This document shows positions 1 through 33,705 of a stretch of DNA of 33,705 nucleotides, one piece after another. Source of the DNA: Acidobacteriota bacterium (GTDB taxonomy: Bacteria; Acidobacteriota; Terriglobia; Terriglobales; Acidobacteriaceae); NCBI GenBank assembly GCA_021810625.1, contig JAJZIJ010000027.1, positions 1 to 33,705 on the forward strand, given 5' to 3'. The position numbers were made by a program, and so were the translations under genes. Below the pieces are notes generated by a model, which was not told the origin of the DNA, ran no database searches, and saw only the letters and a list, made by a program, of their open reading frames with translations. How positions within the stretch are numbered: position 1 is the first letter of the stretch; each line of letters begins with the position of its first letter.

Positions 1-16
1 CCTGTGGAAGTGACCT

Positions 17-168
17 GCCACCGTTTAGGTGGCTCAACCCAACCGGGGCCGCGTTAGCGACCCCGCACAAGCCGCTTTGAGCGGCTCACACTATAAAGCC
101 CCCGGCTCTGCCGGGGGATACTTACTCTACACACGGGGGCCGCATCCTCGCATAGCGAGTGTGGATGC
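17..168. other. Cluster of four hairpins downstream of purS
   Basis: Four inverted repeats follow one another in the gene-free DNA beyond the purS stop. They are GCCACC/GGTGGC (17-33), GCCGC/GCGGC (71-85), a perfect 8-bp stem CCCCCGGC/GCCGGGGG with a 3-nt loop (99-117), and CTCGC/GCGAG nested in GCATCC/GGATGC (142-168). Read in the direction of purS, the third hairpin is followed by CTTTAT, so it could act as a weak intrinsic terminator. None has a long U-tract. The stems are seen directly; the termination role is inferred. Confidence 0.4.
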
Positions 169-179
169 CCAAAAATATC

Positions 180-428
180 CTACAAAACATCCAGACGGTA
201 GGTGTACTCTTCGATGACCGGGTTGACCAACACTTCGCGCGCAATGCGTTCGACCTCGGTCTGCGCCTCTGGCAGCGTTAGCGCATCGCTGAGCGTGAGC
301 TGGAAGTATTTCCCCTGCCGCACGTCCTCGACTCCCTGATAGCGCATCTTGCGCAGAGCGCCGTGGATGGTCTGGCCCTGAGGATCCAGAACCGTGGTTC
401 GCAGCGTAACGTAGACATGTGCCTTCAT
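180..428 (-). CDS. purS: Phosphoribosylformylglycinamidine synthase subunit PurS
   Basis: This small subunit of the three-part FGAM synthase (PurS-PurQ-PurL) acts in step 4 of de novo purine synthesis, where it helps hold the PurL-PurQ complex together for ammonia transfer. The 82-aa product has the family's usual length. It begins MKAHVYVTLR and has the typical early LDPQG segment and a C-terminal region ending in EEYTYRLDVL. The start at 428 was chosen because family members begin at this methionine; the upstream in-frame extension is unlike the family. A TATAAT box ends only eight bases before the start, so the message may be leaderless. purQ and purL are not in the window. The gene diverges from ppa, with 71 bp between the two starts. 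Confidence 0.88.
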   Translation of the reverse strand: MKAHVYVTLRTTVLDPQGQTIHGALRKMRYQGVEDVRQGKYFQLTLSDALTLPEAQTEVERIAREVLVNPVIEEYTYRLDVL

Positions 429-435
429 CCTCCCG

Positions 436-463
436 ATTATACTGGGGGGAAGGTCGCAGCCAA
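436..463 (-). promoter_or_regulatory. Candidate purS promoter, leaderless arrangement
   Basis: On the minus strand TTGGCT (463-458) lies 16 bp from a perfect TATAAT (441-436). A start site six to eight bases after the -10 box would fall at about 428-430, at or within two bases of the purS ATG. No Shine-Dalgarno site with normal spacing is present; GGGAGG directly abuts the ATG. On the plus strand the same bases read TATACT and could serve ppa. The boxes are seen; the activity is inferred. Confidence 0.5.
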
Positions 464-499
464 CAGCGCGGCGGGCCAGAGCATCCAAAGAAAGCGAAC

Positions 500-1051
500 A
501 TGACAAATTATCTTGAACTTCCTGTCGGAAAGAAATCGCCAGAAGTGATCCACGCGGTCATCGAAATTCCCGGCGGTGGCGCCAACAAATACGAGTACGA
601 CAAGCAACTGCACGTCTTCCGCCTGGATCGCAATCTTCACTCCCCGGTGCATTATCCCGGCGATTATGGCTTTATTCCCAGCACGCTCAGCAAGGACGGC
701 GATCCGCTGGATGTGCTGGTGTTGGTCGATGATCCCAGCTTTTCTGGCTGCATCATGGATGTGCGTCCCATCGGTCTGCTGGAGATGCTGGATCAGGGCA
801 TTCCCGATGAAAAAATTCTTGCCGTCGGCCACGGCAACCCCCGCTACAACGATGTCTGGAACTATTCGGAAATCTATCCGCACATGCTGCGGGAGATCAC
901 GCATTTTTTTGCCATCTATAAAGACCTGGAAGGCAAGCGCGTAGAGGTAAAGGGTTGGCGCGACGCGGCCTGCGCCCGCGCGGTGGTCGTGGAATCCGCC
1001 GAGCGCTATTTGACCGAAAAGGCGGAGCAGGCTGTCGCGGGCAAACGGTAA
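500..1051 (+). CDS. ppa: Inorganic pyrophosphatase (family I)
   Basis: Soluble cytoplasmic inorganic diphosphatase that hydrolyses PPi to two phosphates and pulls biosynthetic reactions forward. The 183-aa product contains the family I signature DGDPLDVLVLVDDP; its metal-binding aspartates are at about residues 66, 68 and 71. It also has the substrate-site segments NKYEYDK (29-35) and YPGDYGF (52-58). The start at 500 is preceded by a purine-rich AAAGAAAG and gives the usual N-terminus; an upstream in-frame extension to 419 would overlap purS and has no family counterpart. The last codons lie within the first unit of a 16-bp tandem repeat array that fills the gap to recX. Confidence 0.95.
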   Translation: MTNYLELPVGKKSPEVIHAVIEIPGGGANKYEYDKQLHVFRLDRNLHSPVHYPGDYGFIPSTLSKDGDPLDVLVLVDDPSFSGCIMDVRPIGLLEMLDQGIPDEKILAVGHGNPRYNDVWNYSEIYPHMLREITHFFAIYKDLEGKRVEVKGWRDAACARAVVVESAERYLTEKAEQAVAGKR

Positions 1052-1105
1052 AAGCCGGCAAGCGGTACAAGCTGCAAACGGTACAAACTGCAAACGGTAC
1101 AGACA
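1041..1105 (+). repeat. 16-bp tandem repeat between ppa and recX
   Basis: Three adjacent 16-base units occur: GCAAGCGGTACAAGCT (1058-1073), GCAAACGGTACAAACT (1074-1089) and GCAAACGGTACAGACA (1090-1105). A diverged fourth unit, GCAAACGGTAAAAGCC, starts at 1041 and encodes the ppa C-terminus and stop. The array ends on the first base of the recX ATG and leaves no normal ribosome binding site there. Since 16 is not a multiple of three, gain or loss of a unit changes spacing and frame between the two genes. Confidence 0.85.
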
Positions 1106-1677
1106 TGGCCTTTGCCTCTGGACGCCCTCGGAAACCGAAGCAACCGCTGGATGCCGCTGCGCTGTATGAGTACGCAGTGCGCAGTCTGGGTCGCAAGATG
1201 CGCACCGTGGCGGAATTGAAGCGCCTGTTGCGCGCCCGCGTCGAGCCGGGCGAGGACGGCGATGTGAAGATCGCCGCTGTACTGTCCAAGCTGATCGAGC
1301 ACCGCTATCTGGATGATGTCGCCTACGCCAGCTACTACACCCGCCAGCGGCAGGAGCATGAGAAGTTCGGCAAGCGCCGTGTGCAGCAAGACCTGATGCA
1401 GCGCGGCGTGCATAGCGAGATCGTCACCCAGACGCTCGATGCCGCCTACGAGGGCTTGCCGGAGGAGACGCAGCTTCGGCGTTTTCTGGAACGCAAGCGC
1501 CTGCGTCCGCCACAGGACGACAAACAGACCGCCCGGTTGCTTCGGATGCTGGTGCGCGCAGGTTTCTCCACGGGCAGCATCTTCAAAGTTTTGAAGCAAT
1601 GGAATGCTCCAGAGGATGCGCTGGCCGCCATTGAGAACATGGAAGAAGAAAGCGGCAACGAAGGCCAGGAGTCATAG
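1105..1677 (+). CDS. recX: Regulatory protein RecX
   Basis: RecX binds RecA filaments and limits RecA's recombinase and co-protease activity. The 190-aa product shows the helical-repeat pattern of the family: an ALYEYAVRSLGRKMRTVAEL segment near residues 16-35, then IEHRYLDDVAYASYYTRQR, KFGKRRVQQDLMQRGV, and a third repeat near the C-terminus with LLRMLVRAGFS. It lies 53 bp after ppa, not beside recA as in many genomes. ATG 1105 follows a tandem repeat array and no clear Shine-Dalgarno sequence is visible, so translation may be weak or coupled to ppa. The 3' end overlaps the convergent nucleoside phosphorylase gene by six bases (1672-1677). Confidence 0.82.
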   Translation: MAFASGRPRKPKQPLDAAALYEYAVRSLGRKMRTVAELKRLLRARVEPGEDGDVKIAAVLSKLIEHRYLDDVAYASYYTRQRQEHEKFGKRRVQQDLMQRGVHSEIVTQTLDAAYEGLPEETQLRRFLERKRLRPPQDDKQTARLLRMLVRAGFSTGSIFKVLKQWNAPEDALAAIENMEEESGNEGQES

Positions 1678-2472
1678 CGCCGCGAGAAATTTTTGTCCGA
1701 CGCGGCACATGGCTTGCGCCAGATGCCAGCCATGCTCGTCGCAGCCTTTGTCGAACGGCTCGCCAGTGTGGTCAATGGCGTTGGTGACATGGGCCACGAT
1801 GCCTACCGTCGCCTGACGCGCCTCCGCAAATGCAAACAGGGAAGCGGCCTGCATCTCGACGGCCAGCACGCCCGCCCGCGCATATTCGGACAACTCTTCC
1901 AGCGTTTCCCGGTACGGAGCATCGGTTGTCCAGAGAAGTCCCTGCGAGACGGGAAGGCCCAGCGCTTGCAGCCCGTCATGCAGACGATGTGCCAGGTCTT
2001 TGGGCGCGGCGACGCTCTCTGCCGCAGGCAGGTAGTGGTGCGAGGTGCCTTCGTCGCGGATGGCGTGGGTGCCAACCACCAGGCTCGGCACGGGGAGAGA
2101 GGGATGAACCCGGCCTGCCGAGGTGAGTCCCAGCAGAACCCGCGCGCCGGAGACGTGGAGCTGCTCTGCGACCAGAACGGCATAAGGGCCGCCGATGGTG
2201 CGAGCGACCATGCCACATTCCATTCCGTCCACGGAAAAGGAGTACATGGTGGTGTGGAAACATGCCCAGGCTGGATGCGGTTGCGCCACGCCTGTCCGTA
2301 CCAGCCAGTCTGTCAGATCACCATCAAAATCCAGCAGGCACACCGCAGGCACCGGAGATGTTTCTATTGCGCGTTCTGCGCGGACGGCCTCGACAACCGC
2401 CTCTGGCCGAAAGGCGCTGGGCGAAGAAAGTCGGTGACGCAACAAAGGCAGGCAGGAATCGTTTCTATTCAT
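1672..2472 (-). CDS. Nucleoside phosphorylase, uridine phosphorylase-like
   Basis: Member of the PNP/UDP phosphorylase family (NP-I fold), which splits a nucleoside with phosphate into base and sugar-1-phosphate. Recognisable blocks in the 266-aa product are VVGTHAIRDEGTSHHY (132-147), WTTDAPYRET (181-190) and the ribose-binding VEMQAAS block (205-211). These resemble uridine phosphorylases more than purine-specific enzymes, but the exact substrate is not clear. The same superfamily includes futalosine hydrolase (MqnB), and mqnA is in this window. I consider that less likely because of the RDEG...HHY block. It lies 46 bp after fucP on the same strand and may share its transcript. The start at 2472 is preceded by GAAGAG with almost no spacing. 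Confidence 0.78.
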   Translation of the reverse strand: MNRNDSCLPLLRHRLSSPSAFRPEAVVEAVRAERAIETSPVPAVCLLDFDGDLTDWLVRTGVAQPHPAWACFHTTMYSFSVDGMECGMVARTIGGPYAVLVAEQLHVSGARVLLGLTSAGRVHPSLPVPSLVVGTHAIRDEGTSHHYLPAAESVAAPKDLAHRLHDGLQALGLPVSQGLLWTTDAPYRETLEELSEYARAGVLAVEMQAASLFAFAEARQATVGIVAHVTNAIDHTGEPFDKGCDEHGWHLAQAMCRVGQKFLAAL

Positions 2473-2518
2473 CTCTTCGCATTGTAGAGTCTCTCGCAGG
2501 CCAATCTCCGCCGGAATC

Positions 2519-3856
2519 CTACGCCGTTGCCGCGTGTTCCGCCGAGGAGAGATGCCGTGGCACCTTGCTTCCACTAAGGCCGTAATAGCCAACGTAGAGA
2601 TAGCAGAGCAGCGGCAGCAGGAAGGCGTGATGGATGCCAATGCGGTCGGCCAATACTCCCTGCGCCAGCGGCACCAGCGCGCCACCAATCACGGCGGCCA
2701 CCAGCAGGCTGGAGCCTTTATTCGTTAGCGGCCCCAGATCCGTCAACGCCAGGACAAAGATATTCGGCCACATGATGGAGTTGCACAGGCCAACCAGAAT
2801 CAAGCTCCACATGGCCAGATAGCCAAAGCTGAGCATGGACGTGCCCACCAACAAGAGGGCGATGATGGACGCCATGACCAGCATCCTGTCCGCGCGCATC
2901 TTTTGCATCAGGCCCGCTCCAATGACCCTGCCGACCATGATGCCTCCCCAGTAGAACGTCACAAACCCGGCAGCGGCCTTCAGACTGAGATTGCCAATCT
3001 CCGGCTGGGTCAGATAGCTCACCATAAAGCTGCCGACGGCAACCTCCGCGCCCACGTACACAAAAATGGCCACCGTGCCCAGGATCAAATGGCGATACTC
3101 CCAGATGCTTCTGTCTGCCTGAAATTCAGGGTGCGCCGTTAAATTATGCGTGGCCAATTCTGGCAGCTTGAAGCGCGCCATCGCCACGGCAAAGGCCAGC
3201 AGGATCATGGCAATGCCAAAATATGGCAGCTTGACCACCGAGGCCTGACTCACCTGATAGGCGTGTCGGGCAGCGGGCGCAAAGCGTTGCACCACTTCGG
3301 GGGCCAGCGGCACCGCGCCCAGAATGAACAGACCGCCCACGTAGGGAGCGACGGTCGTCCCCAGAGAATTGAATGCGCCTGCCATGCTCAATCGGCTGGC
3401 GGCGGTCCTGGCTGGCCCCAGCGCCGCAACGTATGGGTTGGCGGAAACCTGCAACAAGGTCATGCCTGCGGCCAGCACGCTGAGCGCGACAAGAAACAGC
3501 GGAAACGATGGAGCCATTGCCGCCGGAATAAAGAGCAACGCCCCTGCCGCCATGACGATCAGCCCGCCGACCATCGTCCACTTGTAGCCGATCAGGCTGA
3601 TGACCTTTCCCGATGGCAGCGCAAAGACGAAGTACGCGGAGAAGAAGAAGGTCTGCACCAACATCACCTCTGCGTAATTCAGCGTGAAGACGCTCTTGAG
3701 GTGTGGGATCAGAATGTCGTTTAGGCAGGTGATGAACCCCCACAGAAAAAACAGGGTCGTGACCATCGCCAGCGCGCTCTTCATGCTGACACCAGAATCG
3801 GGACCTCCCGAATCAGATAGAACTTGTGCGGGAACGTTTGCTGTTGCAATGGCCAT
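2519..3856 (-). CDS. fucP: FucP/GluP-type sugar:proton symporter (MFS, FHS family)
   Basis: Inner-membrane permease of the fucose-galactose-glucose:H+ symporter branch of the major facilitator superfamily, probably importing L-fucose or a related hexose. The 445-aa protein has about twelve hydrophobic segments. Family blocks include LFFLWGFITCLNDILIPHLK (35-54), FFFSAYFVFALPSGK and LLQVSANPYVAALGP. Loss of the sugar specificity residues cannot be judged by eye, so glucose/galactose transport is possible. The alpha-L-fucosidase at 14209 supports fucose as a substrate. ATG 3856 is preceded by AAAGGAA about ten bases upstream. Downstream on the same strand is a nucleoside phosphorylase. Confidence 0.85.
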   Translation of the reverse strand: MAIATANVPAQVLSDSGGPDSGVSMKSALAMVTTLFFLWGFITCLNDILIPHLKSVFTLNYAEVMLVQTFFFSAYFVFALPSGKVISLIGYKWTMVGGLIVMAAGALLFIPAAMAPSFPLFLVALSVLAAGMTLLQVSANPYVAALGPARTAASRLSMAGAFNSLGTTVAPYVGGLFILGAVPLAPEVVQRFAPAARHAYQVSQASVVKLPYFGIAMILLAFAVAMARFKLPELATHNLTAHPEFQADRSIWEYRHLILGTVAIFVYVGAEVAVGSFMVSYLTQPEIGNLSLKAAAGFVTFYWGGIMVGRVIGAGLMQKMRADRMLVMASIIALLLVGTSMLSFGYLAMWSLILVGLCNSIMWPNIFVLALTDLGPLTNKGSSLLVAAVIGGALVPLAQGVLADRIGIHHAFLLPLLCYLYVGYYGLSGSKVPRHLSSAEHAATA

Positions 3857-4011
3857 CAGGTTGGGATTCCTTTACGAATGGGTTCAACGTGCGCGGAGAA
3901 CGAATCTTCCCCGCAAAGCCTCAGGATCATCCTTTTTCATGCAACCGTCAATATGCTGCATTCCTCGGTCGTGGCGCAGTTTGAAATATCCTTCCACGAG
4001 GGCCTCACAGA

Positions 4012-4049
4012 AAACCCAGATGGGGTGTGGGTACACTACATCTGGGTTT
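4012..4049. repeat. 11-bp perfect inverted repeat between fucP and the PPTase gene
   Basis: AAACCCAGATG (4012-4022) and CATCTGGGTTT (4039-4049) are perfectly complementary and separated by 16 bases. They lie in the 262-bp divergent region between fucP and the phosphopantetheinyl transferase. It could be an operator for one or both genes or a stray palindromic element. There is no T-tract to suggest a terminator. Confidence 0.6.
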
Positions 4050-4118
4050 CCCATGCGCGTGGTTTGTTCCACATCGACGAACGGGCAGGAGATGCTGCAA
4101 CACGCGGAAGGGCTGCGG

Positions 4119-4859
4119 ATGGAGCCGGATCATGTTGTGGTTATTTTCTGGCCGATCTCCGTTCCGATCTCGGCGGATTGTTGGCAGCTTCTCGACGCAG
4201 CAGAGCGCCAACGCGCAGAACGCTTCCATCGCAGCCAGCATCGCGAGCGCTTTGTCGCTGCGCATGGCGGAATGCGCTGCCTTCTGGCCGCGTTCATCGG
4301 TTGCTCGGCGGGCGAGTTGCGTTTTCTTGACGATGCCAACAAAAAGCCGCGCCTCGATGGACACTCCCCCCGCTTCAATCTGACGCACAGCGGGGATTGG
4401 GCTGCGCTGGCGCTGGCGCGTGACGTGGACGTGGGCATCGACATCGAGAAAATACGTCTCGTGGAACCGGGCCTTCCGCAGCGCTATTTTTCCCTTCAGG
4501 AACAGGCCGCGCTCTCCACACTTGCGGGCCAGGAGGACTGGCTGGAGGGATTCTTTCGCGCATGGACACGCAAAGAGGCGCTGCTGAAGGCCGTCGGTGC
4601 TGGGCTTTCCCTGCCGCTCGCCGACTTTACGGTCACGCTGGAGCGAGAGGTTCCGGCCCGGCTGGTTGCCTCCTCGCGGGTGGAGTTGCAACCGAAGGAT
4701 TGGGGCCTGCTGCATCTTGGAAATATTTCCGGCTATATGGGCGCGCTGGCTGCTCCCAGCACGGCGACAAGCGTTTCCATCTTTGTGGTCGAGGATGGAT
4801 TTTTGGCCAAGGATGGGATCGACACACAAGGCAGCCCAAGCGACCCGTCTGGCAGTTAA
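4119..4859 (+). CDS. 4'-phosphopantetheinyl transferase, Sfp/Gsp/HetI type
   Basis: Transfers the phosphopantetheine arm of CoA to a serine of acyl- or peptidyl-carrier proteins. Family motifs in the 246-aa product are FNLTHSGDWAALAL (86-99), the Mg-binding GIDIEK (106-111; D108, E110) and WTRKEALLKAVGAGL (149-163; W149, K152, E153). The ATG at 4119 is preferred because GGAAGGG lies about eight bases upstream; an in-frame ATG at 4092 would add nine residues. Full length is typical of Sfp-type enzymes. No polyketide or peptide synthetase lies nearby, so it may serve the housekeeping acyl carrier protein or a distant cluster. Confidence 0.87.
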   Translation: MEPDHVVVIFWPISVPISADCWQLLDAAERQRAERFHRSQHRERFVAAHGGMRCLLAAFIGCSAGELRFLDDANKKPRLDGHSPRFNLTHSGDWAALALARDVDVGIDIEKIRLVEPGLPQRYFSLQEQAALSTLAGQEDWLEGFFRAWTRKEALLKAVGAGLSLPLADFTVTLEREVPARLVASSRVELQPKDWGLLHLGNISGYMGALAAPSTATSVSIFVVEDGFLAKDGIDTQGSPSDPSGS

Positions 4860-4961
4860 ATGTAGCTTGACTCCAACCTGCTGGGAGAATTTCCCATTTA
4901 ACATGCTGCAAACAAACAAGATGCAAACCTTAACGCATCCTTCTCTTGGCGCGTCAAATAA

Positions 4962-4991
4962 GTTGACAATGATACACTCAACTGAGATACT
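4962..4991 (+). promoter_or_regulatory. dnaK promoter with HAIR-like inverted repeat
   Basis: A strong sigma70-type promoter is visible: TTGACA (4963-4968), 17-bp spacer, GATACT (4986-4991). Across the -35 and spacer lies GTTGACA (4962-4968), seven bases, ACTCAAC (4976-4982). The HspR operator HAIR known from actinobacteria is CTTGAGT-N7-ACTCAAG, so 6 of 7 bases match in the right half and 4 of 7 in the left half, with the exact spacing. A repressor bound here would block polymerase. No hspR gene is in the window. Confidence 0.6.
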
Positions 4992-5010
4992 GGGGTGGAT
5001 AGGAACGTTT

Positions 5011-5052
5011 CTGGCCGACAGGCCAACACATCTCTGGCCACAGGCCAACACA
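5011..5052 (+). repeat. Tandem repeat of small hairpins in the dnaK leader
   Basis: CTGGCCGACAGGCCAACACA (5011-5030) is followed by CTGGCCACAGGCCAACACA (5034-5052), the same sequence less one base. Each copy contains a 5-bp stem TGGCC/GGCCA with a loop of four or three bases. The pair sits downstream of the predicted transcription start and ends just before the GCGAGGG ribosome binding site of dnaK. Confidence 0.7.
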
Positions 5053-5065
5053 CAGCGAGGGCAGC

Positions 5066-7003
5066 ATGGGAAAAATTATCGGAATCGATCTCGGAACCAC
5101 AAACTCCGTCGTAGCCGTCATGGAAGGCGGCGAGCCGAAGGTGATTGCCAATGAAGAGGGTGGTCGCACCACTCCCTCCGTGGTCGCCTTTACCAAGAGC
5201 GGGGAGCGACTAGTCGGCCAGGTGGCCAAGCGGCAGGCCATTACCAACCCGGAAAATACCATCTACTCCATCAAGCGCTTCATGGGGCGGCGTTTCAATG
5301 AAGTGAATGACGAGATGAAGATGGTTCCCTACAAGGTGAAGCAGCAGGGCGACCACCTCGTCGTCGAGGCGCAGGGTAAGGACTACACCCCGGCGGAAGT
5401 CTCGGCCATGATCCTGCAAAAGTTGAAGAAGGCGGCGGAAGATTATCTCGGCCAGTCTGTCACCGAGGCGGTCATCACGGTTCCTGCCTACTTTAACGAT
5501 GCACAGAGGCAGGCCACCAAGGACGCGGGCAAAGTCGCGGGTTTGGATGTGAAGCGCATTGTGAACGAGCCGACGGCGGCGGCGCTGGCTTACGGCCTCG
5601 ACAAGAAAAAAGAAGAGACCATCGTTGTGTACGACTTCGGCGGCGGAACGTTTGACGTGTCGATTCTCGAAGTCGGCGAGGGTGTCATTGAGGTCAAGTC
5701 CACCAATGGAGATACGCATCTGGGCGGCGACAACATCGACCAGCGCATTGTGGATTGGCTGATCGACGAGTTCAAAAAGGACGAGGGTCTCGACCTGCGC
5801 GCCAAGGGGAATGAGATGGCCCTGCAACGCCTGAAGGACGCGGCGGAAAAGGCCAAGATTGAACTCTCCACCACGGTGGAGACAGAGATCAATCTGCCCT
5901 TCGTCACTGCGGACGCGACCGGGCCAAAGCATCTGGTGAAGAAGCTGACCCGCGCCAAGCTGGAGCAGTTGGTCGAGGACATTTTGCAGCGCTCCATCGA
6001 GCCTTGCAAGATGGCGATGAAGGATGCGGGCATCGACATCAGCAAGATTGACGAAGTGGTTCTGGTTGGCGGACAGACCCGTATGCCGCGCATTCAGCAG
6101 ATCGTCAAAGACCTCTTTGGCAAAGACCCGCATCGCGGCGTCAATCCTGATGAAGTCGTCGCCATTGGCGCTGCCGTGCAGGCGGGCGTGCTTGCGGGCG
6201 AGGTCAAGGATCTATTGTTGCTCGACGTAACTCCCTTGACGCTGGCGATTGAAACACTGGGCAGCGTGGCCACGCCGATGATTCCGCGCAACACCACCAT
6301 TCCGACCAAGAAGACAGAGACGTTTTCGACGGCGGCGGACAATCAGACCGAAGTGGAGATTCACGTCCTGCAAGGCGAGCGCCCGCTGGCTCACCAGAAC
6401 CGCACGCTGGGCAAGTTCAAGCTGAGCGGCATTCCTCCGGCGCAGCGCGGCATTCCGCAGGTGCAGGTGACGTTTGACATCGACGCGAACGGCATTCTGA
6501 ACGTGACCGCGAAGGACATGGCCACGAACAAGGATCAGAAGATTACGATTACGTCGTCTTCGGGCCTCAGCAAGGAAGAGGTCGAGCGCATGGCGAAAGA
6601 AGCCGAGGCGCACGCTGCCGAGGACAAGGCCAAGCGCGAGGAGATTGAGGCGCGCAACTCGCTCGACAACCTGGTCTACAACATCGAAAAGATGTTGAAG
6701 GAGGGTGGCGACAAGGTGGAGGCTGCCGACAAGGGCGAAGTGGAAGCGGCGCTGGCCGAGGCCAAAAAGACACTCGAAGGCGAGCCGAGCGTGGCCGATC
6801 TGACTGCGGCGCGGGAGAAGCTGACCGCAGCCAGCCACAAACTGGCCGAGGCCATGTACAAGGCCAACGCAGCGGCCACACCGGGCGCGGAGAACGTCGC
6901 AGATGCGACGGCTTCAGGAGCAGGCGCATCGCCCACAGAAGAGTCCAAAAAGGACGAAGGCGTCATCGATGCCGAGTACGTGGACGTGGAAGACAAGAAG
7001 TAA
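5066..7003 (+). CDS. dnaK: Molecular chaperone DnaK (Hsp70)
   Basis: Cytosolic ATP-dependent chaperone that folds and protects proteins with DnaJ and GrpE. The 645-aa product is full length. It starts with the phosphate-binding loop GIDLGTTNS and has [17 protein letters not shown], the second ATPase signature [25 protein letters not shown], and the inter-domain linker [15 protein letters not shown]. The lidded C-terminus ends in [11 protein letters not shown], close to the usual EEVKD-like tail. A GAGGG ribosome binding site lies five bases before ATG 5066. The promoter carries a HAIR-like operator and the leader carries tandem hairpins. grpE is absent from the window, and dnaJ follows only after 1.8 kb of unrelated accessory DNA. 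Confidence 0.98.
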
Positions 7004-7035
7004 AGAAAGTAGCAGATGTATTGGCGTAATGGGAT

Positions 7036-7068
7036 GGGGCACTTTGGCGCGAAATGCTGGAGTGCCCC
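7036..7068 (+). other. Hairpin between dnaK and the downstream small gene
   Basis: GGGGCACT (7036-7043) and AGTGCCCC (7061-7068) form a perfect 8-bp stem with a 17-nt loop, starting 32 bases after the dnaK stop. No U-tract follows. It may be an mRNA 3'-end stabiliser or processing site, or a Rho-related pause. Confidence 0.5.
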
Positions 7069-7103
7069 GCTTGGCAAGCTACACCGGAAACAGGAGGTAG
7101 GCC

Positions 7104-7277
7104 ATGAAATCGGAAACCGTCTGGAAGTGCGAACAGTTGCGTGCCGGAACCGTCTATGATCGCGATCTCTTCGACACACGCGAGGAGGCGGAGAACTATG
7201 CGCGCAGGCTGATGAGCGTCGCTCCCGATCTGTTCGTTCGCATCGAGCCGATGGACGTAAAGATGGTGTGGAACTGA
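7104..7277 (+). CDS. Small conserved-looking protein, 57 aa
   Basis: A short reading frame with a near-ideal ribosome binding site, AGGAGG (7092-7097), six bases before its ATG. The product begins MKSETVWKCEQLRAGTVYDR and continues with a charged segment, DTREEAENYARRL, then VAPDLFVRIEPMDVKMVWN. The composition is soluble and alternates aromatic and charged residues, as in a small folded domain. There is no signal peptide or membrane segment, and one cysteine at residue 9. It sits 100 bp after dnaK and ends 10 bp before the GIY-YIG gene, so it could be co-transcribed with either. I do not recognise the family. The good start signal and protein-like composition make it a probable real gene. 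Confidence 0.65.
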   Translation: MKSETVWKCEQLRAGTVYDRDLFDTREEAENYARRLMSVAPDLFVRIEPMDVKMVWN

Positions 7278-7287
7278 GGAAGGATGG

Positions 7288-7611
7288 ATGCGCGGAGGTA
7301 TGAAGGCAAGCTGGGTGTACATCCTCATGGGACGAACCGGAACGTTGTACACGGGAGTCACCAGCGACTTATACCGCAGGATGCTGGAGCATCGCGAGAA
7401 AGCTCATCCAGGATTCACTTCCAGGTATGACTGCAATCGACTGATCTACTACGAGGAGTATGCAGAGATCACGACAGCGATTGGCCGGGAGAAGCAGATC
7501 AAAGGCTGGACGCGGGCAAAAAAGATCGCGCTGATTGCAGAACTGAATCCAGGATGGAAGGATTTGTCGGAAGACTGGGGCAAGCCGATGGAGATTCCAG
7601 AGAACCGATAG
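7288..7611 (+). CDS. GIY-YIG (URI-type) nuclease domain protein
   Basis: Small single-domain member of the GIY-YIG endonuclease superfamily, of the YhbQ/UPF0213-like type, 107 aa. The order is the family's: WVYILMG (first motif strand, 9-15), LYTGVTSDLYRRMLEHR (the YTG of the second motif and the conserved arginine, about 20-36), YYEEY with the conserved glutamate, and GREKQIKGWTRAKKIALI. GAGGAAGG lies a few bases before ATG 7288. The last five codons and the stop lie inside the first copy of a tandemly duplicated palindromic repeat (7592-7754), so the C-terminus EIPENR is encoded by the repeat. Substrate and role are unknown. Confidence 0.85.
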   Translation: MRGGMKASWVYILMGRTGTLYTGVTSDLYRRMLEHREKAHPGFTSRYDCNRLIYYEEYAEITTAIGREKQIKGWTRAKKIALIAELNPGWKDLSEDWGKPMEIPENR

Positions 7612-7754
7612 AGCAAGGGTTTGCGCTGGGATTCTCTGGATTCTTCGCTCCCGTGGGTCGCTCAGAATGACATTTCTGTGGAGGATGCTGCAATTTTCCA
7701 CGAGAATGTCATTCTGAACAAGCGTAGCGAAGTGAAGAATCCAGACGGTGCTGG
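7592..7754 (+). repeat. Palindromic repeat element, copy 1
   Basis: A 163-bp unit that also occurs, almost unchanged, at 7812-7973. Inside it is a long imperfect hairpin. TCTGGATTCTTC (7635-7646) pairs with GAAGAATCCAGA (7734-7745), and TCAGAATGACATT (7662-7674) pairs with AATGTCATTCTGA (7705-7717). GTGGA (7678-7682) pairs with TCCAC (7697-7701) near the tip. The unit starts inside the 3' end of the GIY-YIG gene. Related sequences occur at 13045-13140 and 31380-31576. Confidence 0.9.
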
Positions 7755-7811
7755 AATGTGTCGGTGATGTTGGAGGTCAAGATGGATGGCTTGCAGGGTT
7801 CGCGCAAGGGC

Positions 7812-7973
7812 AGATTCCAGAGAACCGATAGGGCAAGGGTTGCGCCGGGATTCTCTGGATTCTTCGCTCCCGTGGGTCGCTCAGAATGACATTTCTGTGG
7901 GGGATGCTGCAATTTCCCACGAGAATGTCATTCTGAACAAGCGTAGCGAAGTGAAGAATCCAGACGGTGCTGG
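7812..7973 (+). repeat. Palindromic repeat element, copy 2
   Basis: Second copy of the unit at 7592-7754, with one single-base deletion and four substitutions by eye. Its hairpin spans 7854-7964. Two of the substitutions are compensatory: the tip pair GTGGA/TCCAC of copy 1 is GTGGG/CCCAC here, so an A-T pair has become G-C. The remaining gene-free DNA between 7974 and 8031 holds only the GGAGA ribosome binding site of the next gene. Confidence 0.9.
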
Positions 7974-8031
7974 CGCAGCCCATGCAATTCCGGGGTAAGT
8001 AGAATGTCGTAGTAAGAACGGAGAATGTCGC

Positions 8032-8772
8032 ATGATTTGTTGGCTGCAAGAGTTTTTTAAGAATTGGGCAGTCGCAGTGGAAGCTGGCGCGACTCTGTTG
8101 CTCGTGATTGCCGCTGGATTTCAGTGGTTCGCCATGCGGGCGCAGGCAAAACAGGAGCGTGATCGCTGGAAGGAAGAAGATAAAATTCGCAAAGAGGCGA
8201 ATATGCCAAGGGCGAAATTCTGGTTTGAAGAGAATGGGGAGAGCTATGATTTGTGGTGCGCCAATCTGGGCACGGTAGCTTTCGTTCTTGGAAAAATCCA
8301 GATTGACTGCGTGCCATTCAAAGATGGTCAGAAGAATGTGCTGATTAGTGGCCAAACAACAATTTCTATCGACCATGTTGTTCCGGTCGGCGAAAAATGT
8401 AAACACCCGATCAAAAAGCAGGAAATACGGGAACGTTTAAGACGAAAGGATAACGGCTACAACTTTGAGTTCACTTTCCTGCTCGAAGGCCCTTCGGGCG
8501 ATCCTGTGAGATTGTCCGAGCCATATTTCTGGATGCCGGGGGACTTTGTGCGAGGTTTTCGGGGAGAAGTAACCGTAAACTGTCCAACGTGCAATAAGGT
8601 CATCTGCCCATTATCTGTGGAAAATCTGGGTTCAAAAAAAGAAGTTGAAGACCTGATTCATAGTGTACGTAGCGAATGCGCAGCAACATGCCCGGAGCAC
8701 ATATCGCACAACAGTAGGATCAGGATGCCTTACACGCCACCGGTGCTGACGGATGTACCCCGGTATGAGTGA
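8032..8772 (+). CDS. Hypothetical protein with one N-terminal membrane helix
   Basis: A 246-aa protein I cannot assign to a family. Residues about 13-34 (AVAVEAGATLLLVIAAGFQWF) form a single membrane helix. It is followed by a strongly charged stretch, RAQAKQERDRWKEEDKIRKEA, that looks like a short coiled coil, then a mostly soluble domain of mixed strands. The C-terminal third is cysteine-rich, with CPTCNKVICPL and CAATCPEH, so a metal site is possible. Its base composition is clearly more AT-rich than dnaK and dnaJ on either side, and it lies directly after a duplicated repeat, which suggests acquisition by transfer. GGAGA lies about nine bases before ATG 8032. Confidence 0.7.
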   Translation: MICWLQEFFKNWAVAVEAGATLLLVIAAGFQWFAMRAQAKQERDRWKEEDKIRKEANMPRAKFWFEENGESYDLWCANLGTVAFVLGKIQIDCVPFKDGQKNVLISGQTTISIDHVVPVGEKCKHPIKKQEIRERLRRKDNGYNFEFTFLLEGPSGDPVRLSEPYFWMPGDFVRGFRGEVTVNCPTCNKVICPLSVENLGSKKEVEDLIHSVRSECAATCPEHISHNSRIRMPYTPPVLTDVPRYE

Positions 8773-8823
8773 ACAATGAGAGAATGAAGCAGTATCCAAG
8801 CGCATAATCTAAAGACGCACCCT

Positions 8824-10044
8824 ATGGCCACACAGACCAAAGACTATTACGGCTTGCTCGGAGTGAAGAAGTCGGCCACGGCGGAGGAGATTCGCAAGGC
8901 CTTCCGCAAGCTGGCGCGCAAATATCACCCGGACGTGAACCCCGGCGACAAAAAGGCCGAGGAGCGCTTCAAGGAGATGTCCGAGGCCAACGATGTTCTG
9001 AGCGATCCGAAGAAGCGCAAAATCTACGATCAGTTCGGCTTCTACTCCGACAACATTGACCCGGCGGCGGCTGAGGCGGCGGCACGCGGCGCGCGGCCCG
9101 GCGCGGGCGGACAGACGGGCACTCCCTTTGATTTTGGCGGCTTTGATTTCTCTGATTTTTCTGAAGCGCAGCACTCGCGCAGTGGCAGAGCCAGCAGTGC
9201 TGCGGCTGGACAGTCGGCTGGACAGTCTTCCTGGGGCAGCTTCCGCGACATCTTTTCCGGCGCATTTCATGGCGGCGGGCATCGCGAAGAGACGCCGCAG
9301 CCGGGCACCGATCTGGAATATCAGGTAAGCGTCGATTTCTGGACTTCGATTCGCGGCGGCACGGTCAAGTTGCAGGTGACGCGCAAGGATATTTGTCCCA
9401 CTTGCAAAGGAAGAAGCAACAGCGGTGGCGACAGCATGTGTCAGGAGTGTGACGGCACCGGCCAGGTGACGCAGATGGGCGGGCGGATGAAGTTTAACCT
9501 GCAATGTCCGCGCTGCGATGGCACGGGCAAGGTACGTTCCGCCTGCGCGACCTGTGGCGGCGAGGGCGCAGTGGCGCGTGCCGAGACGATGGAGTTTCGC
9601 GTGAAGCCGGGAACGCGCGACGGCCAGCGCATTCGACTGGCGGGCAAGGGCAATGCAGGCACGCATGGCGGCGCGATGGGCGATTTGTATCTCATCATGC
9701 GCATTGGCGCGCACCCGGTCTTTACGCGCAGTGGGGATGATATTTATCTCTCCGTACCGGTGACGGTGAGTGAGGCTGCGCTGGGCGCGAAGGTGGATGT
9801 GCCGACCATTGATGGCCGGGCGCAGTTGAAGATTCCCCCCGGCACGCAGAACGGCCAGAAACTGCGTATGCGCGAAAAGGGAGTTTTCTCCGCTGTGCGC
9901 GAGGGGACGCGCGGCGATCAAATTGTCGAAGTGCAGATCGTAGTACCCAGGGTGCAGGATGAGCGTTCCAAGGAGATTTTGCGCGAGCTGGCGCGACTCA
10001 ACCCGGAAGACCCCCGGCAGGAGTTGCTGACGAGGGTCGATTAA
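8824..10044 (+). CDS. dnaJ: Chaperone DnaJ (type A J-protein)
   Basis: Co-chaperone that delivers substrates to DnaK and stimulates its ATPase. The 406-aa product has an N-terminal J domain (about 6-72) with HPD at 35-37. A long alanine/glycine/serine-rich linker with GGFDFSDF and [13 protein letters not shown] follows. The zinc-binding region has all four C-x-x-C-x-G-type repeats ([32 protein letters not shown]); the first ends in RS, not xG. C-terminal substrate-binding domains include [18 protein letters not shown]. No strong Shine-Dalgarno sequence precedes ATG 8824. It is separated from dnaK by accessory genes and converges with the DUF3617-like gene with six bases between stops. Confidence 0.95.
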
Positions 10045-10050
10045 CAGGCT

Positions 10051-10572
10051 CTAGGTTTTAGGCGTGGTTTTTGTTTTGGGCGCTGTTGGGGGCGTGGGGG
10101 CGCAGGGGCCGAGACGTCTCCCCACTGCCTGCATGCTGGCTGTTGCCTGTATCGGTGCCTGACCGGGGATGGATGTTTGCGTGGTGACGGTACCAGAGGA
10201 TTGAAACTGGGTTCCATTTGCAGAAAATGTTTCACTAATAGTGGAATCCATCTTCCACGGGTTCTTCTGAACGGGGCCGTTGCTGCCACTGCAATGGAGT
10301 TGGACGGTATACCCATTGGTGATGGGCGTTACCTGAGGCGCACTGCATTGCTGGTTGGGGTGGGGATGCTTCCAGAAATCTTCCCCTTGTTTGGCGCAGA
10401 CCATATCGTGTGTATGGAACTGCTTTCCCGTCTGGGTCGTGATGGTGGAATCAACCTGCCACTTGCCGGGCTTGAATTTGGTTTGGGGCGATTGGGCATA
10501 TCCGCAGGGCAGCGCGACAAAGGTCAACACGGCCAGGAGCATCAGGAGAGAGGCAGTTCGAACGTGTCTCAT
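10051..10572 (-). CDS. Secreted DUF3617-like protein
   Basis: A 173-aa exported protein. The N-terminus has a positive start, a hydrophobic run (LLMLLAVLTFVALPCGYA) and a probable signal peptidase I site after GYA (about residue 26). The mature part begins with KFKPGKWQVDSTITTQTG, which matches the usual opening of DUF3617 proteins (PGxW...). It has conserved-looking cysteines at MVCAKQG, QQCSAPQ and LHCSGS, and ends in a threonine/proline/lysine-rich tail. The function of the family is not established. The gene converges on dnaJ, with six bases between their stops. Confidence 0.72.
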   Translation of the reverse strand: MRHVRTASLLMLLAVLTFVALPCGYAQSPQTKFKPGKWQVDSTITTQTGKQFHTHDMVCAKQGEDFWKHPHPNQQCSAPQVTPITNGYTVQLHCSGSNGPVQKNPWKMDSTISETFSANGTQFQSSGTVTTQTSIPGQAPIQATASMQAVGRRLGPCAPTPPTAPKTKTTPKT

Positions 10573-10720
10573 ATCGCCGCTTAGAGTAGCACACCTGGCA
10601 CCAGATGTTTAATCCCGGCATTTGGTGGCGCATACGTTTCCAAGCATTGCGAGACCTATCAACGAAAAATGGCATACCCGGTGCATCCAGCGAGATTGGA
10701 AGGGATCGCCCCGCCCATAA

Positions 10721-10775
10721 TGATACGCAAACCAGATGAGCCGCAAAGAACGCGGCGTATTCGGTTTGCGTATCA
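10721..10775. repeat. 13-bp perfect inverted repeat downstream of typA
   Basis: TGATACGCAAACC (10721-10733) and GGTTTGCGTATCA (10763-10775) are perfectly complementary. An inner stem GCCGC (10740-10744)/GCGGC (10752-10756) lies within the loop. It is 64 bases beyond the typA stop, in the 266-bp gap between typA and the DUF3617-like gene, both on the minus strand. No T-tract follows on the minus strand (only TTATGGG), so it is a terminator-like or dispersed palindrome. The rest of the gap shows no other gene. Confidence 0.6.
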
Positions 10776-10838
10776 GGGGCACCGTATATGGGCACTCGGA
10801 TTTTTATTATTCCAGTGGAAGAAAACGCAGTGGGCCGT

Positions 10839-12659
10839 TTAGGTTTGCAGGGCGGCGGCATTGCGACGCGGTCTGCGGTTGGCCTGCAAGATTTTCTTGC
10901 GAATGCGCAGGCTCTTCGGCGTGACCTCGACCATTTCGTCGTCTGCGATGAACTCGATAGACTGCTCCAGATTCAAGGGTCGGAATGGAACCAGGCGAAT
11001 CGCCTCGTCCGCCGAGGAGGCGCGCATGTTGGTCAGTTTCTTCTCACGAACAGCGTTCACGTCCAGATCGTTGTCGCGGGAGTGTTCGCCGACGATCATG
11101 CCCTCGTAGACCTCCACGCCAGGGCCGACAAAGAGCACGCCGCGCTCCTGCAATCCATCGAGCGAGTAGGTGGTGGTGCTGCCAGCGCGATCCGCAATCA
11201 ACGCGCCCGTCTGACGCTGCGGAATTTCACCCTGATGCGGCATGTATCCGTCAAAGAGCGTGTTCATCACGATGGTGCCGCGAGTTTCGGTCAGCATCTC
11301 GCTGCGCAAGCCAATCAAACCGCGACTGGGAATGCGAAAGACCAAACGCACGCGGCCATAGCCGTGGTTGTGCATCCGCACCATCTCCGCCTTGCGCGGG
11401 CCAAGGCGCTCCATGACCACGCCAACGAAATTTTCGGGGATGTCGATGGTGAGTTGCTCGACCGGCTCCATCAGCTTGCCGTCCACGCGACGGGTGACAA
11501 TCTCCGGGCGGCCCACCATCAGCTCAAAGCCCTCGCGGCGCATCATTTCAATCAAAATGGCGAGTTGCAATTCGCCGCGTCCCAGCACTTTGAAGCTGTC
11601 CGGGCTGCCCGTATCTTCGACGCGAATGGAAACGTTGGTGAGCAGCTCTTTCTCCAGCCGCTCGCGCAGATTGCGCGAGGTGACATACTGGCCTTCGCGT
11701 CCGGCAAAGGGAGAATTGTTGACGGAGAATTGAATCGCAATCGTCGGCTCGTCAATGGTGATCGTCGGCAGCGGCGCAGGATTTTCAACGCTGGTGATGG
11801 TCTCGCCGATGGTGATGCCGGGAATGCCAGCAACGGCGACGATATCGCCTGTCTCGGTGGCTTCCGTGTCGATGCGTTTCAATCCGCTAAAGGTGAAGAG
11901 CTTGGTGACCTTTGTCTTTTCCAGGGAGCCGTCGCGCTTGGAGATGGCAACTTCGTCGCCAGAGTGCAGCGTGCCATTAAAGACGCGCGCAATGGCCAGA
12001 CGCCCCAGGTAGTCGGAGTAATCGAGATTGGTGACAAGAATCTGCAAGGGGCCGTCGGCATCGCCCTTGGCTGGCGGAATGGTCTCAATGATCTTGTGAT
12101 ACAGCGGTTGCAGGTCAACACCGTGGGTCTTGATATCCATCGTTGCCGTGCCCAGCTTGGCGTTGGTGTAGATGACGGGAAAGTCCAGTTGGTCTTCCGT
12201 CGCGTCGAGATCAATAAAGAGGTCGTAGACCTCGTTGAGCACCTCTTGCGTGCGCGCATCGGGACGGTCGATTTTGTTGATAACAAGAATCGGCAGCAGC
12301 TTGGCTTCCAGCGCCTTGGAGAGAACATAGCGCGTCTGCGGCAGCGGGCCTTCGCTGGCATCCACCAGCAACATGACGCCATCGACCATCTTCAGGGCGC
12401 GTTCGACTTCGCCGCCAAAATCGGCGTGGCCGGGCGTATCGACGATGTTGATCTTGGTGTCCTCAAAAAAGATGGCCGTGTTCTTGGCGAGGATCGTAAT
12501 GCCACGCTCGCGCTCCAGATCGTTGGAGTCCATAACGCGATCCACCACCGTTTCATTGGAGCGGAAGGTGCCGCTTTGACGCAGCATGGCGTCAACCAGT
12601 GTGGTCTTTCCGTGATCGACGTGGGCGATAATGGCGATGTTGCGAATGACACGAGACAC
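10839..12659 (-). CDS. typA: Ribosome-associated GTPase TypA/BipA
   Basis: Translational GTPase related to EF-G and LepA that binds ribosomes and is needed for growth under cold and other stresses. The 606-aa product is full length. G1 is AHVDHGKTT (12-20), the switch region is RGITI, G3 is [10 protein letters not shown] and G4 is NKID. Domain II, the EF-G-like domains ([34 protein letters not shown]) and the BipA-specific C-terminus ([15 protein letters not shown]) follow. The start is GTG at 12659; AGGA lies about 12 bases upstream and no better start is visible. The gene stands alone between a palindrome and tRNA-Arg. Confidence 0.96.
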
Positions 12660-12925
12660 GATGCGTTCGGTTCCTAACTTAAAAGATTTTCAACTGTGAT
12701 TGTGAAGACAGATTCACGCCGCCGTGGAGGGAGCGGGGAAATTTCAGCACACGTCTAAGTTTACCGCAGAATGTGGACATCGCGCTGCCGGAACAGGAAA
12801 AGATGTCGCTGCGCGTTTTCATGCGCCGCGTTGCCATCCCCCGTTATGCGAGGAACGGGCACGTCCTACGTGAGAGGAGCACCCCATGCAGAAGCGGGAA
12901 GCTCCGTGATAGCCTCGTAGAAGAT

Positions 12926-13002
12926 GCGCCCGTAGCTCAGATGGATAGAGCGAACGCCTCCGAAGCGTTAGGTCACAAGTTCGAATCTTGTCGGGCGCAC
13001 CA
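12926..13002 (+). tRNA. tRNA-Arg (anticodon CCG)
   Basis: A complete 77-nt tRNA with the CCA end encoded. The acceptor stem GCGCCCG (12926-12932) pairs with CGGGCGC (12992-12998). The anticodon stem AACGC/GCGTT encloses the loop CTCCGAA, giving anticodon CCG, which reads arginine codon CGG. The T arm contains GTTCGAAT. It is followed directly by a degraded palindromic repeat and lies in the gap between typA (-) and the LpxH-like gene (+). The 266 bases between typA and the tRNA show no gene. Confidence 0.96.
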
Positions 13003-13044
13003 GAATTTTCTCCGAACAGGAGATTCCGGGTAGGATTGTCCCTC

Positions 13045-13140
13045 TGAACGAAGCGTCACGGAGTGAAGGGAGGCATTCAGGGAATGCTGGAGACATAAGA
13101 CGAAGCAAAAACCGTCTGGATTCTTCGGTCGCTGGAAGGT
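13045..13140. repeat. Degraded member of the palindromic repeat family
   Basis: The segment CTGAACGAAGCG...GAGTGAAGGG near 13045-13070 resembles one arm of the elements at 7592 and 7812. CGTCTGGATTCTTCGGTCGC near 13114-13134 resembles the other arm. Between them lies a perfect GCATTC (13073-13078)/GAATGC (13082-13087) hairpin. The copy is diverged and partial. It lies 3' of tRNA-Arg. Confidence 0.6.
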
Positions 13141-13212
13141 ATTCCGCTTTTTTCTTCAAATCTTCATCTCCCGCTCATCTTCTATTCCCGACTCATGCTG
13201 CATATATGATGC

Positions 13213-14019
13213 ATGGGAAGCTCAATCCATTCGACGATCCCCGGCACGATCTCTGACACGATTTACGACACCCTGATTCTGTCGGATGTACATCTTGGTT
13301 CCGCGATGAGTCGCGCCCAGGCTGCGCTCGACGTGCTGCAATCGGAGCGTTATCGTCGCCTGATTCTGTTGGGTGATATTTTCTCCGATCTCAACTTCCG
13401 TCGCCTCACCAGTGAGCATTGGAGGTTTCTCTCCTGCATCCGCAAGCTCTCCAACCCCAAGCGCAAAATCGAAGTGGTCTGGGTGGAGGGCAACCACGAC
13501 CGCGGTCTGGCCGATCTGATGTCGCATCTGGTCGGCGTTCCCGTCTATCAGCGCTATGTGTGGGAATACGCGGGCAGGCGCCACTTGGCGATTCACGGCC
13601 ATCAGTTTGACCGCTTTGTCAGCCGCAATCTACTCCTCAGCCGAATCGGCGAACAACTCTACTATCAGATTCAGAAGATCGATTCCAAGGCCAAGCGGTT
13701 TTCGCGCTGTCTGGATCGCATCAACACACGCTGGCTGCGACTCTCTGACAAAGTGGCCCAGGGCGCGATTGCCTATGCGCGGCAGGGCGATTGCGCGCGC
13801 GTATTTTGCGGCCATACCCATGCCGCGCTCTCGCTCATGCGCGAGGGCGTCGAATACTACAACACTGGCTCCTGGGTCGATGCGCGCGCCACCTACGTCA
13901 CCGTCGGCGAGCAGGGTGTCCGCATTCACGAATATCCCGGCGGAACGATCAGCTTTCTACAAAGCGAAGAATCAGCGCCGGAACTGGCTTCAATGCCAGG
14001 CATGTTTGTGCAGGTATAA
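13213..14019 (+). CDS. LpxH-like metallophosphoesterase (UDP-2,3-diacylglucosamine hydrolase family)
   Basis: Calcineurin-like phosphoesterase of the LpxH-related group; in lipid A synthesis LpxH makes lipid X from UDP-2,3-diacylglucosamine. All the metal-binding blocks are present in the 268-aa protein: SDVHLG (24-29), LLGDIFSD, EGNHDRG, HGHQFD and CGHTHAA, followed by YYNTGSWVD. The blocks fit the COG2908 pattern, but whether this is the true lipid A enzyme or a paralogue cannot be told without comparison. There is no clear Shine-Dalgarno sequence before ATG 13213. It is the only start ahead of the catalytic region. Confidence 0.78.
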   Translation: MGSSIHSTIPGTISDTIYDTLILSDVHLGSAMSRAQAALDVLQSERYRRLILLGDIFSDLNFRRLTSEHWRFLSCIRKLSNPKRKIEVVWVEGNHDRGLADLMSHLVGVPVYQRYVWEYAGRRHLAIHGHQFDRFVSRNLLLSRIGEQLYYQIQKIDSKAKRFSRCLDRINTRWLRLSDKVAQGAIAYARQGDCARVFCGHTHAALSLMREGVEYYNTGSWVDARATYVTVGEQGVRIHEYPGGTISFLQSEESAPELASMPGMFVQV

Positions 14020-14208
14020 CTTCCTGCAATAGCCAAGCACATCAGTTCTATTTTTCTAAGATTTCCAGCGTAAAACGTTTCAACTTGTCAGTGGAGTGCG
14101 GCAGCGGGTAATCTCTGTATTGCCGCCGTTGGGCCTACGTCGCGATTGCGACAGAAACAGCGAATGGCAAAGCAAGAACTTTTTTCGATCTTCGGAGGCA
14201 GATGCGGC

Positions 14209-15861
14209 ATGACTCGATTCTGTAGAAATTTAAGGATTCTCGTTTTTACGATGGCCACGCTTTGTGGTGGCTGCGGAGCGCTGCTGGCGCAAGCAAAGAG
14301 TCCCACTGCGCCGACAGCGGGCACCGACCCTGCTGTTCTGGATCGACAATGGCAGGCGGCCAGCAGTAAGTACGATGCGCGACGACACGCGCTGCTGCGG
14401 GATGTAGATCGGATCGACCATGCCGGGCCGTTTCGACCAGATTTTGAATCCCTGGATACATACACGGTGCCGGATTGGTACAAAGACGCGAAGTTTGGCA
14501 TCTTCATTCATTGGGGGGTGTATTCCGTTCCGGCGTATGGAAGTGAATGGTATGCCCGCAATATGTACATCAAGGACAGTGATGTATACAAGCACCAAAT
14601 TGCCACCTACGGCCCATTGAACAAGTTTGGCTACAAAGACTTTATTCCCATGTTTAAGGCCCAGCATTTTGATCCACAAGCGTGGGCGCTTTTGTTCAAA
14701 GAAGCTGGCGCCAAATATGTTGTTCCTGTTTTTGAGCACCATGATGGATTTTCCATGTACGACAGCAGCCTTTCGGACTGGACAGTCGTCAAAATGGGGC
14801 CACATCGCGATACCTCCGGCGAGCTGGAAAAGGCAGTGCGCGCGGAAGGAATGCATTTCGGAGCCTCATTCCATCGCGCCGAGCATGATTTTTTTCTTGG
14901 AGAAGGACGCAAGCTGGACTCCGATGTGAATGATCCCAAGTACGCTGCGTTTTATGGGCCAGCCCACGCATGGCTGGAAAACAAAAATAAAACTCCGCTG
15001 AACAATGACTTTACATATCTCTCGACGGCCTATAGCAACGACTGGCTCGCGCGTTCTGCGGAGATTGTAGAAAAATATCATCCCGATGTTATGTTCTTTG
15101 ACTGGTGGATAGGACAGTCGAACCTACGCGATCAACTTACAAAATTCACCGCGTTTTATTACAACGAATCTCTCCGTCGCGGCGGCCCGGTGGGTGTCAT
15201 CAACTACAAGTTGTACGCGCTGGACGAGCACTCTGCGGTGCTGGATATGGAGCGCGGCCAGCTTGCAGACATTCGTCCGCTGTACTGGCAGTCGGAGTCA
15301 TCCATCAGCTACAAATCCTGGGGATACATCCACAATGCCACCTTCAAAACGCCGGAATTTATTGTTCTTCGTCTCATCGATACTGTCAGCAAAAATGGAA
15401 ATTTTCTGCTCAACATTGGCCCACGTTCCGACGGCACCATTCCAGAAAAAGTGCAACAAGAACTGCTGGATATAGGTGGCTGGCTGAAGATGAACGGAGA
15501 TGCGATTTATGGAACGCGGCCCTGGAAGATTTATGGGGAGGGGCCAACGCAGGTCGTGAGTGGTCTCTTTAGCGATTCGTCTCCTACTCCATACACGCCG
15601 CAGGATTTCCGCTTTACGACCAAGAATGGCATCTTATACGCCGTGGAGATGGGTTGGCCGACCAATGGAAAAGCCGTAATTCATGCCTTGGGAACCAAGG
15701 CCAGCACTACAGAAAAAGTCCTGTCCGTCGCGCTTCTTGGCTCTGCGGGGAACTTGAAGTTCCAACAGGGAAGCGATGGACTCTCGATCCAGTTACCCGC
15801 GAAAAATCCTGGCAAATATGCCTATGCCTTTCGCATCGAAACGGCAAAGCCGACGCAATAG
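14209..15861 (+). CDS. Secreted alpha-L-fucosidase (GH29)
   Basis: Exported glycoside hydrolase that removes terminal alpha-L-fucose from glycans. The 550-aa product opens with a signal peptide (basic MTRFCRNLR, then a hydrophobic run ending GALLAQA). The GH29 body has WYKDAKFGIFIHWGVYSVPA, EWYARNM, YVVPVFEHHDGFSMYDS, and PDVMFFDWWIG, whose aspartate corresponds to the family nucleophile. NGNFLLNIGPRSDGTIP is the usual block before the C-terminal beta domain. GGAGG lies about ten bases before ATG 14209, chosen over an in-frame ATG at 14146 because it puts the signal peptide at the N-terminus. Together with the FucP-type permease it suggests fucose scavenging. Confidence 0.93.
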   Translation: MTRFCRNLRILVFTMATLCGGCGALLAQAKSPTAPTAGTDPAVLDRQWQAASSKYDARRHALLRDVDRIDHAGPFRPDFESLDTYTVPDWYKDAKFGIFIHWGVYSVPAYGSEWYARNMYIKDSDVYKHQIATYGPLNKFGYKDFIPMFKAQHFDPQAWALLFKEAGAKYVVPVFEHHDGFSMYDSSLSDWTVVKMGPHRDTSGELEKAVRAEGMHFGASFHRAEHDFFLGEGRKLDSDVNDPKYAAFYGPAHAWLENKNKTPLNNDFTYLSTAYSNDWLARSAEIVEKYHPDVMFFDWWIGQSNLRDQLTKFTAFYYNESLRRGGPVGVINYKLYALDEHSAVLDMERGQLADIRPLYWQSESSISYKSWGYIHNATFKTPEFIVLRLIDTVSKNGNFLLNIGPRSDGTIPEKVQQELLDIGGWLKMNGDAIYGTRPWKIYGEGPTQVVSGLFSDSSPTPYTPQDFRFTTKNGILYAVEMGWPTNGKAVIHALGTKASTTEKVLSVALLGSAGNLKFQQGSDGLSIQLPAKNPGKYAYAFRIETAKPTQ

Positions 15862-15882
15862 GAACTCATTTTCTGCATGGCG

Positions 15883-15923
15883 GCCAGCTTCTTCCGACCA
15901 GCGCTGGGGGGAAAGAAGCTGGC
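15883..15923. terminator. Bidirectional terminator-like hairpin between fucosidase and mqnA
   Basis: GCCAGCTTCTT (15883-15893) and AAGAAGCTGGC (15913-15923) form a perfect 11-bp stem. The loop contains the palindrome CCAGCGCTGG (15898-15907). It fills the 61-bp space between two convergent genes and its last base is the last base of the mqnA stop. No clean U-tract follows on either strand, so termination is inferred from position and stem strength. Confidence 0.6.
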
Positions 15924-16819
15924 TACAAAAAACGCAGCGGCGGGGCCGGCGGCAACACGCCCAGCTCAGCGGCATAGCGATAGAACAATCCAAGCCCGGC
16001 CAGGCAATTGTCGTCCAGCGTGTAATGAATGTTGTTTTTCAGATAGGCGCGGATGACCGCAGACGGAACGGCGGGCGGGCCAATCAGGCGGGGTGTCCAC
16101 TCAGCGACGATCTCCTCCAAATGCGCCATGCCATGATCGCGGGAGCGTTGAAAGTCGCCTGTCACCTCCGCCGCGCTCAGGCCGGATGCGCGTATCGCCT
16201 CTGGGCGCGCGGCCCAGAAGGCCGAGACCCAGGGCAGCCCGGTGTGCTGTTTCCATTCGTGGGCCAGGTCGATGTACTCCAGTTGCTCGCCAGTGCGGTT
16301 TGCGCGGGCCGCCCGATCTTCGAGCGCCAGCAGCGCAGGATCGCCGATTAGCACCGCAGCATCGCAGTCGGCAAGCATGGCATCCAGATTGCCCGCAAGG
16401 TTGGTTGCGCGCGGGACAAACTCCGGCGCAGCCCCATAGAATTTCCGCAGAATTACCTGAGCGTAAACATTCGAGCTGCGCGAGGCCGGGTCTGCCGCGA
16501 TGCAGCGCAAACCGCGCATCCCGTTCGGCTGCCGCATCACCAGCAGGATGGAGCGGACGTGATCCAGCGAAGCAATCGCGCAGCCAGGGATGACGGCCAG
16601 CCCCGGCGTGGCGGCATACGCTGCGGCAGGTACCAGGCCGATATCGGCGCGACCTGTGGCCAACTCGTCGGCGCACTGCGCGGGTAGCGTCGCATGAATT
16701 TCATAACGCTCGGCCAGGCGGTTCTGTTCGGGAGCGTGTTCAAAATCCCACATCAGCGGCGCGGGATTGAGATATTGAATGGCGGAGATGCGCAACTTGC
16801 GGGTCACAGAGGATGTCAC
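15923..16819 (-). CDS. mqnA: Chorismate dehydratase MqnA (menaquinone, futalosine pathway)
   Basis: First enzyme of the futalosine route to menaquinone, dehydrating chorismate to 3-enolpyruvoylbenzoate. The protein has the periplasmic-binding-protein-like fold of the MqnA/MqnD family. Recognisable parts are LRISAIQYLNPAPLMW near the N-terminus, ADIGLVPAAAYA, ASRSSNVYAQVILRKFYG, CDAAVLIGDPALLA and the WVSAFWAARPEAI segment. The start is uncertain. The frame is open to a GTG at 16894 that overlaps marR, but the first 25 residues are proline-rich and unlike the family. I give GTG 16819; GTG 16807 or TTG 16825 are alternatives. It lies just downstream of marR on the same strand and may be co-transcribed. 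Confidence 0.85.
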   Translation of the reverse strand: MTSSVTRKLRISAIQYLNPAPLMWDFEHAPEQNRLAERYEIHATLPAQCADELATGRADIGLVPAAAYAATPGLAVIPGCAIASLDHVRSILLVMRQPNGMRGLRCIAADPASRSSNVYAQVILRKFYGAAPEFVPRATNLAGNLDAMLADCDAAVLIGDPALLALEDRAARANRTGEQLEYIDLAHEWKQHTGLPWVSAFWAARPEAIRASGLSAAEVTGDFQRSRDHGMAHLEEIVAEWTPRLIGPPAVPSAVIRAYLKNNIHYTLDDNCLAGLGLFYRYAAELGVLPPAPPLRFL

Positions 16820-16868
16820 AGACAAGTGTAACAACCCTGGCGCGGCGGGCGGGCGTGGCGGGAGGGTT

Positions 16869-17324
16869 TCACTTTGCTCGTGCGATGGCAACACAAAGTT
16901 CTTCGACAGCGCGCAGGTGGTCGAATGTTTTTTTCAATTCCGCAGTTCCGATTTTGCTTTCAAAGAGTCGTTGCATCTGATCGAGGATTCCGATAACGCG
17001 CATGGCGCGTTTTTTGCCGTGGGGTTTCAGGGATAGATGGAACCCCCTGGCATCCTCGGCGTTGATTTTTCTTTGCAGCAATCCCTTTGCCTCCAGGGAG
17101 GAGATGCAATGGCTCACGTTGCCGCGACTGGTGGAAAAGGTCGCTGCAAGCTGGGAGGGATTGACGGGGCGGGATTCCTCAAAAAAAATGGCCACGAGAA
17201 CCAGGGACTCAAAAAAACTCAATTCCTCGGATCGCAGGATATGGTTCAATTCAGCGTCAAGCCGACGCGCAATGCGGCTTGCCTCAAAGATGGGGCTTTG
17301 TCGCAGGAAGGATTCGATGCGCAT
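16869..17324 (-). CDS. MarR-family winged-helix transcriptional regulator
   Basis: A 151-aa regulator with the MarR architecture. It has dimerising helices at both ends and a central winged helix: LSFFESLVLVAIFFEE, NPSQLAATFSTSRGNVSHCISSLEAKGLL (helix-turn-helix with recognition helix RGNVSHCISSLE) and the wing RKINAEDARGFHLSLKPHGK. ATG 17324 is chosen because GAGG lies six bases upstream. An ATG at 17348 would add eight residues but has no ribosome binding site and falls inside the operator-like inverted repeat. It diverges from bioB and is followed by mqnA. I infer control of itself, mqnA and/or the bio operon; the ligand is unknown. Confidence 0.85.
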   Translation of the reverse strand: MRIESFLRQSPIFEASRIARRLDAELNHILRSEELSFFESLVLVAIFFEESRPVNPSQLAATFSTSRGNVSHCISSLEAKGLLQRKINAEDARGFHLSLKPHGKKRAMRVIGILDQMQRLFESKIGTAELKKTFDHLRAVEELCVAIARAK

Positions 17325-17335
17325 GGGAACCTCGT

Positions 17336-17360
17336 AAATAGTTTCCATTGAAAACTATTT
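17336..17360. promoter_or_regulatory. Operator-like inverted repeat between marR and bioB
   Basis: AAATAGTTT (17336-17344), seven bases, AAACTATTT (17352-17360): a perfect 9-bp inverted repeat of the size and AT-rich character usual for MarR dimers. It ends 12 bases upstream of the marR start and overlaps the candidate -35 of bioB. Confidence 0.75.
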
Positions 17361-17376
17361 AGTACAAGAGTAAACC
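17348..17376 (+). promoter_or_regulatory. Candidate bioB promoter overlapping the operator
   Basis: TTGAAA (17348-17353), a 17-bp spacer, and TAAACC (17371-17376). The -35 matches five of six consensus bases, the -10 only three. The -35 lies wholly inside the right part of the inverted repeat, so a bound dimer would compete with RNA polymerase. The bioB ATG follows 38 bases after the -10. Confidence 0.4.
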
Positions 17377-17414
17377 ATCCACACAATCTTCGCCGAATCG
17401 CGCATGATGGTGGA

Positions 17415-18413
17415 ATGCTATCCAATATCTCCAACCTTGAGCGCGCTGCGGAGCCTTCCGCGCTGGCGCAAACCGCCCTGAGGCTGTATCAAAAACATTT
17501 TTTTGATCTTTTGTATGAAGCGCACACGGTGCATCGGTCGTTTCATGCGCTCGAAGACATTCAGCGGTGTGTCTTGCTGTCGATCAAGACCGGTGGGTGC
17601 GCGGAAGATTGCGGCTACTGCTCCCAATCGGCGCACCACAAGACAGGCCTGGAGCGACGTCCGCTCCTGTCTGTCGAGGATGTTCGCGCAGCGGTCACGC
17701 AGGCGAAGGAAGCAGGGGCGCAACGATTTTGCATGGGGGCGGCGTGGCGGCAAGCTCCAGAGGGCGAGCAATTCGAGCGGGTTCTGGATATGGTTCGCAC
17801 CATCAAGTCCTTCGGCCTGGAGGCCTGTACGACACTTGGAATGTTAACGCTGGCCCAGGCGCAGCAACTGAAGCGCGCCGGCCTTGATGCTTACAACCAC
17901 AATCTTGATACCAGCCGCGAGTATTATCCAAAGATCGTAACGACACGCACCTATGATGACCGACTGAACACGCTGCGCGTGGCACGCGAGGCGGGATTGA
18001 CGCTTTGCAGCGGCGGAATCATCGGCCTGGGGGAAAGCATCGAGGATCGCTGCGCGATGGTGGCTGAGCTGGCCGCTCTTGATCCGCAACCCGAATCGGT
18101 TCCCATCAATCTTTTGATGCCAGTTCCCGGAACGCCTCTGGAAAAGGCTCCCGACGTTGCCGTGACGGACTTGGTTCGGACGATTGCCGTGGCGCGTATC
18201 CTGATGCCCCGGTCGCGCGTGCGGCTCTCCGCCGGACGCGTGCATCTGTCGCAGGAGGCGCAACTGCTCGCTTTATTTGCCGGAGCCAACTCCATTTTTA
18301 TTGGCGAGAAGCTGCTAACGACGCCGAATGCGGCGCTGTCGGCGGACGAGGAGATGTTTGCCTGCCTTGCCAGTGGCGATGTACGGGGAAGCGTCTCCGA
18401 TGCCGGAAATTGA
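17415..18413 (+). CDS. bioB: Biotin synthase BioB
   Basis: Radical SAM enzyme that inserts sulfur into dethiobiotin, the last step of biotin synthesis. The 332-aa product has the radical SAM cluster motif CAEDCGYC (cysteines 62, 66 and 69), CVLLSIKTGGC before it, the family block YNHNLDTSREYYPKI, GGIIGLGES, and the C-terminal RLSAGRVHLS with the arginine expected to bind the [2Fe-2S] cluster. The start at 17415 is the only one that fits the family N-terminus; the ribosome binding site is weak (GGTGGA adjacent). It is the first gene of bioBFDA-bioZ and its 3' end overlaps bioF by 14 bases. Confidence 0.97.
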   Translation: MLSNISNLERAAEPSALAQTALRLYQKHFFDLLYEAHTVHRSFHALEDIQRCVLLSIKTGGCAEDCGYCSQSAHHKTGLERRPLLSVEDVRAAVTQAKEAGAQRFCMGAAWRQAPEGEQFERVLDMVRTIKSFGLEACTTLGMLTLAQAQQLKRAGLDAYNHNLDTSREYYPKIVTTRTYDDRLNTLRVAREAGLTLCSGGIIGLGESIEDRCAMVAELAALDPQPESVPINLLMPVPGTPLEKAPDVAVTDLVRTIAVARILMPRSRVRLSAGRVHLSQEAQLLALFAGANSIFIGEKLLTTPNAALSADEEMFACLASGDVRGSVSDAGN

Positions 18414-19551
18414 TGCGAACCTGGAATTCAGAATTTGCAATCGGTTGGCGCAGTTGCAGGCCGAAGGGCTGTATCGAAGACTCCAGCCGCCGACGGGAAT
18501 CGATTTCTGCTCGAACGATTATCTGCGGCTGGCCGCGCATCCACAGTTGAAGGCGCGCATGTCCGCAGCGGTTTTGGAAGAAGGCTGCGGCTCGACTGGC
18601 TCTCGATTGCTGCGCGGCGACCGGGCAGGCTTTTCTGCCATTGAGCGGCGATTCGCGCAGTGGAAAGGAACCGAGGCCGCGCTCTATTTTGGAAGCGGCT
18701 ATGCGGCCAATCTTGCCGTGCTTTCGACATTTCTGGAAGAGGGCGATGTTGTTTTCTTTGACCGCCTCAACCACGCCAGCCTGATTGATGGCATGAAGCT
18801 GGGGAAGGCAAAAAAAATTATCTTTCCCCATGCAGATTTGCAGGCGCTCCGACGCCATCTGGAATCCACTCCCACGGAGGGCCAGCGGTTTCTGGTGACG
18901 GAATCCCTGTTCAGTATGGATGGAGACCTGGCTCCGTTGCGGGAGTACGCGGCGCTGTGCAGCGAGGCAGGCGTTGCTCTGATTGTGGATGAGGCTCACG
19001 CTGTCGGAGTGTATGGAGAGCGCGGCACGGGCCTTATTGAGGAAGCTGGAATTACGAAGGATGTTTTTCTCTCGATCAATTCTGCGGGAAAGGCATTGGG
19101 CGTCAGCGGAGCTTTTGTGGCTGGAGCGTTCTGGGCCATTGAATATCTGATACAGCGCGGACGAACTTTTCTGTTTTCGACCGCTCCGCCGCCCTCGGTG
19201 GCAGCGGCAATGGATGCCGCTCTGGATGTCCTTGAGCAGGAACCGGAACGTCGAAGCCAGTTGCACACGCTGACCAAACAATTGCGTTCCATCCTCGCCG
19301 ATCAAGGGCTGGAGGTTGCGCGAGAGGGATCGCAGATCATTCCTGTTCTTATCGGAGAAAATGCTCGCGCCGTCCGTGTTGCCGCAGCGTTACAGGCAGA
19401 TGGATTTGATGTGCGCGCCATTCGTCCGCCAACGGTTCCAGAGGGAACGGCGCGGCTGCGTCTCTCTGTCAATACCGGGCTGGCGGAAGACGCGCTGCTG
19501 CGTTTCTCTACCTGCCTGCATATCGCTCTATCCCACGCGAGGATCGCATGA
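18400..19551 (+). CDS. bioF: 8-amino-7-oxononanoate synthase BioF
   Basis: PLP enzyme of the alpha-oxoamine synthase family that condenses pimeloyl-ACP (or -CoA) with L-alanine to KAPA. The 383-aa product shows FCSNDYLRLAAHP (36-48), GSTGSRLLRGDR (64-75), FFDRLNHASLIDG, DEAHAVGVYGERG (197-209; aspartate contacts PLP nitrogen) and the Schiff-base lysine in SINSAGKALG (K231). ATG 18400 has GGGGAAG about nine bases upstream and overlaps the end of bioB, indicating translational coupling. An upstream in-frame extension to 18328 lies inside bioB and is not family-like. The stop overlaps the bioD start (ATGA). Confidence 0.96.
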   Translation: MPEIDANLEFRICNRLAQLQAEGLYRRLQPPTGIDFCSNDYLRLAAHPQLKARMSAAVLEEGCGSTGSRLLRGDRAGFSAIERRFAQWKGTEAALYFGSGYAANLAVLSTFLEEGDVVFFDRLNHASLIDGMKLGKAKKIIFPHADLQALRRHLESTPTEGQRFLVTESLFSMDGDLAPLREYAALCSEAGVALIVDEAHAVGVYGERGTGLIEEAGITKDVFLSINSAGKALGVSGAFVAGAFWAIEYLIQRGRTFLFSTAPPPSVAAAMDAALDVLEQEPERRSQLHTLTKQLRSILADQGLEVAREGSQIIPVLIGENARAVRVAAALQADGFDVRAIRPPTVPEGTARLRLSVNTGLAEDALLRFSTCLHIALSHARIA

Positions 19552-20219
19552 TCGGCCTATTTGTAACCGGGACGGATACAAATATAGGGAAGACGTCAGT
19601 TTGCGCGGCGCTGATGCATCGCTATCGACGCATCGCAAGCCTGCGCTACTGGAAACCGGTGCAGACAGGCTCTCCCGAAGGTGACGACACGGCCACCGCG
19701 CGCGCGCTTGGCCAATGTTCTGACGCGGAGATTTGCATGGAAGGCGTTCGGCTGCCACGACCCTTGTCTCCGCACCTTGCCGCCCGGTTGCATGGAGAAG
19801 AAATCCATCTGCAAAAACTGCTTGCGCCAGCGGAGAACGCGGATGGGTCGCGTGCCTGGATTGTCGAAGGCGCTGGAGGCGTGCTGGTGCCGCTGAATGC
19901 CTCATGCTTAATGGTCGATCTGATCGCGGCTCTTGGATTGCCAACGCTGGTCGTGGCGCGTTCCTCGTTGGGCACCATCAACCACACGCTGCTCACGCTG
20001 GAGGCGCTGCGAGCCAGAGGGCAGAAGATTGCGGGCGTGGTGATGGTGGGAGATTCCAACTCTGAGAATCGGCGCGCCATTGAGCAGTACGGAAACGTTG
20101 CCGTGATCGGCGAGATGCCGCTTTTTTCTTCGCTGACGCCGAATAGCCTTGCCGATTGGGCGCTGCGCGAACTCGACCCGCAGGGTGCGCTCGAATCTAT
20201 ATTCACGGAGGCGCGTTGA
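19548..20219 (+). CDS. bioD: ATP-dependent dethiobiotin synthetase BioD
   Basis: Closes the ureido ring of DAPA using CO2 and ATP to make dethiobiotin. The 223-aa protein has the P-loop GTDTNIGKT (8-16), WKPVQTG (35-41) with the substrate-binding lysine, the acidic VEGAGGVLVPL segment of the second nucleotide motif, and MPLFSSL near the C-terminus. Its ATG overlaps the bioF stop in an ATGA arrangement, with GCGAGG as the ribosome binding site within bioF. bioA starts two bases after the stop. Confidence 0.96.
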   Translation: MIGLFVTGTDTNIGKTSVCAALMHRYRRIASLRYWKPVQTGSPEGDDTATARALGQCSDAEICMEGVRLPRPLSPHLAARLHGEEIHLQKLLAPAENADGSRAWIVEGAGGVLVPLNASCLMVDLIAALGLPTLVVARSSLGTINHTLLTLEALRARGQKIAGVVMVGDSNSENRRAIEQYGNVAVIGEMPLFSSLTPNSLADWALRELDPQGALESIFTEAR

Positions 20220-20221
20220 GG

Positions 20222-21613
20222 ATGAATGCTTCACGAAAAATTGCGTCGGCGGGCGAGTGCAACGCGGAGGAATGCAACTCCGACTGGCAGCAGTGGGATC
20301 GCGCCTATCTCTGGCATCCCTATACGCAGATGCAGACGGCGCCGATGCCCGTGCCAATTGTTCGCGGCGAGGGAATGTATTTGTACCGGCCCGATGGCAC
20401 GCGCATTCTGGATGGCATCTCGTCCTGGTGGGTCAACATTCATGGCCATTGCCATCCCTATCTGAATGAGGCGATCCGAAAACAGGCCGGGGAGTTGGAG
20501 CATGTGATGTTTGCCGGCTTCACGCACAGGCCCGCAGCCATTCTTGCCGAACGTCTCGTTCAGGTTTTGCCATCGGGACTGCGGCGCATTTTTTACTCTG
20601 ACAATGGTTCAACCGCCGTGGAAGTGGCGCTGAAGATGGCGTTGCAATACTGGCGAAATCAGGGGCAGGAGCAGCGGCGCGTCTTTGTCATGCTCGACCA
20701 CGCGTATCATGGCGACACCGTCGGAGCGATGTCTGCCAGCGCCGCCTCGTTGTTTACGGAGTCCTTTCAGCCGCTACTCTTTCCTGTGGAGCGCGCGCAC
20801 GCGCCGTACTGCTATCGCTGTCCCGTGGCGCTCGATCCGTCCCGGTGCCAGATTGATTGTCTGACGAGTCTCCGAAATATATTGGAGGCGCAAAGCGGAA
20901 AGATCGCGGGCGTGCTGGTGGAACCGATGTTGCAAGCTGCGGGAGGCATGATTACCTGGCCAAAGCAGTTTCTGCATGGGGTGCGCCAGCTCTGCGACGC
21001 GCATGGGACGCTGATGATCGCCGACGAAGTGCTGACCGGATTTGGCCGCACGGGAAAAATGTTTGCCTGCGAACACGCGCAGATTTCGCCTGACCTGATG
21101 TGTCTCTCCAAAGCTCTTACCGGAGGCTATCTGCCGATGGGAGTGACGGCGGCAACAGAGGAAATTTACGATGCCTTCCTCAGCGATGATCGCCGCAAGA
21201 CGTTTTTTCATGGGCACTCTTTTACCGCCAATCCACTGGCCTGCGCCGTCTCCATTGCCAGCCTGGAACTGCTGCACAGGGAGAACTCGCTGGCGCGTGT
21301 GGTCGCGTTGGAAGCGCTGTTTCATTCCAGAAAGGCGGCATTGCAGGAGCTTCCTTACGTCGGGGATGTTCGCATTCTTGGCGGCGTGCTTGCGCTGGAA
21401 CTGGTGCGCGACAAGCAGACGCGAGAGGCCGGGGGGTATCTGGATCGCGTCGGCCCTGCATTGACGCAAGCATTTCTGGATCGTGGATTGTTGCTGCGGC
21501 CCTTGGGAAATGTGATGTACTTTATGCCGCCGTACATCATCCGCGACGAAGAGGCGCATTGGGTGCTCGACCAGATTGAAGACGTTCTGCAACATTGGCA
21601 GTGGCCGAAGTAG
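20222..21613 (+). CDS. bioA: Adenosylmethionine-8-amino-7-oxononanoate aminotransferase BioA
   Basis: Class III PLP aminotransferase that converts KAPA to DAPA with S-adenosylmethionine as the amino donor. The 463-aa protein has HPYTQM (32-37), DGISSWWVNIHGHCHP (64-79), FYSDNGSTAVEVALKMA (124-140), HAYHGDT (160-166), ADEVLTGFGRTG (267-278) and the PLP lysine in CLSKALTGGYLP (K297). The start at 20222 lies two bases after the bioD stop, with GGAGG about ten bases upstream. The WW pair after DGISS is typical of BioA as opposed to other class III enzymes. It is 29 bases upstream of the condensing enzyme gene. Confidence 0.96.
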   Translation: MNASRKIASAGECNAEECNSDWQQWDRAYLWHPYTQMQTAPMPVPIVRGEGMYLYRPDGTRILDGISSWWVNIHGHCHPYLNEAIRKQAGELEHVMFAGFTHRPAAILAERLVQVLPSGLRRIFYSDNGSTAVEVALKMALQYWRNQGQEQRRVFVMLDHAYHGDTVGAMSASAASLFTESFQPLLFPVERAHAPYCYRCPVALDPSRCQIDCLTSLRNILEAQSGKIAGVLVEPMLQAAGGMITWPKQFLHGVRQLCDAHGTLMIADEVLTGFGRTGKMFACEHAQISPDLMCLSKALTGGYLPMGVTAATEEIYDAFLSDDRRKTFFHGHSFTANPLACAVSIASLELLHRENSLARVVALEALFHSRKAALQELPYVGDVRILGGVLALELVRDKQTREAGGYLDRVGPALTQAFLDRGLLLRPLGNVMYFMPPYIIRDEEAHWVLDQIEDVLQHWQWPK

Positions 21614-21642
21614 GAACGCATCGCAGAAAGGATCGAACTCGC

Positions 21643-22626
21643 TTGCTCAACATAAAGGTGGCCGGGGTTGGTTCGGTTGTGCCGCGCACTGGAACCGAAA
21701 ATGCGGAGATGGAAGCGCGTCTCGGCCTGGAGTCGGGCTGGATTGAAAAGCGGACAGGCGTCCGTTTTCGTCCCATCGCGGAGGATACTGTTGCGACCTC
21801 TGATCTGGCCGTCTCGGCGGGCCAGCGCGCTCTCGAAGCGGCTTGTGTTCTGCCTGCGGAGATTGGACTCCTGCTGTTGGCCACCAGTACGCCCGATCAT
21901 CTTTTGCCGCCAACGGCTCCGCTGGTGGCGCACAGGCTGGCGCTCACGAATGCAGGAGCGATCGATATGGCGGGCGCTTGTTCTGGCTTCCTCTACGCCT
22001 TCCTTATGGGAGCGAGCTTTGCGCAAACAATGCAAAAGCCAGTGCTGGTGATCGCCGCCAACATTCTCTCGCGGCGCGTCGATCCGATGGATCGCAATAC
22101 CGTCACGCTCTTTGGCGATGGCGCTGGCGCAGTTGCCCTTGTGCCATCGGGTTCGGATGCGCCGCATGTTCTGGGAACGCACCTGGCCGCCGACGGCTCG
22201 CAGTACGATGCGATGGGCATTCCCGCAGGCGGCACGCGGGAGCCGCTGACCGCCGCAGGGTTGCACGCGGGGCGACATCGCATGATGCTTCGGGATGGCA
22301 AGGGACTCTTCAAGCAGGCTGCTGGCATGATGGCGGAAGCGGGTCGCCGCGCTTTGATGGAGGCGAATCTGGGCGTGGAGGATATTGATTGGTGGATTCC
22401 GCATCAGGCCAATCTGAGAATGATCCGCGAGACCGGAAGGATTCTTGCCATTCCATCCGAGCGCACCGTCACCGTGATGGATCGCTATGCGAACAGCTCC
22501 GCCGCCACGATTCCTATTGCTCTGGCCGAGGCGGTCGCAGATGGACGCATCGGCAAGGGTGATACGCTGCTTCTCACCGCTGCCGGGGCGGGCATGATGT
22601 CCGCCGGGATCGTTTTGCGGTGGTAG
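21643..22626 (+). CDS. bioZ: BioZ-like 3-oxoacyl-ACP synthase III
   Basis: FabH-type condensing enzyme, 327 aa. The Cys-His-Asn triad is intact: C about 113 in DMAGACSGFLYAF, H about 255 in WWIPHQANLRM, and N about 285 in YANSSAATIPIAL. In Agrobacterium and relatives a FabH paralogue called BioZ is encoded at the end of bioBFDAZ and condenses glutaryl-thioester with malonyl-ACP toward pimeloyl-ACP. The identical order here suggests the same job, in place of bioC/bioH. Sequence alone does not exclude an ordinary FabH. A TTG start at 21643 is preferred, with AGAAAGGA about 11 bases upstream; TTG 21595 would overlap bioA. Confidence 0.75.
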   Translation: MLNIKVAGVGSVVPRTGTENAEMEARLGLESGWIEKRTGVRFRPIAEDTVATSDLAVSAGQRALEAACVLPAEIGLLLLATSTPDHLLPPTAPLVAHRLALTNAGAIDMAGACSGFLYAFLMGASFAQTMQKPVLVIAANILSRRVDPMDRNTVTLFGDGAGAVALVPSGSDAPHVLGTHLAADGSQYDAMGIPAGGTREPLTAAGLHAGRHRMMLRDGKGLFKQAAGMMAEAGRRALMEANLGVEDIDWWIPHQANLRMIRETGRILAIPSERTVTVMDRYANSSAATIPIALAEAVADGRIGKGDTLLLTAAGAGMMSAGIVLRW

Positions 22627-22951
22627 ATATATAATGAACGTTTATGTCGGGAGCGCTTTCCGACAGATTTCGATCTGGCCCCAACATAAAAGTCATGGTT
22701 TTGTTGGAGTTTTCCGGCCCTGGCGACGTTTTTGTGGCTGGAAATATCCAAGAGCGAGGTCATCGCGAAAGAAATGCTCTCGTAGAAGAGCGCAGAGTTG
22801 TTTAACATTAAAGGTACCAAGTAAAAACAGATATCCAACAGGGGATGGCAGGGACGCATCGCCGGGGTTTTTTATTTGGCGAATGTTGTCTGACCATCGC
22901 GCATTCCACATTTTCTGTACAACCTAAACATTGAAGAGACCGAGGCAAGCA
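22627..22951 (+). other. 325-bp gene-free region: bio operon end and gltB leader
   Basis: TATAAT at 22630-22635 follows the bioZ stop but lacks a good -35. Two adjacent hairpins come next: GTCGGGA/TTTCCGAC (22646 to about 22663) and CAGAT-TTCG-ATCTG (22664-22677), the latter with a stable UUCG-type loop. Near 22845-22863 GGGGATG and CATCGCC can pair with one mismatch, followed by GGGG and a run of six T, resembling an attenuator or weak terminator before gltB. I see no credible coding sequence. Roles are inferred. Confidence 0.4.
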
Positions 22952-25900
22952 GTGTCGAAGAATCCTTCCATTACCGAACATCCGGCAGCGCAGGGCCTGC
23001 CGACGGCACAGGGATTGTACGATCCCCGCAATGAGCATGATGCCTGCGGCATGGGATTTGTAGCAAGCATCCGTGGCGAAAAGAGCCACGACATCATCCT
23101 GAAAGGGATTGAGGTGCTCATCAATCTGACCCATCGCGGAGCTTGCGGCTGCGATCCAGAGACCGGCGACGGCGCGGGCATTCTGATTCAGATTCCTCAT
23201 GCGTTTTTCGCGCGCGAATGCGCGAAGCTGGGCTTTTCGCTTCCGGCTCCGGGCGCGTATGCGGCGGGCATGGTTTTTCTGCCGGTGGAAAAGCACAGTC
23301 GTTTGCAGTGCGAGGGCATTCTGGAGCGCATTGTGCGCGAAGAAGGGCTGGAGGTTCTGGGTTGGCGCGACACGCCCTGCAATGGAAGCGCCATTGGCCG
23401 CGTTGCGCGCGGCTCGCAACCTTATATCGAGCAGATTTTTGTTTCGCGGCCCGACAGCATGGATGAAGATGCCTTTGAGCGCAAGCTGTACGTGGCGCGC
23501 AAGCGCGCCGAAGCGGAAATTGCAGGCTCCGACGTGCAGGAAAAAGGCACGTTTTACATTCCGTCCCTGTCCGCGCGCACAATTGTGTACAAGGGGCTGT
23601 TGCTGGCTCCGCAGATTGCAAAGTTTTACGGCGAGCTTTCTGATCCCGAAGTGGTTAGCGCTCTCTGCATGGTGCATCAGCGCTTCTCCACCAATACATT
23701 TCCCAGTTGGCAACTGGCGCATCCTTACCGCTATGTCGCGCACAATGGCGAGATCAACACCATGCGCGGCAATGTGAACTGGATGCGCGCCCGCCAGTCG
23801 ATTCTGTCCTCTCCGCTCTTTGGCGAGGACATCAAAAAGCTGTTTCCCATCATCTCTCCGGGCGGCAGCGATTCGGCGGCCTTTGACAATGCCGTCGAGC
23901 TGCTCTTTCAATCGGGCCGCTCCATGCCGCACGTCATGGCCATGTTGATTCCAGAAGCGTGGTCAGGCAATCCGCACATGAAGCCGGAGAAGCGGGAGTT
24001 TTATGAGTACCATGCCTCGCTGATGGAACCCTGGGATGGGCCAGCAGCAATGGCATTTACCGATGGCCGGGTCATTGGAGCGGCGCTGGATCGCAATGGC
24101 CTGCGTCCCGGACGCTACATCGTCACCAAGGACGATCTGGTTGTTCTGGCATCGGAGGCTGGCGTGCTGGATGTTCCCGCCGAGAACATAAAGAAGAAGG
24201 GCCGCTTGCAGCCCGGAAAAATGTTTCTGGTGGATACGGTTGAGAAGCGCATCGTTCCCGACAAGGAGATCAAGCAACAACTCGTCTCACGGCAGCCGTA
24301 TGGGGAGTGGCTCAAGGAAAATCAGATTACGCTGGATCATCTGCCCAAGCCCTTGCGCGTGCATGGATCGCACCATGAAACGCTGCTGCGCCGTCAGCGC
24401 GCCTTCGGGTACACCGAAGAGGATTTGAAGATCGTGCTGGAGCCAATGGCCGCCAAGGGTGAGGAACCCATCGGGTCGATGGGCATTGATACGCCGCTGG
24501 CCTGCCTCTCAGATCGACCCCAGATGCTGTTCAATTATTTCAAACAGCTTTTCGCCCAAGTAACGAATCCGCCGATTGATCCCATCCGCGAAGAGATGGT
24601 GATGTCGATGATTAGTTACATCGGCACGGAGCGGAACATTCTGGAAGAGAGGCCGGAGAATTGTCACACGCTGAAATTGCCGCATCCCATTCTGACCAAC
24701 TCAGAACTGGAGAAACTGCGTCGCGTCTCTCGCGGAGATTTGCTGGCGACCACGCTACCCGCTCTGTTCCGCGCCGAGGAAGGCGAGGCTGGTCTGAGGC
24801 GCGGGCTGGAGGAGTTGTGCCAGCGCGCATCGCTTGCCGTCCGCTCCGGCTACACGCTGCTGATTCTCTCCGACCGTGGCGTGGATGCGCGCTATGCGCC
24901 GATTCCAAGCCTGTTGGCGCTGGCCGCCGTCCATAACTTATTGGTTGGAGAAGAGACGCGCACGCAGGTTGCCCTTATCGTCGAGTCGGGCGAGCCGCGT
25001 GAAGTGATGGATTTCGCCCTGCTGATTGGCTATGGCGCGAGTGCCGTCAATCCGTATCTGGCGATTGAGACGATTCGCGATCTTTCGGTGCGCGAGTACC
25101 TGCCCGCAGGCATTACTCCGGAGATTGCCCAGAAGAATTTTGTGAAGGCCATCAACAAAGGCTTGATGAAGACCTTCTCCAAGATGGGCATTTCCACGCT
25201 GCAAAGCTATCGCGGCGCGCAGGTCTTTGAGGCCGTCGGCCTGAACAAAGAACTGGCGGAGAAGTATTTCTCTGGAACCGCATCTCGCATCGGCGGCATC
25301 GGCCTGGATGTATTGGCGCGGGAGGCGCAGATGAAGCACGAGTATGCCTTCCAATCGCTGATCGAGGATGAAACCGACCTGGCCGTCGGCGGAGCGCATC
25401 AGTATCGCGTGAATGGCGAGCTGCATATTTTGAATCCGCAGACAATCAGCAAGCTGCAACATGCCGTGCAGCAGGAAAATCCAAAGACGTTCAAGGAATA
25501 CACCGACCTGCTCGACGACCAGAATCGCAATCTCTGCACGCTGCGCGGGCTGATGCGCATCAAGTCGTCTAAGACTCCGGTGCCGCTGGAGGAAGTGGAG
25601 CCAGCCAAGGAGATTGTGAAGCGCTTCACCACCGGGGCCATGTCCTTTGGCTCCATCAGCAAGGAAGCGCACGAGACGCTGGCCATTGCCATGAATCGGA
25701 TTGGCGGCAAGTCCAACACCGGAGAAGGTGGCGAGGACGCAGCTCGCTTTACGCCCGATCCCAACGGCGACTTGCGCCGCAGCGCCATCAAGCAGGTGGC
25801 CTCTGGACGTTTTGGCGTCACCGCGCAATATCTGGTGAATGCCGACGAGTTGCAGATCAAAATGGCTCAGGGGGCCAAGCCCGGCGAGGGCGGCCAACTC

Positions 25901-27559
25901 CCCGGCCATAAAGTGGATGAGGTAATCGCGCGCGTGCGCCATTCCATCCCCGGCGTGGGTTTGATCTCTCCGCCACCGCACCATGACATTTATTCGATTG
26001 AGGATTTGGCGCAGCTCATCTACGACCTGAAGAACGTCAATCCCAAGGCAAGAATTTCAGTCAAGCTGGTGGCTGAGGTTGGCGTTGGCACCGTGGCCGC
26101 AGGCGTGGCCAAGGCCCACGCGGACCTGGTACTCATCAGCGGCGATACCGGCGGAACCGGAGCGTCGCCCGTCAGTTCAATCCAGCACGCTGGCCTGCCC
26201 TGGGAACTGGGTCTGGCCGAGACGCAACAGGTGCTTCTACTCAACGATCTGCGCAGCCGCATTCGCGTGCAGACCGATGGCAAGCTCCAAACCGGGCGCG
26301 ACATTACCATTGCCGCGCTGCTTGGCGCAGAGGAGTTTGGCTTTGCCACCACGCCGCTGATCGCGATGGGCTGCATTATGATGCGCAAATGCCATCTGAA
26401 CACCTGCCCGGTGGGCATCGCGACGCAAGACCCCGAATTGCGGAAGCAATTCAAGGGGCAGCCGGAGCATGTCATCAACTTCTTCTTCTTCCTTGCCGAA
26501 CAGGTGCGCGAGTACATGGCGCAGATGGGCTTCCGCAAGTTCGATGAGATGGTGGGTCGTGTGGACATGCTGGACACGCAGGCCGCCGCGCATCACTGGA
26601 AAGCGAAGGGCATCGACCTGTCTTCCATTTTGTATTCGCCCCCGCTGCCCGCGCGCGTGGCGCGTCATTGCGTGCAGACGCAGGATCACGGACTGGAGCA
26701 GGCGCTGGATCATCAACTGATTGCCGCTGCCCGTCCGGCGTTGGAGAAACAGACTCCGGTGAAGGCGAGCTTTGACATTCGCAATGTGCATCGCACGGTC
26801 GGGGCCATGCTCGGTGGAGAGATTGCCCGCCGCTATGGAGCGAAGGGTCTGCCTGACGGGACAATTCAATTTGACTTTACGGGTTCCGCAGGTCAGAGCT
26901 TCGGCGCGTTCCTGCCTGCTGGCGTTACGCTTCGGCTGGAAGGCGAGGCGAATGATTACGTGGGCAAGGGGCTTTCCGGCGGACGCATTATCGTATATCC
27001 ATCTCCGAAGTCCGGCTTTGTTCCAGAAGAAAGCATCATCGTTGGCAACGTTGTTTTGTACGGAGCCACCAGCGGCGAAGTCTTTCTAAACGGAGTGGCC
27101 GGAGAGCGTTTCGCAGTTAGAAATTCCGGCGCGACGGCAGTGGTCGAAGGCGTGGGCGATCATGGCTGCGAGTACATGACCAGTGGCCTGGTTGTCGTGC
27201 TAGGGCAATGTGGTCGCAATTTTGCCGCCGGAATGAGCGGCGGAGTGGCGTATGTCTTTGATGAGAGCGGCGACTTTACGCAGAAGCGCTGCAACGTTGC
27301 CTCCATCGACCTGGAAGCTGTAACCACCCCGCAGGACGTTGCGATTTTGCGCGACCTGATCGCGCGTCATCGCGAACTGACTGGCAGCCCCAGGGCGGCT
27401 TGGATTCTGAAAAACTGGAACGAGGCATTGCCGCAATTCATCAAAGTATTTCCGCACGAGTATAAGCGTGTTCTCGGTGTCAGCCGCGTGGCGCAGGCAT
27501 ATATTCCAGTGGCAAAGATCGCATCACAAATCAGCGTTGGGCAGGTGCAGCATGGGTAA
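22952..27559 (+). CDS. gltB: Glutamate synthase (NADPH) large subunit
   Basis: Large subunit of GOGAT, which with GltD makes two glutamates from glutamine and 2-oxoglutarate. The 1535-aa product starts with a propeptide of about 31 residues ending before the N-terminal nucleophile cysteine in [12 protein letters not shown] (class II glutaminase). The central domain and the FMN synthase domain follow, with [16 protein letters not shown]. The 3Fe-4S cysteines are in [19 protein letters not shown] (about 1140-1155). A glycine-rich beta-helix closes the protein ([20 protein letters not shown]). GTG 22952 has GAGG six bases upstream and is preferred to TTG 22931, which has none. It overlaps gltD by eight bases. 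Confidence 0.96.
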
Positions 27560-29003
27560 GGACACCGGGTTTATGGAAATTGCGCGCGAGTTGCCGGCAC
27601 GTCGTCCGGTCGAGGAGCGCGTTCACGATTGGCTGGAAATTTATCGGGAGTTCCCGGAAGAAAAGTTGCAGGCGCAAGGCGCGCGCTGCATGGATTGCGG
27701 CGTTCCCTTTTGCCACAACGGCTGCCCGGTCAACAACCTCATTCCCGATTGGAATGATCTGGTCTATCGCGGTCGCTGGAAGGAGGCCGTGCGCCGCCTG
27801 CACGCGACCAACAACTTCCCGGAATTTACCGGACGAATCTGCCCCGCGCCGTGCGAGGCTGCCTGCGTTCTCGGCATCACCAGCCCGCCAGTGACGATCA
27901 AGCAGATTGAGAAAAACATTGTGGAGCGCGGCTTTGCCGAGGGCTGGATTCATCCAGAGCCGCCGGTCTACGCAACCGGAAAGCGCGTTGCGATTGTGGG
28001 TTCCGGGCCTGCGGGACTGGCTGCGGCGCAGCAGTTGCGCCGGGCCGGACACATGGTCACGTTGTTTGAGAAAGCGGATCGCATCGGTGGATTGTTGCGC
28101 TATGGCATCCCAAACTTCAAGCTGGAAAAACATGTTCTGGATCGCCGTTTGGAGCAGATGCAGGCCGAGGGGGTCAAGTTTGTCACCAACGCGCATGTGG
28201 GCCACAACGTTCCCATCGAAGACCTGCAACGGGACTTTGATGCTGTGCTGTTGACGGGCGGAGCCGAGCAACCGAGAGACTTGACCGTCCCTGGCCGTGA
28301 ACTCAAAGGCATCCACTTTGCAATGGAATTTCTCCCGCAGCAAAACAAGCGCTGCGAGGGCGACATCATTCCCGATGCCGAAGGCATTCTGGCCACGGGT
28401 AAGCGCGTGGTCATCATCGGCGGGGGCGACACGGGTGCCGATTGCCTGGGAACCTGCCATCGCCAACAGGCCAAGTCCGTCGAGCAGTTTGAAATTATGC
28501 CGATGCCGCCCAAGGACCGCTCGCCGCAAACTCCCTGGCCGCTCTGGCCCATGCAACTGCGCACCGAAGGCGCGCATGAGGAAGGCGGCAACCGCAACTG
28601 GAGCGTGGCCACGACGCGCTTTACCGGAGACGCGCAGGGAAATGTGAAGCAACTCCACGCCGTTCGCGTGGGAGGCGCGCCGAAATTTGAGCCAGTGGCG
28701 GGCAGCGAATATGTGCTTGATGTCGATCTGGTGCTGCTGGCGATGGGATTCCAAGGCCCGGTGCGCAAGGGAATGATTGAGCAGTTGGGCGTGACGCTCG
28801 ATGCGCGCAGTAACATTGCCACGGATGAAAATTATATGTCTTCGGTTGCAGGCGTCTTTGCCGCCGGAGATATGCGTCGCGGGCAATCCCTGGTGGTGTG
28901 GGCCATTGCCGAGGGACGGAAGGCCGCAGCAGCCGTGGATCGCTATCTCAGCCAGACCCCGGTTGCGCGAGCAGTACGGCACGCCGCCGCTGCGGGTAAA
29001 TAA
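27552..29003 (+). CDS. gltD: Glutamate synthase (NADPH) small subunit
   Basis: FAD- and 4Fe-4S-containing subunit that passes electrons from NADPH to GltB. The 483-aa product has the N-terminal cysteine-rich region [17 protein letters not shown] and [12 protein letters not shown]. The FAD-binding [21 protein letters not shown] (split by a short linker from the first domain) and [18 protein letters not shown] follow. The NADPH-binding [16 protein letters not shown] and the C-terminal [19 protein letters not shown] come last. ATG 27552 lies eight bases inside the end of gltB with AGGTG upstream, a usual coupled arrangement for equimolar subunits. Confidence 0.97.
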
Positions 29004-29057
29004 CATTTTCATGTCGCGTCACCAGACCTTGGCAACGAAAACGATGCAAGAGGAGTT

Positions 29058-31319
29058 ATGAACGTGCAAAAACGCATACGTCAAACAGGCATACATGTCC
29101 TCATCGCGATTGGAGTTTGTTTCGCGGCTCTGCCTACGCTCGCGCAAGGCGGGGGCAGCAAGCCTGCGGCATCGGCAAACCCGTGGATGAATGCATCTCT
29201 TTCTCCCGATCAGCGGGCAGACATGGTGCTGAAGCAATTGACGCTGGATGAGAAAATCTCGCTGCTGCACGGCACCGGCGATCTGGATTCCGCGCAGCTT
29301 AGCGCCGAAGGCAAGGCAAGTTCCAATGGTGGAGCGGGCTACGTGGTGGGGATTCCGCGGCTGGGCATTCCGGGCATCCAGATGGCGGATGCGGCCTATG
29401 GTGTAACGCGCAGCGGAGTCAACGGACGATATTCCACGGCGTTGCCGGATGATCTGGCTGCCGCCTCCAGTTGGGACACGCAGGCTGCGTACACATACGG
29501 CGCTCTGATTGGACGCGAACTGCGCGCGCAGGGCTACAACATGACGCTCGGCGGCGGCGTGAATCTGGCTCGTGAGCCACGCGATGGCCGCACCTTTGAG
29601 TACATGGGCGAAGACCCCATTCTGGCGGGCACGATGGATGGCGCAGTCATGCAGGGGATGCAGGCGCAGCATGTCATTAGCGACATCAAGCATTATGCGA
29701 TGAACGATCAGGAGAGCGGACGCACCGCCATCAATGCCAACATTGGCAAGCGCGCCATGCGGGAGAGTGACCTGCTGGCATTTGAAATTGCGCTGCACGA
29801 TTTGAAGTCGGCTGCGGTGATGTGCTCCTACAATCGCGTGAATGGAGATTACGCCTGCGAAAATAAATATCTACTGACGGATGTACTCAAGAAGGACTGG
29901 AATTTCCCAGGATTTGTGCTCTCCGATTGGGGCGGGACGCATAGCACCGTCAAGGCATCAGCGGCTGGCCTGGACAATGAAGAGCCGGGAGAAATCTTCT
30001 ACGGCGCGGCGCTCAAGCAGGCTGTACTCGCGGGCAAGGTTCCCATGTCGGAGTTGGATGAACATGTTCATCGCATCCTTCGCACGGAGTTCGCCAGCGG
30101 GATCGTGGACGATCCGCCGAAGAAGAGCGTGATTGATGTCGCGGGTGATCTAGCTATCGCGCAGCATCTTGCCGAGCAAAGTATTGTTCTGCTGCAAAAC
30201 AAAAATGCAATTCTCCCACTCGATGCCGCAAAAATTCACAGCATTGCCGTGATCGGCGCACATGCCGACATTGCCATGCTCTCTGGCGGAGGTTCGGCGC
30301 AGGTTGATCCGCCGGGCGGAAACGCCGTCGCCCCTCCGGGCAAAGGCGCAGCGGGATGGAAGAAAAATCCCGTCTGGTTCCCCACCTCGCCGTTGAAGGC
30401 GTTGCAGGCGAAGGCTCCCAACGTGAAGATCAGCTACAACCCCGGCACAGACCCAGCCTCGGCGGCTGCATCGGCCAGGACGGCGGATGTCGCCATCGTC
30501 TTTGTCTCCCAGTGGGAGCGCGAGGGCATGGATCTCGACAGCCTGACGTTGCCCAATCATCAAGACGCGCTGGTGCAGCAGGTCGCAGCGGCCAATCCCC
30601 ACACTATTGTTGTGCTGGAAACCGGAAGTCCGGCGCTGATGCCCTGGGCCAGTCAGGTGAGCGGCATCGTGGAAGCCTGGTATCCCGGCAGTCGCGGCGC
30701 GGAGGCGCTGGCGAACATTCTCTTCGGCGACGTAAACCCAAGCGCCAAGCTGCCCATTACCTTCCCGCTGAACGAGGCGGATTTGCAGCATTCCGGCGTT
30801 GTGAAGCCGCCGCCGCAATCGACCAGTGGATATTGGGGGGCGGATGCCGACAAAAAGGAAGCTGCTGGATTGCCCGCCTTTCAAGTGACATACGACGAGG
30901 GATTTCTGGTGGGCTACAAGTGGTATGACGCGAAAAAGAAGCCCGTGCTGTTTCCCTTTGGCTATGGCCTCTCCTACACCACCTACGCCTACTCTGGATT
31001 GAAAGTCACTCCGGGAAAGATTGAAAAAATCCGCTTCACGGTGAAGAATACCGGCTCTCGCGCCGGGGCGGAGATCGCCGAAGTCTACGCCGCTCTGCCC
31101 GCAAGCGCAGGGGAGCCACCCAAGCGCCTCGTGGATTGGAACAAGATGCCGCTCCAGCCGGGAGAGAGCAGAACGGTAACGATCATGCTCCAGCCGAAGT
31201 ATCTCTCCATTTTCGATGAGGCAAAAGATGGCTGGCAGTTGGTGCCCGGAGCGTATACATTCTTCGTCGGCGGCTCTTCGCAGGATTTGCCCTTGCAGCA
31301 AACGGTGAACTTGAAGTAG
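29058..31319 (+). CDS. Secreted glycoside hydrolase family 3 enzyme (beta-glucosidase-like)
   Basis: Exported GH3 exo-glycosidase, likely a beta-glucosidase or a related beta-glycosidase. The 753-aa product has a signal peptide (MNVQKRIRQTG, hydrophobic run, cleavage near TLAQG). The N-terminal barrel has GIPGIQMADAAYGV, the acid/base-side region KHYAMNDQESGR, MCSYNRVNG and the nucleophile aspartate in FVLSDWGG (about residue 290). The alpha/beta sandwich domain (AVIGAHADIAMLSGGGSAQV) follows, and a C-terminal fibronectin III-like domain comes after FPFGYGLSYT. GAGGAG lies five bases before ATG 29058. It follows gltD by 54 bp on the same strand but has no functional link to it. Confidence 0.93.
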   Translation: MNVQKRIRQTGIHVLIAIGVCFAALPTLAQGGGSKPAASANPWMNASLSPDQRADMVLKQLTLDEKISLLHGTGDLDSAQLSAEGKASSNGGAGYVVGIPRLGIPGIQMADAAYGVTRSGVNGRYSTALPDDLAAASSWDTQAAYTYGALIGRELRAQGYNMTLGGGVNLAREPRDGRTFEYMGEDPILAGTMDGAVMQGMQAQHVISDIKHYAMNDQESGRTAINANIGKRAMRESDLLAFEIALHDLKSAAVMCSYNRVNGDYACENKYLLTDVLKKDWNFPGFVLSDWGGTHSTVKASAAGLDNEEPGEIFYGAALKQAVLAGKVPMSELDEHVHRILRTEFASGIVDDPPKKSVIDVAGDLAIAQHLAEQSIVLLQNKNAILPLDAAKIHSIAVIGAHADIAMLSGGGSAQVDPPGGNAVAPPGKGAAGWKKNPVWFPTSPLKALQAKAPNVKISYNPGTDPASAAASARTADVAIVFVSQWEREGMDLDSLTLPNHQDALVQQVAAANPHTIVVLETGSPALMPWASQVSGIVEAWYPGSRGAEALANILFGDVNPSAKLPITFPLNEADLQHSGVVKPPPQSTSGYWGADADKKEAAGLPAFQVTYDEGFLVGYKWYDAKKKPVLFPFGYGLSYTTYAYSGLKVTPGKIEKIRFTVKNTGSRAGAEIAEVYAALPASAGEPPKRLVDWNKMPLQPGESRTVTIMLQPKYLSIFDEAKDGWQLVPGAYTFFVGGSSQDLPLQQTVNLK

Positions 31320-31379
31320 CAGTCGGTGGGTTTGAAATCTTCGACAAGGAACACATACGGTGTCTGTACGAAAATGGAG

Positions 31380-31576
31380 TCATTCTGAACCCTTCGACTG
31401 CGCTCAGGATAAACTCCGCGCAGCGAAGTGAAGAATCCCGAAGGTGCCTATACAGAAAGGGTGTCATTCTGAACGACGCGTAGCGGAGTGAAGAATCCAG
31501 AAGGTCTGTGCTTCGTCGATACAGCCATCACCCTCTGGATTCTTCGTCGTCTGCTTCGCAGGACTCCTCAGAATGA
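31380..31576. repeat. Composite palindromic repeat between convergent genes
   Basis: Three arms of the repeat family. A half-copy TCATTCTGA...GAAGAATCC spans 31380-31438. A second arm of the same orientation runs TCATTCTGA (31464-31472) to GAAGAATCCAGA (31490-31501). The inverse arm runs TCTGGATTCTTC (31534-31545) to TCAGAATGA (31568-31576). The second and third arms can fold into one long hairpin. The element fills most of the 296-bp gap between the GH3 gene (+) and the antitoxin gene (-), where it may also stop transcription from both sides. Confidence 0.8.
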
Positions 31577-31615
31577 CTCACTCTGATCTTTAAGCCATCC
31601 CAACCAGAAAATCAT

Positions 31616-31930
31616 CTACCCGGCGCGATGTTTTTCCTCGTGCTGGAGCGCCTCCTGTTGCAACGCTTCGTGGATGAGCATCTTCAAATACGTCTGATAC
31701 TTCAATCCTCTACGTTGGGCCTGTTCGCGGGCGCGTTCGATATCGCTGCGATCCAGCCGAATCGTCGTGGGAGGAATCGCGCCGCTGCGCCGCGCCAGCG
31801 TGCTGTGGCCCAGCGTTCCCTCTGCCGCCGCCTTTTCAAAGCTGCTGGCGATTTTGTCTTCCTGCTCCGGCCACCAGTTTGCCTCTGCCGCTTCGCTCTG
31901 CAATTCAGGCATCTTCGATTTTTCCGCCAT
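31616..31930 (-). CDS. BrnA/CopG-like antitoxin
   Basis: Probable antitoxin partner of the BrnT-like toxin, 104 aa. The N-terminal half is acidic and rich in Glu/Ala/Trp. The C-terminal half carries a ribbon-helix-helix DNA-binding unit: the beta strand is PPTTIRLDRSDIERA, followed by helices REQAQRRGLKYQTYLKMLIHEAL. This places the DNA-binding domain after the strand as in BrnA/CopG antitoxins. ATG 31930 has AAAGGAAAA about seven bases upstream; longer in-frame versions would read through the toxin gene. It overlaps the 3' end of the toxin gene by 26 bases, indicating coupled expression. Confidence 0.8.
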   Translation of the reverse strand: MAEKSKMPELQSEAAEANWWPEQEDKIASSFEKAAAEGTLGHSTLARRSGAIPPTTIRLDRSDIERAREQAQRRGLKYQTYLKMLIHEALQQEALQHEEKHRAG

Positions 31931-32210
31931 GTGATTTTCCTTTCTGCTGCGCGCGCCAAAAAGCGCGCAGCCGTTCTTTGGCTGGCCATGCCGTAACCAC
32001 GCGAATATATTCTTCCCGCTGCATCGTGACGACGATGAGTATGCGGCCAGCATTGGTTTCCCCCAGATGGATTTGCCTCCACTCGCCATTGCGTATCTCT
32101 TCCTCAAGATCGACAGGATCGTTGAGGAGAACTTGCTCGACCTCTTCGGGCGAGACATCGTGCCGGGCCACATGATGCCGATTGTGCTTATCCCAATCAA
32201 AAACCAACAT
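31905..32210 (-). CDS. BrnT-family ribonuclease toxin
   Basis: Toxin of a BrnT/BrnA-type type II toxin-antitoxin system; characterised BrnT is a RelE-fold ribonuclease that arrests growth. The 101-aa product begins MLVFDWDKHNRHHVARHDVS and continues with PEEVEQVLLNDP, the strand pair RQIHLGETNAGRILIVVTM, YIRVVTAWPA and KERLRAFW, the family's usual layout (vFDWDxxNxxHxxxH...GxTxxGRxLxVV...RVITA). It precedes the antitoxin on the minus strand, the typical BrnTA order. There is no Shine-Dalgarno sequence. The candidate -10 ends seven bases before ATG 32210, so the transcript may be leaderless. Confidence 0.83.
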   Translation of the reverse strand: MLVFDWDKHNRHHVARHDVSPEEVEQVLLNDPVDLEEEIRNGEWRQIHLGETNAGRILIVVTMQREEYIRVVTAWPAKERLRAFWRAQQKGKSHGGKIEDA

Positions 32211-32217
32211 TGGGATT

Positions 32218-32258
32218 ATTGTAGCAACAAAGTAAATACGTTATTCAATGTTTGCTAC
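32218..32258 (-). promoter_or_regulatory. Candidate brnT promoter and flanking inverted repeat
   Basis: On the minus strand TTGAAT (32248-32243) and TACAAT (32223-32218) are separated by 19 bp, long for a sigma70 promoter. GTAGCAA (32221-32227) and TTGCTAC (32252-32258) form a 7-bp inverted repeat around this promoter. It is a plausible site for autorepression by the RHH antitoxin. Confidence 0.4.
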
Positions 32259-32267
32259 ATTTCCCAT

Positions 32268-32296
32268 TTGCGATGCGGTTTTGATAGTGATATATT
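32268..32296 (+). promoter_or_regulatory. Promoter of the zinc-ribbon protein gene
   Basis: TTGCGA (32268-32273), exactly 17 bp, TATATT (32291-32296). Transcription would start near 32303, leaving a short leader with AGGAGG at 32307-32312. This excludes an in-frame ATG at 32298 and sets the start at 32319. Confidence 0.6.
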
Positions 32297-32318
32297 CATG
32301 GCGAATAGGAGGCGAAGT

Positions 32319-32708
32319 ATGTTGGGGCCGATGCAAGCTGTGCAAGGGGTGAAAGAAATTGCGGAACTGGTGAAGAAGTACAACGATGTTCCGTTGTACG
32401 AGAAAATAGTTGCGCTGCAAGGCCAAGTCGTCGAAATTGCTACAGAACGGTTAGACCTATACACCGAAAACCAAAACCTGAAGCAAAAACTAGAGCTTCG
32501 CGCGAAGATGCACTTCAGAAATCCATACTGGTATGAAGACGGGGATGAAGTTCCGTTTTGCCGGAAGTGCTATGAAAGTTCCAAGCAAGAGCTACGCATC
32601 CATTTGTCGCATCCTCCGCAAAGGACTGGCCGAAGGGTCTGCATAAATTGCAGTAGTGCGTTTAACGATGATGGCATAGAAGTGGGCATCTGGTCATATT
32701 CCAGTTGA
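32319..32708 (+). CDS. Hypothetical coiled-coil/zinc-ribbon protein
   Basis: A 129-aa protein. After a short head (VQGVKEIAELVKKYNDVPLYEKI) come helical heptads, VALQGQVVEIATERLDLYTE followed by NQNLKQKLELR (about 31-61), that predict a coiled coil. Then comes FRNPYWYEDGDEVPFC, and two C-x-x-C pairs (C81/C84 and C108/C111) that could bind one zinc. Similar proteins are common as unknowns in accessory regions; no function is established that I can name. ATG 32319 has a perfect AGGAGG six bases upstream. The gene is more AT-rich than its surroundings and diverges from the toxin-antitoxin pair, so it probably came with it. Confidence 0.75.
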   Translation: MLGPMQAVQGVKEIAELVKKYNDVPLYEKIVALQGQVVEIATERLDLYTENQNLKQKLELRAKMHFRNPYWYEDGDEVPFCRKCYESSKQELRIHLSHPPQRTGRRVCINCSSAFNDDGIEVGIWSYSS

Positions 32709-32745
32709 GTGCAGCACTGAAAATTATCTCCACGTTGCTCGCCTC

Positions 32746-33303
32746 TCACATCAGCAGCTTGGGTTCGTTGGGTTTCGATGGCTCTGCGGGCAAAATCCGT
32801 CGGCGCTCCAGTTCCTTGCGCACCAGGCCCAGACCATACGCGCAGGCCTCGAAGTTTTCCGCCAGACGGCCAAAGAGCGGTGCCTCCTGCTCAAACTCAA
32901 AGACATTGAACTGCGAGACGATGTAGTAGCTCTCTTTTCCGGCGCGGATCAGCGCGCGCAGTCCATCCTGATGATTGCGATGCCGCCACTGCGCCGACTC
33001 TGGAAACATGCCCGCGAAGAAGAGACTGAAATCGCCAATGTGCTTGCGCACCTGACGCTCCCGCTCGAAAGAATCGGCATCGCCGTAGACGGGATCGGAG
33101 GCGATCAGCATATCGGTCACGTCGCGCAGCGGACGACCGCGCGCGTTGCGAATGCGGTAGAGATGCTCCGTCTCAGAAAAATCGGTGAGAACGCCCGCGA
33201 CGTAGCTGGCGAGTTCCTCATCCTCCAGATCAGGGCCGCGACGGTAGCATTCCGTGATGATTTCCTGAAACAACTGTTGGAGCGGGTTTTCCTTCCGAGT
33301 CAT
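32746..33303 (-). CDS. Conserved-looking hypothetical protein
   Basis: A soluble 185-aa protein without signal peptide or membrane segment. It starts MTRKENPLQQLFQEIITECY, is mostly helical, has an acidic patch LEDEELASYVAGVLTDF, and a C-terminal part with GKESYYIVSQFNVFEFEQEAPLFGRLAENFEACAYGLG. I recall similar unknowns from acidobacteria and deltaproteobacteria but cannot name a function. The start is well supported: AAGGAGG lies eight bases before ATG 33303. Its base composition matches the housekeeping genes, not the AT-rich gene beside it. Confidence 0.72.
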   Translation of the reverse strand: MTRKENPLQQLFQEIITECYRRGPDLEDEELASYVAGVLTDFSETEHLYRIRNARGRPLRDVTDMLIASDPVYGDADSFERERQVRKHIGDFSLFFAGMFPESAQWRHRNHQDGLRALIRAGKESYYIVSQFNVFEFEQEAPLFGRLAENFEACAYGLGLVRKELERRRILPAEPSKPNEPKLLM

Positions 33304-33705
33304 GGCAGTCCCTCCTTGCCGGTGGGATGCGGCGCCAGATGCCTATCGTTGGCGATGACCGCTCCGGGTCTTCCCCCAGCCAGCGCAATCGAACTGAAAC
33401 CGAACTGCAATCGAACGAGAGTCCAGTGCGTCTACCTTACCGGGAATGCAGGCCGAATGCCTAGAAAAATCGTGGCAGAGGAACATTTGTTGGCACTCCC
33501 CTCGGCGCGATTGCGATTCTTTTCTCTCTTGCGCGTTTGATTCCATCCGCGCTGCTCCTTTCTATCGGCAGAAAGCAGCGAAGTCTTTTCCAATCGAAGG
33601 ATGAGCCTGAAGGGAGCGAAGGGTGGCGAAGCGGGTTTTGTCCTTTCGGGTATTGAATTGAACTTAGCTTAACAGTTGGTTCCGGGGCGGAGGGAATGTG
33701 GAAAT
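33304..33705. other. Gene-free end of the window
   Basis: About 400 bp with no convincing reading frame. The one structure seen is a hairpin with CGCTGC (33550-33555)/GCAGCG (33575-33580) and an inner TTTCT (33559-33563)/AGAAA (33570-33574), joined across a 3-nt bulge. It lies about 250 bp upstream of the gene at 33303 and could be a terminator for a gene beyond the window or part of a leader. Confidence 0.35.

Follow-up and report, generated by a model that had tools for sequence, protein, structure and literature searches.

A small GIY-YIG nuclease as a candidate mobilising enzyme for CGTC-type REP hairpins

A gene for a GIY-YIG nuclease of about 95 residues lies beside or between tagged REP hairpins in many bacterial phyla, and this makes the nuclease a strong candidate for the role of the enzyme, so far missing, by which such REPs are spread. 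The association of the gene with the hairpins is real and broad, and gene and hairpins behave as a unit that is absent from orthologous sites, has been duplicated, and carries matching hairpins. We think it most likely that tagged hairpins are nicked by the nuclease, which in this way would spread the hairpins as well as the gene that encodes it. Computation, starting from the window, a 33,705-nucleotide stretch of acidobacterial DNA, shows that gene and hairpins are paired in several phyla, and also shows the tag, the compensated stems, the presence, absence and duplication of the unit, and the conserved residues. The CGTC-type REPs, including dRS3 of Neisseria and the RPE repeats of Rickettsia, form a widespread class of short repeats, and the 2013 survey in which they were defined (PMC3733652) leaves open what enzyme makes them. 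The candidate is tiny and has a predicted substrate, which makes the origin of these REPs testable at the bench.

The nuclease gene and its repeats in the window

The gene (7288–7611, plus strand) encodes a 107-residue product whose sole Pfam match is to PF01541, the GIY-YIG family (E=4.6e-15, 56.1 bits against a cut-off of 22.6); no NCBIfam profile matches it. The ORF start at 7288 lies close to an internal methionine at 7300, near which the proteins of close relatives start. The gene has dnaK (5066–7003) on one side and a DnaJ-family gene (8824–10044) on the other. Its upstream neighbour is a 57-residue ORF (7104–7277, plus strand), a marker of the site that is also present at the empty site of a genome of the same genus (G012), and downstream is an ORF with no Pfam match (8032–8772, plus strand) that likewise has a counterpart in G012. 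Apart from this gene, the whole genome holds a single PF01541 match, which lies in a 641-residue frame that is probably UvrC. A 629-residue ORF at 10788–12674 of the window matches neither Pfam nor NCBIfam profiles.

Alignment of 41 sequences shows G23, R31, H35, E68 and N87 to be invariant and Y11 and Y21 to be conserved in at least 90%; by comparison with known GIY-YIG members we take the Tyr, Tyr, Arg, Glu and Asn to be catalytic-type residues. The 38 aligned REP-linked proteins share the motif REKxxKxWxR and a C-terminal NPxWxDL, and the tryptophan of the motif is missing in a few others, such as those of loci L145 and L148. The AlphaFold model of the window nuclease (pLDDT 88.7) is closest to GIY-YIG structures. 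A structure search gave the UPF0213 protein BH0048 (1zg2) as best hit, with E=1.1e-4 and as the sole match below 0.001, followed by Slx1-Slx4, a branched-DNA nuclease, with E=6e-3. This likeness of the modelled fold to Slx1-Slx4 suits a hairpin substrate, but is no proof of one. The HUH motif and catalytic tyrosine of IS200/IS605 transposases are absent from the window nuclease, in which only PF01541 is matched.

The first-pass annotation placed the last codons of the nuclease inside the first copy of a repeat of roughly 163 bp that recurs about 220 bp further on, and this is borne out. The final 20 nt of the ORF fall inside copy 1 (7592–7754), and copy 2 (7812–7973), a tandem duplicate, carries a 20-nt relic of the 3' end of the gene; the direct repeat aligns as 7592–7621 plus 7618–7754 with 7812–7841 plus 7837–7973, at 97% identity and with start-to-start distances of 220 and 219 bp. 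Each copy consists of two inverted GTC-tagged units that read, from the tag, GTCATTCTGA-(hairpin)-GAAGAATCCAGA. In copy 1 these are hairpin a (7635–7671, minus strand, its GTC tag being the complement of 7669–7671) and hairpin b (7708–7745, plus strand), and in copy 2 they lie at 7854–7890 (minus strand) and 7927–7964 (plus strand). The two units of one copy fold jointly into a single long DNA hairpin, which in copy 1 occupies 7635–7745; none of 200 shuffles of the 137-nt core of copy 1 was as stable when folded as single-stranded DNA (z = -5.75). The unpaired tail of the window REP (...GAATCCAG) fits CCA. There is no REP to the left of the window's own copy of the gene.

The same annotation reported this palindromic repeat family from elsewhere in the window, and solo REPs of the family indeed occupy 31379–31441 and 31463–31500 on the plus strand and, inverted, 31534–31577 on the minus strand. 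A degenerate trace of the family (13038–13137) begins about 35 nt downstream of a tRNA-Arg gene (12926–13002). With the 137-nt repeat as query, the window's own genome gives at least 81 matches at E≤0.01, spread over many contigs, a count in which the two strands of one palindromic site are entered separately and for which 40 of 68 first-look candidates were scored. The tagged core is present in 28 copies at no more than two mismatches.

Association of nuclease genes with tagged hairpins

Our cross-phylum set comprises the best 80 of 193 relatives of the nuclease, drawn from many phyla. A first scan of the 400 nt around each gene with the motif GTCATTCTGAGCGAAGCGAAG, allowing up to five substitutions, was positive at 61 of these 80 loci, and the reversed motif gave five hits over the whole of them. 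Because this motif was picked from the window's own repeat family, we turned to a second rule that uses only the tag and a hairpin stem. An early count took 94 loci, namely all 80 of the cross-phylum set and the 14 of 29 family loci for which plus-strand hits had been kept; the other 15 were used later.

Under the second rule, 134 of 167 relatives have a GTCA-tagged hairpin no more than 200 nt from the gene, whereas 44 of 306 distant segments taken from these loci contain one. The counts are 69/80 against 21/141 in the cross-phylum set, 19/29 against 8/53 in the Acidobacteriaceae, 24/29 against 9/55 in Proteobacteria, and 22/29 against 6/57 in Bacteroidota, where the last three sets are the best-scoring loci, at most 30 per search, and at least one locus is common to the family and cross-phylum sets (L084 and L003 appear to be identical). 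GTCA ranks first of the 256 possible tags in each of the four sets. The control genes, 20 low-scoring relatives from the same proteobacterial search that we take to be of the UPF0213/YhbQ class, have such a hairpin in one case. A further control used the other intergenic gaps of the 80 cross-phylum loci, 55 of 222 of which contain the hairpin, compared with 69 of 80 genes (p=2.5e-22). The RAYT-like pairing with a GIY-YIG enzyme that had been proposed from the window alone is thus supported and generalises, and in the comparison set beforehand such GIY-YIG genes do lie next to the repeats beyond chance.

With a stricter stem rule and the tag GTC, 66/80, 23/29 and 20/29 loci are positive in the cross-phylum, proteobacterial and Bacteroidota sets, respectively. 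The Acidobacteriaceae reach 9/29 and GTC ranks 11 of 64 tags, so is not singled out there, probably because of a GA mismatch in the stems; by eye, their flanks show a GTCATCCTGAG-type repeat despite this failure. A loose rule with the tag GTC alone was rejected for its high background (70/141, 28/53 and 34/55 distant segments). Phage records contain only distant relatives of the nuclease (14 records), none covering 80% of the query.

The sequence of the stem differs between genomes and its pairing is kept. Among 75 distinct hairpins, found with the tag, two GA steps and one T fixed and counted as distinct 24-mers, one pair is T-A in 30, C-G in 26 and G-C in five, another is G-C in 39 and A-T in 20, and all four free arm pairs are formed in 49. 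Acidobacterial stems have a 5-bp base, a conserved GA/AG mismatch and a variable top, and by eye many proteobacterial copies have a stem of 8–9 bp starting with AT and a loop of 4–5 nt. Many copies have an apical GCGNAGC, a sequence that forms a DNA mini-hairpin of unusual stability. Of 150 Proteobacteria, 59 have a pattern with ATCCA at its end, and many non-proteobacterial copies end in CT rather than CCA. At one proteobacterial locus (L162) the flanking repeat GTCATACCGACGCAAGTCGGTATCCA is identical on both sides of the gene and inverted, and at another (L157) it is of a different type, CGTCATTCCCGCGAAGGCGGGAATCCA. Hairpins near the nuclease genes of Rhizobium tumorigenes (L197) and Sinorhizobium sp. 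C101 (L201) have a CCTC-type tag (CTCATTCCTGTG...) instead of CGTC, a variant that PMC3733652 mentions too.

At the level of whole genomes, equal frequency of the repeats with and without the gene was the outcome that the first-pass annotation had named as adverse, and it is contradicted clearly in Proteobacteria and weakly in the window's own family. Of 150 proteobacterial genomes, at least four repeats are present in 20 of 36 with a close nuclease and in 10 of 114 without (p=1.7e-8), where the gene-positive class (E≤1e-9) was set after the hits were seen and repeats were counted with one pattern that covers part of the REP variety; any nuclease match at all is present in 67 of the 150. For 120 genomes of the window's family the median number of repeats is 8 with the gene and 2.5 without (Mann-Whitney p=0.015), and the comparison at ten or more repeats is not significant (p=0.18). 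Some REP-rich genomes do lack the gene: G181 and G197, both proteobacterial, G113 and G012 have 175, 54, 41 and 28 repeats, and their sole GIY-YIG match is UvrC-sized. Equal frequency holds in part, as would also be expected if the enzyme is often lost.

Among the REP-bearing genomes, 16 without a close nuclease were compared, and REPs therefore persist without the gene. In nine of these the only PF01541 match is in a frame of at least 600 residues, probably UvrC; four others (G225, G264, G268 and G284) encode, in addition, a small GIY-YIG protein of a different class. The matches in G013 and G289 are weak and partial, in frames of 250–294 residues (G013 also has a UvrC-sized one), and G052 has no PF01541 match. 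The proteobacterial genome G284 holds 177 REPs of one pattern, its small GIY-YIG gene being accompanied by a UvrC-sized match.

Empty sites and duplicated copies

A search for empty sites, suggested together with the original observation, found them in G012 and between sufB and sufC of four relatives of Azospirillum lipoferum. In G012 an ORF 89% identical to the upstream neighbour is followed by 38 nt and then by the counterpart of the downstream ORF (35% protein identity, E=9e-38), and the 3.2-kb stretch at this orthologous site contains neither the nuclease nor a copy of the motif at up to five substitutions. More distant Acidobacteria (L003, L004, L006 and L007) have the gene at the window's locus, which makes a loss in G012 no less likely than a gain in the window genome.

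A plasmid collection yielded 39 nuclease records, including A. lipoferum 4B, S. meliloti, N. aromaticivorans and N. gonorrhoeae. The A. lipoferum gene lies between sufB and sufC and is flanked on each side by CGTCATCCCCGCGAAGGCGGGGATCCAG-type pairs, and the four relatives, with flanks 90–96% identical, have neither the gene nor CGTCATCCCCGCGAAGGCGGGGATCCAG-type repeats at that site; Azospirillum B510 has another, unrelated-looking hairpin there, and the empty counterparts in A. ramasamyi and A. oryzae are free of REPs. The gltA-lpxB interval of S. meliloti Ak57 contains the gene and, between REPs, a 5'-truncated second copy (L195, 1164–1330), and the same interval of Sinorhizobium K101 contains REPs without the gene. 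The truncated copy, just upstream of the intact one, is a decayed unit.

Genomes contain up to eight or nine copies of the nuclease gene, and in two of the three within-genome cases examined the duplicate ends at or near the tags. Of three copies in G107, the most distant is like the others only over a stretch that starts at its left tag and stops about 10 nt past its right tag, and the flanks beyond the tags are unrelated. In G383, two copies separated by about 6.4 kb show no differences in the ORF or the right REP, with identity ending 3 nt after the right tag; on the left they begin to diverge inside the REP. In a G363 pair, likeness starts about 10 nt ahead of the left tag and runs about 60 nt past the right one. 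Inspection by eye of the Azospirillum/Sinorhizobium, G107, G383 and G363 alignments revealed no recognisable target-site duplication.

The upstream REP arm is more like the downstream arm of its own gene than like the downstream arms of the genome's other copies (9.65 against 7.92 of 12 positions; 0/2000 permutations), a test that used 40 copies from nine multi-copy genomes, with one gene copy per fetched stretch; local duplication of repeats could add to this matching. In the cross-phylum set the tag is outermost for 84 of 121 nearest REPs, and in the other three sets the same orientation (19/29, 25/43 and 24/39) is not significant. At 31 of 52 two-sided cross-phylum loci the nearest REPs are inverted with tags outermost, and units measured on the nearest tag-outward REPs span 342–555 bp. 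Similar nucleases were not found to go with similar REPs within genomes (rho 0.18; 199 of 500 permutations as high), in a test for which automated REP detection is noisy.

In G140, a member of the Kryptoniota, a 127–135-bp repeat that is 98–100% identical between copies encloses a REP pair near several nuclease copies (L228, L230, L231 and L232). It has inverted ends of its own, GAGGTTGTCC...GGACAGCCTC, and looks like a MITE that captured REPs; we set it aside.

A mobilising enzyme, its alternatives and known systems

We favour, with some reserve, the reading that a REP family has this nuclease as its dedicated enzyme, which would mobilise REPs and its own gene and so be the GIY-YIG counterpart to the RAYT transposase. 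The wider proposal, that it is the missing mobilising enzyme of CGTC-type REPs in many phyla and that the REP-nuclease-REP units of ~340–550 bp are autonomous and move by hairpin nicking without a known transposase, we hold at even chances; such units, if autonomous, would be smaller than known autonomous insertion sequences. The basic unit would be a REP hairpin with a 5' (C/T)GTC tag, the ~95-residue nuclease gene and an inverted REP hairpin, with solo REPs and inverted REP pairs as its non-autonomous satellites. A REP or REP pair may extrude as a hairpin, chiefly in single-stranded DNA at replication forks, whereupon the nuclease would bind it, reading tag and hairpin, and nick at or near the tag. 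Host replication and repair could then copy the REP-bounded segment elsewhere, often to a place that already holds a REP.

This reading is weakened by the REP-rich genomes without the gene, the weak co-occurrence in the window's family, the overrun of the tags in G363, the absence of a significant orientation in three sets, the null correlation between nucleases and REPs, the failure of the strict rule in Acidobacteriaceae, the lack of a recognised target duplication, and the missing left REP in the window. It also counts against it that GIY-YIG enzymes are hydrolytic nucleases and are not known to act in strand transfer.

The main rival, to which we give perhaps half as much credence or less, is homing into repeats: a free-standing selfish gene resembling a homing endonuclease would cut REPs, and recombinational repair would copy it by using the flanking REPs as homology arms, the REPs themselves being spread by something else and a mere target. 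Sinorhizobium K101 fits this, with REPs alone where S. meliloti Ak57 has the gene and its truncated copy, as do the G383 copies, whose divergence begins within the left REP as though this REP held the left junction, and the many REPs but few nuclease genes of individual genomes. However, the empty counterparts of some filled sites (G012, A. ramasamyi and A. oryzae) have no REP, the G107 copies cease to be alike at or near the tags and have unrelated flanks, and the spread of the REPs is left unexplained. Mobilisation by the nuclease is the most economical reading.

It is improbable that the nuclease is an immobile host maintenance enzyme that resolves or trims REP cruciforms, with its gene kept near REPs by regulation or selection. 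Slx1, the nearest fold outside UPF0213, is a structure-specific nuclease, and long-term residence in lineages is possible given the protein tree (74 proteins, six of the 80 being left out as short or containing stops), on which phylum labels are clustered, with 20 changes against a minimum of 15; since the tree is also poorly resolved, we claim no transfer between phyla. Maintenance sits poorly, however, with the gene and its REPs being present or absent together and recently duplicated together, with eight or nine copies per genome, with intrusion into the suf operon, and with the many genomes that lack the nuclease. Chance, or a shared intergenic hot spot where REPs gather and the gene happens to be, deserves almost no credence, for although REPs are common in the same genomes, as the distant segments and intergenic gaps attest, the excess over those gaps, the single positive among 20 UPF0213/YhbQ-like genes and the matching of upstream and downstream arms within loci all speak against it.

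The closest known repeats are the CGTC-tagged REPs of Di Nocera et al. 2013 (PMC3733652), a superfamily including dRS3, RPE-4 and RPE-6, which are described there as having a CGTC or TGTC tag (CCTC in some), a stem of 8–9 bp usually starting with AT, a loop of 4–5 nt and a CC(A) tail, and as not tied to transposase genes and apparently without a dedicated transposase. The hairpins described here share the CGTC or TGTC tag ahead of the stem, but have a GIY-YIG gene flanked by them, and A. lipoferum, S. meliloti, N. aromaticivorans and Neisseria, all named in that paper, carry the nuclease. Acidobacterial stems differ in their conserved GA/AG mismatch, and the N. aromaticivorans pair reads GTCG, not GTCA. 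Among the literature matches listed, titles and the openings of abstracts did not reveal the link between nuclease and REP; preprints and most subscription papers lie outside that scope, and the link may be in print elsewhere.

UPF0213/YhbQ-type GIY-YIG proteins have the size and fold of the window nuclease, but are not REP-flanked in 19 of the 20 cases tested, and REKxxKxWxR and NPxWxDL are shared by the REP-linked class. Free-standing GIY-YIG homing endonucleases are likewise selfish-looking nuclease genes of the same catalytic-domain family, but target one conserved gene rather than a dispersed hairpin repeat. Insertion sequences have a transposase, inverted ends and a target-site duplication; here the nearest REPs are inverted with tags outermost at part of the loci, the nuclease has no transposase domain, and no target duplication was recognised. 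Movement of the proposed kind, if true, would mean a transposition-like mechanism that relies on a GIY-YIG nuclease. The nearest parallel is REP/RAYT (TnpA-REP, REPtron), in which tagged imperfect palindromes likewise flank the gene of a small dedicated DNA enzyme and also occur in the genome as numerous solo copies and inverted pairs. The RAYT enzyme, however, is an HUH tyrosine transposase and its tag is GTAG, whereas here the enzyme is a GIY-YIG nuclease and the tag (C/T)GTC, suggesting that pairs of REP and enzyme arose more than once, with unrelated enzymes.
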